64,000 nt of DNA from assembly GCF_009791395.1 (NCBI RefSeq), contig NZ_WSZK01000015.1, positions 744,001-808,000 of the forward strand. The letters are read 5' to 3'. Position numbers and translations under genes: made by a program. Below the pieces are notes generated by a model. It was not told where the DNA came from, ran no database searches, and saw only the letters and a program-made list of their open reading frames with translations. The DNA is from Halomarina oriensis. Its GTDB lineage: Archaea > Halobacteriota > Halobacteria > Halobacteriales > Haloarculaceae. Within the stretch, counting starts at the first letter, position 1; each line of letters begins with the position of its first letter. Positions 1 to 64,000 of the stretch are shown in pieces.

Positions 1-35
1 CTGAAATCGCCGGACGCGAGGGACGGTATTGACAC

Positions 36-46
36 AATATATATAT
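36..46 (+). promoter_or_regulatory. TATA box of the first regulator gene
   Basis: An alternating A/T stretch (AATATATATAT) lies 25-35 bases before the ATG at 71, the spacing expected for a leaderless haloarchaeal transcript. It supports that start over an earlier in-frame codon at 29, which would overlap the box. Confidence 0.6.
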
Positions 47-70
47 GTGGACAGGCGCTTACCACCAGCT

Positions 71-1081
71 ATGTCACGGACTGCACTGGTCGGAAACGTG
101 ACGGCGATGCTCGCCGACGCGGGCTTCCTCGTGAGCGACCGGTGTGCCGTCCGTCCGAAGAGCTTCGACGTCGCCGCGCGCCGACGGGACGACGTCATCC
201 TCCTGAAGGTGCTCGGCAACGTCGACTCCTTCGACGCGGCGACCGGCGCTGAGATGCGTCGTCTCGGGACGTATCTCGACGCGACACCGCTGGTCATCGG
301 CCTCCGGACGCGTGACGAGGACCTCAAACCGGGCGTCGTCTACTTCCGCCACGGCGTCCCCGTCCTCTCGCCCGACACGGCGATGGACCTGTTCATCGAG
401 GGGGTCCCGCCGCTCATCTACGCCGCGCCCGGTGGGTTGTACGTCAGTATCGACGGCGACGTGCTCGCCGACAAGCGCAAAGAGCGCGAGTGGTCGCTCG
501 GCCAACTCGCCAGCGAACTCGGCGTCTCCCGACGCACCGTCTCGAAGTACGAGAGCGGGATGAACGCGAGCGTCGAGGTGGCCGCCCGCCTCGAAGAACT
601 GTTCGGCGGCGCGCTCTCGAACCCCGTCGACGTCTTCGACGACGAGGACCTGAGCGACGCCGACCCGATGCCCGAGGACCCCGAGGCCGACCCGAACGAC
701 GAACCGCTGGTGACGGTGTTGACGCGCGTGGGCTTCGACGTCCACCCGACGCTCCGCTCGCCGTTCAAGGCCATCAGCGAGGACCGCGAGGCCGCCGCGA
801 ACGGCGGCGACCGTCGGTCACGGAGCGACGACGACGAAGTGGGGACGATGCTGACCGGCCACTCGACGTTCGACCGGACCGCCGAGAAACGCGCACGCAT
901 CATGAGTTCTGTCGGGGAGGTGACCCGCACCTCCGCCATCTACGTCGTCGACCGGGCCCGCCGGGACAGCGTCGACCGCACGGTCCTCATCGAACAGGAC
1001 GAGATCGAGAACATCGAGGACACCGAGGACCTGCGCGAACTCATCCGGACCCGCACGGACCGCTCGGAGTCCGAAGCCTGA
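71..1081 (+). CDS. XRE-family HTH transcriptional regulator
   Basis: This is a 336-aa protein with a central Cro/C1-type helix-turn-helix at about residues 140-185 (core [20 protein letters not shown]). The N-terminal domain (about 1-125) resembles the archaeal family annotated as putative HTH-type transcriptional regulatory protein. The C-terminal half is an acidic linker followed by a second small domain. I chose the ATG at 71 because a TATA box lies 25-35 bases upstream. Role inferred: DNA-binding regulator; target unknown. The next gene is co-oriented but has its own promoter and palindrome. Confidence 0.8.
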
Positions 1082-1172
1082 CGAGGGACGGAGTCGCCCT
1101 CGCGGCGACGACCCCGTCCAGCCCCGCCGATCGCCCGGTTAACGACCGACCGCGACCCGTTCGTCGCTACAT

Positions 1173-1199
1173 ACCTATATCGTGGTAGTTACTACCACG
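1173..1199 (+). promoter_or_regulatory. Promoter with perfect palindromic operator
   Basis: A TATA-like element (ACCTATAT, 1173-1180) is followed directly by a perfect inverted repeat at 1181-1199, CGTGGTAGT-T-ACTACCACG (9-bp arms, one central base). The ATG is at 1205, so the palindrome would cover the transcription start of a leaderless mRNA. This is the geometry of a repressor operator. The binding protein is unknown. Confidence 0.6.
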
Positions 1200-1204
1200 A
1201 ACAC

Positions 1205-1660
1205 ATGACGAGAGAGTCCCCGGACGGCGTGCAGTCCCACGAACGACGAACCGGGCCGCTCCGTGACGCCGTCTACAACACCGTCCGTGCGTGGGACGGC
1301 GTCGAGACCGGAACGACGAACGGCTACCCGGCGTTTCTGGTCGAGGGCAGACCGTTCGCCGTCGTCGGTGACGGCGGCGTCGCACTGGGCGGTCTCTCGG
1401 CGGCCGACCGCGAACGACTCCGGGGTCGCTGGTCGGCGCTGACCGTCGACTGGCCGACGACGGACACGACCGGTGACGGCCGTGTTCGAGCGGACGGCGG
1501 CCGACCGGGTGGTGGAGCGGCCAACGGAGGACACACCGACGGTGGACGGAGCGACCCGTGGCCGCTCGTCCCCATCGGTGGTAACGATCTCGTCGTCCTC
1601 CGACGGTTCGTCCGACTCAGCTACGACGGCGTCCGCAGCGGTCGGGCGGCGGTCGAGTAG
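1205..1660 (+). CDS. Hypothetical protein, possibly YjbR/MmcQ-like
   Basis: A 151-aa protein I do not firmly recognise. Residues 20-60 (the stretch around NGYPAFLVEGRPFAVV) and the C-terminal LVVLRRFVRLSYDGVR vaguely resemble MmcQ/YjbR small-domain proteins. Between them lies a Gly/Asp-rich low-complexity insertion at about residues 88-117. The ATG at 1205 is 25 bases past a TATA element and just after a perfect palindrome, so the gene is probably under specific repression. No operon partner follows; the next gene is on the other strand. Confidence 0.55.
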   Translation: MTRESPDGVQSHERRTGPLRDAVYNTVRAWDGVETGTTNGYPAFLVEGRPFAVVGDGGVALGGLSAADRERLRGRWSALTVDWPTTDTTGDGRVRADGGRPGGGAANGGHTDGGRSDPWPLVPIGGNDLVVLRRFVRLSYDGVRSGRAAVE

Positions 1661-1772
1661 CGGTCGAACCACGGCTATCGGAGGGAGCGGTCGAAAAACG
1701 AGCGCGTTCGGCGGGGCGGTGGCGCGGGGACGGAAGCGCCCACCGGTCGTCGGTCGTCGGTCGTCGCCTCGG

Positions 1773-2033
1773 TCAGGCGCTCGCTTCCTGGCCGTAGGTC
1801 GTCTCGAGGTACTCGACGATGTCGTCGGACTCGGACATCCCGTCGACGCCGTGGTCCGGGTCGACGAGGACGGGGACGCCCGTCTGGCCGCTGACCTCCT
1901 CGACCTCGGTGCGCTCGTCGTGCGAGCGCGGGACCATGTGTGATTCGTACTCCAGGTCGAGTTCGTCGAGTTTCGTCTTCACCTTCGCGCAGTAGGGACA
2001 GCCCTCCAGTTCGTAGAGTTCGAGGTTCGACAT
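1773..2033 (-). CDS. Glutaredoxin/GST N-terminal-like thioredoxin-fold protein
   Basis: An 86-aa thioredoxin-fold protein with a CPYC redox motif near residue 12 (ELEGCPYCAKVK), a cis-proline segment (TGVPVLVDPD) and a glutaredoxin-type C-terminal helix (SDDIVEYLETTYG). The family acts in thiol-disulfide exchange. Haloarchaea lack glutathione and use gamma-glutamylcysteine, so the partner is probably that thiol or a protein disulfide (inference). I chose the ATG at 2033; a GTG lies one codon upstream. It stands alone between genes on both sides. Confidence 0.85.
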   Translation of the reverse strand: MSNLELYELEGCPYCAKVKTKLDELDLEYESHMVPRSHDERTEVEEVSGQTGVPVLVDPDHGVDGMSESDDIVEYLETTYGQEASA

Positions 2034-2120
2034 CACCCCTCGCTACGAGCGGGGACCGTAAGAAGCCGACGCCGTCGTGTCGTGCTGGCGCATCGCCGGG
2101 GAACGGCCACCCCCGACGGC

Positions 2121-2906
2121 TCACTCCTCGGCGAGTTTCTCGAAGGTCTTGCGCGCCCAGACGACGGCGTACTCCGCGCCCGACTCGCGGTACGCCGCGG
2201 TGTCGAGCGCGCCGAACGGCGTCGGCAGGTCACAGCCGTGTTTCACGCCGCTACACGCGAGTTCGGCGGCCGCCGGGAACGCGGTGCGGTCGGTCGCTAC
2301 CTCGCGGGCGAGGCCGTCGAGGCGTGGCTGGAGACGCTCGCCCGCGTCGTGCCACGCCTCGTGGAGTCGCGGGTGCTCGTCGGCCCACCCCGCGAACGTC
2401 TCGCGCGTGTGGAGGCCGAGGTAGGCGTCGTAGAGTGCGACGGCGAGCTGGTAGGTGTCGGCCGGCGACAGCGTCGTCGCGGCCGCCAACTCGACGTACT
2501 GCTCGCCGAAGAACCCGAGAAACCCCTCCGGAACGCCGAGTCCCGCCTCGACGAGCGCCTCGGCGACGAGGAAGTCGAGGAACTCCTCGGGCGACCCCGT
2601 GGTTCGGGCCTTGACCAGAACCGTCGGTGGCGTCGTCTGGGCCGTCCACGTCACGCCGCCGTCGCCCGGCAGTCCGACGGTGAACGTCTCGCTCGCGTAG
2701 CGTGCGAGCAGTTCGGGAGCGTCGTCGGGGAGCCACGACTCGGGGAACGACGCCGGTTCCAGTCGGTCGACGAACAGCCCCAGCGTCTCGGCGGTGTCGG
2801 GCGGGAGCGTCTCGAAGTCGCGCTCGCAGTCCAGTACGACTGCTCCCGGTGTGTGTGCCGCGCGAACCGCGTCGAGGTCCGCGGGGAGGTCACGGTTCGA
2901 GAACAT
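2121..2906 (-). CDS. Conserved haloarchaeal protein, unknown function
   Basis: A 261-aa acidic, soluble-looking protein with no signal peptide or clear transmembrane segment. Trp-rich and Asp/Glu-rich segments occur throughout and it ends in a Lys/Glu helix (ARKTFEKLAEE). I recognise it only as a haloarchaeal orphan family. Its start lies 3 bases after the stop of the 28-codon membrane microprotein gene (TGAgcgATG), so the two are very likely co-transcribed and translationally coupled. Confidence 0.7.
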   Translation of the reverse strand: MFSNRDLPADLDAVRAAHTPGAVVLDCERDFETLPPDTAETLGLFVDRLEPASFPESWLPDDAPELLARYASETFTVGLPGDGGVTWTAQTTPPTVLVKARTTGSPEEFLDFLVAEALVEAGLGVPEGFLGFFGEQYVELAAATTLSPADTYQLAVALYDAYLGLHTRETFAGWADEHPRLHEAWHDAGERLQPRLDGLAREVATDRTAFPAAAELACSGVKHGCDLPTPFGALDTAAYRESGAEYAVVWARKTFEKLAEE

Positions 2907-2909
2907 CGC

Positions 2910-2996
2910 TCAAAGCGCCAGTACGACGACGAGTGCGACCGACAGGACTGCGGCGATGCCGATGGTACCGACCACGACTTTCGTAGCCTCGCTCAT
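2910..2996 (-). CDS. 28-aa single-pass membrane microprotein
   Basis: A short ORF encoding 28 residues: a polar start (MSEATK) followed by one hydrophobic helix of about 22 Val/Ala/Leu/Ile/Gly residues to the C-terminus. A TTAA element at about 3022-3025 sits roughly 26 bases upstream of the ATG, and its stop is 3 bases before the next ORF. I infer a real membrane microprotein, co-expressed with the 261-aa protein. Function unknown. Confidence 0.6.
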   Translation of the reverse strand: MSEATKVVVGTIGIAAVLSVALVVVLAL

Positions 2997-3142
2997 AGCG
3001 AGCGATTCGCGGGCGACCGGTTAAGTCCTGCCGGGTTGGAGTCGTCGCTCGTGGAGACGGCCGACGGAACGCCCCCTCGAACGGCAGGGAGAACGACGTG
3101 GAGCGTGGAGCGTAGGGAAGCAGGGGCTCGGAGGTCGTCCGG

Positions 3143-3169
3143 AAAACCCCTTCGTTTCGACTGGAGAAC
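3143..3169. promoter_or_regulatory. Solitary ORB-like box
   Basis: ACCCCTTCGTTTCGACTGGA with flanking bases closely matches the origin box at 5841-5872 (CCCCCTCGTTTCGAGTGGAG). It lies downstream of oapC, about 2.7 kb from the origin, between minus-strand genes. Confidence 0.4.
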
Positions 3170-3214
3170 GCTAGACGGAGTGCTGTCTGACGGGGGACTG
3201 CGAGCCGATGGGCG

Positions 3215-4384
3215 TCACTCCATCCGGTCGCCGAGCCAGTCTTCGGGCATCTGGATGACGTAGCGGCCGTTCTCCCGCAGCGAGATGATGTACTCCTCGC
3301 GGTCGTACAGTTCCATCAGGTTGAGTTCGTACTGGCCGGGTTCGACGATTTTGATGGACTCGAACTGCTCGTTGAGTTCCTCGCGGAGTTCGGCCATGTC
3401 GGGTTTCTCGCCGCTGGGTTCGCTGACGACGCGGCCCGACTCGGGGGTCGGCTCCCGGCGCGGCGGCAGTTCGTCGGGCCGTGCCATCTCGCTGCGCGCG
3501 CTCGCCTGTGCGGTGTCCTCGGCCGACCCGTCGACCGGTTCCTCGTCGGCGACGATGAGGCCGTCCTCGGTGGTGTCGTCGGCCGCCGTCGTCTCGGCAC
3601 TCGGTGGAGCGGCGCTCGGGGCGTCGTTCGCCGCCGTGTCGGTCGCCTCGGTCGGTGCTCGCGTCTCGGTCGGTCGTTCCGACTCGGGAGGACGCGTCGT
3701 CGGGCGACGACGGTGGACGCGCTGGTCCTTCTCGCGGACGTGACTCACGTCCGGTGGGTCGGGCCACGCCGCCAGACCGTCGTCACCGGTCGCGTCGGCG
3801 GCAGTCGTCTCGGTACTGTCGGCGGCAGTCGTCTCGGTGGCGTCGGCCGCCGTCGTCTCGGTGGCGTCGGCCGCCGTCGTCTCGGTACTCGACGTCCCGG
3901 TGCTCGGGGCGTCGCTCGCCGCCGCGTCGGTCGGTGGCGTGTCGGCTTCCGTCGTGTCGCTCGTCGCCTCACCAGTGGCCCGTTCGTCGCTCGTCGAGGG
4001 GTCGGGAGTGGACGTGGATGGTCGGTCGTCGGGTCGACCCGAAGTCGAGGGGTCTTCGCGTCCCGTGTCGGTGCCCTCGCCGGTTCCGTTTCGGGTGGGG
4101 TCGGCCTCCTCCGAGTCGTCGCGGTGCATCCAGTCGCGCATCGCCGTCGCGGTTCGGCCCATCCGCTCGGCGACCCCGCCCGACTCGCGTTCGGGTGGCG
4201 TCTCGTCGGTCGGGCCGGGAGCGCCGGCGTCCGTGGCGTCGGGGGCCGCTCCCGACACGTCGTCCGCGGACGCGCCGCTCGGGCGGAACTGGAACGTCGT
4301 GCCGCCACAGCCCGGACAGCCCGACAGCATCTCCTTCGACCCGTCCTCGAACGTGTGTCCACAGGCGGTACACTGGTGGGGCAC
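3215..4384 (-). CDS. oapC: Origin-associated zinc-ribbon protein OapC
   Basis: A 389-aa protein with three parts. Residues 1-35 form a zinc ribbon (CTACGHTF, then CPGCGG). Residues 36-310 are Asp/Thr/Ser/Pro-rich and disordered, with four near-identical 8-residue repeats (TETTAADA type). The C-terminal 75 residues are the conserved folded domain (MAELREELNEQFESIKIVEPGQYELNLMELYDREEYIISL). It is the third gene of oapABC, 5 bases after oapB. This operon sits beside orc1 and the main origin in many haloarchaea. The same genes have also been named arv after a role of the GTPase in vesicle formation (established knowledge, from memory). Confidence 0.85.
   Translation of the reverse strand: MPHQCTACGHTFEDGSKEMLSGCPGCGGTTFQFRPSGASADDVSGAAPDATDAGAPGPTDETPPERESGGVAERMGRTATAMRDWMHRDDSEEADPTRNGTGEGTDTGREDPSTSGRPDDRPSTSTPDPSTSDERATGEATSDTTEADTPPTDAAASDAPSTGTSSTETTAADATETTAADATETTAADSTETTAADATGDDGLAAWPDPPDVSHVREKDQRVHRRRPTTRPPESERPTETRAPTEATDTAANDAPSAAPPSAETTAADDTTEDGLIVADEEPVDGSAEDTAQASARSEMARPDELPPRREPTPESGRVVSEPSGEKPDMAELREELNEQFESIKIVEPGQYELNLMELYDREEYIISLRENGRYVIQMPEDWLGDRME
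3792..3887 (-). repeat. Four tandem 24-bp repeats inside oapC
   Basis: Four consecutive 24-base units begin at 3792, 3816, 3840 and 3864 and encode four copies of an 8-residue Thr/Ala/Asp/Glu repeat in the disordered linker. Units 1/2 and 3/4 differ mainly by synonymous changes (GGCAGT versus GCCGTC). Replication slippage is the likely origin. Confidence 0.85.
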
Positions 4385-4389
4385 GCCGA

Positions 4390-4794
4390 CTACCTCCGGG
4401 TGACCAGCGCGCTGATGAGGTTCTCGTCCTTGTGGAGGGTCTCGATGCGGTTCGCGGGGCCGATGACGGTCAGCTTGTTGTCGTTGTCCGACCCCTTGCC
4501 CATCAGCCGGTTGAACAGGCCGCCGTCGTTCGACGGCTTGGGGTAGGTCTCGATCTCGATACCGGTGAACCCGTCGGGGCTGATCTCGCTCATCGTCACC
4601 TCGATGAGTTTCGACTCCTCGTCGGGGGAGAGGCCGTCTTCGAGGATGACGATGTTGCCGTCGTGGACGCTGTCGAGGATGGTCCGAATCTTCTCCATCG
4701 TCCGGAGGTTCGACATCCGGCCCGCGCTGATGAGGTCGATCTGGACGCCGTCGGGGGTCTCGGGTGCGCCGTCTGGTGGTTGCATGCCTGGCAT
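4390..4794 (-). CDS. oapB: Origin-associated protein OapB
   Basis: A 134-aa protein of the archaeal DUF2073/OapB type, with conserved stretches GVQIDLISAGRMSNLRTMEK, HDGNIVILEDGLSPDEESKL and LTVIGPANRIETLHKDENL. The start codon shares one base with the oapA stop (TAATG), which indicates translational coupling. It is the middle gene of oapABC next to the origin. Its biochemical role is not established to my knowledge; co-occurrence with a GTPase (OapA) and a zinc-ribbon protein (OapC) suggests a three-protein complex (inference). Confidence 0.85.
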   Translation of the reverse strand: MPGMQPPDGAPETPDGVQIDLISAGRMSNLRTMEKIRTILDSVHDGNIVILEDGLSPDEESKLIEVTMSEISPDGFTGIEIETYPKPSNDGGLFNRLMGKGSDNDNKLTVIGPANRIETLHKDENLISALVTRR

Positions 4795-5438
4795 TATCCG
4801 AAGTACTCCGCGATCTTGTCGTACACTTCGTCCATGTTGTCGCCTTCGAGCGCCGACAGCGGCACCGTCTCGTGCTGTGGGAACGCGTTGGCGATCTGCT
4901 GGACGCTCGACTCCTCTAAGTCGGTCTTGTTGGCGAAGATGAGGACGGGGAGGTCCTTCGACTCGATGATACCGATGAGCATCGTGTTGACCTGCGTGAA
5001 CGGGTCGGCCGCGCTGTCGAGGACGTAGATGACGCCGTCGACGTCCTCGCGGAGCCAGTGCATCGCCTCGGCCACACCCTCGGTCGCCTCGCGGGAGCGA
5101 CGCACGGCGTCGTCCTTCTCGATGTCGTGTTCGAGGAACTCCTTGTAGTCGACCTTCGTCGTCACGCCGGGCGTGTCGACGATGTCGATAGTGACGCTCT
5201 TGCCGTTGCGTTCGATCTCGACGTTCTCCTTGCGGCGAGCACGGCGCGTCTCGTGAGGGACGTGGCTCTCCGGGCCGATGGCGTCACCGGTCCAGTCGCG
5301 GGCGATTCTGTTCGCAAGTGTCGTCTTCCCGGCGTTCGGTGGCCCGTAGATGCCGATTCGCTTCGGCCCCTGATCGGGTGCGAACAGCTTCGACGTCACA
5401 CGCGAAATACTCGATCTGAGTTCGGTCAGCAGTCCCAT
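4794..5438 (-). CDS. oapA: Origin-associated GTPase OapA (ArvA-type)
   Basis: A 214-aa Era/Ras-like GTPase. The P-loop is GPPNAGKT at about residues 32-39, G3 is DTPG, G4 is NKTD, and SALEG gives the G5-like loop. I start it at 5438 (MGLLTEL); a Shine-Dalgarno-like GGAGG lies 10 bases upstream (5449-5453). An in-frame ATG at 5519 would add a non-conserved extension. It is the first gene of oapABC and points away from the origin. Reported roles of the family in haloarchaea include origin association and, under the name ArvA, extracellular vesicle formation. Confidence 0.88.
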   Translation of the reverse strand: MGLLTELRSSISRVTSKLFAPDQGPKRIGIYGPPNAGKTTLANRIARDWTGDAIGPESHVPHETRRARRKENVEIERNGKSVTIDIVDTPGVTTKVDYKEFLEHDIEKDDAVRRSREATEGVAEAMHWLREDVDGVIYVLDSAADPFTQVNTMLIGIIESKDLPVLIFANKTDLEESSVQQIANAFPQHETVPLSALEGDNMDEVYDKIAEYFG

Positions 5439-5530
5439 CCTGATGTATCCTCCCCGGCCCAGTACGGGCGGGTCTATCTGCCATAGCCGACCCGACTCAC
5501 TTAACACTGCGTCAGACATGTGTACGAATC

Positions 5531-5543
5531 CCGATAGTATCGG
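5531..5543. promoter_or_regulatory. Small palindrome upstream of oapA
   Basis: CCGATA-G-TATCGG, a perfect 6-bp inverted repeat with one central base, lies about 93 bases upstream of the oapA start at the edge of the origin region. It may be an operator or part of the origin; no partner is known. Confidence 0.3.
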
Positions 5544-5774
5544 CGTCGTCTACCGGCGGAGCCCGCCAGGCGGCGGTTCTCCGGGGGCGGGTCGACCGGC
5601 CACCGACCGGCGGCGACTGCCGGAACGAGGGCTACCGCCGACGAGTGGCGACCCACCGGTGACTGACGACCGGCGACCGACACGTGGTGACGACGGGCGG
5701 AGAACGCGACGTGTCGCCGGTCCACCTGGAAGGAGCGAGGAGCGTGGGGGGTTCGACACGAAGTGATGCCGTCT

Positions 5775-5834
5775 GTGCTAGAACGGCTAGATGGCGCTAG
5801 AGGTCACTAGAACGTTCAGTGACTGTTCTAGCAC
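5775..5834. repeat. 10-bp inverted repeat in a CTAG-rich origin segment
   Basis: GTGCTAGAAC (5775-5784) and GTTCTAGCAC (5825-5834) are perfect inverted copies. The 60-bp segment contains five CTAG sites. It lies immediately outside the left origin box. Confidence 0.6.
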
Positions 5835-5840
5835 GTTTGT

Positions 5841-5872
5841 CAAACCCCCACCCCCTCGTTTCGAGTGGAGAC
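5841..5872 (-). promoter_or_regulatory. Origin recognition box, left (ORB-A)
   Basis: On the minus strand it reads TCCACTCGAAACGAGGGGGT followed by GGGGG: the haloarchaeal ORB core plus G-rich tail bound by Orc1/Cdc6. It is inverted relative to ORB-B, with the AT-richer core between them. Confidence 0.85.
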
Positions 5873-6105
5873 GGGCGGCCCCCCGGGCCGAGACGAGGGG
5901 CCGGGACCAGTCGACCGGACCGTTCGTCTCTAGAACTAGAACGGAACCGTGCGGAACCAGTTCTCTCCAACAGTATAGACTAGAAACAAACAAAATACGG
6001 GGTGTTGTCCCTACTACGGGTCTGGTACACTGGACATGTATATGAATCTTCCGTCACTAGCCGACCTCGTGCCGTCGCCGGCCCCCCCACCCCGCCTTAT
6101 CAGCG

Positions 6106-6135
6106 TTCCACCCGAAACGAGGGGGTGGGGGGGTT
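6106..6135 (+). promoter_or_regulatory. Origin recognition box, right (ORB-B)
   Basis: TTCCACCCGAAACGAGGGGG followed by TGGGGGGGTT. It is nearly identical to the reverse complement of ORB-A, making the inverted ORB pair typical of an active archaeal origin. Confidence 0.85.
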
Positions 6136-6511
6136 CGGCCGTGACTGTCACCGACACGCATCCGAGAAATGACACGCACTGAACTGCGCCCCGTGGACCA
6201 GTTACTCCGGGCCCACCGCCGGCCCCGACCCATCCCCGCTCTTCGCTTCCGCAGCGGTTCCCACCCCGGCCCGCCTCCCACCCCCCGGCCCGATTCGGTC
6301 CGACCCGGAGTTCGAGGGACTGGTGAGTAGCGTCGACCGGCGGCGAGCGTGGACTGGCGGGAAAGGTCAACTGAGAGGGACCGGCCTGCTGACGAGACCG
6401 ATGCTGACGAGACCGGACGACTGGTCCGGACCCATCTCGGTAGTGGCCGTCTCGTGGTGACCTAACCCGTCGGCCTCCGACTGCGGCCGCCGGTGTCGGC
6501 CCCTCGACGCC

Positions 6512-6537
6512 GCACCCGAAACGACGGGGGGCGCGGT
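6512..6537 (+). promoter_or_regulatory. Partial origin recognition box (ORB-C)
   Basis: GCACCCGAAACGACGGGGGG keeps the CACCCGAAACG core and the G tract but lacks the TTC/CTC start. It has the same orientation as ORB-B. Confidence 0.55.
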
Positions 6538-6773
6538 CGCCCCCGGCCGCCGGTGCGCGTCGTTCCTACCGTACCGCCTCATCGGTCTCTTTCGACCGTT
6601 TCGAGGGCTATACGGGCCGTCGAGCCGGTGGCTCGGTACGGGGACCACAATACTTAATTGATACCTCGGCTTGGTGTTCTCCTGCATCAACTGGACACGT
6701 ATCGGTGCGTCGGCCGACGTATCACACCTTCTACAGGGAGAAGACGGGCGTTTCACCGACTGCGTGCGGGCCA

Positions 6774-6796
6774 CTCCACCCGAAACGGAGGGGTAG
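6774..6796 (+). promoter_or_regulatory. Origin recognition box just before orc1 (ORB-D)
   Basis: CTCCACCCGAAACGGAGGGG followed by TAG ends 8 bases before the orc1 ATG. Orc1 bound here could repress its own gene (inference). Confidence 0.7.
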
Positions 6797-6804
6797 CAAC
6801 ACGT

Positions 6805-8493
6805 ATGAACACAGATTCGGATACCGACGACGGGCCTGCGGATGGTGAACACTCCGATGGCCGGGAGGACCGCCACGACGACCACGACCGACCGGACGCC
6901 GGTGACGGCGGGGACGGGTCGGGGACCGTCCACACGACGAGCGACGAGGAGACGGGCGACCGCTTCGACGACGACTCCGTCACCGCCGAACGACGGCGCG
7001 GCGAGCGGCGGCCGGCGAGCGACGCCACCGCCGCCGACCGACCGGGAACCACCATCGACCCGTCGACCGACCCCGACCCCGAGTCCGCACCGGGGCCGGA
7101 CGAGGCCTCGCCGGGACTGTTCGACGACCTGCTGAGCGGCGAACCCATCTTCGAGAACAAGGAGGTCCTCAGACCGTCGTACACGCCCCGTCGACTCCCG
7201 CACCGCGAGGAGCAGATCAACAACATGGCGACCATCCTCGTCACCGCCCTGCGCGGGGATACGCCGTCGAACATCCTCATCTACGGGAAGACGGGGACCG
7301 GAAAGACGGCGAGCGCGAAGTTCGTCAGCGACGAACTGGAGACCACCTCCCAGAAGTACGAGGTGCCGTGTGAGGTCCAGTACATCAACTGCGAGGTGAC
7401 CGACACGCAGTACCGCGTGCTCGCCCAGCTCGCCAACAAGTTCATCGACGAGAACGTCGCGTACATCACCGAGGAACTGGAGCGTCTCGACGCCCGGCGC
7501 GACGACCTCGACGACGGAACCGCCAGCATCGAGGAGACGGCGTTCGACGACCGCGAGGCGCTCGACACCCGCATCGAGAACCTCGAAGCGGACCGTGAGG
7601 AGTTCGAACCGGTCCCGATGACCGGGTGGCCGACCGACCGCGTCTACTCGACGTTCTTCGAGGCGGTCGACTACCGCGAACGCGTCGTCGTCATCATGCT
7701 CGACGAGATCGACAAACTCGTCGAGAAATCGGGCGACGACACGCTGTACAACCTCTCGCGGATGAACTCCGAACTGGAGAACTCGCGGGTCTCCATCATG
7801 GGTATCTCGAACGACCTGAAGTTCACGGACTTCCTCGACCCACGCGTCAAGTCGAGTCTCGGCGAGGAGGAGATCGTCTTCCCGCCGTACGACGCCACCC
7901 AGCTCCGGGACATCCTCCAGCACCGGTCGGACATCGCCTTCAAACCCGACACGCTCTCCGAGGACGTCATCCCGCTGTGTGCGGCGTTCGCTGCCCAAGA
8001 ACACGGCGACGCGCGACGTGCGCTCGACCTGTTACGGACGGCGGGCGAACTCGCAGAACGCGACCGGACCGAGAACATCCACGAGGAACACGTCCGTCGC
8101 GCCCAGGAGAAGATCGAACTGGACCGCGTCGTCGAGGTGGTTCGAACCCTCCCGACGCAGTCGAAACTCGTCCTCTACGCCGTCATCCTGCTGGAAGAGA
8201 ACGGCGTCCACAACATTAACACCGGCGAGGTGTTCAACATCTACAAACGCCTCTGTGCGGAGATCGACATGGACGTACTCACCCAGCGTCGGGTGACCGA
8301 CCTCATCTCCGAACTCGACATGCTCGGCATCGTCAACGCCGTCGTCGTCTCGAAGGGCCGCTACGGCCGCACGAAGGAGATGAGCCTCTCGGTTCCCCTC
8401 GACGAGACCAAGAGCGTCCTGCTGGCCGACTCCCGACTCGGCGAGGTCGAGGACGCCCAGCCGTTCGTCCAGGCCCGCTTCGACGACTCCTGA
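6805..8493 (+). CDS. orc1: Orc1/Cdc6 replication initiator
   Basis: A 562-aa initiator ATPase. An acidic low-complexity tail (about 1-105) precedes the AAA+ domain with Walker A GKTGTGKT (about 161-168), Walker B MLDEID (about 298-303) and a long charged insertion between them (about 215-265) seen in oriC1-linked haloarchaeal Orc1 proteins. Sensor 1 is MGISND. A C-terminal winged helix follows (about 450-562). The ATG at 6805 begins the acidic tail; upstream in-frame sequence is not protein-like. ORB boxes lie immediately upstream, the last one 8 bases before the start. An AT-rich promoter-like stretch (ATACTTAATTG) is at about 6651-6661. Confidence 0.95.
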   Translation: MNTDSDTDDGPADGEHSDGREDRHDDHDRPDAGDGGDGSGTVHTTSDEETGDRFDDDSVTAERRRGERRPASDATAADRPGTTIDPSTDPDPESAPGPDEASPGLFDDLLSGEPIFENKEVLRPSYTPRRLPHREEQINNMATILVTALRGDTPSNILIYGKTGTGKTASAKFVSDELETTSQKYEVPCEVQYINCEVTDTQYRVLAQLANKFIDENVAYITEELERLDARRDDLDDGTASIEETAFDDREALDTRIENLEADREEFEPVPMTGWPTDRVYSTFFEAVDYRERVVVIMLDEIDKLVEKSGDDTLYNLSRMNSELENSRVSIMGISNDLKFTDFLDPRVKSSLGEEEIVFPPYDATQLRDILQHRSDIAFKPDTLSEDVIPLCAAFAAQEHGDARRALDLLRTAGELAERDRTENIHEEHVRRAQEKIELDRVVEVVRTLPTQSKLVLYAVILLEENGVHNINTGEVFNIYKRLCAEIDMDVLTQRRVTDLISELDMLGIVNAVVVSKGRYGRTKEMSLSVPLDETKSVLLADSRLGEVEDAQPFVQARFDDS

Positions 8494-8705
8494 ACGACCG
8501 TCCCGCCGTTCGCCTGCCGTCACCGTCCGCCCGACCACGCCGTCCGGTTCTCACCGACGAACTGTTACGACAGCGACCCGTCCGTTTCGTGTCGAGAGTC
8601 GTGGCTGTCAGCACACTGACGTCGGAGACTGGTGAGTAGCGGCCGATGAGTGATGTTGGCATAGCGTGTGGCTCCAGTCGAAACGGTACTCTGGGTCGCC
8701 GTCGG

Positions 8706-9491
8706 TCACACCGACCGGGCGTCGAACGCCAGTGCGAGCGCACCGGTCAGTCCTGCCGCGAGGGTCGTGAGGGTGCCGCCACTGCCGCCGAGGAGGCCGA
8801 ACAGTAGTCGGACGTGTCCCAGCAGCGGGATACGGAACTCCGCGGTACCGACGACCCAGTCGGGGTCGACGGGGTTGTCGGCGATACCGGCGACCTGATC
8901 GTACTGGCCGTTGGTCGCGCCGTTGTCACCCTTCGTGATGAACCCGGCGTTGGGGGCGGGGCAGGCGGGGAGCGCGGTGTCGGTGATGGGGTCGTCGTCT
9001 GTCTCACAGGCGTCGTACCGACCGACGTACTCCGGGTTCGCGCGGTCGTACCAGTTCTCGCCGTCCTCGACCCAGAACATCGCGCGATGGATGATGGGGG
9101 TGGCGAATCGGCTCCCGTCCGGTTCGTAGACGATGACGTCTCCGGGTCGAGAGAACTTCGTGTAGCCGGTCTCCTGACCGGTTCGATAGGTGACGACGCC
9201 CGTCGACTCCCCGTTCGAGACGGTCGCCGCGCCGTCGGCGAGTCGTTCCTCTTCCATCACGAACACGAGGTCGCCCTTCGAGATGTGTGGCTCCATGCTC
9301 TCGGACTCGATTGCGACGAGCGGGGGCCAGATGCCGCTGACGGCGAACAGGAGTGCGCCGACCAGCGCTACCGCCGCGACGCTCCCCGCGACCTCGCGGA
9401 CGTAGACGACGGCTTCGTGGTCGGTGGTGAAGAGCCAACGAATCCAACCGAATCCAACCGGTCGCTCGCCCTCCTCACCGGGGTCTTTCAT
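8706..9491 (-). CDS. Signal peptidase I, archaeal Sec11-like
   Basis: A 261-aa family S26 membrane protease. A transmembrane helix (about 37-58) precedes the catalytic serine in ESESMEPH (Ser65). The second conserved site is TPIIHRAMF and the Asp box is GFITKGDNGATN. A C-terminal hydrophobic segment ends the protein. It cleaves Sec signal peptides on the outer face of the membrane. The ATG at 9491 is chosen over a GTG three codons upstream. It lies between orc1 and the DP1 gene, a neighbourhood I recall from other haloarchaeal origins. Confidence 0.9.
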   Translation of the reverse strand: MKDPGEEGERPVGFGWIRWLFTTDHEAVVYVREVAGSVAAVALVGALLFAVSGIWPPLVAIESESMEPHISKGDLVFVMEEERLADGAATVSNGESTGVVTYRTGQETGYTKFSRPGDVIVYEPDGSRFATPIIHRAMFWVEDGENWYDRANPEYVGRYDACETDDDPITDTALPACPAPNAGFITKGDNGATNGQYDQVAGIADNPVDPDWVVGTAEFRIPLLGHVRLLFGLLGGSGGTLTTLAAGLTGALALAFDARSV

Positions 9492-9636
9492 CGTCACCAC
9501 CTATCTCACCGGAGCGTTTCAACCTTCTGTCTCCCGTGTTCGTGGCTGATTCCGCCGTCCGACGCCCGCTGACGGTCGTCCTCGGCACGGCCGTGTCGAC
9601 GCTCGGGGCCACGCGCCGACCCGACCGGAGACGCTA

Positions 9637-9645
9637 CGTTTTTGC
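9637..9645 (+). promoter_or_regulatory. Promoter box CGTTTTTGC for DP1
   Basis: The box lies 23-31 bases before the GTG at 9668, the TATA position of a leaderless transcript. Similar boxes precede several other genes in this window. Confidence 0.5.
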
Positions 9646-9667
9646 TGCCACCGACGGACTCTGGGGT

Positions 9668-11231
9668 GTGCCACTGGAGACACCCCAGCGAATCGTCACC
9701 GAACTCGCGCGCCGCGGCTACAACGCCGACCGCGAGGCGGTGACACTGCTCGCGGGTGCCTCCGACCCCGAACGTGCGCTCGCGGCCGCCCTCGACACCG
9801 TCCCCGACCACGCCCTCAAACTCTCGGCCGACCACGTCCGCGAGACGCTGGACCGCGGCGCGGTCCCGGACCCGACGGCCGCTCCGACCGACGCCTCCCC
9901 GAAACCCGCAGCCTCCGGCGACGGCGACCCCCCCCGTTTCCGATGCAGCGCCCGAGCACTCGGCGACGACGGACGGAACCGGAGTTGCAGTGGAAGCGGA
10001 GGGGTCGGCGGTCGGCGGCCGCTCGCCCGTCCCCGCCACCATCACCGGTGACGTCACCGGTCGGTCGACCGGCACCGGCGAGTACGACGAGTTCGTGACG
10101 GTGTTCCGCGACCGCTACGAGCGCCTCTCGAAGGTGCTCCGTGGCCGCGTCACCCACCGCCCCACCGGGTCGCTCGAATCCAGCCCCGGCGGCGAGGACG
10201 CCGCGCTCATCGGGATGGTCAACGACGTGCGCTCGACGGCCAGCGGGCACTGGCTGGTCGAACTCGAGGACACGCAGGGCGTCTTCCCCTGTCTCGTGAT
10301 GAAGGACAAACCCATCGCCGAACTCGTCGACCAGCTACTGCTGGACGAGGTCGTCGCCGTCGACGGGACACTCAGCGGGGACGGCAGCATCCTGTTCGTC
10401 GACTCGCTGCACTTCCCCGACATCCCCCGCACCCACCGCCCGAACACCGCCGACCGCCACGTCCAGGCGGCGCTCGTCTCCGACGTCCACGTCGGCAGCC
10501 AGGAGTTCATGGGCGAGGCGTGGTCGCGGTTCGCCGACTGGCTCCACACCGCCGAAGCCGAGTCAGTGGAGTACCTCCTCATCGCCGGCGACATGGTCGA
10601 GGGCGTCGGCGTCTACCCGAACCAGGACGAGGAACTCTCCATCGTCGACATCTACGAGCAGTACGAGGCGTTCTCGGAACACCTCAAGGAGGTGCCCGGC
10701 GACATGGAGATCGTCATGATTCCGGGCAACCACGACGCGGTCCGCCTCGCCGAACCCCAACCCGGCTTCACCGAGGAGCTCCGGGACATTTTGAACGCTC
10801 ACGACGCCCGTATCTCGGGGAACCCCTCGATGGTCTCCGTCGAGGGGGTCGACGTCCTCATGTACCACGGCGTCTCGCTGGACGAGGTCATCGCCGAACT
10901 CCCCGAGGAGAAAGCCAGCTACGACGAACCGCACAAGGCGATGTACCAGCTGCTCAAGAAGCGCCACGTCGCCCCACAGTACGGCGGCCACACCCGCCTC
11001 GCGCCCGAGGAACGCGACTACCTCGTCATGGAGGCGGTGCCCGACGTCTTCCACACGGGCCACGTCCACAAACTCGGCTGGGGGAAGTACCACAACGTGC
11101 TCGCCATCAACTCCGGCTGCTGGCAGGAACAGACCGACTTCCAGAAGTCCGTCAACATCGAACCCGACCACGCGTTCGCGCCCATCCTCGATTTGGACAC
11201 GCTGAACTTGACGGTCCGCGATTTCAACTAG
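9668..11231 (+). CDS. dp1: DNA polymerase D small subunit DP1, frameshifted
   Basis: The gene is split over two frames. The N-terminal part runs from the GTG at 9668 (VPLETPQRIVTELARRGYNA) in one frame. At 9928-9935 is a run of eight C; removing one C joins it to the second frame, which continues to 11231. The joined protein would be about 520 aa, the family size. It has an OB fold (IGMVNDVRSTASGHWLVELE) and a phosphoesterase/nuclease domain with SDVHVG, GDMVEG, PGNHD, MYHGVS and HTGHVHKLG. DP1 partners DP2 in the replicative polymerase and supplies 3'-5' exonuclease. The downstream frame is intact, so sequencing error or very recent mutation is likely. Confidence 0.85.
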
Positions 11232-11235
11232 AACC

Positions 11236-11381
11236 CACCTTTTGCTGCGCTCGTTCGCGTCGCTCACTCGCTGGCAAAATCTGGACCAAAAGCCTCGTCG
11301 TTCCCTACGGTCACTCCTCGGCCCGCTCGCTCACTGCGTTCACTCACGGTACGATTCCCTGCCACGGTTTGCTCGGACTGC
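11236..11381. repeat. REP-like low-complexity gene end
   Basis: The region after DP1 is made of CGCTCGTTCGCGTCGCTCAC-type words and related pieces, as seen after several other genes here (24684, 44420, 54828). No ORF is supported. Confidence 0.35.
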
Positions 11382-11777
11382 CTACGCCAACCCGCGACTG
11401 CCGAGCGCGCGTTCCAGTCGAACCGTCCCCATCGCCAGGACGAACACCGCCGTTCCGCCGAGGGAGACCGTGAGGAACCAGCGCGGGATGTAGAGGAACG
11501 ACCCCACTCCGGTGACGAGGAGGCCGAACGTCCCGGCGACGACAGCGTCACAGAACGCGAGTGCCTTCGCGGCGAGGACGACCCGGCCGTCGAACGCTCG
11601 CTCGTCGAACGTTCGGGTGGCGAGGCCGACGAGGACGAACCGGACGAGGAGGTACGTCCCGAGGAAGGACAGACTCGCAGCGACGAGTCCGAGGACGAGG
11701 CTGGACACGAGCCAGAGCGGGTCCGGACCGTTCTGTGGAACCTGTGGGACCGGTGTGCCTGCTTGGAGGGGGTTCAT
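11382..11777 (-). CDS. Three-helix membrane protein, unknown function
   Basis: A 131-aa protein with hydrophobic segments at about residues 22-52, 66-98 and 101-120 and a proline-rich N-terminus ([20 protein letters not shown]). No enzyme motif is visible. The ATG at 11777 is the first residue of the conserved-looking part; the longer open frame upstream is antisense to pyrE and is rejected. It is divergent from pyrE with about 90 bp between starts. Confidence 0.7.
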
Positions 11778-11867
11778 ACCGTCCTGTTTTCGAGCGTGAA
11801 CAAAGCTCTTCGGACCACCGCAGCGCGCTCCGGGACGCTTACAACGTCGCCTCGCAGAGCCACGCAC

Positions 11868-12401
11868 ATGAGCGACACCCAGCGACTCATCGACGCGCTT
11901 CGGGCGGCCGAGGCGGTCCGCTTCGGCGAGTTCGAACTCTCCCACGGCGGCACGTCGGACTACTACGTCGACAAGTACCTCTTCGAGACGGACCCGACGT
12001 GTCTCGAACTCGTCGCCGTGGCGTTCGCCGAGCGCACGGCGGACGTCTCGAAACTCGCCGGCGTCGCACTCGGTGGGGTCCCCCTCGTCGCGGCGACGAG
12101 CGTCGAGACCGGCACACCGTACGTCATCGCGCGGAAGAAGGCCAAGGAGTACGGCACCGGAAACCGCATCGAGGGCCGCCTCGACGACGGCGAAGAGGTC
12201 GTCGTCCTCGAAGACATCGCGACGACGGGCCAGAGCGCGCTCGACGCCGCCGAGGCACTCCGGGAGGCCGGTGCCGAGGTCGGTCGGGTCATCGTGGTCG
12301 TCGACCGTGAGGAGGGTGCCCGCGACCTGCTCCGCGAACACGACCTCGAACTGGAGTCGCTCGTCACCGCGAGCGACCTGCTGGCCGACGAGGAGCAGTA
12401 G
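11868..12401 (+). CDS. pyrE: Orotate phosphoribosyltransferase
   Basis: A 177-aa type I phosphoribosyltransferase. The PRPP-binding motif is [21 protein letters not shown] (about residues 112-132). The N-terminal orotate-binding loop is [18 protein letters not shown], and [10 protein letters not shown] gives the flexible catalytic lysines. It makes OMP in pyrimidine synthesis. The ATG at 11868 (MSDTQRL) matches the usual haloarchaeal length. pyrD lies 21 kb away, so the pathway is not clustered in this window. Confidence 0.93.
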
Positions 12402-12470
12402 TTCGCTCGTCGGTTTCGCCGAATCTCACTCGTCAGAGAACCTATTGCTCTTCGTTTACGACTGAACACG

Positions 12471-12932
12471 ATGGTCCCCACCACACGCAGAGCGGTTCTC
12501 CGAACGGTCGGTGCCGGGGCACTCACGACGCTCGCCGGATGTAGCGTCTTCGACTCACCCGCCGACCCCGACCCGCTTCGCATCGGCAGCATCGGCATCA
12601 GGAACCACCACGACGAGGCCCACGAGGTGCGTGTCGAGGTGGTAGCGGACGGCGAGCGTCGATACACTGGAAGAACGGATATCGAGGCGGCGGAGGGTAA
12701 CTGAATGGGTTCGACCGTCACCCGTGCCAGTATCCTCGACTCGCTCCACCGTCCCGTCACCGTCCGGGCGAAACTCGCCGGCGAGGACTGGCACGAACGC
12801 GACTTCTCGGAGAGCCACGCGGACACACCGTGTATCGTCGTCTCCGTTCGTATCTCGGACGCTGGTGACGTCGACTTTCTCACGACGACCGGCTACGAGT
12901 GCGAATCGACCCCGACGCCGACCGACTCCTGA
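12471..12932 (+). pseudogene. Secreted lipoprotein gene broken by an in-frame TGA
   Basis: The first 77 codons encode a Tat-type signal (TTRRAVLRTVGAGALTTLAG) with lipobox LAGC at Cys24, then a beta-rich start (IGSIGIRNHHDEAHEVRVEV). An in-frame TGA at 12702-12704 stops it. The same frame continues from 12705 for 75 codons with matching secreted-domain character (TVRAKLAGEDWHERDF). The stop falls in mid-domain, and a change from TGG (Trp) is the simplest explanation. Read through, it would be a lipoprotein of about 153 aa. An ATG directly after the stop could restart translation, but that product would lack a signal. Confidence 0.65.
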
Positions 12933-12971
12933 GCGTCGTCACCCGACTCACGCCGTTTGCGATGGTCTGCC

Positions 12972-12996
12972 AACCCCTCCGTTTCGACTGCAGAAC
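12972..12996. promoter_or_regulatory. Solitary ORB-like box
   Basis: ACCCCTCCGTTTCGACTGCA with flanks matches the 3143-3169 box and the origin boxes. It lies between the convergent lipoprotein pseudogene and pdhC. Confidence 0.4.
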
Positions 12997-13067
12997 CGTG
13001 ACACTCCTCGCCGTCTGACGACCGACTCCGAAGGAGAACGGAGAGAAATCGAGCGACTGCGAGCCGA

Positions 13068-14624
13068 CTACTCCAGCAACAGGAGCGACGGGTTCTCCAG
13101 GTACTCCATGACGCGGTTCGTGAACGCGGCGGCCTGTGCGCCGTCGATGACGCGGTGGTCGATGGACAGGGAGAGCGTCATCACGTGGCGCGGGACGACC
13201 TCGCCGTCGACGACGCGCGGTTTCTCCTTGATGGCCCCCAGCCCGAGAATCGCCGTCTCGGGGAAGTTGATGATGGGGGTGGCGTACTCGCCGCCGATGG
13301 CCCCGAAGTTGGTGATGGTGAACGTCCCGTCTTGCATCTCCGTCCGGGAGATGGAGCGCTCGCGCGCCTTCTCGACGAGTTCGTTCATCTCCGAGGACAT
13401 CTGGAGCATCCCCTTCCGGTCGGCGTGCTTGACGACCGGGACCATCAGACCCGCGTCGGTGCCGACGGCGACGCCGACGTTGTAATCCTTCCGCAGGATT
13501 ATCTCCTCGCTCTCCTCGTCGAGCGTCGAGTTGAGATACGGAAACTCCTTGAGGCCCGCGACGACGGCCTTGATGACGAACGGCATGTACGTCAGTTTGA
13601 TGCCGCGTTCCTCGGCCACGTCCTTGAGGTCGCCGCGCGTGGCGACGAGTTCGGTGACGTCCACCTCGTCGTGGTGGGTGACGTGCGGGGCGGTGTACTT
13701 CGAGCGCGCCATCTGCTTGCCGATGGTGCGGCGGATGCCGCGGTACGGGACGCGTTCGTCCTCGGCGCTCTCGGAGGTGCCGGCCTGCACCGCTTCGGTG
13801 TCGGCCTCCTGAGCCGCCTGCATCGCCTCTGCGTACTGCGTGACCTGCTCGGGCGTGACGAACGCCTGTCCGTCGCGCTCCTCGTCGGTCGGGACGGCGT
13901 TCAGGTCGACGCCCTCGTCCTCGGCCAGCTTGCGGGTGGCCGGCGCGGCGAGCGTCCGCTCGCGGTCGGCGCTCTCGACGTTTGCAGCCTGTGCGCTCGA
14001 TGCGCCCGCGGAGCCACTGTCACCCTCGTCTCCCACGCGCTTCGTGGCGGACTTGACGCCGTCGGTCGGGGCCTCGGGAGCGTCGGACTCGTCGTCCGCC
14101 TCGCCACCGGAGTCGGCGTGTGCGCGCACGTCGGCGTCATTCACCCGGCCACCGGGACCGGAGCCGTCGACCTGCGCGATGTCGACGCCCAACTCGCGGG
14201 CGAGTCGACGGGCGCTCGGGGCGGCGAAGACGCGACCCTCGGGGGTCGAGACTTCTTCGGCATCGGCGCTCGCGCCGTTAGTCTCTGCCGCCTGTTCGGT
14301 ACCTGCGGTCTCCTCGGTGTCGCCCGCCGAGACGCCCTCGTCGTCGGCGCTGGTCGACTCCGACGCGCTCTCGCCGTCCTCGCCTTCGGTCTCGAAGACG
14401 ATGATGACGTTCCCGACCGGGACCATCTCGCCGGCCTCGGCGCGAATCTCCTTGACCGTCCCGTTGACGGGCGAGGGGACTTCGACGACGGCCTTGTCGG
14501 TCTCGGCCTCGGCGACCGGCTGGTCCTCGCTGACCGGGTCGCCCTCTTCGACGAGCCAGTTGACGATCTCGGCCTCCGTCAGGCCCTCCCCGACGTCGGG
14601 GAGTTTGAACTCGCGGACGCCCAT
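13068..14624 (-). CDS. pdhC: 2-oxoacid dehydrogenase E2, dihydrolipoamide acyltransferase
   Basis: A 518-aa E2. It has one lipoyl domain (residues 1-80) with the lipoylated Lys in ETDKAVVEV, then an acidic linker. Two peripheral-subunit-binding-like segments follow, at about 129-170 (FAAPSARRLARELGVDIAQV) and about 230-270. The catalytic domain (about 290-518) ends with the active-site motif SIDHRVIDGAQAA. The gene abuts E1beta with no spacer. Substrate is pyruvate or a branched-chain 2-oxoacid; sequence alone does not settle this. No E3 gene follows, unlike the usual haloarchaeal cluster. Confidence 0.92.
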   Translation of the reverse strand: MGVREFKLPDVGEGLTEAEIVNWLVEEGDPVSEDQPVAEAETDKAVVEVPSPVNGTVKEIRAEAGEMVPVGNVIIVFETEGEDGESASESTSADDEGVSAGDTEETAGTEQAAETNGASADAEEVSTPEGRVFAAPSARRLARELGVDIAQVDGSGPGGRVNDADVRAHADSGGEADDESDAPEAPTDGVKSATKRVGDEGDSGSAGASSAQAANVESADRERTLAAPATRKLAEDEGVDLNAVPTDEERDGQAFVTPEQVTQYAEAMQAAQEADTEAVQAGTSESAEDERVPYRGIRRTIGKQMARSKYTAPHVTHHDEVDVTELVATRGDLKDVAEERGIKLTYMPFVIKAVVAGLKEFPYLNSTLDEESEEIILRKDYNVGVAVGTDAGLMVPVVKHADRKGMLQMSSEMNELVEKARERSISRTEMQDGTFTITNFGAIGGEYATPIINFPETAILGLGAIKEKPRVVDGEVVPRHVMTLSLSIDHRVIDGAQAAAFTNRVMEYLENPSLLLLE

Positions 14625-15626
14625 CTAGAACTCCACCGCCTCGCGGATGCCGTCCGCGACACGGGCCTTCTCGGGCAGGTAGTAGTCTTCCAGTGCGTAC
14701 AGCGGGAACGGGACGTCGAAACCGGTGATGCGCTTGACGGGCGCTTCCTGGTAGAGCAGCGCCTCCTCCTGAATCGTCGCCGTAATCTCGCCGGCGAGAC
14801 CGCCCGTCTGGGGGGCCTCGTGGACGACGGCGGCGCGACCGGTCTTCTTGAACGACTCGACGATGGTCTCGGTGTCCATCGGCGAGAGCGTCCGCAGGTC
14901 GACGACCTCGACGTCGATACCGTCCTCGGCGAGGTCCTCGGCGGCCTCCATCGTCGGGCGGGTCATCGCCCCCCACGTGAACACCGAGATGTCGGTGCCC
15001 TCGCGGCGGACGGCGGCCTTCCCGAGTTCGACGGTGTAGGTGTCGTCGGGCACCTCCTCGCGGAACGCGCGGTAGATGAGCTTCGGTTCGAGGAAGATGA
15101 CCGGGTCGGGGTCACGAATCGAGGCTGCGAGCAGCCCCTTCGTGTCGTAGGGTGTCGACGGGATGACGACCTTGAGGCCCGGTTCGTGGACGTAGAACGC
15201 CTCCTTCGACTCGGAGTGGTGTTCCGGTGCGCGGATACCGCCGCCGTAGGGTGCGCGGACGACCATCGAGGCCGTGTAGCGACCGCGCGAGCGGTTTCGC
15301 AGGCGTGCGGCGTGGCTGACGATCTGGTCGAACGCCGGGTACATGAACCCGGAGAACTGCATCTCGGCGACCGGCTTCAGGCCGTAGGCGGCCATGCCGA
15401 CGGCGGTGCCGGCGATGCCGGACTCGGCGAGCGGGGTGTCGATGACGCGCTCGTCACCGAACTCGTCCCACAGGCCCTCCGTCGCGCGGAAGACGCCGCC
15501 GTTCTTCCCGACGTCCTCGCCCATGACGATGACGTCGTCGTCCCGTTCCAGTTCGCCGTACAGGCCGTCGCGGACCGCCTGCACGAGCGTCAGATTCTGT
15601 GTCGACTGCTGGTCTTGCGTACTCAT
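14625..15626 (-). CDS. pdhB: 2-oxoacid dehydrogenase E1 component, beta subunit
   Basis: A 333-aa transketolase-like beta subunit. Typical stretches are [54 protein letters not shown] and [12 protein letters not shown]. It pairs with E1alpha to form the thiamine-diphosphate decarboxylase. The start (MSTQDQQS) overlaps the E1alpha stop by four bases (ATGA), so translation is coupled. The much longer open frame upstream is antisense-like shadow and not used. Confidence 0.93.
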
Positions 15627-16726
15627 TCGAGGAGTTCCTCGTCTCCGTGGCGTTCGCGTAGCTGTTCGAGGTGATCGAGCTGTTCCTGCAGGCGCTTGGG
15701 CATCTCCGCGTAGACGTCGGCGAACATCTCGGCGGGGTCGGGCCGTTCGGCGGCCTCGGCCGCGGAGATGGCCTCCGCCACCTCGTCTTCGATCTCCTGG
15801 TCCATGGCGTCGACCGACTCGTCGTCGAGCAGGCCGTTGTTCCGGAGGTACGATTCGAGGCGCGGAATCGGGTCTTTCGCCTTCCACTCCTCGACCTCGT
15901 CGTCCTCGCGGTAGACCGAGGGGTCGTCGGCGGTGGTGTGCGCACCGAAGCGGTACTGGACCGCCTCGATGAGCGTCGGGCGCAGTTGCCCCTCCGCGGG
16001 GTTCTTCGCCTTCTCGACGGCGTCGCGGGTCACCTTGTACACCGCGAGCGGGTCCATCCCGTCGACCTGCACGCCCTCGAAGCCGTAGCCGACGGCCTTC
16101 TGGGAGATGGTCTCGCTGGCGGTCTGGCGTTCGCGGGGGACCGAGATGGCCCACTGGTTGTTGTTACAGAAGAAGATGGCCGGCGCGTCGTAGACGCCCG
16201 CGAAGTTGAGGCCCTCGTGGAAGTCCCCCTCCGAGGTGGCACCGTCGCCGAAGTAGGTGAGAAACGCGTTCTCCTCGCCTTTCAGCTTCGATGCCCACGC
16301 CATGCCCGCCCCGTGGAGAATCTGCGTGGCGATGGGCACCGCGATGGTGAACACGTTCTGTTCGTCCATCCGGTTGGCGCGTTCGTCGCCCATCCAGTAG
16401 CGCAGCGACTGGTCGAGGCCGACGCCGCGGACGTACACCGAGGCGTGTTCGCGGTACGACGGGATGACCCAGTCGTCGGGGTCGAGCGCCGCCGCGCTGC
16501 CGACCTGTGCGCCCTCCTGGCCCGAGAGCGGTGGGTACGTCCCCATCCGTCCCTGGCGCTGGAGGCTCACCGCACGCTGGTCGAAGTGGCGCGCGGTGGC
16601 CATCGCACGGTACATCGAGACGAGGGTGTCGTCGTCGAGGTCCGGTACCTCGGCACCGTCGCGGACACGGCCGTCCTCGTCGAGAATCTGGACGCGCTCG
16701 CGCGGGTCGCGCTGGAGCGTACTCAT
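15623..16726 (-). CDS. pdhA: 2-oxoacid dehydrogenase E1 component, alpha subunit
   Basis: A 367-aa alpha subunit. It carries the thiamine-diphosphate motif [20 protein letters not shown] ending in NNNQWAIS, and the phosphorylation-loop-like [16 protein letters not shown] ribosome-binding site lies directly before the ATG at 16726 and overlaps an alternative ATG at 16738, so I prefer 16726. Order is alpha-beta-E2, all overlapping or abutting: one operon. A TATA-like element on the minus strand (TTTTACG) is near 16779-16785. lipA upstream provides the lipoyl cofactor for the E2. Confidence 0.93.
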
Positions 16727-17017
16727 ACCGCCCTCCATGACATGTGACGGAATCCACTACCCGGCCGCTTAGTGTTTTCGTAAAACGGTTTCGTTCGTGC
16801 TGGTTATTGCCACTCCAGAGGAGTCCTGCATCGAACTCGTGTCTTCGGCGACCCGAATTACTCCACAAGCGTCGGTTCTACGCGAGTGAACTGGACACCG
16901 CGGGGGTCGGGTTGTCTCTACACGTCGGATTCCGAACGAACGTTCACCACGGACCGGTTCGCCGTCGCTCGCCGTTCGACACGACGGGTCGCTCCGGCGT
17001 GTCCGGGGCTGTCGTCC

Positions 17018-17953
17018 TCAGTCGCTCGACCCGGCGCGGGCGGTGACGCGGGCCTCCTCGACGCTCGCGCCGTCACGGACGAGCGCCTCGACGAACAGTT
17101 CACCGGCCTTGTACGACGAGCGGACCATCGGTCCCGAAGCACAGTAGAGGAAGCCGAACTCCTCCTCGGCGACCCGCTCCCAGACGTCGAACGTGTCGGG
17201 GTGGACGTAGTCGAACACTTCGAGGTGCGACCGGGACGGCTGGAGGTACTGGCCGAACGTCACCACGTCGACGTCGGCCTCGTGGAGGTCCGACAGCGCC
17301 TGGTAGACCTCGTGGTCGTACTCGCCGACGCCGAGCATCAGCGAGGTCTTCGTGTAGATGTCGGACTCCTCGCTGACCTGTTCGAGCACCGCGAGCGACT
17401 GCTCGTAGGTCGCCCGGCGGTCACGGACCGGCCACTGGAGACGTTCGACCGTCTCGACGTTGTGTGCGACGACGTCCGGTCCGGCCTCGACGATCCGCCG
17501 GACGGCCTCTCGGTCGCCCGCGAAGTCGGGGATGAGGACCTCGACGAGGATGGAGGGGTCGCGGCGCTTTATCTGGCGGATGGTCTCGGCGAAGTGCGCC
17601 GACCCGCCGTCTTCGAGATCGTCGCGGTCGACGCTCGTCAGGACGACGTACTCCAGGCCGATTTCGGCGACCGCCTCGGCGACGTTCGCGGGTTCGTCTT
17701 CGTCCAGCGGTTCCATTCCGCCGGTCTCCACGTCACAGAAGTTACAGCCACGCGAGCAGCGGTCGCCCATCAGCATGAACGTCGCCGTCCCCGGTCCGTC
17801 GCGGCCGCTCCAGCACTCCCCGAGGTTCGGACAGTTCGCCTCCTCACAGACCGTGTGGAGGTCGTGGTCCCGGAGGGTCCGTTTGATCTCGGTGTAGCGC
17901 TGACCCGACGGTGGCCGCATCTTCAGCCAGTCGGGTTTGCGCCGGTAGCTCAT
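17018..17953 (-). CDS. lipA: Lipoyl synthase
   Basis: A 311-aa radical-SAM enzyme that inserts two sulfurs into protein-bound octanoyl chains. Both iron-sulfur motifs are present: the auxiliary cluster CEEANCPNLGEC (about 36-47) and the radical-SAM CSRGCNFC (about 66-73). The C-terminal RSSYKAGE is the conserved serine ligand region. It lies directly upstream of pdhABC on the same strand and has its own promoter-like box (17976-17984), 23-31 bases before the ATG. Its natural client here is the lipoyl domain of PdhC. Confidence 0.95.
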   Translation of the reverse strand: MSYRRKPDWLKMRPPSGQRYTEIKRTLRDHDLHTVCEEANCPNLGECWSGRDGPGTATFMLMGDRCSRGCNFCDVETGGMEPLDEDEPANVAEAVAEIGLEYVVLTSVDRDDLEDGGSAHFAETIRQIKRRDPSILVEVLIPDFAGDREAVRRIVEAGPDVVAHNVETVERLQWPVRDRRATYEQSLAVLEQVSEESDIYTKTSLMLGVGEYDHEVYQALSDLHEADVDVVTFGQYLQPSRSHLEVFDYVHPDTFDVWERVAEEEFGFLYCASGPMVRSSYKAGELFVEALVRDGASVEEARVTARAGSSD

Positions 17954-17975
17954 ACGAGAGGGTTCGTCGGGCGAG

Positions 17976-17984
17976 GCAAAAGCG
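17976..17984 (-). promoter_or_regulatory. Promoter box CGCTTTTGC for lipA
   Basis: Located 23-31 bases upstream of the lipA ATG on the minus strand, matching the boxes before DP1 and other genes here. Confidence 0.5.
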
Positions 17985-18026
17985 TGCGGATTGTCACGGT
18001 CGGTCGTGGGGGCGTCCCGCCGCGCG

Positions 18027-18917
18027 TCACCGCGTCCCGTCGTCCGCGACGCCGTCGTCGCTCGCCAGCCACCCCAGCAGGTCGCCGACGGCCGCCGGTG
18101 ACGCGACGTGGTGGGCGTCGTCGGGGCCGTCCTCGCCGACGAACACCGCGACCCCGCGGTCGGCGGCCGCCTCCAGTCCGGTCTGGTCGCTGCGGTCGTC
18201 GCCGACGTAGACGACCAGCGGGTCGGTGGGGGCGTCGCGGCCGTGTTCGTCCGCGACCTCGTCGGCTAGCGCCGCGACGGCCGCCCCCTTCGTCGCGTCG
18301 CTGGCCGGTCCGACCTCCAGCACCTCGCGGCCCCGCGAGACGTGGAGTCCGCCCGCGCGGTCGGCGACACGTCCGACCGTCTCGGCGATGCGGTCGTAGC
18401 GGTCCTCGGGGACGTTCCGGGTGTGGACCGCGAGCGACCAGCGCTTGTCCTCGATTTCGATGCCCGCGGTCCACCCCAGTTTGTCGACCAGTGTGTCGCG
18501 GACGCGTGCGAGTCGCCTCTCGGTCCGTCTCGCGTCCGGATGGACTCGAACCCCGTCCTCTTCCGGCCGGGTCCGTTCGAGGCCGGCGTTCCCGACGTAG
18601 TGGACTCGTCCGACGCCGACGCGGTCACGGACGTCGGCCAGTTCGCGGCCACTCACGACGGCGACGGTGACGTCGTCGCGCGCGCTCAGTTCGTGGAGGC
18701 GCTCCCGGTTCCCCGGTCGAATCGTCGCGGCGTCGGGGTCGGCGACGATGGGCGCGAGCGTCCCGTCGAAGTCGAGACAGAGGAGGACGTGTTCGTGTGA
18801 ACGCAGGGCGCTCGTGAGACGGTCGCGCAGGTCGGCGTCCGACGTGCTCGGCGGGGCGCAGTCGGTCTCACCCGCCGCTCCGTCGGTCGTGTCCGGTCCC
18901 GACCACCGTTCGCTCAT
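18027..18917 (-). CDS. otsB: Trehalose-6-phosphate phosphatase
   Basis: A 296-aa HAD-superfamily phosphatase. Motif I is LDFDGTLAPIVADPD at about residue 48, motif II VAVVSGRELADV, then EIEDKRWSLAVHTRN, EVGPASDATKGAAV and motif IV VVYVGDDRSDQTGLEA. It removes phosphate from trehalose-6-phosphate, giving trehalose, a compatible solute in haloarchaea. The ATG at 18917 overlaps the otsA stop by four bases (ATGA), so the pair is translationally coupled. The very long open frame upstream is otsA read out of frame. Confidence 0.92.
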   Translation of the reverse strand: MSERWSGPDTTDGAAGETDCAPPSTSDADLRDRLTSALRSHEHVLLCLDFDGTLAPIVADPDAATIRPGNRERLHELSARDDVTVAVVSGRELADVRDRVGVGRVHYVGNAGLERTRPEEDGVRVHPDARRTERRLARVRDTLVDKLGWTAGIEIEDKRWSLAVHTRNVPEDRYDRIAETVGRVADRAGGLHVSRGREVLEVGPASDATKGAAVAALADEVADEHGRDAPTDPLVVYVGDDRSDQTGLEAAADRGVAVFVGEDGPDDAHHVASPAAVGDLLGWLASDDGVADDGTR

Positions 18918-20419
18918 CGGTCGTGGGCCTGGCGGACCGCCTGAGCCTCGCCGAAGATGTCGCTCATCCACTGCTCGATGTCGTTGGCCGCGACGGCCGC
19001 CCGCAGGTTCGCCATCCGCTCGCGGCGGTCCTCCTCGGGCATCGTCACTGCCGTCTCGATGTGCTCGGCGAACGACGCGGTGTCGTAGGGGGCGATGGAG
19101 AGCGCGAACTCGCCGAGCTCGTCCTCCGCGCCCGCGAGTTCGCTGAGCAGGAGTACGCCGGGGTCGCCCGTCTGGGCGGCGATGTACTCCTTGGCGACGA
19201 GGTTCATCCCGTCGCGGATGGGCGAGACGATGGCGATGTCGGCGTGGCGATACAGGCCGTACAGCCGAGTCGTCGAGAGGTGGCTGTCGACCCGCACGAC
19301 GGGCCGCCAGTCGTCGGTGCCGAACCGGTCGTTGATACGCTCGATGGCCTCCTCGACCCGGTCGGCGACGTCGCCGTACGCCGGGATGCGCGAGCGACTC
19401 TCGCTCAACTTCTGGACGTGGGTCAGTTCGCCGCGCCACTCGGGGTTGTCCTCGAAGAACCGTTCGAGCGCGTCGAGGCGTTCGGGGATGCCCTTCGTGT
19501 AGTCCAGTCGGTCGACACCGACCGAGAGCGTCACGTCGGGGTCGACGCCGATCTCGCGGGCGAAATCCGTCCACTCCTCGTCGGTACAGGCGTCGGCCTC
19601 CGCCTCGATGGTGTCGACGTCGACGCCCATCGGGAACGCCCGGACGCGCGTCGTCTCGCCGTCGCGGTGGACCTCGCCGGTCCGGTCGTCGACGGTGGCG
19701 TCGTCGAAACACGCCGCGACGCAGTCGAGGAACGCCTCGCAGTACCGGGGGACGTGAAAGCCCAGCAGGTCGTTGGCGAGCAGTCCGTCGAGGAGCGCCT
19801 CGCGGACCGGACAGGCACGGAACGTCTCCCAGTCGGGCCACGGGATGTGCCAGAACTGCAGTAGCGTCGCGTCGGGTGCCTGCTCGCGTACGTGTCGCGG
19901 CGCGAGGCCGAAGTGGTAGTCCTGGAACCAGACCACCGAGTCCGGGCCGACACCCTCGGCGACGGCGTCGGCGAACGTCTCGTTGACCGCCCGGTACTGC
20001 GCCCAGTGGTCGTCGTCGTACGCCATCGTCTCGACCAGGCCGTGACTCAGCGGCCAGAGCACCTGGTTGGCGAACCCGTAGTAGTAGCCCTCCACGTCCT
20101 CGTCGTCCAGCCAGACGCGCCGGAGCGTGTACGAGGGGTCGTCGGGCGGGACACGGACGCAGTCGTCGCCGTCGACGACCGCTCGGTCGGCGTCGCCGTC
20201 GCCCCACGCGACCCAGGTCCCGTCGACGCGCTGGACCACGGGGTCCAGTCCCGCGGTCAACCCGCCGACGGGCCGGTCGGTGACGACGTTCCCCGCCTCG
20301 TCGTAGCGGTGTCGGTACGGCTGTCGGTTCGAGACGACGAACAGGTCGTCGGTCACCCGCGCTCTCTCGTCTCGTTCGTCGGCCACGGCGGTCCGGGCGG
20401 CCCCGGTGAGTTCCGTCAT
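18914..20419 (-). CDS. otsA: Trehalose-6-phosphate synthase (GT20)
   Basis: A 501-aa retaining glycosyltransferase of family GT20. Recognisable parts are the N-terminal [74 protein letters not shown] (donor site) and [16 protein letters not shown]. It joins UDP- or GDP-glucose to glucose-6-phosphate. I start it at the ATG 20419 (MTELTG), eight codons inside the longest frame. First gene of otsAB. About 380 bp of non-coding DNA separate it from the divergent MATE gene. Confidence 0.92.
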
Positions 20420-20801
20420 CAGCCGGCCACCTCGCCGCCACACCCGGCGTCGGTGTAACGGGCGTCCGCCGGTTCGTCCCCTCGTTCGGCCTCTCCGCTC
20501 GCCCCCGTCCTCGCACGCTCCCGACGGGCGCTCGCCCGCCGTCCTCGGTCGGTCGGCTGTGTCATGTCCTGTCTGTCAAACGGCCGAGCGAAGACTATCC
20601 CCTTCTGCCTGTATGGGCCAACCCCTTTTAGGCGAAAACGGGTTTCGTGACCGTCCAGCGACCCGTTCTGTCTCGTCGGCCGGTCGGTCTCTCCCGACGA
20701 CGACACGCCGCCGCCGCTCTCGTGACCGGCGCTCTCTCCGAAGGGACGTTCACGAGTTAAATTGCAAAAATTAATAACGTGTGTGGCAAAATCGGGCATA
20801 G
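20420..20801. other. Divergent intergenic region otsA / MATE transporter
   Basis: No gene is supported. It holds the promoter of the MATE gene (AAAAATTAATAA at about 20766-20777) and a segment around 20610-20660 with CCAACCCCTTTTAGGCG that could serve otsA on the other strand. The rest is low-complexity GC-rich sequence. Confidence 0.5.
20766..20777 (+). promoter_or_regulatory. TATA box of the MATE transporter gene
   Basis: AAAAATTAATAA lies 25-36 bases before the ATG at 20802 and is the strongest AT stretch in the intergenic region. Confidence 0.6.
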
Positions 20802-22241
20802 ATGTTCGACCTCTCGCCAGACGACATCACCGAGGGGCCCGTGTTGCGGGCGATGCTCGTGCTGGCGGCTCCGTTGCTGGTGCAGAACCTCGTCCAGGTC
20901 GTCCAGCAGGTCGTCGACCTGTTCTGGCTCGGCCGCCTCAGCGACGCCGCCGTCTCGGCTATCGGCCTGACGCTCCCGCTCATCACGCTCCTGTTCGCGC
21001 TCACGGTGTACGTCCCGCTGGTCGGGACCCAGATTCTCGTCTCACAGCGCGTCGGAACCGACGACGTCGTGGGTGCACGCCGGGCGATGTTCACGGGGCT
21101 GTTCGTGGCGTCCGTCTCGGCCGTCGTCGGGGGAGCGGTCGTCTTCTTCGGCGCTCGGCCGATGCTCGAAACGCTCACGCTGGTCCGGCCGAGCGCGTCG
21201 GGGGAGGCGGCGGCGCTCGAACTGGCGGCCACCTACGTCCGCGTCACCGCTCTCGGCCTCCCCCTGCTCTTGCTCTCGGACACGACCGAGGGCGCGTTCC
21301 TCGGGTGGGGTGACTCGAAGACGGCGATGCGGATGAACGTCATCGCCGTCGTCGTCAACGTCGTCCTCGACCCGGTGCTCATCTTCGGGGTCACTCTCGG
21401 CGGCGTCGAGTTCGCCGGGCTCGGTATCGCTGGCGCGGCGTTGGCGACCGTCGTCGGCTACACCGTCGGCGGGTCGTACGGCTACGTCAGGGTCGCCCGT
21501 GGCGCACACGGCGGGATGCTCTCGCGGGCGACGGCGACGGTCGACTGGGGAGAGGTCCGGGAGATGTTCGACGTCGGCGGTCCCATCGCGGGCCAGAACG
21601 TCGTCAAGCAGGTGGCGGACGTGCTGCTCGTGACCGTCGCCTTCGCCGTCGGCGGTGCTCCCGCACTCGCGGCGTGGGCCGTCGGCTTCCGTGTCGCCTC
21701 GCTCGCGGTCATCCCGGCCACCGGGATGCAGCAGGCAGCCCAGAGCGTCATCGGCCAGAACCTCGGGGCTGGCTACGTCGGCCGTGCCCACCGCGCGACG
21801 TGGCAGGGAGCGATTCTCGCCGCCGTCGGACTCGGCGTCCTCGGCGTCGTCCAGTGGTTCCTCCCCGGTCTCATCATCGAGACGTTCGCACCGACGCTCT
21901 CGGCGCGCGGGAGCGAGTTCACCGCGCTGTACCTCCGCATCCTCGCGGTCGGCTACCCCGCGATGGGTGCGATGTACCTCTTCCAGGCCGGCTTCAACGG
22001 CGCGAGTCGGACGAGGACGAGCTTCGTCGCCAGTCTCGGCCAGCACTGGGGCGTCCGCGTCCCGGTCGCCGTCCTCGGGTCGGGCGTCCTGGGTACGTTG
22101 GCGGTCGGATTCGGCATCGCCGCCGTGTTCTGGGCGGTGACGCTCTCTAACGTCGCCGCCGCCGTCGGCCTCGGTCTCTACTACTACTACTCGACCGAAC
22201 GGGGGATGCTCGACCGGGCCGCGGAAGCGGCAGCGGCGTAG
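20802..22241 (+). CDS. MATE-family efflux transporter
   Basis: A 479-aa integral membrane protein with twelve hydrophobic segments in two homologous halves, typical of MATE drug/Na+ antiporters. N-terminal features: PLLVQNLVQVVQQVVDLFWLG and VGTQILVSQRVG. The second half repeats this with GPIAGQNVVKQVADVLLV and IPATGMQQAAQSVIGQNLGA. Substrate is unknown; likely organic cations exported in exchange for Na+ or H+. Leaderless, with a clear TATA box. The C-terminus ends in a poly-Ala/Glu tail. Confidence 0.9.
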   Translation: MFDLSPDDITEGPVLRAMLVLAAPLLVQNLVQVVQQVVDLFWLGRLSDAAVSAIGLTLPLITLLFALTVYVPLVGTQILVSQRVGTDDVVGARRAMFTGLFVASVSAVVGGAVVFFGARPMLETLTLVRPSASGEAAALELAATYVRVTALGLPLLLLSDTTEGAFLGWGDSKTAMRMNVIAVVVNVVLDPVLIFGVTLGGVEFAGLGIAGAALATVVGYTVGGSYGYVRVARGAHGGMLSRATATVDWGEVREMFDVGGPIAGQNVVKQVADVLLVTVAFAVGGAPALAAWAVGFRVASLAVIPATGMQQAAQSVIGQNLGAGYVGRAHRATWQGAILAAVGLGVLGVVQWFLPGLIIETFAPTLSARGSEFTALYLRILAVGYPAMGAMYLFQAGFNGASRTRTSFVASLGQHWGVRVPVAVLGSGVLGTLAVGFGIAAVFWAVTLSNVAAAVGLGLYYYYSTERGMLDRAAEAAAA

Positions 22242-22332
22242 GCGACCGTCCGCTCCGTTCGCTCCCGACTCGTTCGCGGACGCGTAGTTCGCCAATCGCT
22301 AGGTCTTTGGCCGCCCGCTCCCGTCACCACCT

Positions 22333-24672
22333 GTGAACGTCGCCGAGCGCCTCCCGAAGTTCGCCGACGCCTTCCCGTTCGACTCGTTCAATCGGATGCA
22401 GGCGTCGGCGTACCCGGCCATCATGGAGCGCGACGAGAACGTCGTCGTGAGCGCCCCGACCGCCAGCGGGAAGACGGCGCTCGCCGAACTCGCCATCTGC
22501 AAGACGCTCGCAGACGGGGGCACGGCCCTGTTTCTCGCCCCGCTTCGCGCACTGACCAACGAGAAGGAGAGCGAGTGGGAACGCTTCGAGGAGATGGGCT
22601 ACTCCGTCTACGTCGTCACGGGTGAACGCGACCTGAGCCCACGACGCGCCGAACGCGCCGACATCCTCGTGATGACCCCGGAGAAGGCCGACTCCGCGAC
22701 CCGCAAACACGACTCCGCACGCTACGGCTTCATCCGGGACGTCGACTGCTGTGTCATCGACGAGGTCCACCTGCTCGACTCCGATAGACGAGGCGCGGTG
22801 CTGGAGGTCACTATCTCGCGGCTCCGGCGACTGTGTGGCCCGCGTATCGTGGCGCTGTCGGCGACGATGCCGAACGTCGACGACGTGGCGCGCTGGCTCG
22901 ACGCGCCCCCCGAGTGTACCTTCGAGTTCGACGACGCGTATCGCCCCGTCCCCCTCGAAGCCAGCGTCAAGACCTACTCGCGGGGGGACAACCCGTTCGC
23001 CGACAAGTACCGCCGCCTGTATCGGGCGCTGGACCTCGCGGAACCCCACATCGGCGACGGCGGGCAGGCGCTCGTCTTCGTCGCCTCCCGGCAGGACACC
23101 GTCCGCGCCGCCGAGAAGGCCCGCGACGAACTCGCCAAGCGCGACGTCCCGATGGGCGCACGCGGCGACTACGACTTCCACACCGAAGCCCAGGAGCTGC
23201 AGAACCAGACGCTCCGCAAGTCCGTCCTCGACGGCGTGGGCTTCCACCACGCCGGCCTCGCCAAGGGTGACAAGGACCGCGTCGAGGAGTGGTTCAAGCG
23301 CGGCGACGTCCAACTGCTGTTCTCGACGTCGACGCTCGCGTGGGGTGTCAACCTGCCAGCGAGATGCGTCGTCATCCGCGACACCAAGCTCCACGACCCG
23401 CTGGAGGGCGAGGTGGACATGAGCCCCCTCGACGTCCTCCAGATGCTCGGCCGCGCCGGGCGACCGGGCTACGACGACGCGGGCTACGCCTACGTCGTCT
23501 GCCAGTACTCCGACAAGCAGCGGTACGAACAGCTACTCAGCGAGGGCAAGGAGATAGAGTCCAGACTCGCGGGCGAACTCGACGCGCACCTCAACGCCGA
23601 GATCTCGCTCGGGACGATTCGGGACTTAGAGGACGTGATGGACTGGCTGGAGACCACCTTCTACTACGTTCGGGCGCAGTCCGCCCCCGACGGCTACGAC
23701 TTCGGCGGCCGCCTGCGCGAGCGGGTCCGCGAGACGCTCTCCAGACTCGTCGAGTCGGGGTTCGTCGAGACGGGGACGGACCTCGGCGTCGAGGGGACGG
23801 CGCTCGGCCGCCTCGCCTCGCGGTACTACCTCCGCCTCGACACCGCCGAGCGGTTCGCCGACCTGGCGGCGCGCGAGTCGGTCGACGAGGGTGCGGTCCT
23901 CGAATGCGTCGCGGGCGCGGCGGAGTTCGACAGCGTCTCGTGTCGCTCGGCGGAGCGAGACGCCGTGAACAGTATCCTGAGCGGCTCCGACTCGCTGGAC
24001 GACGACGGCCACCGGAAGGTGCTCGCCATCCTCCGGGCGAGCATGACCGGGTCGACGCCGGGTGAACTCCAGAGCGACGCGTGGGTCATCCGGCAGAACG
24101 CGCTCCGCCTGCTCGCCGCGCTCCGGGAGTTCCTCGACACGTTCGACGCGCCCGTCGCCGCGAACCTCGCCCGACGCACCGAGGCACGAGTCGAACACGG
24201 CGTGAGTGCGGGTGCAGTCGGTCTGACCGCCATCGACGGCGTGGGCGCGGGTCGTGCCCAGCGCCTCGCCGACGAGGGGATGGTCACGCCCGCGGACGTC
24301 GTCGCCGCCGGCCAGGAGGGCCTCGTCGACGCCGGGATGTCCGAGGGCGTCGCCGAGACGCTGCTCCGGAACGCCCGTGACCTCCCGGTCGTCGAGGTGG
24401 AGTGGGGCGAGTTCCCGTCCTCGGTCGGTCGCGGCCAGAACGACATGCGCGAACTCCGCGTCCGGTCGACGGCCGGCGGCGCACGGGCGAACGTCGCCGT
24501 CACGGTCAACGGCGTCGAGATGGCCGACACGACGGCGTACCTCGGGGAGACCACCGTCCCGGCGGCCGTCTTCGGCGGCAGCGCCGACGAGATGACCTTC
24601 GAGGTGACCGTCGCGTTCCCTGACCTGCCGGTGTCGCCGGTCTCCGAGTCCCGAACGGTCCGGGTGGAGTAA
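22333..24672 (+). CDS. Ski2-type DEAD/DEAH helicase (Hel308/Brr2-like)
   Basis: A 779-aa superfamily 2 helicase. Motif I is APTASGKTAL (about 42-51), Ia LAPLRALTNEK, II IDEVHLLD, III ALSATMPN, IV-V around LVFVASRQDT and STSTLAWGVNLPA, VI MLGRAGRPGYD. A winged-helix/ratchet region follows, then a helix-hairpin-helix (TAIDGVGAGRAQRLADEGM) and a C-terminal beta-sandwich (about 690-779) like the Sec63/FN3 part of Brr2 helicases. Role inferred: DNA repair or RNA remodelling. GTG start at 22333. The C-terminal beta-sandwich distinguishes it from classic Hel308. Confidence 0.88.
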   Translation: MNVAERLPKFADAFPFDSFNRMQASAYPAIMERDENVVVSAPTASGKTALAELAICKTLADGGTALFLAPLRALTNEKESEWERFEEMGYSVYVVTGERDLSPRRAERADILVMTPEKADSATRKHDSARYGFIRDVDCCVIDEVHLLDSDRRGAVLEVTISRLRRLCGPRIVALSATMPNVDDVARWLDAPPECTFEFDDAYRPVPLEASVKTYSRGDNPFADKYRRLYRALDLAEPHIGDGGQALVFVASRQDTVRAAEKARDELAKRDVPMGARGDYDFHTEAQELQNQTLRKSVLDGVGFHHAGLAKGDKDRVEEWFKRGDVQLLFSTSTLAWGVNLPARCVVIRDTKLHDPLEGEVDMSPLDVLQMLGRAGRPGYDDAGYAYVVCQYSDKQRYEQLLSEGKEIESRLAGELDAHLNAEISLGTIRDLEDVMDWLETTFYYVRAQSAPDGYDFGGRLRERVRETLSRLVESGFVETGTDLGVEGTALGRLASRYYLRLDTAERFADLAARESVDEGAVLECVAGAAEFDSVSCRSAERDAVNSILSGSDSLDDDGHRKVLAILRASMTGSTPGELQSDAWVIRQNALRLLAALREFLDTFDAPVAANLARRTEARVEHGVSAGAVGLTAIDGVGAGRAQRLADEGMVTPADVVAAGQEGLVDAGMSEGVAETLLRNARDLPVVEVEWGEFPSSVGRGQNDMRELRVRSTAGGARANVAVTVNGVEMADTTAYLGETTVPAAVFGGSADEMTFEVTVAFPDLPVSPVSESRTVRVE

Positions 24673-24683
24673 CGCGGTTCGAG

Positions 24684-24839
24684 CGAGCGCCAGCGAGCGA
24701 GAACCGCGGGAACCCGAACGGCGAACACAGTGAGCCGTGAGGAGCGTGAAGCAACGACCGACGAGCGCCAGCGAGCGAGAACCGCGGGAACCCGAACGGC
24801 GAACGCAGTGAGCCGTGAGGAGCGCGAAGCAACGACCGC
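24684..24839. repeat. 78-bp tandem duplication after the helicase gene
   Basis: Two head-to-tail copies, 24684-24761 and 24762-24839, differ at only a few positions. The unit is rich in CGAGCG/GCGAGC words and lies between the helicase stop and the next start. No ORF is supported within it. Confidence 0.85.
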
Positions 24840-24883
24840 CCTCTTACGAGCGTTCTTCAACCAGCACGCGACCAGCGAGGGCC

Positions 24884-25609
24884 ATGTCCGGAAGCTTCCG
24901 ACTGTTCGCCGGCGAGTGTACGACCGAGTTCGAGGGCACCGGCCCGCGCGCCAACTGCCAGCGCGGCCACGTCGTCTGTCTCGTCAAACCCGACGACACC
25001 GTGCTGGTCCACGACGCGGACGGCTACCAGCCGGTCGCGTGGCTCACGCGTCCCGAGGCGCTGACCGTCGAGTCCGACCCGGTCCGAATCGTCGCCCGCG
25101 ATGGCGACCAGCGTCTTCGGGTCACGGTCCACGAGGAGTACGCGCTGAGCAGCGTGCCCGCGAGCGCCGCCGGAACGCCCGTCGGTTCCTGTCCGGGCTG
25201 TGGCGGGTCGCTCGTCCGCACGAAGGGGGGCGTGGTCTGTGTCGACTGCGACGTGCGCTACGGCCTGCCGGGGGACGCGTCGGTGCTCGACGAGACGTGT
25301 GACTGTGGGCTGCCACGGATTCGGGCCGAACGCGGGGCGACGTTCGAGGTCTGTCTGGACCGCGAGTGTGAGTCGCTGGACGCGGCGGTGAAGGAGGCGT
25401 TCGACCGCGCGTGGGACTGTCCGGAGTGTGGCGACGACCTGCGTATCATCCGTCGTGGCGGGTTGCTCGCTGGCTGTGACGCCTACCCCGACTGTGAGAC
25501 GGCGTTCTCGTTCCCGCGCGGGGTCGTCGCGGGCACGTGTGACTGCGGGCTGCCGGCGTTCCGGACGGGGTCGGGGAGCGCTCGCTGTCTGGACGCGACC
25601 TGCGAGTAG
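24884..25609 (+). CDS. NucS N-domain protein with four C4 zinc fingers
   Basis: A 241-aa protein. Residues 1-75 match the N-terminal DNA-binding domain of the mismatch endonuclease NucS (GHVVCLVKPDDTVLVHDADG, then PVAWLTRPEALTVE). The nuclease domain is absent. Instead come four zinc-binding cysteine clusters: CPGCGG/CVDCD, CDCG/CLDREC, CPECGDDLRIIRRGG/CDAYPDC (topoisomerase C4 type) and CDCG/CLDATC. Inferred role: single-strand or branched-DNA binding. ATG at 24884, following the tandem duplication. Confidence 0.78.
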   Translation: MSGSFRLFAGECTTEFEGTGPRANCQRGHVVCLVKPDDTVLVHDADGYQPVAWLTRPEALTVESDPVRIVARDGDQRLRVTVHEEYALSSVPASAAGTPVGSCPGCGGSLVRTKGGVVCVDCDVRYGLPGDASVLDETCDCGLPRIRAERGATFEVCLDRECESLDAAVKEAFDRAWDCPECGDDLRIIRRGGLLAGCDAYPDCETAFSFPRGVVAGTCDCGLPAFRTGSGSARCLDATCE

Positions 25610-25679
25610 TCACCCACCGGGCGACGGCCCGATACGGCGGAGGCGGACCGTTCATGGTGGTGGCGCCGACAGGTACCGT

Positions 25680-26681
25680 ATGAACGCAGCGCTCGACGGC
25701 GACGTCGTACATCTGTCGGCCCCCGGTCGCCAGCGGTTCTACGACAACCGCGGCTACGGGCATCCCGACGGCGACGCTCTGGACCTCGCGCCGGTGGAGG
25801 CGGCTCACCTCCTCTTCCGGGGGGACATCGAGAGCGTCGACGGCATGGACTTCCGGTCGTTCCTGGCGACGACCGACTGCACGCTCGACTTCCTGGTCTA
25901 CAAGGACCTCCGTGACCGCGGGTTCTACCTCTCGCCCGCCCGCTGGTACGACGACGGCCTCTCGGCGGACTTCGTCGTCTACCCGCGCGGCGACGGGCCG
26001 TGGGACGACGGTATCGAGTACCGGATGCGCGTCGTCGGCGAACGCGAACGCGTCGCGGCGTCCTCGCTCGACCAGACGCTCGCCGTCGTCGACGAGGAGT
26101 CCGAGATAACGTACCTCGGTGTCGACGACCCCGACATCACCGGGTCGAGCGACACCGACCTCCCGAGCGACGTCTACGGCGCACTGCTCGCCGACCGCGT
26201 CGTCCTCTGGGACCCGCCGGCGGACCTCTACCGACAGGCGTTCTACGGCCGGCCGCTCGACGGCCGCGAGGCGGACGGCCCGCTCCAGTGTTCCCTGCTC
26301 GAAGCGGCCTACCTCGCCGAACGCGGGGCCGTCAGCGTCGACGCCGAACACGCCGGCATCGTCGAGCGCGGCCGGCAGGTCGAGGGCGACCGGTTCGACC
26401 GCCGCCTCGCCGTCTACCGCGAACTGCGCGAGCGTGACGTCGTCCCCAAGACCGGCTTCAAGTTCGGGTCGGACTTCCGGACCTACGCCGACGTCGAGAG
26501 CGCCGACGATTTGGGGCACTCGGAGTTCCTCGTCCGCGTCGTCGGGTGCGACCACGAGTTCGCCCCGCGTGATTTGGCGCTCGACGTGCGACTGGCCCAC
26601 GGCGTCCGCAAGACCATCGTCTTCGCGCTGGTCGACGGGAGTGAGGTGGAGTGGGTGTCGCTGTCCCGACTGACGCCGTAG
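25680..26681 (+). CDS. endA: tRNA-intron splicing endonuclease
   Basis: A 333-aa fused-type archaeal EndA with two homologous repeats. The N-terminal copy (about 1-165) keeps the fold but lacks catalytic residues. The C-terminal copy contains the catalytic Tyr in FKFGSDFRTY, His in LGHSEFLVRVV and Lys in LAHGVRKTIVF. It cuts bulge-helix-bulge motifs in intron-bearing tRNAs and in rRNA precursors, such as the 16S and 23S processing stems of the operon in this window. ATG at 25680. Confidence 0.92.
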   Translation: MNAALDGDVVHLSAPGRQRFYDNRGYGHPDGDALDLAPVEAAHLLFRGDIESVDGMDFRSFLATTDCTLDFLVYKDLRDRGFYLSPARWYDDGLSADFVVYPRGDGPWDDGIEYRMRVVGERERVAASSLDQTLAVVDEESEITYLGVDDPDITGSSDTDLPSDVYGALLADRVVLWDPPADLYRQAFYGRPLDGREADGPLQCSLLEAAYLAERGAVSVDAEHAGIVERGRQVEGDRFDRRLAVYRELRERDVVPKTGFKFGSDFRTYADVESADDLGHSEFLVRVVGCDHEFAPRDLALDVRLAHGVRKTIVFALVDGSEVEWVSLSRLTP

Positions 26682-26688
26682 TCTCCTG

Positions 26689-26713
26689 GCACACGCCGTC
26701 GCGGCGAGTGTGC
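26689..26713 (+). terminator. Hairpin after endA
   Basis: GCACACGCCG and CGGCGAGTGTGC form a stem with a TCG loop and a two-base bulge, starting 8 bases after the endA stop. No T run follows. Confidence 0.35.
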
Positions 26714-26731
26714 GGCGACGTGGTATGCGAA

Positions 26732-26740
26732 CCGTTTTGC
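26732..26740 (+). promoter_or_regulatory. Promoter box CCGTTTTGC for trpS
   Basis: Located 33-41 bases before the trpS ATG, slightly further than the usual 23-32, implying a short leader. Confidence 0.4.
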
Positions 26741-26772
26741 CGACGCCCGCCGCCTCCCAGACAACGACCGCC

Positions 26773-28425
26773 ATGAGCGACCACACCGACGAGCGACCGC
26801 GCGACGCTCGTGACCACACCGACGACGCGGACCGCTCCGTCCGCCCCGACGGCGGTACCGCCGCCGGAGCAGACGACGTGACACTCGACCCGTGGGGGTC
26901 CTCGACGGTCGCGGACTACCGCAAACTGTTCGAGCAGTTCGGCATCGAGGAGTTCGACGAGGTGCTCCCGGACGTGCCGACCCCCCACTACCTGATGCGC
27001 CGCGGCGTCATCTTCGGGCACCGCGAGTACCGCCGCGTCCTCGAAGCGATGGCCAACGACGACCCCGCCGCCGTCCTCTCGGGGTTCATGCCCACCGGCG
27101 ACCCCCACATCGGCCACAAACTCGTCTTCGACGAGATCATCTGGCACCAACGACAGGGCCTCGACGCCTACGCGCTCATCGCGGACCTCGAAGCGCACGC
27201 CGCCCGCGGTCTCTCGTGGGCGGAGATCGACGAACACGCCCGCGACTACCTCCTGAGCCTGCTCGCCCTCGGGTTCGACCCCGAGGAGGGCGAACTGTAT
27301 CGCCAGTCGGAGAACCGGCCGTTGCAGGACCTCGCCTTCGAGTTGGGTGTCAAGGCGAACTACTCGGAGCTGCAGGCCATCTACGGCTTCGACGGCGAGA
27401 CCGACGTCTCGCACATGCAGTCGGTCGTCACGCAGATGGCCGACATCTGCTACCCCCAACTCGACGAACCGAAACCGACGGTCATCCCGGTCGGCCCGGA
27501 CCAGGACCCCCACGTCCGCCTGTCGCGTGACCTCGCCTCGCGGATGCGCTTTTTCGGTGTCACCGAGGCGTACGCGAGTTTCGAGGTGGACGAGGCCGAA
27601 CGTGCCGTCGTGGCGAACGCGTACGAGGCGCTCGCCGAGCGTGCGGCCGACCACGACGACGGCACCGTCCGCTGTCTCGACGCCGCCGTCCTCGTCGAGG
27701 AGGGAATCGAGGCCGTCGACTTCGACGACCGCCCACGGATGGACCAGTACGAGGCGGGCGACTCGGGGAGCGACGACCCCGAGGCCCGTGCCGCCGCGAA
27801 ACTCGCCAACGCCGGGATGGAACCACTTCGCCCGCGTGTCCGGTTCCTCGACCGCAACGCCACGCCCGAGGCGTTCGCGGCGCTCGTCGAGGCCGTCGAC
27901 GGCGAGAAGCGCGTGTTCGACGAGCACGTCGACGCGTTCGACCTGACCCACGACGAGGCCGAGTCGCTCGCACAGGACGTGGAGGTCGACAACGGCGGCT
28001 ACGGCTTCGTCCCGCCGTCGTCCATCTACCACCGGTTCATGACCGGGCTGACGGGCGGGAAGATGTCATCCTCGATTCCGGCGTCGCACATCTCCTTGCT
28101 CGACGACCCCGCCGAGGGCTACGACAAGGTGAAGTCCGCGACGACGGGCGGCCGAGAGACCGCGGAACTCCAGCGCGAACTCGGCGGCGAGGCCGACGAC
28201 TGTCCCGTCTACGAACTGTACGCCTACCTGCTCGCACAGGACGACGACGACCTGACCCGCGAGGTGTACGAGGAGTGCGTCGGCGGCGAGCGCCTCTGTG
28301 GCGGCTGTAAGGAGCAAGCGGCCGAGCTGATGCGCGAGTTCCTCGAAGACCACCAGGAGAAACGTGCCGAGGCCGAGGAACTGCTCGACTCGCTCGACGT
28401 CGAGTTGGAGAGTTCGCGGCGCTGA
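26773..28425 (+). CDS. trpS: Tryptophan--tRNA ligase
   Basis: A 550-aa class I synthetase. The HIGH-type motif is PTGDPHIGHK (about 111-120) and the KMSKS-type motif is GGKMSSSIP. It is longer than bacterial TrpRS because of an acidic N-terminal tail (about 1-40) and an internal insertion of about 100 residues between the Rossmann halves, common in haloarchaeal TrpRS. ATG at 26773 (MSDHTDERP). It converges on the methyltransferase gene with only 9 bases between stops. Confidence 0.94.
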   Translation: MSDHTDERPRDARDHTDDADRSVRPDGGTAAGADDVTLDPWGSSTVADYRKLFEQFGIEEFDEVLPDVPTPHYLMRRGVIFGHREYRRVLEAMANDDPAAVLSGFMPTGDPHIGHKLVFDEIIWHQRQGLDAYALIADLEAHAARGLSWAEIDEHARDYLLSLLALGFDPEEGELYRQSENRPLQDLAFELGVKANYSELQAIYGFDGETDVSHMQSVVTQMADICYPQLDEPKPTVIPVGPDQDPHVRLSRDLASRMRFFGVTEAYASFEVDEAERAVVANAYEALAERAADHDDGTVRCLDAAVLVEEGIEAVDFDDRPRMDQYEAGDSGSDDPEARAAAKLANAGMEPLRPRVRFLDRNATPEAFAALVEAVDGEKRVFDEHVDAFDLTHDEAESLAQDVEVDNGGYGFVPPSSIYHRFMTGLTGGKMSSSIPASHISLLDDPAEGYDKVKSATTGGRETAELQRELGGEADDCPVYELYAYLLAQDDDDLTREVYEECVGGERLCGGCKEQAAELMREFLEDHQEKRAEAEELLDSLDVELESSRR

Positions 28426-28434
28426 GTCGGACGC

Positions 28435-29067
28435 CTACTGTTCTTTCTGTACGACTACCGTCGGCGCGAACGTCACGAACGGTTCGTCCGGCGCGTCGAC
28501 CGCCGCCCAGAAGTCCGCCGTCTTGACGCCGAGCACCGACTCCACGTCCGCGCGCGTGCGGAGATTCTCCTCGCCGACGACCAGCGAGAAGAACGCTTGG
28601 CTCTGCTCGTCCATCTCCAGCGCACCACGGCGGGTTCCGGACGACGGGTAGGAGACGACGAGGTGACCACCGGGAGCGACCCGGTCCCAGAGCGATTCGA
28701 GCGCGCGGTCCACGTCCTTGACGAAGAACAGGGTCGCAACGCAGTAGACGAGGTCGTACTCGCCGTCCGTGTCGAGGTCGGGGAGTGTGTCGACGGCGAA
28801 GGTGAGATTCTCCACATTCGCGTCCGCGGCGAGGTCGCGGTTGTCTCTCATCAGGTCCTCGGAGACGTCGACGCCGTGAACCGACGTCTCGGGGTGGCGT
28901 TCTGCGACGGCGAACTCGGTGACGGCGGGGCCACACCCCACCGACAGCATCGTCTCGGGGACTCGGGTTCGCTCGAAGAAGCGTTCGAGCAGGTCCGGCA
29001 TCTCCTCGCCCGCGAGGTACGCGATGCGGTCGTAGTCGCGTTCGCGGTAGAACTCCGTCCACTCCAT
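28435..29067 (-). CDS. Class I SAM-dependent methyltransferase
   Basis: A 210-aa Rossmann methyltransferase. Motif I is MLSVGCGPAVTEFAVAE (about 40-56), the acidic loop is VHGVDVSEDLM, motif post-I is DLVYCVATLFFVKDVDRALE and motif IV APGGHLVVSYPS. The substrate cannot be read from the sequence; small-molecule type is likely. It stands alone, convergent to trpS, with 247 bp of non-coding DNA between its start and the Phe-rich leader ORF. Confidence 0.85.
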   Translation of the reverse strand: MEWTEFYRERDYDRIAYLAGEEMPDLLERFFERTRVPETMLSVGCGPAVTEFAVAERHPETSVHGVDVSEDLMRDNRDLAADANVENLTFAVDTLPDLDTDGEYDLVYCVATLFFVKDVDRALESLWDRVAPGGHLVVSYPSSGTRRGALEMDEQSQAFFSLVVGEENLRTRADVESVLGVKTADFWAAVDAPDEPFVTFAPTVVVQKEQ

Positions 29068-29225
29068 AGAGCACTGTTCTCCACTCTCGGTAATAATCGG
29101 GGTTGGTGTTCACGAGACACCGACAACGTCTCGAAAGCCCCCGGTCGCTCGACTCCCGCGACTCGCTGCGCCCTTCGCTCGCTGTCGCTCGCTCCAGTGC
29201 TTACTTCGCCGAGGTTCTTCGAGCG

Positions 29226-29251
29226 ACCGGCCCCTTTCAGTCCCACCCGTG
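29226..29251. repeat. Dispersed motif, copy upstream of pheST
   Basis: CCTTTCAGTCCCACCCGTGG and flanks recur as CCTTTTCAGTCCCGCCCGTG at 32952-32971, just after pheT. The two copies bracket the pheST operon. Confidence 0.4.
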
Positions 29252-29282
29252 GTGGCTGGTTCAGTCGCTCTCACCCCCGGAA

Positions 29283-29291
29283 CGCTTTTGC
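29283..29291 (+). promoter_or_regulatory. Promoter box CGCTTTTGC for the Phe leader
   Basis: Located 24-32 bases before the leader ATG at 29315, the same geometry as the lipA and DP1 boxes. It predicts a transcript starting at or next to that ATG. Confidence 0.55.
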
Positions 29292-29314
29292 TCGCGGCCC
29301 CGCCTCTCTCCGGT

Positions 29315-29395
29315 ATGGCAAGCGACCCTCGCCGTGCCGGTGTCGTCGCCGACCAGCCACGCGTCGCGGGGTTCGGCTTCTTCTTCGCGGCCTGA
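29315..29395 (+). CDS. Phe-rich leader peptide of pheST (putative)
   Basis: A 26-codon ORF upstream of pheS. Residues 20-24 are Phe-Gly-Phe-Phe-Phe, all TTC codons (29372-29386), directly before Ala-Ala-stop. The ATG has a promoter box at the leaderless distance. Fourteen bases after the stop comes a perfect 7-bp hairpin (29409-29415 with 29421-29427, loop 29416-29420), followed by more dyads before pheS at 29541. This is the design of an amino-acid-sensing leader such as E. coli pheM. In an archaeon the mechanism is inference. Confidence 0.55.
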   Translation: MASDPRRAGVVADQPRVAGFGFFFAA

Positions 29396-29408
29396 GCGAG
29401 CGGCGGAC

Positions 29409-29427
29409 TCTCCCGGCGGTCGGGAGA
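29409..29427 (+). promoter_or_regulatory. Leader hairpin, possible attenuator
   Basis: TCTCCCG-GCGGT-CGGGAGA, a perfect 7-bp stem, starts 14 bases after the leader stop codon, close enough to be blocked by a ribosome finishing the leader. Further dyads are CTCCGGAG (29463-29470), TCGGT/ACCGA (29474-29488) and CGAGTCGACTCG (29494-29505). Confidence 0.45.
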
Positions 29428-29540
29428 CGAAATCGTTCGCAGAGGTCGCATCGCGCAGGTCGCTCCGGAGAGTTCGGTACCCCACCGAGACCACGAGTCG
29501 ACTCGAAAACACCTAACCGACGTACCCGAGTGTACGAACC

Positions 29541-31058
29541 ATGCAACTACCCGCAGCGCAGGTCGCGGTCCTTGAGGCCGCGTCTGCCACCGACGACCGA
29601 ACCGTCGACGCCGTCGCGAGCGAGGTGGGCGAATCGCCCACCGTCGTCACGCGCGCGGCGTTCGAACTCCGAGACGAGGGCCTGCTGGAGGTCACCGAGC
29701 AGGTCGACGAGAGCGTCTCGCTGACCGAGGAAGGCGAGACGTACCGCGAGGACGGACTCCCGGAGGTCCGTCTGTACCGCGCCGCGATGGACGCGGGTGC
29801 CGACGAGGAGGCCGTCGAGATGGGCCAACTCGTCGGTGCGTCCGGTCTCGCAGGCCCCGAAGTCCAGATCGCCCTGTCGAACTTCGCGCGGAAGGGCTAC
29901 GGCCACATCGACGGCGGCGCGGTGTCGGCCGACGCCGACGCGGCCCCCGACACGGACGAGGAAGCGACCGCACTCGACGCCATCGCCGCGGGCGACGCCG
30001 AGACCGTCGACGAGGACACGCTCGACGCGCTGGAACGACGCAACCTCGTCGTCCGCGAGGAGCGCACCGTCCGCTCGCTGCTGTTGACCGACGCGGGTGT
30101 CGACGCGATGATGGAGGGGGTGAACGTGGCGGAGACGGTCGCACAGGTTACGCCCGAACTGCTCACGAGCGGTGAGTGGGCGGACGTGGAGTTCACCGAG
30201 TACAACGTCGAAGCCGACGCCGAGGCGGTCACGCCCGCGCGGAAACACGTGCTCAGACAGACCGCCGACCGCGTGAAGGACGTGCTCGTCGGGATGGGAT
30301 TCCAGGAGATGGAGGGGCCACACGTCGACGCGGAGTTCTGGATCAACGACTGCCTGTTCATGCCACAGGACCACCCCGCACGGACCCACTGGGACCAGTT
30401 CGTCCTCTCGAACCCCTCGAAGATGGACGACGACGACATGCCGAGCGAGTTGGTCGACCGGGTCGCCCGCGCCCACCGCGAGGGCGTCGGCGAGGACGGC
30501 GACGGCTACCACTCGCCGTGGACCGAGGACGTGGCGCGCGGCTTGGACCTGCGTGGGCACACCACGTCGCTGTCGATGCGCTACCTCTCGGGACACGCCG
30601 AGGGTGAACTGGAGCCACCACAACGGTGGTTTTCCGTCGAGAAGGTGTACCGCAACGACACGCTCGACGCGACCCACCTGCTGGAGTTCTTCCAGATAGA
30701 GGGCTGGGTGATGGCCGAGGACCTCTCGGTGCGTGACCTGATGGGCACCTTCACCGAGTTCTACGAGCAGTTCGGCATCACCGGCATCGAGTTCAAGCCC
30801 CACTACAACCCGTACACCGAACCGAGTTTCGAGCTGTTCGGCCGCCACCCCGTCACCGACGAACTCATCGAAATCGGGAACTCCGGTATCTTCCGGCCCG
30901 AGGTGCTCGAACCGCTGGGCGTCGACTGCGAGGTGATGGCGTGGGGGCTGGCGCTCGAACGCCTCGCCATGCTCGTCACCGGCGCGGAGGACATCCGCGA
31001 CCTGCACGGGACGCTCGCGGACCTCGACTTCCTGCGGAACGCGGAGGTGATCTACTGA
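29541..31058 (+). CDS. pheS: Phenylalanine--tRNA ligase alpha subunit
   Basis: A 505-aa archaeal-type alpha subunit. N-terminal winged-helix tRNA-binding repeats (about 1-200) precede the class II catalytic core: motif 2 region WFSVEKVYRNDTLDATHLLEFFQIEGWVM (two pieces around FSVEKVYRND and HLLEFFQIEG), the Phe-binding FKPHYNPYTEPSFE and motif 3 AWGLALERLAML. The stop overlaps the pheT start by one base (TGATG). Upstream lies the Phe-rich leader ORF with hairpins, suggesting control by charged tRNA-Phe. Confidence 0.94.
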   Translation: MQLPAAQVAVLEAASATDDRTVDAVASEVGESPTVVTRAAFELRDEGLLEVTEQVDESVSLTEEGETYREDGLPEVRLYRAAMDAGADEEAVEMGQLVGASGLAGPEVQIALSNFARKGYGHIDGGAVSADADAAPDTDEEATALDAIAAGDAETVDEDTLDALERRNLVVREERTVRSLLLTDAGVDAMMEGVNVAETVAQVTPELLTSGEWADVEFTEYNVEADAEAVTPARKHVLRQTADRVKDVLVGMGFQEMEGPHVDAEFWINDCLFMPQDHPARTHWDQFVLSNPSKMDDDDMPSELVDRVARAHREGVGEDGDGYHSPWTEDVARGLDLRGHTTSLSMRYLSGHAEGELEPPQRWFSVEKVYRNDTLDATHLLEFFQIEGWVMAEDLSVRDLMGTFTEFYEQFGITGIEFKPHYNPYTEPSFELFGRHPVTDELIEIGNSGIFRPEVLEPLGVDCEVMAWGLALERLAMLVTGAEDIRDLHGTLADLDFLRNAEVIY

Positions 31059-32851
31059 TGCCCGTCGTCGACGTCGACCCCGACGAACTGCGGCAGTTGG
31101 CGAGCACCGAGCGTGACGACGAGGAACTCAAGCGCGACCTGTTCGACCTCGGCCTGGAGTTCGAGGGCGAGACCGAGGACGGGGAGTTCCAGTTGGAGTT
31201 CGCCCCGGACCGTCTCGACCGCCTCTCCGTCGAGGGCGTGGCGCGCTCGCTGCGCTACCAGGACGGCACCGACAGGGGCGTCTACGTCCCGAAGACCAAC
31301 GACGCCGAGTGGGTCATCGAGGTCGACGAGTCGGTGCCCGACGAGCGGCCGTACGTGACGGGCGCTATCGTCCGCGGGTTGGACATGAGCCAGACGAAAC
31401 TCGACTCGCTCATCCAGTTACAGGAGAAACTGCACGCGACGATGGGCCGCCAGCGCGTCAAGGGGGCCATCGGGATCCACGACCTGACGATGCTGAAGGG
31501 TAGCGCGGAACGGAGTTCCGCGGACCGGTCGAGTGGACAGGGCCCGCGAGACAACGCCGCCCGCGAGGGTGCGGGCAAGGCCATCAGCTACCGGGGTATC
31601 ACGCCCGACGCGGACACGTTCGTCGCGCTGGACTCGGACGCCGAGTTGACGCCGGGCGAGGTGCTGACCGACCACCCGACCGGCGAGCAGTACGCCGACA
31701 TCGTCGAAGAGTACGAACGGTACCCGGCCATCTACGACGACATCGGCCTGTTCTCGTTCCCGCCGGTCATCAACGGGCGGCGAACCGAAGTGGACGACGA
31801 GTCGCGTGATTTGTTCATCGAGCTGACGGGGACCGATCAGTGGACCATCGACAAGATGTGTACCATCCTCTGCTACGCGCTGGACGCGCGTGGCGGGCGC
31901 GTCGAGGAGGTCCGCGTCGAGTACCCCGAGGGCCACCCGTCCGAGCAACGCGACCTGCTCCGACCGGACCTCGACGTGGACGAGAAGACCGTCACGCACG
32001 CACGCGTGGAGCAACTGCTCGGAGTCGAGTTGGACGAGAGCGACGTGGTGGACTACCTCGAACGCGCGGGGCTGGACGCGGAGCCCCTCGAGCGCGACGG
32101 TGAGCCAGCGTACCGCGTCGGTATCCCGCCGTACCGCGTCGACGTGCTGAACCCCGTCGACGTCGTCGACGACGTGGGTCGCGCCCACGGGTTCAACGAA
32201 CTCTCGCCACGCTACCCGGACGTCTCGACGGTCGGCGGGCGACACGAGACCGCTCGGCTGGAGAGCGCCGCACGCGACGCGCTCGTGGGGTCGGGCTTCG
32301 AGGACATGCTGGACTTCCACATGACGAGCGAGCGCGACTGCTTCGACCGGATGGGCCTCGACATCCCCGACGAACTGGCCCCCGACGCGCCACTGGGCCA
32401 GCGACCGCCGGTGACCATCGCCGAACCGTACAGCGAGGACTACACCGTCGTCCGGACGTGGGCGCTCCCGTCGCTGCTGACCGTTCTGGAGAACAACACG
32501 CACCGCGCGTACCCACAGAACCTCGCGGAGATCGGCCTCGCCGCACACGTCGACGAACGCGAGGAGACGAAGGCCGCCGAGCGGCGGACGGTCGCCGCCG
32601 TCCTCGCGCGTACCGACGCGGGCTACGAGGACGCGAAGGCACGGCTCCAGGCGCTCGCCGGCGCGTTCGGGAAGGCGTTGGAGACGCCCGCGACCACCCA
32701 CCCGTCGTTCATCGAGGGCCGGACCGCGGCCGTCGAACTGGACGGCGAACGTGTCGGTGTGGTCGGGGAGGTCCACCCGCGCGTGCTGGTCGAACACGAC
32801 CTCGAACTGCCGGTCGCGGCGTTCGAGTTCGACCTAAGTGCGTTGGAGTAA
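31058..32851 (+). CDS. pheT: Phenylalanine--tRNA ligase beta subunit
   Basis: A 597-aa archaeal/eukaryotic-type beta subunit. It has the B3/B4 domain (KGAIGIHDLTMLKG onward), B5 (VEQLLGVELDESDVVDYLER and IPPYRVDVLNPVDVVDDV) and a catalytically inactive class II core. Residues about 147-175 form a Ser/Arg/Ala-rich low-complexity insertion (SAERSSADRSSGQGPRDNAA) that interrupts B3/B4. It forms the (alpha-beta)2 synthetase with PheS. A strong terminator-like hairpin follows at 32918-32957. Confidence 0.94.
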   Translation: MPVVDVDPDELRQLASTERDDEELKRDLFDLGLEFEGETEDGEFQLEFAPDRLDRLSVEGVARSLRYQDGTDRGVYVPKTNDAEWVIEVDESVPDERPYVTGAIVRGLDMSQTKLDSLIQLQEKLHATMGRQRVKGAIGIHDLTMLKGSAERSSADRSSGQGPRDNAAREGAGKAISYRGITPDADTFVALDSDAELTPGEVLTDHPTGEQYADIVEEYERYPAIYDDIGLFSFPPVINGRRTEVDDESRDLFIELTGTDQWTIDKMCTILCYALDARGGRVEEVRVEYPEGHPSEQRDLLRPDLDVDEKTVTHARVEQLLGVELDESDVVDYLERAGLDAEPLERDGEPAYRVGIPPYRVDVLNPVDVVDDVGRAHGFNELSPRYPDVSTVGGRHETARLESAARDALVGSGFEDMLDFHMTSERDCFDRMGLDIPDELAPDAPLGQRPPVTIAEPYSEDYTVVRTWALPSLLTVLENNTHRAYPQNLAEIGLAAHVDEREETKAAERRTVAAVLARTDAGYEDAKARLQALAGAFGKALETPATTHPSFIEGRTAAVELDGERVGVVGEVHPRVLVEHDLELPVAAFEFDLSALE

Positions 32852-32917
32852 GGTCCGAACCGTCGGCAGGTTTTCGACCGACGTTCCGTTCGAATCGCCG
32901 CTGAGAACTCGAAAGCC

Positions 32918-32957
32918 CTCGTTCTCTCGGACACTTCACCGAGAGAACGGGCCTTTT
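32918..32957 (+). terminator. Terminator-like hairpin after pheT
   Basis: CGTTCTCTCGG (32920-32930) pairs perfectly with CCGAGAGAACG (32939-32949) around an 8-base loop; a G-T and a G-C pair extend the stem. TTTT follows at 32954-32957. It ends the pheST transcript (inference). Confidence 0.6.
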
Positions 32958-32971
32958 CAGTCCCGCCCGTG
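32952..32971. repeat. Dispersed motif, copy downstream of pheST
   Basis: CCTTTTCAGTCCCGCCCGTG pairs with the 29226-29251 copy (CCTTTCAGTCCCACCCGTGG). It starts in the T run of the terminator hairpin. Confidence 0.4.
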
Positions 32972-33024
32972 CCGGTCGGTTGGCTGAGGGGGCATCTCCG
33001 TTCGAACTGCCGCCACCGTCTCAG

Positions 33025-34074
33025 CTACAGGTCAGCACCGACCGCGTCCTCGACGGAGTCGAAGCCGTCGCGGTCGAGCAGGTCGAGCAGGCCCTCGTTG
33101 ATGTCGCGGGCGAGTGCGGGTCCTTCGTAGACGAGGGCGGTGTACAGTTGGACGAGCGACGCGCCGGCGCGAATCTTCGCGTACGCGCCGTGGGCGTCCG
33201 AGACGCCGCCGACGCCGATCACGGGGACGTCGGTGCGCTCGGCGACGAACCGGACCGTCTCGGTGGCGCGCTCTTCGATGGGTGCTCCCGAGAGGCCGCC
33301 GGCCTCGACGCGGTTGTGGTTCCGGAGCGTGTCCGGACGCTCGACGGTGGTGTTGGTGGCGATGACGCCGTCCAGTTTCAGGTCGTCGACGACGGCGAGT
33401 GCGTCCTCGACTGCGCTCTCGGTGAGGTCCGGCGAGAGTTTGACGAGCAGCGGGGCGGCCCCGGCGTCCCGTAGGCGGCCGAGGATGGCTTCGAGGTGCT
33501 CGCGGTTCTGGAGGTCACGGAGGCCCGGCGTGTTCGGCGAGGAGACGTTGACGACGAAGTAGTCCCCACCCGCCGCGGTCCGTTCGTAGCTGTACAGGTA
33601 GTCCTCGGGGGCCTCGTCGAGGGGTGTGGTCTTCGACTTCCCGATGTTGACACCCAGCGGGACCGACACGTCGGTGTCGGCGAGTCGCGGGCCGACGACG
33701 TCCGCGCCCGCGTTGTTGAAGCCCATCCGGTTGACGAGTGCACGGTCCTCGGGGAGACGGAACAGTCGTGGCCGCTGGTTACCGGGTTGGCCCTCGGCGG
33801 TGACGGCTCCGACCTCGACGTGGCCGAAGCCGAGTGCGCCGAGTATCCCCGGTATCTCGGCGTTCTTGTCGAACCCCGCGGCCACACCGACGGGGTTCGA
33901 GAAGTCGAGTCCGAAGACGTTCGTGTGGAGTCGTGGCTGCTCGACGCGGTAGCGAGCGGTCAGTGCCTCCTCGATGGGTGTCCCCCGGGCGGCGCGGAGC
34001 AGTCGCTTGGTAGCGGTGTGAGCGGTCTCCGCCGGAAGCCGGAACAGGAGTGGCTTCGCGGCACGGTAGCTCAT
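33025..34074 (-). CDS. pyrD: Dihydroorotate dehydrogenase (quinone), class 2
   Basis: A 349-aa FMN enzyme. The family features are an N-terminal helical extension (about 1-45), NPVGVAAGFDKNAE, the catalytic-serine segment NVSSPNTPGLRDLQ, IATNTTV and the FMN-phosphate site PVIGVGGVSDAHGAY. The N-terminal extension marks the membrane-associated class 2 type, which passes electrons to quinone. Its start overlaps the stop of the 66-aa gene upstream (TAATG), so both share a transcript. Confidence 0.93.
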   Translation of the reverse strand: MSYRAAKPLLFRLPAETAHTATKRLLRAARGTPIEEALTARYRVEQPRLHTNVFGLDFSNPVGVAAGFDKNAEIPGILGALGFGHVEVGAVTAEGQPGNQRPRLFRLPEDRALVNRMGFNNAGADVVGPRLADTDVSVPLGVNIGKSKTTPLDEAPEDYLYSYERTAAGGDYFVVNVSSPNTPGLRDLQNREHLEAILGRLRDAGAAPLLVKLSPDLTESAVEDALAVVDDLKLDGVIATNTTVERPDTLRNHNRVEAGGLSGAPIEERATETVRFVAERTDVPVIGVGGVSDAHGAYAKIRAGASLVQLYTALVYEGPALARDINEGLLDLLDRDGFDSVEDAVGADL

Positions 34075-34274
34075 TAGAACTCGTGCTCGATCTCCTCTTC
34101 CTCGGAGGCTTTCTGGATGATTATCTTGTTGTCACGCACACGCACGTACACTTCGTCGCCGATCTCCATGCCGGCGACCGTGAGCTCGTCCTCGTGGAGG
34201 TTGAGGTGGACGTTGTGATACTCGCCGTTCTCGTCTTTGGCGCCGCTCGGACTGAGCTTCTTCTTTCGCACCAT
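34074..34274 (-). CDS. Small AbrB/SpoVT-like protein
   Basis: A 66-aa protein: a basic start (MVRKKKLSPSGAK), then a swapped-hairpin-like beta core (DELTVAGMEIGDEVYVRVRD, then NKIIIQKASEE) and an acidic tail. The pattern resembles AbrB-type DNA-binding dimers. It is the first gene of an operon with pyrD (one-base overlap), so it could regulate that operon or itself (inference). Function unproven. Confidence 0.7.
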   Translation of the reverse strand: MVRKKKLSPSGAKDENGEYHNVHLNLHEDELTVAGMEIGDEVYVRVRDNKIIIQKASEEEEIEHEF

Positions 34275-34398
34275 CGCGGTATCTTACCTCGCACTTCGTC
34301 ACACGCTCTACTTAAGTTTGCTGTGAGAACGTCGACATCGCCACCGGCGACGTTCGGACCACTACTTAAAGAAGTGGTCGGTATCGGGTGGTTTCGGG

Positions 34399-34413
34399 GA
34401 TATAGTTATGTAG
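34399..34413 (+). promoter_or_regulatory. TATA element of the MC1 gene
   Basis: GATATAGTTATGTAG lies about 36-50 bases before the ATG at 34449, suggesting a short leader. Confidence 0.45.
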
Positions 34414-34448
34414 GGTCATGTCTCACACTGACACGGAGGTACCAAACC

Positions 34449-34763
34449 ATGGCACGTAGCGACGACGGCAAGCGGAACTTCGCGCTCCGGGACACGTCCG
34501 GGAGCGAGTCCAGTGTGTTCTCGGGGCGAACGCCGAGACAGGCGGCACTCAAAGCGGCCCGCCGCCTCGACCCGGCCGACGGTGAGGCGGCAGCCGACCG
34601 GGAGGACATCAGTCTGCGCGAGAAGGGGACCAAGAAGGTCCACCACTACGAGGGGTGGGCCTGGGTCGAGGAGGCTCCGGACGACAAACCGGACTGGATG
34701 CCCCAGCGCATCACGAAAGCCAACGTCTCGAAGAAGGGAATCGAACACCTCGAGGAGATCTGA
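34449..34763 (+). CDS. Chromosomal protein MC1
   Basis: A 104-aa archaeal chromatin protein of the MC1 family. The diagnostic core is KRNFALRDTSGSESSVFSGR followed by TPRQAALKAARRL and ISLREKGTKKVHHYEGWAW. MC1 binds as a monomer and sharply bends DNA. Unlike methanogen MC1 this version is acidic overall, as expected in a high-salt cytoplasm. ATG at 34449. It sits just before the rRNA promoters on the same strand, with a small convergent ORF between. Confidence 0.93.
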   Translation: MARSDDGKRNFALRDTSGSESSVFSGRTPRQAALKAARRLDPADGEAAADREDISLREKGTKKVHHYEGWAWVEEAPDDKPDWMPQRITKANVSKKGIEHLEEI

Positions 34764-34770
34764 CCCGGTC

Positions 34771-34974
34771 TCACACACTGTCTCGTTCTTCTCGCCGCCG
34801 GACGTCGTCCAGTAACTTCTTGACCACCTGCGTGCGTACGCGTAACCGCGCGGCCTCACCCGGTCCGACTACCCGTGCGAGCGGGGGATGACGAACCGGT
34901 CTCCACCCGCGCGACACTTCCTCGACGAGCCACGGCTCCGGGTCACCGACTGGTCTGTGCTACACAGTTCCCAT
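34771..34974 (-). pseudogene. Small protein gene with in-frame amber codon
   Basis: A minus-strand frame ends at 34771 with protein-like sequence: PWLVEEVSRGWRPVRHPPLA, then RVVGPGEAARLRVRTQVVKK and a charged helix to the stop. The frame has an ATG at 34974 but a TAG four codons later (34960-34962). A GTG at 34917 could start a 48-aa product. Helix-rich Arg/Val/Leu composition argues for real coding. It converges on MC1 with 7 bases between stops. Either a nonsense-mutated gene or a short GTG-started protein; homologue comparison would decide. Confidence 0.42.
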
Positions 34975-35013
34975 GGGAGACTGTTCCCATGAAAACGCAT
35001 GACGGGGCGGCGA

Positions 35014-35374
35014 TGGTTCGACGGCCTTATACGTGACCCTCCACTCGGATAGGATGCGAAGAAGCGCGGGACGCCCCCTTCCGGGGGCGAACGCCCGCAG
35101 TCCGACGCCCTTATATGTAAGGGCAGGCTCGGACCAAGTACGCGATACGACGGGTGGTGCTCCTCACGGGGCGTCATCCTGGGTCCGACGCCCTTATATG
35201 TAAGGGCGAACTTGGACGTAATACGCGGAAACAGCGAGGTGGTCTCCTTCGGGAGGCCATCTCCGGTCCGGTGCCCTTATACGTATGAGGGCGTTCGGAT
35301 GCAATACGCGACGGGGCGCGGCCTTCGAGGCCGTGTCCGGGATTTCGAGTCCGGTTCGATGGGTTTATAACCCT
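35014..35374 (+). promoter_or_regulatory. Five tandem rRNA promoters
   Basis: TATA elements start at 35027, 35111, 35194, 35277 and 35364, spaced 84, 83, 83 and 87 bases apart. The second and third are centred in the perfect palindrome GCCCTTATATGTAAGGGC; the fourth is GCCCTTATACGTATGAGGGC and the fifth GGGTTTATAACCC. About 25-30 bases after the first four comes a shared start-like word (GATGCGA or TACGCG). Multiple tandem promoters are known for haloarchaeal rRNA operons. Confidence 0.85.
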
Positions 35375-35534
35375 CAATCGGCTACTGTGAAATCCGAAAG
35401 AAGTGAGGATTCCGCCCCTGCGGTCCGCCGTCAAGACGGGATCTGATGTTAGCCCTGGTAGTTCGGTGACACTCGGTTGGTCCGACTGTCGCCGACGTCC
35501 GATACACACATGCAATATGCAAATGGGATATGGA

Positions 35535-35555
35535 AACACACTCTCTGAGTGTGTT
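35535..35555 (+). other. Leader hairpin upstream of 16S
   Basis: AACACACTC-TCT-GAGTGTGTT, a perfect 9-bp stem, lies 30 bases before the 16S 5' end, between the processing stem and the mature gene. Confidence 0.6.
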
Positions 35556-35584
35556 CCCGCCAACCCCCCTCTTACGAGGGGAAC

Positions 35585-37056
<1,472 letters not shown>

Positions 37057-37172
37057 CAGATCGAGACCAGGCCGACGTGCCTGGCTCACCTTTGGCGCGG
37101 ACGTCGACGACTGCGCGGCTTCGCCGCGATGTGGCCAACCGAGCACTTCAGAACTACCAGGGCTAACAGGTA

Positions 37173-37244
37173 GGGCCCATAGCTCAGTGGGAGAGTGCCT
37201 CCTTTGCAAGGAGGATGCCCTGGGTTCGAATCCCAGTGGGTCCA
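37173..37244 (+). tRNA. tRNA-Ala (TGC)
   Basis: A 72-nt cloverleaf. Acceptor GGGCCCA pairs with TGGGTCC (one G-T), anticodon stem CTCCT with AGGAG around TTTGCAA (anticodon TGC), T arm CTGGG-TTCGAAT-CCCAG, discriminator A. No encoded CCA. Its place in the 16S-23S spacer is standard for euryarchaeal rRNA operons. Confidence 0.97.
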
Positions 37245-37407
37245 TATTCACGGGACGGAACCGGGTTGCTTAAGTGTGATCCGGCGCTCGTTCCGATGAA
37301 GACAGATGCACCATCTCGTGCAAGCGAGGATGGGAAGGGTCGACGCAGGTCCGCTTAGTCTCCGGAGCTGTGTATGACACCGTGTGTACGTGCGATCCAG
37401 GCGCTCA

Positions 37408-40388
<2,981 letters not shown>

Positions 40389-40415
40389 GCGTTAACTGGA
40401 TCGCACGTACTCTGA

Positions 40416-40462
40416 CCGACGGTGGTCCTTACCCACACGCGGTTCGATTCCGCGAGTCGGCG
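40416..40462 (+). ncRNA. tRNA-like processing element before 5S rRNA
   Basis: A D-arm-less mini-tRNA. CCGAC (40416-40420) pairs with GTCGG (40456-40460). One arm is GTGG-TCCTTAC-CCAC. A canonical T arm CGCGG-TTCGATT-CCGCG occupies 40438-40454. The 3' strand and a discriminator-like G end at 40462, exactly one base before the 5S start. In Haloferax volcanii tRNase Z matures the 5S 5' end through such an upstream element (established); the same function is inferred here. Confidence 0.75.
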
Positions 40463-40690
40463 TTAAGGCGGCCACAGCGGCAGGGCGACTCCCGTACCCA
40501 TCCCGAACACGGAAGATAAGCCTGCCAGCGTTCCAGCGAGTACTGGAGTACGAGAGTCTCTGGGAAAACTGACCCGCAAGGGTGGCCAAGCACGGGCCGA
40601 GGACCGTGATCCGTAGTACACGCAGGGTTCGTCCCGGTGGAATCGGAGATCGGTCCGTCGACGCCCGCAGCTGGTGGTTCGCCGCCTCCC
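40463..40690 (+). rRNA. rrf: 5S ribosomal RNA with about 106-nt insertion
   Basis: The 5' part TTAAGGCGGCCACAGCGGCA through TCTCTGGGAAAACT is standard haloarchaeal 5S. The expected 3' end (GGTTCGCCGCC) appears only at 40676-40686, after an extra segment of roughly 106 nt (about 40571-40672). Helix I closes: AGGCGGC (40466-40472) with GCCGCCT (40681-40687). Total about 228 nt against about 122 normally. Halococcus morrhuae has a 5S of about 231 nt with a 108-nt insertion (established). The insertion folds locally: ACCC-GCAA-GGGT (GNRA loop) and CACGG/CCGTG. Confidence 0.88.
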
Positions 40691-40717
40691 ACTCATACCG
40701 TATTCATCCAACCGAGA

Positions 40718-40748
40718 GCGGCCGCACTATCGGAGTGCGGCCGCTTTT
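40718..40748 (+). terminator. Strong hairpin after 5S rRNA
   Basis: GCGGCCGCAC (40718-40727) and GTGCGGCCGC (40735-40744) form a perfect 10-bp stem with a 7-base loop, followed by TTTT. It lies between 5S and tRNA-Cys, so it is either a terminator or a processing signal. Confidence 0.65.
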
Positions 40749-40821
40749 CGTCGTTGTAACGGGACGCGGTCACACCAGACCGCTATCCTTATTCACATCG
40801 TCACAGTAGAGGCAGCTACGC

Positions 40822-40897
40822 GCCAAGGTGACAGAGTCTGGCCATACGTACTCGCCTGCAGAGCGAGATCACGCCGGTTCGAATCCGGCCCTTGGCT
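40822..40897 (+). tRNA. tRNA-Cys (GCA)
   Basis: A 76-nt cloverleaf. Acceptor GCCAAGG pairs with CCTTGGC, anticodon stem CTCGC with GCGAG around CTGCAGA (anticodon GCA), T arm GCCGG-TTCGAAT-CCGGC, discriminator T as expected for Cys. tRNA-Cys distal to 5S is the common haloarchaeal rRNA operon order. Confidence 0.95.
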
Positions 40898-41321
40898 TCC
40901 TGTTGTGAGTCACGCGTGAGCAGCGGCCGCTCCGTCGGTTCGAAGCCAGTGGCGAGCGGCGGCGAAGCAGTCTCGGTTCGAGTTCAGCCCCGTCGCTTCG
41001 ATCGGTGTCGGTTCACGAGGAGCGGACGCGCTGCCGTTCGGTTCGACGCGGGCCGGTGGTGGTCGGGTCGCTGTCGTTCGGTGTCGGATGAGCGGTCGGC
41101 CGACTGGCGTCGCCGGTGGTTGGAGTACGGGCCGCCCCGCCGTTGTTGGAGGGTAGTTCTCGCCTCCCGACTCCTGGGGGTCGAGGGTGGAGAGACACCG
41201 TTCGAGCGGGGTGGGTGGTGAGTGATGGCGTTCCACGCGTCTCGTCTCGGCCGTCGTCGTGGGTGGACGGGTCGTCGGTCACGGAGAACGCAATCGATAT
41301 AGGCCGCGCTATCTTCGCGTG
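40898..41321. other. Intergenic region without a supported gene
   Basis: The 424 bases between tRNA-Cys and the surface-protein gene contain open frames on both strands, but all are Arg/Ser/Pro-rich in the style of GC shadow frames. The only clear element is the TATA-like CGATATAGG at about 41294-41302, 24-32 bases before the next start. Confidence 0.5.
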
Positions 41322-41325
41322 ATGT

Positions 41326-42600
41326 ATGCAACGACGAGCGGCCGCGGTCCTCTTCGTCTTCTTCGTGGTGATGGCGGCGAGTGCGTACTCCGTCGTCTCA
41401 CTCGCGGAGAGTCCCGACATCCAGTTGGACGGGGCGGAGACGTACCAGAACGGGTCGAACTTCACGGCGGGTGACCAGGAGTATCGTGTTCTCGCACAGA
41501 TGGAAGAGAGCAGCGGCGGCGGTGGCGGCCACGGTGGTGGCGGTGGCGGCGGTCCGACGCCGGCGGGGACGCTCCAGTGGTACGTTCCGGAGACGACGCA
41601 GAACCAGAGCTACGGGAACGGTTCGACGGCCGAGGTGTTCAACGGGACGTGGCTCGTGACGACCGGTGTCGCGCCGAACCTCGAGAACGCGTACGTCTCG
41701 GCGGACGGGAACGTGACGGCGCTCTCGGCGGCCGGTCAGCGGATGGACGCCGGTGGCTCGGGCAACGCGAGCGGTAACGAGTCGGGCAACGCCTCCGGTG
41801 GCGGGACGCCTGCTGCGGGCAACGGGACCGAGAGCGGTGGGCTCGAGACCAACGGCACGGCGGGAAGCGGTGTCTCGGGGAACGGTACGAGCGGTGCCAA
41901 CGCGACGACCACCGGTCAGAACGCGAGTAGCAACGCCAGCAGCAACTCCACCGACGCGGGCGGTAGCGCTGGTGTGGCTTCCTCGAACGGGACGCAGGCC
42001 GCCGAGAACGGGAGCCTCTACACCGAGGCACAGGACACGCTCGTGTTCACCAACACGACGGACGTCACGGCCATCTTAGAGTCCGATCCGGCCGTCTACA
42101 ACGAGACGGTGACCGCGCAGGGCCAGACGTTCGTTCGGTACCAGTCGAACGGGACGTTCGTCCCCATCGCGCAGTATCTCTCGCCGGCCGAGCAGACGCG
42201 CGTCGCCGAGGGTGAGAGCTTCGAACTGCAGCTCGAAATCGACACCTTCGACGGTTCGAGGATGGTCAACGTCTCCGCGACGGTCGTCAACGTGACCAAC
42301 AGCTCCGCCGTCGTCGAGTACACGGTCCCGCAGTACAACACGGCCGAACTCACGCAGGGCGGCAACGTCACGCTCGCCAACGGCGAGCAGCGGGTCGTGA
42401 ACTTCCAGACGGAGGGCCACGGCAACGAGACGTCTATCTCCGGTGTCCAACTCGGGCAGGACTACTCGGTGTACGCCGAGCAGGCGGACACGCAGGCGTC
42501 GTTCACCGACCGGATGACCGGGCTGTGGAACGTCATCATCATCAGTTCGCTGGCCGGGTTGCTGGTCGTCGGACTGGCGTTCCTGCCGGTTCGGGGCTGA
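41326..42600 (+). CDS. Sequon-rich surface protein with two membrane anchors
   Basis: A 424-aa secreted or membrane protein. There is an N-terminal hydrophobic helix (residues 6-27) and a C-terminal one (about 400-421) followed by a short cytoplasmic tail. The extracellular part holds about 25 N-X-S/T sequons, dense in the Gly/Asn/Ser/Thr linker at about 140-235, and a poly-Gly stretch at about 64-75. The last third is a beta-rich domain. N-glycosylation of such sequons is the haloarchaeal norm. Function unknown. ATG at 41326; an ATG at 41322 is out of frame. TATA 24-32 bases upstream. Confidence 0.8.
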   Translation: MQRRAAAVLFVFFVVMAASAYSVVSLAESPDIQLDGAETYQNGSNFTAGDQEYRVLAQMEESSGGGGGHGGGGGGGPTPAGTLQWYVPETTQNQSYGNGSTAEVFNGTWLVTTGVAPNLENAYVSADGNVTALSAAGQRMDAGGSGNASGNESGNASGGGTPAAGNGTESGGLETNGTAGSGVSGNGTSGANATTTGQNASSNASSNSTDAGGSAGVASSNGTQAAENGSLYTEAQDTLVFTNTTDVTAILESDPAVYNETVTAQGQTFVRYQSNGTFVPIAQYLSPAEQTRVAEGESFELQLEIDTFDGSRMVNVSATVVNVTNSSAVVEYTVPQYNTAELTQGGNVTLANGEQRVVNFQTEGHGNETSISGVQLGQDYSVYAEQADTQASFTDRMTGLWNVIIISSLAGLLVVGLAFLPVRG

Positions 42601-42678
42601 GAGACGACGTGCCTGTTCTCGCTCACGGGGCCGCGTCAACCGTAACGGTTTAGCGACGAGCGACGGTAGCTTCGGTGA

Positions 42679-42752
42679 GGGCTGATAGCTCAGTTAGGGA
42701 GAGCGTCTGGCTTTTAACCAGACGGTCGGGGGTTCAAATCCCTCTCAGCCCG
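42679..42752 (+). tRNA. tRNA-Lys (TTT)
   Basis: A 74-nt cloverleaf. Acceptor GGGCTGA pairs with TCAGCCC, the anticodon loop CTTTTAA gives anticodon TTT, T arm GGGGG-TTCAAAT-CCCTC (one mismatch-type pair), discriminator G. No encoded CCA; TTTT follows. A degenerate copy of its 3' end lies 76 bases downstream (42828-42850). Confidence 0.95.
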
Positions 42753-42790
42753 TTTTCCTACGACCCACGTGAGCAGTGACAACGCTACAG

Positions 42791-42850
42791 AGGACTCGAA
42801 CCAGAGAGCAAACATCGTGAGCGACCGAGGTTCGAGTCCTTCTCGGCCCG
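42791..42850. repeat. Degenerate copy of the tRNA-Lys 3' end with inverted repeat
   Basis: Bases 42828-42850 match the last 23 bases of tRNA-Lys at 18 of 23 positions. Part of it, GGTTCGAGTCCT (42829-42840), also occurs as a perfect inverted copy AGGACTCGAACC at 42791-42802. It may be a tRNA gene relic or an old attachment-site duplication. Confidence 0.45.
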
Positions 42851-42957
42851 TCCCTGCACCGTCGCCGGGGGTGGTGTCCCCGCTCTCCGTGGAATCGGGT
42901 CGTGGTGGGGCGAGCCCTGGCGTAGCGAGCGGGCCGCCTCGCCGTCGTCCGGTTCGA

Positions 42958-42979
42958 CCCCCCGGTTTCGTGTGGAACC
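42958..42979 (-). promoter_or_regulatory. Solitary ORB-like box before the M20 peptidase gene
   Basis: On the minus strand TTCCACACGAAACCGGGGGG closely matches ORB-B (TTCCACCCGAAACGAGGGGG). It ends 41 bases before the ATG at 43020. Confidence 0.4.
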
Positions 42980-43019
42980 ATGCCAAACGCTCTTGGCGGT
43001 GCCCGTGTATCGTCGGGCG

Positions 43020-44345
43020 ATGACTGACGTGCGTTCACCGTTCGTCGAGCGGTACGATGCGGAGCTTCGAGCGTTCGTCGAGCGACTGGTCGGCTTCGAA
43101 TCGACGCCGGGTGCGGAGGCCGGTATCCAGTCGTTCGTCCGTGAGCACCTCGACGCGCTGGGGTTCGAGACGTACGAGTGGGAGGCGGACCCGGAGCGGT
43201 TGGCTGGCCTGCCGTCGTTCCCGGACGACCCCGCGGCGATTCCGACCGCGGGTCGCCCCAGCGTCGCGGGGGTCCTCGAACTCGGCTCCGGGGAGGGTCG
43301 GACGCTGGTCCTGAACGGGCACGTCGACGTCGTCCCGGCCAGTGACGCCGGGGCGGGTGGTCGGGACGACACGTCGGCCTCGGCCGCCACCGACGGGGGT
43401 GCGTGGCGGTCGGACCCGTTCACGGCGACGTGGAGCGAGGACGGGAAGCGGCTGACCGCCCGCGGTGCGGCGGACATGAAGTCGGGACTCGGTGCGTGCG
43501 TCTACGCGGCCCGGTATCTGGCCGACCGGGTCGAGGCGGGCGAGGCGGACGTCGACGGTCGGGTCGTCGTCGAGAGCGTCGCGGGCGAGGAGGAGGGTGG
43601 CATCGGCGCGGCGTCGAGCGCACTCGACGCGCCGTACACCGGCGAGCGTGACGCGGTGGTCGTCGCCGAACCGACCGAACTCCGCCCCGTCGTCGCCAGC
43701 GAGGGCTGTCTGATGCTCCGTCTGGTGGTACGTGGGCGGTCGGCCCACGCCGCCACCGCGTGGCGTGGCGCGAGCGCGCTCGACCGGTTCGAGGTCGTTC
43801 ACGACGCGCTCCGGGGGTACGAGTCCGACCACACCGAGACGACGACTCACCCCCTCTACGATGGGTACACGACGCCGTGGCCCGTCGTGGTCGGCACGGT
43901 CCGCGCGGGCGAGTGGCCCTCGACGGTGCCAGCGCGGCTGACGGCCGAGACGCGCATCGGCGTCGCCCCCGGCGAGTCCGTCGACGAGGTGGAGACGGCC
44001 GTCCGTGAGCGACTGACCGAGACCGCCCGCGAGGCCGGATGGCCCGACGCGCTGTCGATAGAGCGGTTCGACGTCCAGTTCGAGCCGAGTGAAATCGCGC
44101 CCGACGAACCGGTCGTCGTCGCCGTCCAGGACGCGATGGTCGACCACGGCGTCGCCGGGACAGACCCGCTGGGTGTGACCTACGGTGCGGACGCGCGTCA
44201 CTACACCGACGCCGGCGTCCCGGCGGTGCTGTTCGGACCGGGGAGCATCGACCAGGCGCACTTCCCCAACGAAACCGTCGAGTGGGACGAGGTACTGACC
44301 GCCGGTGTGACGCTCTCGACGGCTGTCGAGCGATTCCTCTCGTGA
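43020..44345 (+). CDS. M20-family metallopeptidase (ArgE/DapE/ACY1-like)
   Basis: A 441-aa dinuclear-zinc amidohydrolase. Zinc and catalytic motifs are LNGHVDVVP, ARGAADMKSGLGA, SVAGEEEGGIGA, AEPTELRPVV and, near the end, GPGSIDQAHFPNETVEWDE. The dimerisation domain lies at about 200-325 (VVRGRSAHAATAWRG). It hydrolyses N-acyl amino acids or small peptides; the substrate is not readable. ATG at 43020 chosen; an earlier in-frame ATG at 42972 adds a non-conserved segment. Confidence 0.88.
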   Translation: MTDVRSPFVERYDAELRAFVERLVGFESTPGAEAGIQSFVREHLDALGFETYEWEADPERLAGLPSFPDDPAAIPTAGRPSVAGVLELGSGEGRTLVLNGHVDVVPASDAGAGGRDDTSASAATDGGAWRSDPFTATWSEDGKRLTARGAADMKSGLGACVYAARYLADRVEAGEADVDGRVVVESVAGEEEGGIGAASSALDAPYTGERDAVVVAEPTELRPVVASEGCLMLRLVVRGRSAHAATAWRGASALDRFEVVHDALRGYESDHTETTTHPLYDGYTTPWPVVVGTVRAGEWPSTVPARLTAETRIGVAPGESVDEVETAVRERLTETAREAGWPDALSIERFDVQFEPSEIAPDEPVVVAVQDAMVDHGVAGTDPLGVTYGADARHYTDAGVPAVLFGPGSIDQAHFPNETVEWDEVLTAGVTLSTAVERFLS

Positions 44346-44419
44346 GTCGGTGATTCCGGTCGGTCGCTTCCGGCGGGGGAGTCGAAGCCTGCTCTGACCA
44401 CTCCGCACGGTTCCGTCGT

Positions 44420-44515
44420 TCGGTACTGGCGGTTCTCGCTCGTCACGCTCGCTCCGAGGACCTCGTGCTGCTCGTTCTTCGTGCTCCCGTTCGCTGACGC
44501 TCACGGAACTCCGAA
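44420..44515. repeat. REP-like low-complexity gene end
   Basis: A stretch of CGCTCGTCACGCTCGCTCC and CGTTCGCTGACGCTCACGG words between convergent genes, the same style as 11236-11381 and 54828-54938. Confidence 0.35.
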
Positions 44516-44520
44516 CCGCG

Positions 44521-45189
44521 CTACTCCTCTAGCGGGTCGAGGTTCGCCAGCGCTTCTGCGACGACGTCTTCGGGGTCCACGCCGCGACGGGCGGCCCGCC
44601 AGCGCAGGTCCCGGTAGCTCTCGGCGTTCAGCGAGAGCGAAATGTCGCCGACCGAGACGCCCTGTTCGGCCAGCGCCGCCTCGACGCTCCGGCCGTCGTT
44701 GATGGCGCTGGCGGCGGTCCGGACCTCCCGGACGGTCAGGTCGTGGTCGAGGACGGCCCACGCGAGGTGGTATCGCGCTTCCCCGCGGCCGCGGGCGATG
44801 TGTTTGGCCGCCGTCGGTGCGATACGGCCCGTGGCGACACACTCCCGAATCGCTCGGGGGAGGTCGTGGACCCGCGCCCACTTCCGGATGAACGAGACGG
44901 TGACCTCCTCGCCCGCCCGTTCGGCGGCGGCCTTGTACGACCCTTCGCCGCGGACGAGCGCGGCGCAGGCGGCCGCACCGCGGAGCATGTAGACGTTGTC
45001 GGCGGCCCCGGCGCTCTCGGTGGCGAACGCGTGGACGACGTCGGCGGCCCGTTCGAGGGAAGCGGGGTCCTCGGGGTCGAACTGGACGGCACGCTCGGCG
45101 CGTTCGCCCATCAACGTCGGGTCGCCCCGGACGACCGGTCGCCCGACCGGTGACCGTCGGTCCGCCGGCGGGACGTCGTCCTCACTCAT
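44521..45189 (-). CDS. Haloarchaeal protein with ParB-like HTH
   Basis: A 222-aa protein. The middle (about 65-150) looks like a ParB/KorB helix-turn-helix: YKAAAERAGEEVTVSFIRKW and AIRECVATGRIAPTAAKHIA, then HDLTVREVRTAASAI. The C-terminus (about 180-215) resembles a short ribbon-helix-helix (SLSLNAESYRDLRWRAARRG). The N-terminal nuclease part of ParB is missing. Probably DNA-binding (inference). A TATA-like TCTTTTGAAC lies about 25 bases upstream of the ATG. No operon partner. Confidence 0.72.
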   Translation of the reverse strand: MSEDDVPPADRRSPVGRPVVRGDPTLMGERAERAVQFDPEDPASLERAADVVHAFATESAGAADNVYMLRGAAACAALVRGEGSYKAAAERAGEEVTVSFIRKWARVHDLPRAIRECVATGRIAPTAAKHIARGRGEARYHLAWAVLDHDLTVREVRTAASAINDGRSVEAALAEQGVSVGDISLSLNAESYRDLRWRAARRGVDPEDVVAEALANLDPLEE

Positions 45190-45347
45190 TCTCTGAACTC
45201 ACGTCGGGGGCGTTCAAAAGACTCGCGCGGTCGTGCGACGGAGCGAACGGGTTCCGACACGTCGCCCGTCCCGAACCACGCGACTCCTCGCGGCTTCGCC
45301 GCTCGGTACGCGACGGTTCTCGCTCCTGTCGGTCACCTCGAATCGCC

Positions 45348-45509
45348 CTACTCCTCGCGTTGCTCGGAGAGGTGGTCCATCACCTCGGCACAGCCACACC
45401 CGTCGGCGAGGCCGTCGAGGTGGCTGGTGTCGACCGCTTTCTCCTCCTCGTTCTCCCGGTCGGAGTCGGCTCCCGCCGACTCGCGCGTCTCGCTCCGCTG
45501 CTCGCTCAC
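45348..45509 (-). CDS. 53-aa acidic protein with Cys-Gly-Cys motif
   Basis: A GTG-started 53-codon ORF: an acidic N-terminus and a C-terminal motif LDGLADGCGCAEVMDHLSEQ before REE-stop. The CGC pair could bind metal. Its start overlaps the stop of the 26-aa ORF upstream by four bases, so the two form a compact bicistron. I recognise no named family. Confidence 0.6.
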   Translation of the reverse strand: MSEQRSETRESAGADSDRENEEEKAVDTSHLDGLADGCGCAEVMDHLSEQREE

Positions 45510-45586
45510 TCTGTCTCCTCCTCGTACAACTCCGGTGCGACGTCCGCGGGTGCGACGGACGCACCCGGCGACTCTCTCTCGGTCAT
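45506..45586 (-). CDS. 26-aa microprotein, first gene of a bicistron
   Basis: The ORF begins MTERESPGASVAPADVAPEL and ends EEETE-stop. The promoter is strong: TTTAAAC at 45611-45617, 25-31 bases before the ATG. It overlaps the 53-aa ORF by four bases. The longer in-frame extension upstream is not protein-like and lies before the promoter. Confidence 0.55.
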   Translation of the reverse strand: MTERESPGASVAPADVAPELYEEETE

Positions 45587-45610
45587 CGCCCGTCCTATGC
45601 CTTCGCCTCG

Positions 45611-45617
45611 TTTAAAC
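45611..45617 (-). promoter_or_regulatory. TATA box of the microprotein bicistron
   Basis: TTTAAAC, 25-31 bases upstream of the ATG at 45586 on the minus strand, is one of the best TATA elements in this GC-rich window. Confidence 0.6.
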
Positions 45618-45880
45618 TCGCTTTCGCCCGTAACGTTGACCCGTGCTTCCCTCTCCCGGCAGTCGTTGCCGCATCCTACGTGGCTCTCCGGTGGCCCGGT
45701 TCGTCGCTGGCCGGGGGTCCGGTCCCGTGACCGGCGCTGGTCGTGCCGAGGTCGGTCGTCGTCGTTCGCCGACACGAACGACTGCTGAGAGAAACCGGCA
45801 ACTGTGGCTGGTTCACGGGAGCCTCCCCCAGCCTTGACGGGAGCCACGGCGGTTTACCCCGGACTCACGGACGGTAGGGT

Positions 45881-47659
45881 ATGCCGTCGAAGGTCGAAGG
45901 ATGGAAGGACGAGGTGTACGGGGTGGAGATCCGCGACCACCTGGAGCGGTTCGCGGAGGAGGGCGGGTTCGACGCCATCCCCGAGGACGAACACGACGCG
46001 TGGTTCGAGCGCTTCAAGTGGTGGGGGCTGTACCACCAGCGCTCGGGCCAGGAGGGCAACTTCATGATGCGCGTCGGCGTCCCGATGGGTCGACTGACGC
46101 CCGAACAGCTACGGGTCGTCGGCGAAATCGCCCGCGAGTACGCGAGCGGTCCCGTCGAGAACCCGGCGTTCGGCGACGCCTGGGCGGACTTCACCACCCG
46201 CCAGTCCATCCAGCTTCACTGGATTCAGATAGAGGACGTCCCCGCCATCTTCGACCGTCTCGACGAGGTCGGCCTCTCGACCATCCAGGCCTGTGGCGAC
46301 TCGTGGCGCAACATCGTCGGGTCGCCCGTCGCGGGCCGGGACGCCGACGAACACCTCGACGTCTGGCCGCTCGTCCAGGAACTCAACGGCGAGTTCAAGG
46401 GCAACCCCGCACACGCGAACCTCCCGCGGAAGTGGAAGGTCTCCGTCACGGGCGACACCCGCGGCGCGGGTCAGGGCGACATCAACGACCTCGCCTTCGA
46501 ACCGGCCACGAAAGAACGAGACGGCGAGACGGTCGACGGGTTCAACGTCCGCGTCGGCGGCGGCCTCGCCCGGAAGGAACCCCGCTTCGCCCGTGACCTC
46601 GACGTCTTCTGCACGCCCGAGGAGATGACCACCGTCGCGGCGGGCGTCTCCGCGCTGTTCCGAGACCACGGCGACCGCGAGAACCGGTTCAACGCTCGCG
46701 TGAAGTTCCTCGTCGACGAGTGGGGCGCCGAGAAGTTCCGTGACGTCCTCCAGGAGGAGTACGTCGACTACGAACTCCCCACCGCGGGCGAGGACCTGCG
46801 TCACGAGTACGACTACAACGCGGGCCGGACCGACGCGCCCGGCGACTACGTCGGGATTCACGAGCAGAACGACGCCGAGAAGCGCTTCGTCGGCCTCTCG
46901 GTGCTCACGGGCCGGATGGGTGCCGAGGAGGTCATCGAACTCGCCGACCGCGCCGCGGAGTACGGCAGCGAACTCGTCGGCCTCACCCAGCGTCAGAACG
47001 TCGTCGTCGCGGACATCGACGAGAGCGAGGTCGACGCGTTCCTCGACGACCCGCTGTTCGAGGACTACTCGCCGGACCCCCACCCGTTCATGCGTGGCTC
47101 CATCGCCTGCACGGGCACGGAGTTCTGCGGACTCGCCATCACCGAGACGAAAAACCGGATGGTCCGCTACGCCCGCTGGCTGAAAGAGAACGTCGCTCTC
47201 CCCGACGGCGTCGAGGAGTTCCACATCCACCTCTCGGGCTGTACGGCCTCCTGTGCCCAACCGCAAATCGCGGACGTCTCGCTGCGCGGGATGAAGACCC
47301 GCAAGGACGGCGACCCGGTCGAGGCGTTCGACATCGGCCTCGGCGGTGGCCTCGGGGAGGACCCGCAGTTCGCCGAGTGGGTCGAGATGCGCGTCGCCGC
47401 CGACGAGGTGCCGGGCTACGTCGAGAACCTGCTTTCGACCTACGAGGCCGAACGCGAGGAGCGTGAGGCGGGCGTCGAGTCGTTCCGCGAGTTCGTCACG
47501 CGCGTCTCCGAGACCGACGGCGAGGACGGGCTGAAAGGTCTCGCGGAGCCGATGGACACCTCCTACGACGACCCGATGATGCACAACACGAAACAGGCGT
47601 GGTACCCCTACGACCCCGAGACGATGCCCGGCGACAGCGCCGCCCCGAGCGACGACTGA
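45881..47659 (+). CDS. Ferredoxin-dependent nitrite/sulfite reductase
   Basis: A 592-aa siroheme/[4Fe-4S] reductase with duplicated ferrodoxin-like halves. Siroheme-cluster cysteines are in CTGTEFCGLAITETK and LSGCTASCAQPQIADV. The first half holds GNFMMRVGVPMGRLTPEQL and TTRQSIQLHWIQIEDVP; the second half begins near VGLSVLTGRMGAEE. It catalyses six-electron reduction of nitrite to ammonia or sulfite to sulfide, using ferredoxin. Sequence alone does not separate NirA from Sir. Its stop overlaps the following start by one base. TATA-like GGTTTACC lies about 25 bases upstream. Confidence 0.9.
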   Translation: MPSKVEGWKDEVYGVEIRDHLERFAEEGGFDAIPEDEHDAWFERFKWWGLYHQRSGQEGNFMMRVGVPMGRLTPEQLRVVGEIAREYASGPVENPAFGDAWADFTTRQSIQLHWIQIEDVPAIFDRLDEVGLSTIQACGDSWRNIVGSPVAGRDADEHLDVWPLVQELNGEFKGNPAHANLPRKWKVSVTGDTRGAGQGDINDLAFEPATKERDGETVDGFNVRVGGGLARKEPRFARDLDVFCTPEEMTTVAAGVSALFRDHGDRENRFNARVKFLVDEWGAEKFRDVLQEEYVDYELPTAGEDLRHEYDYNAGRTDAPGDYVGIHEQNDAEKRFVGLSVLTGRMGAEEVIELADRAAEYGSELVGLTQRQNVVVADIDESEVDAFLDDPLFEDYSPDPHPFMRGSIACTGTEFCGLAITETKNRMVRYARWLKENVALPDGVEEFHIHLSGCTASCAQPQIADVSLRGMKTRKDGDPVEAFDIGLGGGLGEDPQFAEWVEMRVAADEVPGYVENLLSTYEAEREEREAGVESFREFVTRVSETDGEDGLKGLAEPMDTSYDDPMMHNTKQAWYPYDPETMPGDSAAPSDD

Positions 47660-47943
47660 TGGCCGAGCGCATCCTGAGCGTCACGGCCTACACGACGCTC
47701 GACCTGGTCGACGCCGAGGCCGAGGGCCACGACTTCACCGAGGAGACCGACGGCGTCCTGAACGTCTCCTCGCCACGGAACGACCCCGACCACGTCTCGC
47801 TCGCACTGGAACTCGACGGCACGACACTGGAGCACCTCCCGCCCCACGCCGACCGGGTCCGTCTCTCCCCCGAGGAGGCGCGTCGGGTCGCGGCGGCGCT
47901 CGAAGACGAGGCCGACGCAGTCGAGGCCGCACGGGACGACTGA
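47659..47943 (+). CDS. Small haloarchaeal protein coupled to the reductase
   Basis: A 94-aa protein (MAERILSVTAYTTLDLVDAE) with an acidic helical C-terminus. It begins on the last base of the reductase stop (TGATG), a tight coupling that suggests a role in the same reaction or its regulation (inference). I recall it as a haloarchaeal DUF without known function. No cofactor motif is visible. Confidence 0.75.
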   Translation: MAERILSVTAYTTLDLVDAEAEGHDFTEETDGVLNVSSPRNDPDHVSLALELDGTTLEHLPPHADRVRLSPEEARRVAAALEDEADAVEAARDD

Positions 47944-47997
47944 CTCCCGACACGTCCCGTCGCACTGGCCGCCGTTCGTCGCCCGACCGCCGCCCGC

Positions 47998-48420
47998 TCA
48001 CTCCTCGTTTCTGTCCGCTCTCCACGCCTCGCTCTCGGCGTTCTCGCGCCACCGTCGCTGCTGGCGACGTTCGGTGACGTGCGGCGTCCCCTCGGCGAGT
48101 GCCTCCCGAACGCCCTCCTCGAAGGCGGTCACGTCCGCGAGGAACTCGCGGCGGAACTCGTCGACGAGTTCGTACGTCCACCTGTCCTCGACGGCCCCTG
48201 CCGGGAGGTGGACGTCGCGCAGTTCGTCGGCGAACTCGGTGTGGCCCGCCTCGCGGAGTCGCTCCTCGGCGTCGGCGAAGTAGTCCATCCCGCCGCCGAC
48301 GTGGTGATGCCAGTCCAACAGCGCGCCGTAGCCGCGGTGTATCTTCTCGATGCCCAACTGGAGGTCGTGCAGCGCCTCGCGTTCGGCCTCGCTCAGGTCC
48401 GGGTCGGTGTACTCGACCAT
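47998..48420 (-). CDS. Conserved haloarchaeal helical protein, unknown function
   Basis: A 140-aa protein, largely alpha-helical, with a His-rich stretch (YGALLDWHHHVGGGMDYFAD) that might bind metal. The ATG at 48420 (MVEYTDPDLSEAE) is chosen because the open frame upstream is Arg-rich shadow. It converges on the preceding gene and diverges from the HD-domain gene. Confidence 0.7.
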   Translation of the reverse strand: MVEYTDPDLSEAEREALHDLQLGIEKIHRGYGALLDWHHHVGGGMDYFADAEERLREAGHTEFADELRDVHLPAGAVEDRWTYELVDEFRREFLADVTAFEEGVREALAEGTPHVTERRQQRRWRENAESEAWRADRNEE

Positions 48421-48616
48421 GCCGACCGCCACGCTCGCTGACGGGATACGCGCTTCCCCGCCGGCCCCGCCGTGGCGACGCGTCCGGCGCTCGGAACCGA
48501 AAGAATCACGCCGTCGTGGCCGCTCTGTGGGGTAACTGCGACGTTCGCGTTTCTCTACCGACGAGCGCGCCCGGTCCTCGGCGTCGACCGGCCGACCTAC
48601 TTCGCCGACCACTCCC

Positions 48617-50014
48617 ATGACCAGACAGTTCAAAGACCCCGTCCACGGCTACGTCGACCTCGACGAGCGCATCGTCGAGCGCGTCGTCGACACCGCACCG
48701 TTCCAGCGACTGCGCCGCGTCCGCCAGCTCTCGGCGACCCACCTCGTCTACCCCGGCGCGACCCACACCCGCTTCGAGCACTCGCTGGGCGTCTACCACC
48801 TCGGCCAGCGCGTCTTCGAGAACCTCCGCACCCAGTCGTACTTCACCGACGGCATCGGGACGGACGAACTCGACACCATCGAGCGGACGCTGGCGTTCGC
48901 CTGCCTGCTCCACGACGTCGGCCACCCGCCGCTGTCGCACCTCGGCGAACGCCACCTCGACGCCGCCGCCCTGCGCGAGCGACTCGACGGCCTCGGCCTC
49001 CACCGCGCGTTCGAGCAGGTGGGCGTCCCGAGCGTCGACGGCCTGCCCGTCCCGGTTCGTCGGGCGAACCCCCACGAACTGCTCGGCTGTGTCACCGTCC
49101 TCGACGTGTACGGCGACGCCATCGAGGCGTTCGGCGTCGACCCCCACGAGGTCTGTGCGTACGTGCTGGGGTGGAGCCTGCGCTACGAGGCCGGCGACCA
49201 CTGGCAACACGGCGTCGCCGCCGAACTGCTCCACTCGCCCATCGACGTCGACCGCCTCGACTACATCATCCGCGACGACGACATGACCGGCGCGGACGTG
49301 TTGAGCGTCGACACCGAGCGGATGGTCGCCGCCTACACCGCCCACCCCGACGCCGGCCTCGCGCTCTCGGAGAAGGCGCTCAGCACCATCGGGAACTACC
49401 TCGAGGGCCGCATCTCGCTGTACATGTGGGTCACCCAGCACCACAAGTCGGTGTACGCGAACGTCCTCGTACGCCGCCTGCTGGACGAACTCGCCGCCCA
49501 CTGTGAGGACTCGCCCATCACCGCCGACGCCGTGCTGGACGGTGACCTCGACGACCACGCCGTCCTCGACCGGTTCCGCCGGACGGCCCGCGACCCGCCG
49601 AGCGAGGCGTTCGCCGACCTCTACGAGCGCTACCGGACCCGCCGGTTCGCCGAGTCGTGCTGGAAACACCGCCTCGGCTACGCCGACGTGGTCGCCGCCG
49701 AGGGGGAGGCCGCCGTCGACGACTACACCCGCTGGCTGCTGGCCAACGACGAGTTCCTCGAACGCGCTCTCGCCCGCGAACTCGACGTGCCGGTCCACGA
49801 GGTGTGGATAGAGCGCTCGTACGTCCCGGAGTACGAACCCGCCGAACTGAAGGACATCCCGCTGGCACACAACGGCCGCACCCAGTCCGTCGGCGAGTAC
49901 GGCCTCTACGGCGACCGTGCGTTCGACCGCTCGATTCCGTTCGTCTACGTCCCGAAGGGCCACGTCGACCGGACCGTCGAACTGCTCAACGAACGCTACC
50001 GCGACGAGTGGTGA
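48617..50014 (+). CDS. HD-domain phosphohydrolase (dGTPase/SAMHD1-like)
   Basis: A 465-aa HD-superfamily enzyme. Metal ligands are in THTRFEHSLGVYHL (His), LLHDVGHPPLSH (His-Asp) and SPIDVDRLDYIIRDD (Asp). The order and the start DPVHGYVDLDERIVERVVDT match the family containing SAMHD1 and bacterial dGTPases. Likely reaction: dNTP or other nucleotide triphosphohydrolysis. ATG at 48617. Stands alone on its strand. Confidence 0.88.
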   Translation: MTRQFKDPVHGYVDLDERIVERVVDTAPFQRLRRVRQLSATHLVYPGATHTRFEHSLGVYHLGQRVFENLRTQSYFTDGIGTDELDTIERTLAFACLLHDVGHPPLSHLGERHLDAAALRERLDGLGLHRAFEQVGVPSVDGLPVPVRRANPHELLGCVTVLDVYGDAIEAFGVDPHEVCAYVLGWSLRYEAGDHWQHGVAAELLHSPIDVDRLDYIIRDDDMTGADVLSVDTERMVAAYTAHPDAGLALSEKALSTIGNYLEGRISLYMWVTQHHKSVYANVLVRRLLDELAAHCEDSPITADAVLDGDLDDHAVLDRFRRTARDPPSEAFADLYERYRTRRFAESCWKHRLGYADVVAAEGEAAVDDYTRWLLANDEFLERALARELDVPVHEVWIERSYVPEYEPAELKDIPLAHNGRTQSVGEYGLYGDRAFDRSIPFVYVPKGHVDRTVELLNERYRDEW

Positions 50015-50243
50015 GTCCCGGCGACGACCACGGCCCGTCGACTGCCGCCGTCACCGGACGACGGGCGCGAGGCTGCGGTCGCTGGAGTCGTGACCGACAG
50101 CGACGACGACCGGTGGAGAAGTGGCGTGTCCCCTGGCGGGGCACAGGGCGACCGGCGTGGGCCAGGACGACCGGTTTCGCGTCACTCGTGCTCGTCCGAA
50201 CCGTCGACGCCGAGAGGCGGGGTTGCCGAGAAGCAACTCCGCA

Positions 50244-50594
50244 TCACTGTTCCGGTCGGTCGTCTCTCCGGTCGGACTGCTCGTAGCTCCGGAGGAAGGA
50301 CGCGAGGTCCGGAAGCCGGTCGGTCGGTTCGACGGTGTGTGCGTCGGTGTCGAACTCGACGACGCCCGCGTCGTCCAGTCTCGGGAGAGCGCGGTGGTAG
50401 AGTCGGTCGGGGAGGCGGTCGTCGGCGTGGTCGGCCGGAAGGTCGTCCCGACGGAGGAGTTCGTCGGCGAACGGTTCGACGTCCCACTGCCGGTCGGTCT
50501 CGAGCAACAGGCGAACGACCGCGCGGCGAACCGCCGTCTGCAGCAGGTCGTGTGCGGTGCTCGGGTCTGTCGCCTCCGTGGAGGAGTCGTCCAT
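50244..50594 (-). CDS. Haloarchaeal winged-helix protein (DUF7344-type)
   Basis: A 116-aa protein with a winged-helix core: LLQTAVRRAVVRLLLETDRQ, ending with a wing-like HRALPRLDDAGVVEFDTDAH. The pattern is the same as in the gene at 58572. Such proteins are common haloarchaeal regulators of unknown target; the family number is from memory. ATG at 50594 is preferred to the long shadow frame upstream. Divergent from the zinc-ribbon gene at 50807. Confidence 0.75.
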   Translation of the reverse strand: MDDSSTEATDPSTAHDLLQTAVRRAVVRLLLETDRQWDVEPFADELLRRDDLPADHADDRLPDRLYHRALPRLDDAGVVEFDTDAHTVEPTDRLPDLASFLRSYEQSDRRDDRPEQ

Positions 50595-50806
50595 CCCGAC
50601 AGGTACCAACACCGACGAGTCTGATAGCAGTTTGGGCCGGCGTCCCTGGCTGTGGGTCGGTGTCTCACGGTCGGACTCCTCCGAACCGCCGCGTGGACCA
50701 CCGGTGTCGGCGGCCGGAGGGGTGTGTATCGATGGGACAGTTCCGACTCCGTATCGATGTAGGCACACCTTTGATACTGAAGCCCAAGGCTCCTCTGTAC
50801 CATCGT

Positions 50807-51007
50807 ATGTCTGACGAGCTAACGGGAGAGGGGGAGCGGTCGTTCGCACGGTGTACGAACTGTAACACCGAGACTGCGGCGTTGGTAGACGAGTCGGGTA
50901 CCGTCGTCACCCCCCACGGGGAGTGCCGCGAGTGTGGCGGCGACGAGTTCGAGGAGGTCGACGAGGCCGACCTCGAAGAACTGGAGATGGCCGGCTGGAC
51001 CGAGTGA
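50807..51007 (+). CDS. 66-aa zinc-ribbon protein
   Basis: A small protein with two CxxC pairs, CTNC (residues 16-19) and CREC (40-43), about 20 residues apart, and an acidic tail (EEVDEADLEELEMAGWTE). It is a single zinc ribbon. Haloarchaea encode many such one-domain zinc proteins. ATG at 50807. Confidence 0.72.
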   Translation: MSDELTGEGERSFARCTNCNTETAALVDESGTVVTPHGECRECGGDEFEEVDEADLEELEMAGWTE

Positions 51008-51047
51008 GGGGTTCACGGCACGTCTCCGCCGACCGAATCACCGCTAC

Positions 51048-51593
51048 TCACGGCGAGACGACGGTGCCGTTCCGAGCACGCAGCACACCGCTCTCGAACT
51101 GCGTCTCTCCGGTCTCGGCGTCCCTGTGGGTCACGACGACTCGCTCCGGGGCGCTCCCGGAGACGGTGAGTTCGGCCCGGTACTCGTAGGGGGCCGCAGT
51201 CCCGTTACAGCCGCTCCTGTCCGACGGGACGGTCGCGTCGTTCTCGACGACGACGTGGAGGGTGGTCCCGTTCACCGCTCGTGCCTCCGTGAGTCGCACG
51301 TCGATACAGTTCCGGTCACCGATGCCGACGGTGAGACCGGAGACGGTGACGTGGCCGTCCGACCAGACGACGCGTGTGGCCTCTCGGGTGTCCGCCTCCG
51401 GTTCGAAGTAGTCCGGTGTCCCGTCCTCGTCGGCTGCGTACGCCGGAGCGAACCCGAACGTCGTGTCTTCGACACCGGTGGGCGAGCCTGCGGTCGTCGG
51501 GGACGACGGAGTCCCTCCGAACCCTGCACAGCCGGCGGTGAGTACGATGCAGACGATCAGGAGTCCGAATCGCGGAGTGCTGGTGGGGACCAC
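51048..51593 (-). CDS. Secreted lipoprotein, unknown function
   Basis: A 181-aa protein starting with GTG at 51593. A short Sec-type hydrophobic segment (RFGLLIVCIVLTAGC) ends in lipobox LTAGC, so Cys22 would carry the lipid. A Thr/Ser/Pro linker and a beta-rich domain with two paired cysteines (about 110-150) follow. The longer upstream frame would bury the signal and is rejected. Confidence 0.75.
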   Translation of the reverse strand: MVPTSTPRFGLLIVCIVLTAGCAGFGGTPSSPTTAGSPTGVEDTTFGFAPAYAADEDGTPDYFEPEADTREATRVVWSDGHVTVSGLTVGIGDRNCIDVRLTEARAVNGTTLHVVVENDATVPSDRSGCNGTAAPYEYRAELTVSGSAPERVVVTHRDAETGETQFESGVLRARNGTVVSP

Positions 51594-51752
51594 GACCCGA
51601 ACTACTCTCGGCGAACAATCAGCGTTCGGGCGGAGCCGTCGACGCGCCGACGTACTCGCGGCACAGCCCCGCCAGTCGACCCGCGCCGACACCCGCCGGA
51701 GGGTCGCGGGCCGTGATTCGGTCCCCGTCGTGGTGTGGACGCTCCCGACGGG

Positions 51753-52982
51753 TCACACCTCGACGGTCTCACCCAGTTCGGGCGCGCTCGCGTCGAACCC
51801 TTCGGCGCGTAACTGCTCGGCGAACCAGCCACAGCGGTCGCCGTGGTTGACGAGCACCCGTGCGTCCTCGTAGTCCCCGAGGAACTCCTGGAGGCCGCCG
51901 CTGTCCGCGTGAGCCGACAGTTCGAACAGTTCGGTTCGGGCGCTGATGGGCAGGACGCGGCCGTCGAACTCGCCGCGCCCCGTCTCCAGCACGCGCCGTC
52001 CCGTGGTGCCCTCGACCTGGTAGCCGACGAACGCGACGAGGTTGACGGGCGACCCGCGAATCGCGGGGACGTAGGTCATCGCCGGTCCGCCCGAGAGCAT
52101 CCCGCTCGTGGTCACGACGACGGTGTTCTGGGCGGCGACGCGTTCGCGCTGGCCGTTCGAGGTGACGAACCGAGCGTGGCTGACCGCCCGCGAGAACGCC
52201 TCGGGGTCCCGGAGGTGGTCGGGGTGGTTCCGGAGCATCCGCGAGAGGTCCGTGCCCATCCCGTCGACGTAGCACTCCAGGCCGTAGCGCTCACAGAGCA
52301 TGAGTACCTCCTGCGTGCGGCCGATGGCGAACGCGGGGACGACGACGGTGCCACCCTGTGCGACCGTATCGCGGAGCGACCGGGCGAACCGGCGTTCGAC
52401 CTGCTCGCGTGGCTCGTGGGTCACGTCGGCGTAGGTGGACTCACAGACCACCACGTCGGCGTCGGGGCGCTCCTCGCTCGCGGCGACGAGTCGCTGTGGG
52501 TTGGTGTGGAAGTCGCCGGTGTAGAGCAGGTCGGTCTCCCCGTCCGAAACGAGTACGTGGGCGCTGCCGGGGATGTGGCCGGCCTCGAAGAACGTCACCT
52601 CGTAACCCGCCGCCTCGAAGGACTCGCCGTAGGCGTGGGGCCGGGACTGCTGGGTCAGTCGCCCGACGTCGGTCTCGGTGAACGGACAGCGTGGGGTGTT
52701 CCCGTGGAGTTTCAGCGTGTCGCGGGCGAGCGTCAGCGCGAACTCGCGGGTCGGGGCCGTCCAGTGGACCTCGGGTCGGTCGCTCGCGGACATCAGCGCG
52801 GGGAGCGCGCCGACGTGGTCGAGGTGGCCGTGGCTCACCACGACGGCGTCGGGCGAGACGCGACCGACCGGGTAGGAGGGAGGGGTCGTACTCGCCATGC
52901 CGTAGTCCAGCAGGAGCGAGTCGTCGACGAGGAGGGCGCTCCGACCGATTTCGCCCGCGCCGCCGAGGAACTGGAGCTTCAC
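51753..52982 (-). CDS. Metallo-beta-lactamase/beta-CASP ribonuclease (aCPSF2-like)
   Basis: A 409-aa nuclease. Motif 1 region LGGAGEIGRSALLVDD, motif 2 SHGHLDHVGALP, motif 3 AGHIPGSAHVL, motif 4 YTGDFHT, beta-CASP motif A CESTYADVTHE, then VVPAFAIGRTQEVLML, TTSGMLSGG, motif B LSAHADSGG and motif C LVNHGD. It lacks the N-terminal KH domains of aCPSF1, so it is the aCPSF2 type, acting in RNA processing or decay. ATG at 52982. Confidence 0.9.
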   Translation of the reverse strand: MKLQFLGGAGEIGRSALLVDDSLLLDYGMASTTPPSYPVGRVSPDAVVVSHGHLDHVGALPALMSASDRPEVHWTAPTREFALTLARDTLKLHGNTPRCPFTETDVGRLTQQSRPHAYGESFEAAGYEVTFFEAGHIPGSAHVLVSDGETDLLYTGDFHTNPQRLVAASEERPDADVVVCESTYADVTHEPREQVERRFARSLRDTVAQGGTVVVPAFAIGRTQEVLMLCERYGLECYVDGMGTDLSRMLRNHPDHLRDPEAFSRAVSHARFVTSNGQRERVAAQNTVVVTTSGMLSGGPAMTYVPAIRGSPVNLVAFVGYQVEGTTGRRVLETGRGEFDGRVLPISARTELFELSAHADSGGLQEFLGDYEDARVLVNHGDRCGWFAEQLRAEGFDASAPELGETVEV

Positions 52983-53065
52983 TGCCGGTCGCTACCGCCG
53001 CGAGCGGGTAAGTCCCGTCGGTTCGACGGTCCACGAGAACGGTCGCCGATGCGCCCGGAGCACGA

Positions 53066-53359
53066 CTACTCGCGGTCGACCACCCGGACTCGGAACTCCA
53101 CGTAGTCGCCGAACGCGAGTTCCAGCGACCCGAGCCACCAGTTCCACTTCGAGGGCAGTCGCTCGTCGGGCGCGTCCCGGAGGTGGTCGACGACGAGCGC
53201 GGGGGTCAGCGTGTGGCCGGTGTCCGCCACGTACCGCTCGGTCTCGGCGAGGTCACGGGCCTGTCGGGCGACGACCCGGAGTTCGGCGTCCGTCGTGTCG
53301 AACGCCGCTGCCAGCGCCTCGGCGTACGCGTCGGCCTCGTCGGTCGGCGAACGAGCCAT
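53066..53359 (-). CDS. Conserved haloarchaeal small protein
   Basis: A 97-aa protein: a helical N-terminus (DEADAYAEALAAAFDTTDAE) and a C-terminus ending in WNWWLGSLELAFGDYVEFRV. Trp-rich, no catalytic motif. It lies 26 bases after the 109-aa gene on the same strand and is probably co-transcribed with it. Confidence 0.7.
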   Translation of the reverse strand: MARSPTDEADAYAEALAAAFDTTDAELRVVARQARDLAETERYVADTGHTLTPALVVDHLRDAPDERLPSKWNWWLGSLELAFGDYVEFRVRVVDRE

Positions 53360-53385
53360 CGTCGGCGGTGAGGTGCCGCGAGGAC

Positions 53386-53715
53386 TTAGCTGTCGGTCAC
53401 CCCGTCGAACTCGTCGGGGAACATCGTCGCCCCGTCGAGTGCGAGCGCGTGCATCTTTCCGAGGGTCTCCTGCATCCCGTCGAGACGGGAGACGACGCGA
53501 TCGGCGTCGACGGCGTCGCGCTTACACGAGAGGACGACGTCCGTCGCCTGCCGGTGGAGGCGGTCGACGAGGTGGGGGTAGGGGGCGTCGCCGACCTGTT
53601 CGAGCGCGTCGACGGCGTGGTCACCCACGGTCTCCCACCCCGCCTCGTCGGCGTGGCGGCGGGCCTGGTCGACGGCGTATGCGGCTCCGTCGTACGTCGG
53701 GCGGTCCGTGTTCAT
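53386..53715 (-). CDS. Conserved haloarchaeal helical protein
   Basis: A 109-aa, mainly helical protein (YDGAAYAVDQARRHADEAGW; YPHLVDRLHRQATDVVLSCK). It may be the upstream partner of the 97-aa gene. No domain is recognised. ATG at 53715. Confidence 0.68.
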   Translation of the reverse strand: MNTDRPTYDGAAYAVDQARRHADEAGWETVGDHAVDALEQVGDAPYPHLVDRLHRQATDVVLSCKRDAVDADRVVSRLDGMQETLGKMHALALDGATMFPDEFDGVTDS

Positions 53716-53973
53716 CGACAGACCGGAGTGGCCGCCGACCGACGCCGTTGCGGGCTACGTGTGTAGCGACCGCTCGTCGTGACGGCTACACTGTGTGACG
53801 CTGGGGCACGGACTCAGCGCCTCGAAGTCACCGGCGGCGGCGTAGGGGGCGTCGTCGTACGGGATGCTGTGCGGGCTGTTCACGCGTACTGTACGCTGTC
53901 GTCGTTCGTCTCCCTTCTGCAGGGTGACGGGAGTTTCAGTACCCTTTTGACTACGCGTCGGTTTTGCCACCGT

Positions 53974-54390
53974 ATGGCCGAGTTTCAAGTCGTCGTCGCC
54001 GACCCCGAGGACGGCACGACCCACCAGTTCGACGTGGACGGACAGGACGCGAACCGATTCATGGGCCTCGACCTTGGCGAGGACGTCGACGGGAGCGCCG
54101 TCGGCCTCGACGGGTACACCCTGGAACTGACGGGCGGGTCCGACAACTCCGGGCGCCCGATGCGCTCGGACGTCGCGGGCGCAGGTGTCAAGCGCGTGCT
54201 GCTGACCGGTGGTGTCGGCTACGAGCCGACACGTGACGGCGAGCGCAAGCGCGTCACCGTCCGTGGCAGCGAGATCAGCGAGGAGACCCGCCAGATCAAC
54301 GCGAAGCTCTCCGAGCGTGGCAGCGAGTCGGTCGCCGAACTGCTCGGTCTCGAAGCCGACGAGAGCGACGGCGAGAGCGACGACGAGTAA
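53974..54390 (+). CDS. rps6e: Ribosomal protein eS6
   Basis: A 138-aa protein with the eS6 core: [20 protein letters not shown], the conserved [17 protein letters not shown], then [10 protein letters not shown] and an acidic C-terminal tail ([11 protein letters not shown]) characteristic of haloarchaea. It lacks the long eukaryotic kinase-target tail. A CCTTTTGAC box lies about 30 bases upstream. The next gene begins 4 bases after its stop. Confidence 0.95.
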
Positions 54391-54394
54391 CACC

Positions 54395-54817
54395 GTGGCC
54401 GACCGCATTCAGCACGACCACGCCTCGGTCGTGACCCACCGCGCGACACTCGAACGCGCCGGTCGGACCAGTCGCCCGAAGCTCGTTCTCCCCGACGAGG
54501 TGCCCGCCCGCGAGCGGCCGGTCCGCCTCGTCCTCGACGGGTCGACACGCCACGCGACTATCGAGGAGGCCGTCGACGGCACCGTCGAGATTCGCGGCGC
54601 GTACGACAACGCCCGGATGGCCCGCGAACGCGAGGGTGAGAACCACCTCGTCGCCTGGGCCGAGCGGACGGGACTGGACTTCGGACGGTCGGTCCACCTC
54701 GACGCGGTCGACGACGAGCTCTACGGCGTCCGCGCACCCGGCGAGCGTGCCGTCTACACGCCGACGGACTCCCCGAACGACTCCCTCTCGAACATCGCCA
54801 ACGACCTCGACGAGTAG
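54395..54817 (+). CDS. Haloarchaeal protein downstream of eS6
   Basis: A 140-aa protein starting with GTG at 54395, 4 bases after the eS6 stop, so probably in one transcript. Beta-rich N-terminus (RTSRPKLVLPDEVPARERPV) and a helix-rich C-terminus (EGENHLVAWAERTGLDFGRS). I recognise it only as a haloarchaea-specific family; a link to translation is inferred from position. Confidence 0.75.
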   Translation: MADRIQHDHASVVTHRATLERAGRTSRPKLVLPDEVPARERPVRLVLDGSTRHATIEEAVDGTVEIRGAYDNARMAREREGENHLVAWAERTGLDFGRSVHLDAVDDELYGVRAPGERAVYTPTDSPNDSLSNIANDLDE

Positions 54818-54827
54818 CCGCTCGTCC

Positions 54828-54938
54828 GGGTCTGGCTCGGTCGTTCGCCGACGCTCACTCGCTCCCGATAGTCGCTCGTGAAACCACGCGAATCGGGGAT
54901 TCGCTGGGTCTGGCTCGGTCGTTCGCCGACGCTCACTC
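54828..54938. repeat. Two identical 33-bp repeats 78 bp apart
   Basis: The 33 bases starting GGGTCTGGCTCGGTCGTTCG occur at 54828-54860 and 54906-54938. CCAGACCC at 54944-54951 is an inverted copy of the first eight bases. The 78-bp period equals that of the duplication at 24684. The following T5 run belongs to the next promoter. Confidence 0.75.
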
Positions 54939-54955
54939 CCTCACCAGACCCGCGT

Positions 54956-54964
54956 CGTTTTTCC
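54956..54964 (+). promoter_or_regulatory. Promoter box CGTTTTTCC
   Basis: Located 24-32 bases before the ATG at 54988, same geometry as the CGTTTTTGC boxes. Confidence 0.45.
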
Positions 54965-54987
54965 CTCCCGCACCGAACGGTTTGGGC

Positions 54988-55434
54988 ATGAACGACGCAC
55001 GACGGGAGTATCTGGCCGGCGAGCGGACCGACGACATCCTGCTGTACATCGCCGACGGCGAGACCGACACCGACGGACTGGGCGAGTACGGCGAGGTCGT
55101 CGAGGACGGCGTCGTCCTCGTCATGCCGGGCGAGCAGGGTCGTGACGCCTGCAAACGGGCGACCGGTATCGACCCGATGGAGTTCGCGGGCACGGCGATG
55201 AGCAACTCCGGAGCCGTCGACCGCGACCTGACGGGCGGAGCCTGTCCCCGCGCGGAGTCCGCGCCCGAGGAGGCCCACGACGCGGAGTTCCTCTTCTCGT
55301 TCGCCGAAGAGCAAAACGAGGAGGTCGGTGGCGTCTACTCCGAGGGCGACATCGTCCACGCCTACGTCAGTTGCACCTGCGGGATGGCGTACTCCGACCG
55401 CTGGGTCGTGGACAGCGAGGCGGGAACGGAGTGA
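54988..55434 (+). CDS. Haloarchaeal protein (DUF5807-like), unknown function
   Basis: A 148-aa acidic protein. Distinct stretches are REYLAGERTDDILLYIADGE, VVLVMPGEQGRDACKRATG and a C-terminal YVSCTCGMAYSDRWVV with a possible metal-binding CTC. The DUF number is from memory. Leaderless, with a promoter box at 54956. Confidence 0.75.
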   Translation: MNDARREYLAGERTDDILLYIADGETDTDGLGEYGEVVEDGVVLVMPGEQGRDACKRATGIDPMEFAGTAMSNSGAVDRDLTGGACPRAESAPEEAHDAEFLFSFAEEQNEEVGGVYSEGDIVHAYVSCTCGMAYSDRWVVDSEAGTE

Positions 55435-55562
55435 CCGCCTCGGGCAGTCGAACGGTGACGGGGCCGAGCCGTGAGACGAGAGAGAAGCGAGACGGGAGCG
55501 GAGTGACCGCCTCGAACCGCCGGCCGGCGACCGTCGGGCGCGACGAGGCCCGGAGGTAGTTC

Positions 55563-56492
55563 GTGCCGACCGTCGTCACCGTCGGAAGCGCGTTGCTCGA
55601 CCGCATCTACCCGGTGACCAACCTCCCCGAACCGGACGGCGGCGCGTTCGCCCGCGACGAGCGTCTCGCCCCCGGTGGCGTCGCCGCGAACGTCGCCGTC
55701 GCGCTCACCCGCCTGGGCCACGAGACGGGCGTCGTCAGCCGGGTCGGCGACGACCCGGACGGCGACCGGGTCCTCGCGGGTCTCGCCACCGAGAGCGTCG
55801 AGACGACCCACGTCGAACGCGGCGAGGAGCGGTCGAGCTACACGATGATTCTGCGGGACGACGACGGCCAGCGGATGATAGTGGCCGGCGGCGAGAGCGT
55901 CCCCGCGCTCCGCCTCGACGACGCGGTTCTCGACTACTGCCGGAGCGCGGACGCCGTCTTCACGAGCGCCTACGCCCCCGACGCGGCCGTCGCGCGACTG
56001 GCCGAGGCCGCCCGCGACGACGAGTTCCCACCGCTGGTGTTCGACCTCGCGGGGCCGCTCGCGGAACTGGCGGGTCGGGGGACCACCGAGGCGACCATCG
56101 ACGCGCTCTGTCCCGTCGTCGACTGTTTCGTCGCCAGTACGGTCCCCGTCGCCTCGTATCTCGACTGTACCGGGCGCGAGGCGGCCGCCGAACTCCGAGC
56201 ACGCGGCGTCGAGCGGGCGGCACTCACCCGCGGCGCGGACGGTGCGCTGTTGTTCGACGGCGAGGAGCGGACCGAAGTCCCGGCGTTCCCCGTCGATGTG
56301 GTGGATACGACCGGTGCGGGTGACGCGTTCTCGGCGGGCCTGCTCGACGCGTGGGTGCTCGACGACCGGTCGGCGCGCGACGCGGGACGGTTCGCGGCCG
56401 CGGTGGCCGCCGCGAACTGCACCGCCGCCGGCGCACGTGGCGGCCTACCGACACGAACGACGGTCGAAACCCGACTCACCGACGAAACCTGA
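55563..56492 (+). CDS. PfkB/ribokinase-family sugar kinase
   Basis: A 309-aa ribokinase-fold enzyme. Substrate-side motif APGGVAANVAVALTRLG (about 37-53), then VVSRVGDDPDGDRVLAG; the catalytic signature is DTTGAGDAFSAGLLDAW (about 245-261) with the catalytic Asp in GAGD. Phosphorylates a sugar or nucleoside; the exact substrate is unknown. GTG start at 55563. Stands alone after a low-complexity stretch. Confidence 0.9.
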   Translation: MPTVVTVGSALLDRIYPVTNLPEPDGGAFARDERLAPGGVAANVAVALTRLGHETGVVSRVGDDPDGDRVLAGLATESVETTHVERGEERSSYTMILRDDDGQRMIVAGGESVPALRLDDAVLDYCRSADAVFTSAYAPDAAVARLAEAARDDEFPPLVFDLAGPLAELAGRGTTEATIDALCPVVDCFVASTVPVASYLDCTGREAAAELRARGVERAALTRGADGALLFDGEERTEVPAFPVDVVDTTGAGDAFSAGLLDAWVLDDRSARDAGRFAAAVAAANCTAAGARGGLPTRTTVETRLTDET

Positions 56493-56855
56493 GTGGTACC
56501 GGGGACGAATCGCCGCTCGGAAGGTGAGGGCTTATTAGGTGTGAGATACAAGCAGAGGTTGACGCTTCGTCTGGAGGGCCGGAGCGTCAGCGGGGACCAA
56601 TCTCAGAACGCCAGGCCTCGACGGGCCCTTTTCATCCCGTCCGGGCCTGTGTTCTGTTCCGCATTCGACACCCGAGTGACACCGTTCTTCGAGCGACTCG
56701 CTCGCCGACCCGGTCGGTAGCGTGCTACACGACGAACGCTACAGCGGACGAGAACAGCCGACAGCGACGTGTCTCCCGGCCTCGACGCGCCTCGCCGGGA
56801 GTCGACCATCGCTCACCCACGGCTCGGGCGGTCACCGTTCGGTCTCCGACGACGC
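56493..56855. other. Convergent intergenic region with candidate RNA
   Basis: No protein gene is supported in 363 bases between pfkB-like and DHH genes. It contains a promoter-like GCTTATTAGG (about 56529-56538) and, 75 bases on, a strong hairpin (56613-56648: AGGCC/GGCCT outside GACGGG/CCCGTC). Confidence 0.4.
56529..56648 (+). ncRNA. Candidate small RNA
   Basis: A TATA-like GCTTATTAGG is followed at about 56559 by GACGCT...AGCGTC and ends in the hairpin 56613-56648 (5 bp, 2x2 internal loop, 6 bp, loop with TTTT). This is promoter plus structure in a region between convergent genes. Speculative. Confidence 0.25.
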
Positions 56856-57989
56856 TCACTCGCCGCGTTCGCCCGAGTCGTCCTGCTCGGGGGGCAGGTT
56901 CCGGAACCCGTCGAGGATGACCTGTTTGGCGACCGCACCGCGGGTCGTCCAGTGGTGGGCGTAGTCGAGCATGTCGTCGTAGATGTCCGGCTTACAGCCG
57001 GCAGCCTTCGGGTGGCCGCCGCCGTTGACCTGCTTGGCGACCTCGTGTGCTCGCTCGAAGCCGTCGCTTCCGCGGATGGAGGCGCTCCCGGACGGTTTGA
57101 CGACCACCGCAGCGTCCGCGCCACGCTCGCGGAGCGTCTCGCACACCTCGTTCTGCGAACAGCGGCCGTAGGTGGCGGCGACGACGACGCCGTCGATGGT
57201 GTGCATCTCGGCACGCTCGACGGCCTGGTCGATGAGCGCCTGCTTCTCGATGCGTCGCTCTTCGAGGTAGCGTTCGACGGATTCGGGGAGGTCCGCACCG
57301 TGTTCGCGGACCGTCTCGACGTAGAGTTCGTAGTACGCCCAGTACGCGAAGTCAGCCAGGTCGTCCGAACGCGGGTCCTCGCGCAGCCAGAGGTCGTGGT
57401 CGCGCGTGACGGCCGCGAGGTCCCGGTACTGGTCGTCGAAGGTGTGAGCCAGTTCGCGCAGGGCGACGTCCGTCGTACACTCCTCGTCGGACTCGCCGAC
57501 GGTGAGGTCGACGCCCGCGTCGCGGACGAGTGCTGCGAGGGCCTCGTCCCACTGGTGGTGGTCGAACCACGTCACCGAGGCGGCGTGTTCCCGAAGCGCC
57601 GCGAGCGGCGCGACGTCGCTCTCGCGGTCCGGACAGAGGTCACAGACGAACACCTCGACGCCGGCGGGGGTGTACTCGACGACCTGTTCGAGTGCGTCGG
57701 AGAGGTTGTGCGGCGAGGCCGGGACGACCGGGACGGTCCCCTCGTACTCTATCTCGTCGTCGTCGACGCTCACGGGCAGGCGAGGGTCCTCGCGGGCCTC
57801 CCGAATCAGGGCGACACAGCCGAGACCGTCCGCGTCGCCGTCGGCGACGACGACCGTCTCGGCGCGTTCGAGGCGTTCGATGCGGCCCTCGCTCGGCCCC
57901 TCGCGGTCGGGCGTGAAGAAGCCGGCCCCCGGAAGGACTGACTTCCGGGAGAGGGGGAGGGTATCGCTGTCGATGAGGGTTTCGTCCAT
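56856..57989 (-). CDS. DHH-family phosphoesterase
   Basis: A 377-aa DHH/DHHA1 enzyme. DHH domain: VVVADGDADGLGCVALIREA (about 47-66), CDLCPDRES, VTWFDHHQWDEA with the DHH triad and TRDHDLW. DHHA1 domain: VVVKPSGSASIRGS and VNGGGHPKAAGCKPD. Family members include RecJ-like exonucleases, c-di-AMP and nanoRNA phosphodiesterases; here the closest style is archaeal RecJ-like or oligonucleotidase. ATG at 57989. Confidence 0.88.
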   Translation of the reverse strand: MDETLIDSDTLPLSRKSVLPGAGFFTPDREGPSEGRIERLERAETVVVADGDADGLGCVALIREAREDPRLPVSVDDDEIEYEGTVPVVPASPHNLSDALEQVVEYTPAGVEVFVCDLCPDRESDVAPLAALREHAASVTWFDHHQWDEALAALVRDAGVDLTVGESDEECTTDVALRELAHTFDDQYRDLAAVTRDHDLWLREDPRSDDLADFAYWAYYELYVETVREHGADLPESVERYLEERRIEKQALIDQAVERAEMHTIDGVVVAATYGRCSQNEVCETLRERGADAAVVVKPSGSASIRGSDGFERAHEVAKQVNGGGHPKAAGCKPDIYDDMLDYAHHWTTRGAVAKQVILDGFRNLPPEQDDSGERGE

Positions 57990-58107
57990 GCCCTCCAGAG
58001 CGCGGCCAGCGGGATGAAAGACGTGGTTTACTGGTCTCGGCGTGGTTTCCCGGACGACGTGCGACAGCCTCGACGAGGCGTTCCGTCCGGCCGCGCCGAC
58101 CCTGCCG

Positions 58108-58506
58108 TCAGGTCGCGTCGGCTTCCAACTGTCGGACGGTCAACACCGGTGCGGGACAGTCGTGGGCGACGCGTTCGGCGACACTGCCGAGGTGGTAGGA
58201 GTAGGGACTGTCCCGGCCTCGCGTCCCGGTAGCGACGAGGTCGGCGTCGACCCGGTCGGCGTACTGGAGGATGGTGGCCGCGGGGTCGCCGCGGCGGACG
58301 GCCGTCGTCACGGGTCGGCCGACCTCGCCCGCGAACCGCGCGAGCGTCGTCCGAACGCGCTGCTCGTCGCTCTCGTCGTCGTCCGCCTCGACGACCGAGA
58401 GGACGTGGACGTCGGCGTCGAACCGCTCGGCGAGTTCGACGGCGGCGGCGACGGCCCGCTCCGCACTGGGACTGCCGTCCGTTGCGATGACGACCGTCTC
58501 GAACAT
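58108..58506 (-). CDS. Universal stress protein, ATP-binding type
   Basis: A 132-aa UspA domain. Start FETVVIATDGSPSAERAV; the ATP-binding signature G-2x-G-9x-G-S is intact (GTRGRDSPYSYHLGSVAERV). End CPAPVLTVRQ. One of three Usp-family genes within 2.3 kb. ATG at 58506. Confidence 0.9.
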   Translation of the reverse strand: MFETVVIATDGSPSAERAVAAAVELAERFDADVHVLSVVEADDDESDEQRVRTTLARFAGEVGRPVTTAVRRGDPAATILQYADRVDADLVATGTRGRDSPYSYHLGSVAERVAHDCPAPVLTVRQLEADAT

Positions 58507-58571
58507 ACCCGACCCTGCGCGGTCCGGCGGCTAATAACCGATGGTCGGCCGCCGTCGAGGCGGGCCGCTGG

Positions 58572-58925
58572 TCAGTCGTTCTCGGCGTGCTGTCCGGCGT
58601 ACTCGGCGGCGGCCTCCAGCACGGGGACGACGCGCCCGAACGCGGGGCCGGGTTCGACCTGCCCGGCCGACCGGTCGTGGTCGACGAGCGATGTCTCGTC
58701 CAGCCTCGGGAGGTGGACGTGCCAGAACGTCAGGCGCGTCGCCCGAACTCGCTCGTCGTTGACCGAGTCCGGCGTGCTGTCGTGCTGGTGGGCCGCGGCC
58801 CGCCGGGCTAGCGTCCGTTCCTCGACGGAGCCGTGTTCCCGGAGCACCGACAGCACCGCACGACGGTCGGGGTCGGTGAGGAGGGCGAACACGTCGTCTA
58901 CGGAGGGGGGCGTCTGCGAGGACAT
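58572..58925 (-). CDS. Haloarchaeal winged-helix protein (DUF7344-type)
   Basis: A 117-aa protein with a winged helix: VDDVFALLTDPDRRAVLSVL, then EERTLARRAAA, and WHVHLPRLDETSLVDHDRSA. It is the same type as the protein at 50244. It sits inside the Usp cluster, divergent from the 59020 gene with about 95 bp between starts, so it may regulate that gene (inference). ATG at 58925. Confidence 0.78.
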   Translation of the reverse strand: MSSQTPPSVDDVFALLTDPDRRAVLSVLREHGSVEERTLARRAAAHQHDSTPDSVNDERVRATRLTFWHVHLPRLDETSLVDHDRSAGQVEPGPAFGRVVPVLEAAAEYAGQHAEND

Positions 58926-58987
58926 CCGGTCCGGGGGTTCGCCACCCGTCCTGTTAATCGTATCGGCCGCCTGCCACGAATACCGAG

Positions 58988-58996
58988 CGTTTTTGC
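58988..58996 (+). promoter_or_regulatory. Promoter box CGTTTTTGC for the Usp gene
   Basis: Located 24-32 bases before the ATG at 59020. Confidence 0.5.
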
Positions 58997-59019
58997 TACT
59001 CGCTCGCGGTGGAGTCGGT

Positions 59020-59400
59020 ATGGACATCGAGACGGTGTTCGTCCCGGTCGATGGGAGTTCACGCTCGTCGCACGCCGTCGAGGTGGCCGTCGCCATCGCC
59101 GAACGCTACGGTGGCGGTATCCACGCGCTCTACTTGCTGGACCACGACGAGGAGAGCCACACCGAGGAGATGATGGTCGCCACCCAGATGGCCGCCGGCG
59201 ACGTCCACGTCGGCCACTCCTCGGCGTACGGGTTCGACACCTCGATGCTCGCACACCACCCCGGCAGCGTCATCCTCGACGCCAGCGACGACGTCGGTGC
59301 GGACTTCATCGTCATCCCCCGCCAACGGCCCTCGGACCTGCTCGGGAAGGCCGCCAGCTACGTCCTCCAGTACGCAGAACAGCCCGTGTTGTCGCTCTGA
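59020..59400 (+). CDS. Universal stress protein, non-ATP-binding variant
   Basis: A 126-aa Usp fold (IETVFVPVDGSSRSSHAVEV). The glycine-rich ATP loop is replaced by IPRQRPSDLLGKAASYVLQY, so nucleotide binding is doubtful. The middle is Met/His-rich (HTEEMMVATQMAAGDVHVGH). Promoter box 24-32 bases upstream. Converges on the GNAT gene with 9 bases between stops. Confidence 0.85.
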   Translation: MDIETVFVPVDGSSRSSHAVEVAVAIAERYGGGIHALYLLDHDEESHTEEMMVATQMAAGDVHVGHSSAYGFDTSMLAHHPGSVILDASDDVGADFIVIPRQRPSDLLGKAASYVLQYAEQPVLSL

Positions 59401-59409
59401 GCGGCCGCG

Positions 59410-60006
59410 TCAGTTCAGGCGCAACGACATCTCCAACTCGAAGCTCTCGGTCTTCGACGTCTCGAACCCGACCTTCTTGTACAGCGCCACCGCCGGGTGG
59501 TTCCAGCGTTCGACGGTGAGCCAGACCTGTTCGACACCCTGCTCCTGTCCCGCGCCGAGCAACCCCCGGATGAGCGACGTCCCGATGCCCGCCCCCTGGT
59601 AGGCCGCGAGGACGAAGATGGCGAGTTCGTACGCCACCTCGCCGTCACCGGAACGCGACGCGTTCTCGCTGGCTCCCGAATCGCGTTGCGATGCGGGAAC
59701 GTCGGGAACGAGCGTGGCGTGGCCGATACGGCGGCCGTCGTCGAGCACCGCGACGACGTTGACACAGTCGCCGGTGAGGATGTGCTCCAGCCAGTCGCGG
59801 ACCTGCTGTTCGCCGGTCGGTGGGATGCCCTGTGCGCGGTCCTCGGGGTCGAACGCGACGTACATCTCGACGAGCGACTCGAAGCCCTCGTCGGTCGCCT
59901 CGTGGTCACGGACGGTCACCGGCCGGTCTTCGCGGTCGGCGAACGAGATGGGCGGGCGCTCGAACTCGTCGGCGACGTCGTCGGGGTAGATACGGTCCGG
60001 ACTCAT
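59410..60006 (-). CDS. GNAT-family N-acetyltransferase
   Basis: A 198-aa acetyltransferase. The acetyl-CoA motif A is LAIFVLAAYQGAGIGTSLIR (Q-x-x-G-x-G), followed by VEQVWLTVERWNHPAVALYK and KVGFETSKTESFELE. The N-terminal 30 residues are a haloarchaeal extension. Its start overlaps the stop of the Usp gene upstream by four bases (ATGA), so both are one transcript. Substrate unknown. Confidence 0.9.
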   Translation of the reverse strand: MSPDRIYPDDVADEFERPPISFADREDRPVTVRDHEATDEGFESLVEMYVAFDPEDRAQGIPPTGEQQVRDWLEHILTGDCVNVVAVLDDGRRIGHATLVPDVPASQRDSGASENASRSGDGEVAYELAIFVLAAYQGAGIGTSLIRGLLGAGQEQGVEQVWLTVERWNHPAVALYKKVGFETSKTESFELEMSLRLN

Positions 60007-60371
60007 CGGACGAGCGTGACGGTGGTGTTTGCGTTCAACAGGACGAACTCCGCGATGCTCCCGATGGTTATCTTCCCGAGGGGACTCGTCTCGCCGCCGC
60101 CGAGGACGATACGGTCGAACCCCTCGCTGTCGGCGACCTCGACGAGGCGACTCCCCGGATGCCCTCGCAGCACACGGACCTCGGCCTCGACGCCCCGTCC
60201 GTCGAGGTCCTCGTGGACCCGCCGTTCGACCGCCTCGACCGACAGTTCGGAGTCGGGGTTCTCGACGACGGCGACGGTCACGTCGTCCCCGGCCGCCGCC
60301 GCCCGGTCGAGTGCGACCGTCAACGCCCGCAGCGAGTCGTCGCTGCCACCGATACCCACCAGTGTTCGCAT
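60003..60371 (-). CDS. Universal stress protein with altered ATP loop
   Basis: A 122-aa Usp domain (MRTLVGIGGSDDSLRALTVA). The nucleotide loop is GGGETSPLGKITIGSIAEFV, a variant of the G-2x-G-9x-G-S pattern. Start at ATG 60371, with a GCTTTTGCC box 23-31 bases upstream. First gene of a pair with the GNAT enzyme; a Usp-acetyltransferase link is suggestive. Confidence 0.85.
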   Translation of the reverse strand: MRTLVGIGGSDDSLRALTVALDRAAAAGDDVTVAVVENPDSELSVEAVERRVHEDLDGRGVEAEVRVLRGHPGSRLVEVADSEGFDRIVLGGGETSPLGKITIGSIAEFVLLNANTTVTLVR

Positions 60372-60393
60372 GGCGGAGTCGTCGCTCGCAGGT

Positions 60394-60402
60394 GGCAAAA
60401 GC
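60394..60402 (-). promoter_or_regulatory. Promoter box GCTTTTGCC for usp-GNAT
   Basis: Located 23-31 bases before the ATG at 60371 on the minus strand. Confidence 0.5.
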
Positions 60403-60502
60403 CTCCCGGCGAGCGTGGGGTCGCCCGAAGCGCAACCTCCACCTTCGGTTCCACCGTCCGGACGGCGACACGCTCTTACACTCCTGGCGACCAGAGCGTG
60501 TC

Positions 60503-61240
60503 ATGAACGAGGAGTCGCCCGGCCCCGCCACCGGGTCCGACGACGAGCAGGCAGCCGAGTCGAACGAGGTCGCAGACGGGCCACACACCGGGGAATCATC
60601 GACCGACGGTTCGACCGACGGGCACGCCGACGCGGCCACGAACGGTCACGAGACGACCGCCACGAACGGACAGGAGACCGCCGCCGAGACGGGCGAACCG
60701 GGCGTCCCCGACCCCGAGAGCGTCGAGGAGGACCGCGAGATTCCAGAAGACGTCCAGAAGTACGCCCGGTTCAAGAAGATCGACGGCGCGACCTACGACC
60801 GCGCGAACACGTTCCTGCGCGACCGAACGTACATCACCGCCCGCGAGTGGGCCATCGCCCGACTCTGTTCGGACTTCCGCACCGAGACGGGCGTCGAGAT
60901 GACGAAGATCGGCGAGAACCTCCCCGAACTCGTCCCGTTCATGGAGGACACCTACACGCCACAGGCGGTCAACCAGGCACGCTCGGCGTTCGAGGACAAG
61001 ATCCGGATGGCCGGCGCGACGTTCCTCTACGGCGCGATGTGTGACTTCTTCACCGCCGAGGAGCTGGACGACGTGATGTACGAGGCGACGGAGGTGGCGA
61101 AGTTCCTGCTCGAAGTCGAGGGCGTCGACCTGAGCGTCGAGGAGGAACTGGAGGCCGAAGAGCGCATCTCCAGCGTGATGCGCGAGGTGCGAGCGGCCAG
61201 CGCGGAGTTGCGCGAGGAGGAGGCCGACGGCGAGGAGTAG
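60503..61240 (+). CDS. Haloarchaeal protein (DUF5806-like), unknown function
   Basis: A 245-aa protein. Residues 1-80 are a disordered Asp/Glu/Thr/Gly tail; about 85-215 is a conserved helical domain (YARFKKIDGATYDRANTFLR, EWAIARLCSDFRTETGVEMT, IRMAGATFLYGAMCDFFTAE). It ends in a charged coiled-coil-like helix. The DUF number is from memory. TATA-like CTCTTACACT about 30 bases upstream of the ATG at 60503. Confidence 0.75.
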   Translation: MNEESPGPATGSDDEQAAESNEVADGPHTGESSTDGSTDGHADAATNGHETTATNGQETAAETGEPGVPDPESVEEDREIPEDVQKYARFKKIDGATYDRANTFLRDRTYITAREWAIARLCSDFRTETGVEMTKIGENLPELVPFMEDTYTPQAVNQARSAFEDKIRMAGATFLYGAMCDFFTAEELDDVMYEATEVAKFLLEVEGVDLSVEEELEAEERISSVMREVRAASAELREEEADGEE

Positions 61241-61269
61241 CGTCACGACTCGCCGCGTCGTCGCCTCGA

Positions 61270-61833
61270 CTACTCGTCGCCGTCGGCTTCGGGGGCGTCC
61301 GTGCCGTCCGACCCCGTTTGCTCGCCGCTCTCTCCCGTCTCGTCCGTCGCGTCCGCCTCGAAGAACACGTCGGCGTCGTCGAACTGGAGGACGACGGCCT
61401 CCTCGTTGGCCAGTGGTCGAACGAACGTCCTGAGCGGGTCGCCGTCGCGTGCTGCTCGCTGGAGGCTCTGCACCGTCTCGTCGGCGCGGTCGTAGTACAG
61501 CGGGCAACAGACGGCCGCGGACCCGTCCGATGCGGCGAGGACGGCGACGGCGAACGTCACGCCCGACTCCTCGGCGCGGAACACGTCGGTCGCGGTCAAC
61601 GCGGTGTCGGCGACCGTCTCCCGCAGGCGCTCGAACTCCGCGTCGGGGACGAGTACGTCGAACCCGCCGATGTCGGCGCGCGGGACGATGTCGCCGGGGT
61701 GGAGTTCGACGACGTCCGCGCCCGCCTCGCGCAGTCGGTCGGCGGTGGCGGCCATGTCGTCGACGACCGCCTCCCAGTGGCCGGCGGCGCGGTCGATGGG
61801 CCGTTCGCGGTCCCCTTCGGGCGGTTGGTCCAT
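61270..61833 (-). CDS. Conserved haloarchaeal protein, unknown function
   Basis: A 187-aa protein with a conserved core (HWEAVVDDMAATADRLREAG; VELHPGDIVPRADIGGFDVL) and an acidic, disordered C-terminus. No catalytic motif. ATG at 61833 (MDQPPEGDRERP); an in-frame codon 13 upstream is not supported. Divergent from the ABC transporter gene. Confidence 0.72.
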   Translation of the reverse strand: MDQPPEGDRERPIDRAAGHWEAVVDDMAATADRLREAGADVVELHPGDIVPRADIGGFDVLVPDAEFERLRETVADTALTATDVFRAEESGVTFAVAVLAASDGSAAVCCPLYYDRADETVQSLQRAARDGDPLRTFVRPLANEEAVVLQFDDADVFFEADATDETGESGEQTGSDGTDAPEADGDE

Positions 61834-61937
61834 ACTCGGCGTGGCGTCTCCCGACGTAAACCCGTTTCTCATGTGCTATCTCGGCCCGTACGGCTGGGTC
61901 CCAAAACGACTTTACTTCGGTTCGACCAACGCCGAAC

Positions 61938-64000
61938 GTGACCGCAGACGAGTTACTCTCTCTCTCCGATCTCCGCACCCAGTTCGACACCGACCGCGGG
62001 ACGGTGAAGGCCGTCGACGGCGTCGACCTCACCGTCCGCGAAGGCGAGACGGTCGGCCTCGTCGGCGAGTCCGGGTCCGGCAAGTCCGTCACCGCGCTGT
62101 CGGCGATGGACCTCGTCGACTCGCCCGGCCGAATCGCCGACGGCACCGTCGAGTTCCGGGCGAGCGAGACCGTCAGTCGCCTCGCACGCCGGTATCCGAA
62201 GGGCATCGCCACCCCCGACCACGACGGCTACCTCAACGTCGAGGCCGGGCGCGTCGACGGGTCGTCGACCGACTCCGAGGAGGTGGCACGGGCCGCCCGC
62301 GAGGACCCGAGTCTCGTCGCCACGGCGGAGTCCGAGGGCGCTATCGAAATCACCGAGGGGCACGTCGACCTCACGGCCGCCCCCGAGCGCGTCATGCGCG
62401 AGGTTCGGGGCGGCGACATGGGGATGATCTTCCAGGACCCGATGACCTCGCTCAACCCGGCGCTGACGGTCGGCGAGCAGGTCTCGGAGTCGCTGCGCCT
62501 CCACCGCTACGGCGGTCGCAAGAAGGACTCGTGGCTCAACGCCGTCCGGGAGACGTTCTCCCGTGGCGGGATGAGCGAAGAGGTCCGCGAGGAGACCGTC
62601 GACCTGCTCGCGGAGGTCGGCATCCCCGAACCCGCCCAGCGGGTCGACGAACACCCCCACGAGTTCTCCGGCGGGATGCGCCAGCGCGTGCTCATCGCCA
62701 TCGCCCTCGCCTGTCGCCCGCAGTTGCTCATCGCGGACGAACCGACGACGGCGCTCGACGTCACCATCCAGGCCCAGATCCTCGACCTCATCAACGAGTT
62801 GCAGGCCGACCTCGGGATGTCCGTCCTGATGATCACCCACGACCTCGGCGTGGTCGCCGAGACCTGTGACCGCGTCGCCGTCATGTACGCCGGCGAGATC
62901 GTCGAGGAGGGGCCGGTCGAGGAGATATTCCACAACCCCTCCCATCCCTACACCTACACGCTCCTCGAATCCATCCCACGGGAGGACGCCGACCGCCTGA
63001 CGCCCATCGAGGGGAACGTCCCCGACCTCATCGACATGCCCGAGGGGTGTCACTTCGCGCCGCGCTGTCCGTGGGCGCAACCGGAGTGTACCGAGGGGGA
63101 GATACCGTACCTGCAACACGGTCCCGACGACGTGGACCACCGCTCGAAGTGCATCCTCGACGAGTTCGACGAGCGCGAGTACGGCGACGACGCGGGCGTC
63201 CCCGCCCGCTCCGCCAGCGAGATCGGTGACCCCATCCTGGAGACCAAGGGGCTGAAGAAGCACTTCTCGCGGGCCGACGGCATGCTCGACGACCTGCTCG
63301 GCGGTGACCTGGGGACGGTGAAGGCCGTCGACGGCGTCGACCTGACCGTCCACGAACGCGAGACGCTGGGGCTGGTCGGCGAGTCCGGCTGCGGGAAGTC
63401 GACGACCGGCCGGTCCATCCTCCGACTGCTCGACCCGACCGACGGGACGGTCGTCTTCGCGGGCGACGACCTCGGCGGCCTCTCGACGAGCGCCCTCCGG
63501 AAGAAACGCCGGGACATGCAGATGATCTTCCAGGACCCGCTGTCGAGTCTCGACCCGCGCCAGACCGTCGGTGGGACCATCGCCGAACCGTTGAAGATCC
63601 ACGACCTCCCCGAGGAAGCGCCCGGTCAGGGCGTCTCCCGGAAGGAACAGCGCCGACAGCGCGTCACGGAGCTGATGGAGGCGGTCGGTCTCGACCCGAG
63701 CCAGGCCGACCGCTACCCCCACGAGCTGTCGGGGGGCCAGCGCCAGCGCGTCGGCATCGCCCGCGCGCTCGCCGTCGACCCCGACTTCATCGTCTGTGAC
63801 GAACCCGTCTCGGCGCTCGACGTGAGCGTCCAGGCCCAGATCCTCAACCTCATGGAGGAGCTGCAAGAGGAGTTCGGGCTGACCTACCTGTTCATCGCCC
63901 ACGACCTCTCGGTCGTCCGGCACATCTGTGACCGCATCGCCGTCATGTACCTCGGGGAGGTGGTGGAGGTGGCGGCGACGGACGAACTGTTCGCGGACCC
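61938..64000 (+). CDS. Fused oligopeptide-type ABC transporter ATPase, partial
   Basis: At least 687 codons, open to the window edge. GTG start at 61938 with a TTTACTT element about 22-27 bases upstream. Two complete ATP-binding domains lie in one chain. First: Walker [10 protein letters not shown]-loop [12 protein letters not shown], signature FSGGMRQR, Walker [13 protein letters not shown]. Second: [40 protein letters not shown]. Between them is the peptide-transporter cysteine motif ([14 protein letters not shown]). This corresponds to DppD plus DppF fused. An insertion of about 60 residues lies between Walker A and Q-loop of the first domain. Permease and binding protein genes are not in the window. 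Confidence 0.92.

Follow-up and report, generated by a model that had tools for sequence, protein, structure and literature searches.

That a ribosome on a leader can sense an amino acid and so control genes is textbook knowledge for bacteria. Expression of pheST in Escherichia coli is governed by an attenuator with a Phe-codon leader peptide, PheM, while in Streptomyces an auxiliary, antibiotic-resistant tryptophanyl-tRNA synthetase (TrpRS) is under leader-peptide control.

Upstream open reading frames (uORFs) have been recorded in haloarchaea by dRNA-seq of Haloferax volcanii, which lists a 26-aa uORF in the 150–250 nt 5'UTR of pheS (HVO_2948), a gene for which it records no further start site of its own; another uORF, of 23 aa, stands before the Trp-tRNA ligase gene HVO_A0127 (Babski et al. 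2016, Table 2, PMC4983044). The same table lists fourteen other uORFs in long 5'UTRs, associated with peptide transporters and regulators. For the pheS and Trp-tRNA ligase uORFs, the paper gives no sequences in that table and makes no mention of cognate codons or structure, and it judges structured-leader control not to be typical of haloarchaea (PMC4983044). As far as the literature searched shows, the existence of the pheS uORF is therefore already on record, and its nature, conservation and structure are new. The earlier note on this DNA knew of no established case for archaeal pheST, and the literature searched likewise yielded no amino-acid-sensing leader in archaea.

The sequence analysed here, referred to as the window, is a stretch of 64,000 nucleotides from the haloarchaeon Halomarina oriensis (positions 744,001 to 808,000 of contig NZ_WSZK01000015.1), whose nearest named relative by PheS is Halomarina rubra (92% identical). 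It contains a strong candidate for a Phe-sensing regulatory leader of pheST, most probably a ribosome-based gauge of aminoacyl-tRNA akin to bacterial attenuation. The locus is ordered trpS, a methyltransferase gene on the opposite strand, the leader ORF, pheS and pheT. An upstream leader was also looked for at the window's trpS, and none was found. The genes, leader and promoter elements are as follows:

26710-28425, trpS, as listed
28435-29067, opposite strand, methyltransferase gene
29286..29289, + strand, leader promoter (P1), with a TATA-like TTTT located 29 nt upstream of the leader's ATG
29315..29395, + strand, leader ORF of 26 codons with a leaderless-type start (ATG at 29315, TGA at 29393-29395), encoding MASDPRRAGVVADQPRVAGFGFFFAA*
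29372..29386, + strand, putative Phe-sensing codons TTC GGC TTC TTC TTC, proposed from codon counts in the Phe columns and Phe enrichment
29504..29518, + strand, putative pheS-proximal promoter CGAAAACACCTAACC, about 25–30 nt before the pheS ATG, its function predicted
29541..31058, + strand, pheS, phenylalanine-tRNA ligase alpha subunit, followed by pheT

The earlier note had described a Phe-rich ORF of 26 codons, with four TTC codons in five, 145 nt before pheS. Its coordinates were all right on re-checking: the TTC codons lie at 29372-74, 29378-80, 29381-83 and 29384-86, and 145 nt separate the leader stop from the pheS ATG at 29541. It had also named the downstream gene as that of phenylalanyl-tRNA synthetase, an assignment borne out by a PF01409 match (E 2.7e-80).

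Conservation of the leader and its promoter

The comparison covered 80 named pheS loci and thirty from whole genomes, from which 79 distinct leader sequences were kept. Of the 80 named haloarchaeal loci, 60 have a short ORF encoding M(A/P)SEP...GFGFFFA* in front of pheS. It is present in most sampled families, including more distant families of the order and the low-GC relative L146, and is carried by most of the Haloferacaceae examined. It is absent from the small-genome or deep-branching families sampled, which were few (L142-L145, L160). About 14 of the 80 named loci lack a leader altogether, indicating that it is dispensable over evolution.

According to the earlier note, an ORF or Phe codons without conservation in related genomes would have spoken against a leader. 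Instead, the ORF, its frame, its Phe codons, its promoter, two RNA structures and their spacing are all conserved. In an anchor-based test that is blind to frame, the reading frame is kept in 56 of 57 arm-to-arm matches, the exception being the frameshifted metagenome-assembled genome L006; the raw output was 54 in frame and three out, two of the three being pattern misreads. With the anchor codon excluded, the aligned Phe columns hold 195 TTY codons and no TTR, counts that are not a blind test of the Phe codons since loci were partly selected by Phe content, whereas the frame result is independent of that selection. Phe is enriched 3.8-fold in the leaders, and 278 of the 286 Phe residues fall within the last 11 codons. 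In a control genome, where 1106 candidate short ORFs were found ahead of 2373 called genes, the ranking of Phe runs was headed by the pheS leader.

Conservation is poor in mid-peptide, the commonest residue reaching 18–46% at codons 6–14, which argues for regulation in cis and not for a working peptide. The leader could be an independent small-protein gene that neighbours pheS by chance, a possibility raised for the Haloferax volcanii uORFs in PMC4983044 and compatible with the presence of its own promoter. This is very improbable, as the peptide middle varies while the Phe codons, RNA stems and linkage to pheS are fixed, and a parallel exists at a TrpRS gene (below).

The promoter of the leader was described in the earlier note as its own and of leaderless type, and the TTTT at 29 nt before the ATG has the spacing expected of a leaderless start. 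A TATA-like word lies at -34 to -22 of the leader ATG in 76 of 79 loci, and at -30/-29 in 71 of them, compared with 5% of control ATGs. A leaderless leader mRNA is predicted from this position. The note had also held that transcripts starting only downstream of the leader would refute its proposal; the published Haloferax volcanii dRNA-seq speaks against such a start pattern (PMC4983044).

In many genomes, a CGGAACCGYTAAC element is found 37–56 nt before the pheS ATG. A similar element persists in genomes that have lost the leader, the leader promoter and the structure downstream of the leader stop (P2/P3) together, and it is therefore read as a basal pheS promoter. Since many genomes apparently have such a promoter of their own at pheS, only a share of expression may be under leader control.

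Two RNA structures around the Phe codons

The RNA structures comprise a stem within the ORF, S1, and a longer hairpin, P2/P3, after its stop codon. In the window they are formed by the following elements:

29320..29328, + strand, S1 5' arm AAGCGACCC, codons 2–5 (consensus elsewhere CCGAAYCCC)
29369..29379, + strand, S1 3' arm GGGTTCGGCTT, which includes the first Phe codon
29396..29403, + strand, P2 5' strand, beginning immediately 3' of the stop codon
29404..29407, + strand, conserved internal-loop strand YGGA, its GGA invariant in a 32-sequence alignment
29409..29427, + strand, P3 hairpin TCTCCCG/CGGGAGA, a perfect 7-bp pairing of 29409-29415 with 29421-29427
29429..29432, + strand, internal-loop strand GAAA, invariant in alignment A1
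29433..29440, + strand, P2 3' strand, covarying partner of the P2 5' strand

The perfect 7-bp hairpin that the earlier note had placed 14 nt after the stop is confirmed, and proves to be P3, the innermost portion of a covarying structure that extends further; S1, the second stem, had been overlooked. The check suggested in the note, a search for covarying hairpins before pheS in other haloarchaea, gave covariation above shuffled and slid controls for both S1 and P2/P3.

Outside the window, S1 is formed by codons 3–6 (CCGAAYCCC), which pair with GGGRTTCGG around the first Phe codon. Its covariation is 0.219, compared with 0.102 +/- 0.008 in shuffles, which do not correct for sequence relatedness, and with at most 0.114 in slid controls, which keep relatedness and agree. 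Double changes occur at 9 of 11 pairs, with examples including CCGAATCCC/GGGATTCGG, GCGAACCCCG/CGGGGTTCGC, CTCGAACGCG/CGCGTTCGAG and CCGACTCCC/GGGAGTCGG. The stem also explains features of the coding sequence: unusual codons in the leader (GCA, GAA, TTC) are forced by the S1 arm, and the first Phe codon is TTC in 78 of 79 loci because it lies inside S1. In 52% of loci, the contiguous helix outperforms synonymous recodings (p<0.05). By folding energy alone S1 is not conspicuous (mean z +0.75 relative to synonymous controls), and the window's copy, with two bulged bases, is among the least regular. A likeness of the S1 arms to the tRNA T-arm was considered, and was dropped as probably due to chance.

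Codon choice further along the Phe tract is different: the second and third Phe codons are TTT in 36–45% of cases, compared with 5% in pheS, and runs of T5–T7 are frequent (window site 29378-29386 and its relatives). Termination at T stretches occurs in haloarchaea, and S1 together with the U-rich Phe codons might constitute an archaeal terminator from which the leader ribosome protects. The Phe codons would then be partly a disguised U-tract, and the device would sense translation in general as much as Phe. The T runs of 5–7 that 46 of 79 loci have in their Phe tract, and the over-use of TTT, speak for this reading. However, 18 of the 79 loci, including the window, have no T run above 2 in the tract, the absence of TTR from the Phe columns points to selection for Phe and not only for U, and the Trp device described below has no U-tract directly after its S1. 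A terminator of this kind is therefore unlikely.

P2/P3 consists of an outer stem (P2), an invariant GGA/GAAA internal loop and a variable inner hairpin (P3). In the alignment, 93.2% of cells are paired, compared with 68.5% in shuffles, and covariation reaches 0.533, compared with 0.171 +/- 0.018. The distance from stop codon to P2 is only 0–8 nt across 70 loci. A covariance model (R1) scores 42.4 bits at the window's P2/P3 (E 7e-7 for the window), this copy being in the seed, and 15.5 bits at the next best site. Wherever the position of pheS is known, confident R1 matches all lie just before it; matches elsewhere are weaker, with E above 0.02, and chance-like. A phylum-wide R1 search missed the window's own copy and is too insensitive to show absence.

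Kink-turns of the L7Ae type have a 3-nt bulge beside tandem sheared G-A pairs. A kink-turn in P2/P3 was rejected on inspection, as YGGA stands opposite GAAA without a 3-nt bulge. The loop (window 29404-29432) is reminiscent of a row of three sheared G-A pairs, a motif that makes RNA very stable.

The leader and P2/P3 do not always occur together. In Halomicrobium katesii (L047, upstream of 4001), P2/P3 is retained (47 bits) and the leader ORF has apparently decayed, with ATA for ATG and the stop lost. Locus L151 (G045) is a compact variant: just some 50 nt separate the leader stop from pheS, and both P2/P3 and an evident proximal promoter are missing.

An invariant YGGA/GAAA loop, in a structure confidently found only at pheS, would fit a protein that binds P2/P3, with the leader ORF secondary. 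The protein could be PheRS itself, since winged-helix-like domains stand at the start of its alpha subunit, or a different one; protein autoregulation has a bacterial precedent in thrS. This explanation is improbable, a shade more so than the terminator, since it leaves the Phe codons, the frame and the Trp parallel unexplained, and since L151 has a leader and no room for P2/P3.

Trp-codon leaders before a second TrpRS gene

A second type of TrpRS is encoded by roughly 100 of 293 haloarchaeal genomes. Leader ORFs with a W(R)W motif precede this gene (trpS2) at 40 loci passing all filters, and have perfect arms of 8–13 bp at codons 2–6 and 3' of the Trp codons. Covariation of the stem is 0.269, compared with 0.147 +/- 0.013. 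The genome of the window has a copy of its own, outside the window:

L242, G000:C7 about 548778-548852, minus strand, Trp leader MHGVRWHWHAPSPADSPVVVPAAA with stem TGTCCGCTGGC/GCCAGCGGACA, before the second TrpRS gene

The Trp and Phe devices share a layout and differ in sequence. The plasmid copies of Haloferax larsenii, Haloferax mediterranei and Natronorubrum aibiense are exactly 23 aa long, the length of the uORF listed at this gene in Haloferax volcanii (PMC4983044), and are missing from the incomplete gene tables of those records. The second TrpRS and its Trp leader are often on plasmids (L382-L385, Haloferax, Natrialbaceae), which suggests that the device may travel; a possible reason would be drug resistance of the auxiliary TrpRS.

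An unbiased scan for other leaders, covering 2.4 Mb of a single genome, gave many false positives and one Cys candidate. This Cys-rich short ORF (...PICLCAVCYVPLADR) lies about 216 nt upstream of a probable cysteine synthase gene (L281:15962-16906, minus strand, G054), and could be a Cys leader or due to chance.

Proposed mechanism and comparison with known systems

The leader is proposed to act in cis, with charged tRNA-Phe gauged through the translating ribosome so as to set the level of pheST expression. We infer that the leader is translated, that ribosomes stall in it, and in which direction and at which step expression is affected. Transcription would start at the leader ATG, giving an mRNA that is leaderless for the leader ORF and continues into pheS. 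In Haloferax volcanii a single transcript is supported by dRNA-seq (PMC4983044), and a leader promoter is present in 76 of 79 loci; for the window species, which also has the putative proximal pheS promoter, a single transcript is a prediction.

With ample Phe-tRNA, the ribosome would reach the stop codon and occupy the P2 5' strand, and the S1 3' arm, about 16 nt upstream, would be exposed so that S1 can form. With scarce Phe-tRNA, the ribosome would stall on the FGFFF codons, covering the S1 3' arm and leaving P2/P3 free to fold. The ribosome footprint was assumed to be about 30 nt, from A-site -17 to +12. Across 70 loci, a ribosome whose A site holds a Phe codon would then cover 96–100% of the S1 3' arm and 0–9% of the P2 5' strand, compared with 29% and 96%, respectively, for the stop codon.

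S1 and P2/P3 have no strand in common, and no competing pairing was found when the S1 3' arm was tried against the RNA further downstream (16.9, compared with 16.5 when shuffled). Ribosome position, and not competition between RNA strands, would therefore set the switch. Pairing of this arm with downstream CGAAACC or GGAACC was considered and rejected: it does not exceed the shuffled level, and Halorubrum-type copies disrupt it with no compensating change.

The stalled state, with S1 blocked and P2/P3 formed, would give higher pheST expression. In both devices a ribosome at the cognate codons blocks the stem, and S1 would thus probably lower expression. Reduced premature termination is considered more likely than altered mRNA decay or altered pheS translation, and this is the weakest link of the proposal. 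Transcription attenuation, narrowly defined, has somewhat less than an even chance of being the output. There is no hairpin-plus-U terminator between leader and pheS in the window, and no T run longer than 3 follows P2/P3 in 70 loci.

The lack of a visible terminator, the position of pheS on the same long transcript and the leader stop only about 50 nt before pheS in L151 would all suit an effect of the leader on translation or mRNA stability instead, whether P2/P3 or a stalled ribosome shields the mRNA or the leader ribosome feeds pheS. However, the gap in loci other than L151 is widely variable, at 85–259 nt, and long for coupling. Such an output is a real possibility, if a lesser one than termination.

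The archaeal termination factor FttA has been proposed for polarity in archaea (PMC12548453). There is about an even chance that the pheS and second trpS leaders are the members so far of a haloarchaeal family of leaderless-mRNA attenuators, in which an occlusion switch works without intrinsic terminators, perhaps via FttA/aCPSF1, and at pheS selects one of two hairpins with no strand to compete for. The comparative evidence spans the class Halobacteria and covers two synthetase genes, and the uORFs already on record make the proposal testable in Haloferax volcanii. If true, archaea use the coupling of transcription and translation for regulation, and one may ask by what means, in the absence of hairpin terminators, attenuation of a eukaryote-like RNA polymerase is brought about.

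The earlier note's proposal that a Phe leader subjects pheST to amino-acid attenuation is supported by the conserved ORF, frame, Phe codons, promoter and structures; close identity with pheM is not supported, for want of a terminator U-run and a competing S1 pairing. As in E. coli, a short ORF with a Phe run lies directly before pheS, hairpins follow, and ribosome stalling is the presumed sensor. Unlike in E. coli, the leader ORF has a leaderless mRNA and itself encloses the first stem, of which the first Phe codon is a part, neither a U-run terminator nor an alternative stem pairing is present, the RNA polymerase is archaeal, and pheS often has a second, proximal promoter.

Two hallmarks of classical attenuators are lacking, namely a mutually exclusive antiterminator and terminator sharing a strand (at the pheS leader) and an intrinsic terminator before the structural gene (in the window and 70 loci). 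As these are defining, the haloarchaeal leader is not filed as a member of that class. The T-box also senses tRNA charging upstream of aminoacyl-tRNA synthetase genes, as proposed here; no Rfam family matches the pheS leader region, where the best hit, with E 1.5, was to an unrelated sRNA in the opposite orientation.

In both haloarchaeal trpS2 and the auxiliary TrpRS of Streptomyces, a second TrpRS gene stands behind a Trp-codon leader, a likeness of gene arrangement; unlike in Streptomyces, the enzyme is archaeal and no terminator was found in haloarchaea. With bacterial attenuators of the pheM, trpL and hisL type, the haloarchaeal devices share cognate codons, Phe before pheS and Trp before trpS2, and, at pheS, conserved hairpins, supported by covariation, that ribosome position would sort under the assumed footprint. 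If the occlusion-switch family is real, it would be an archaeal form of amino-acid attenuation.
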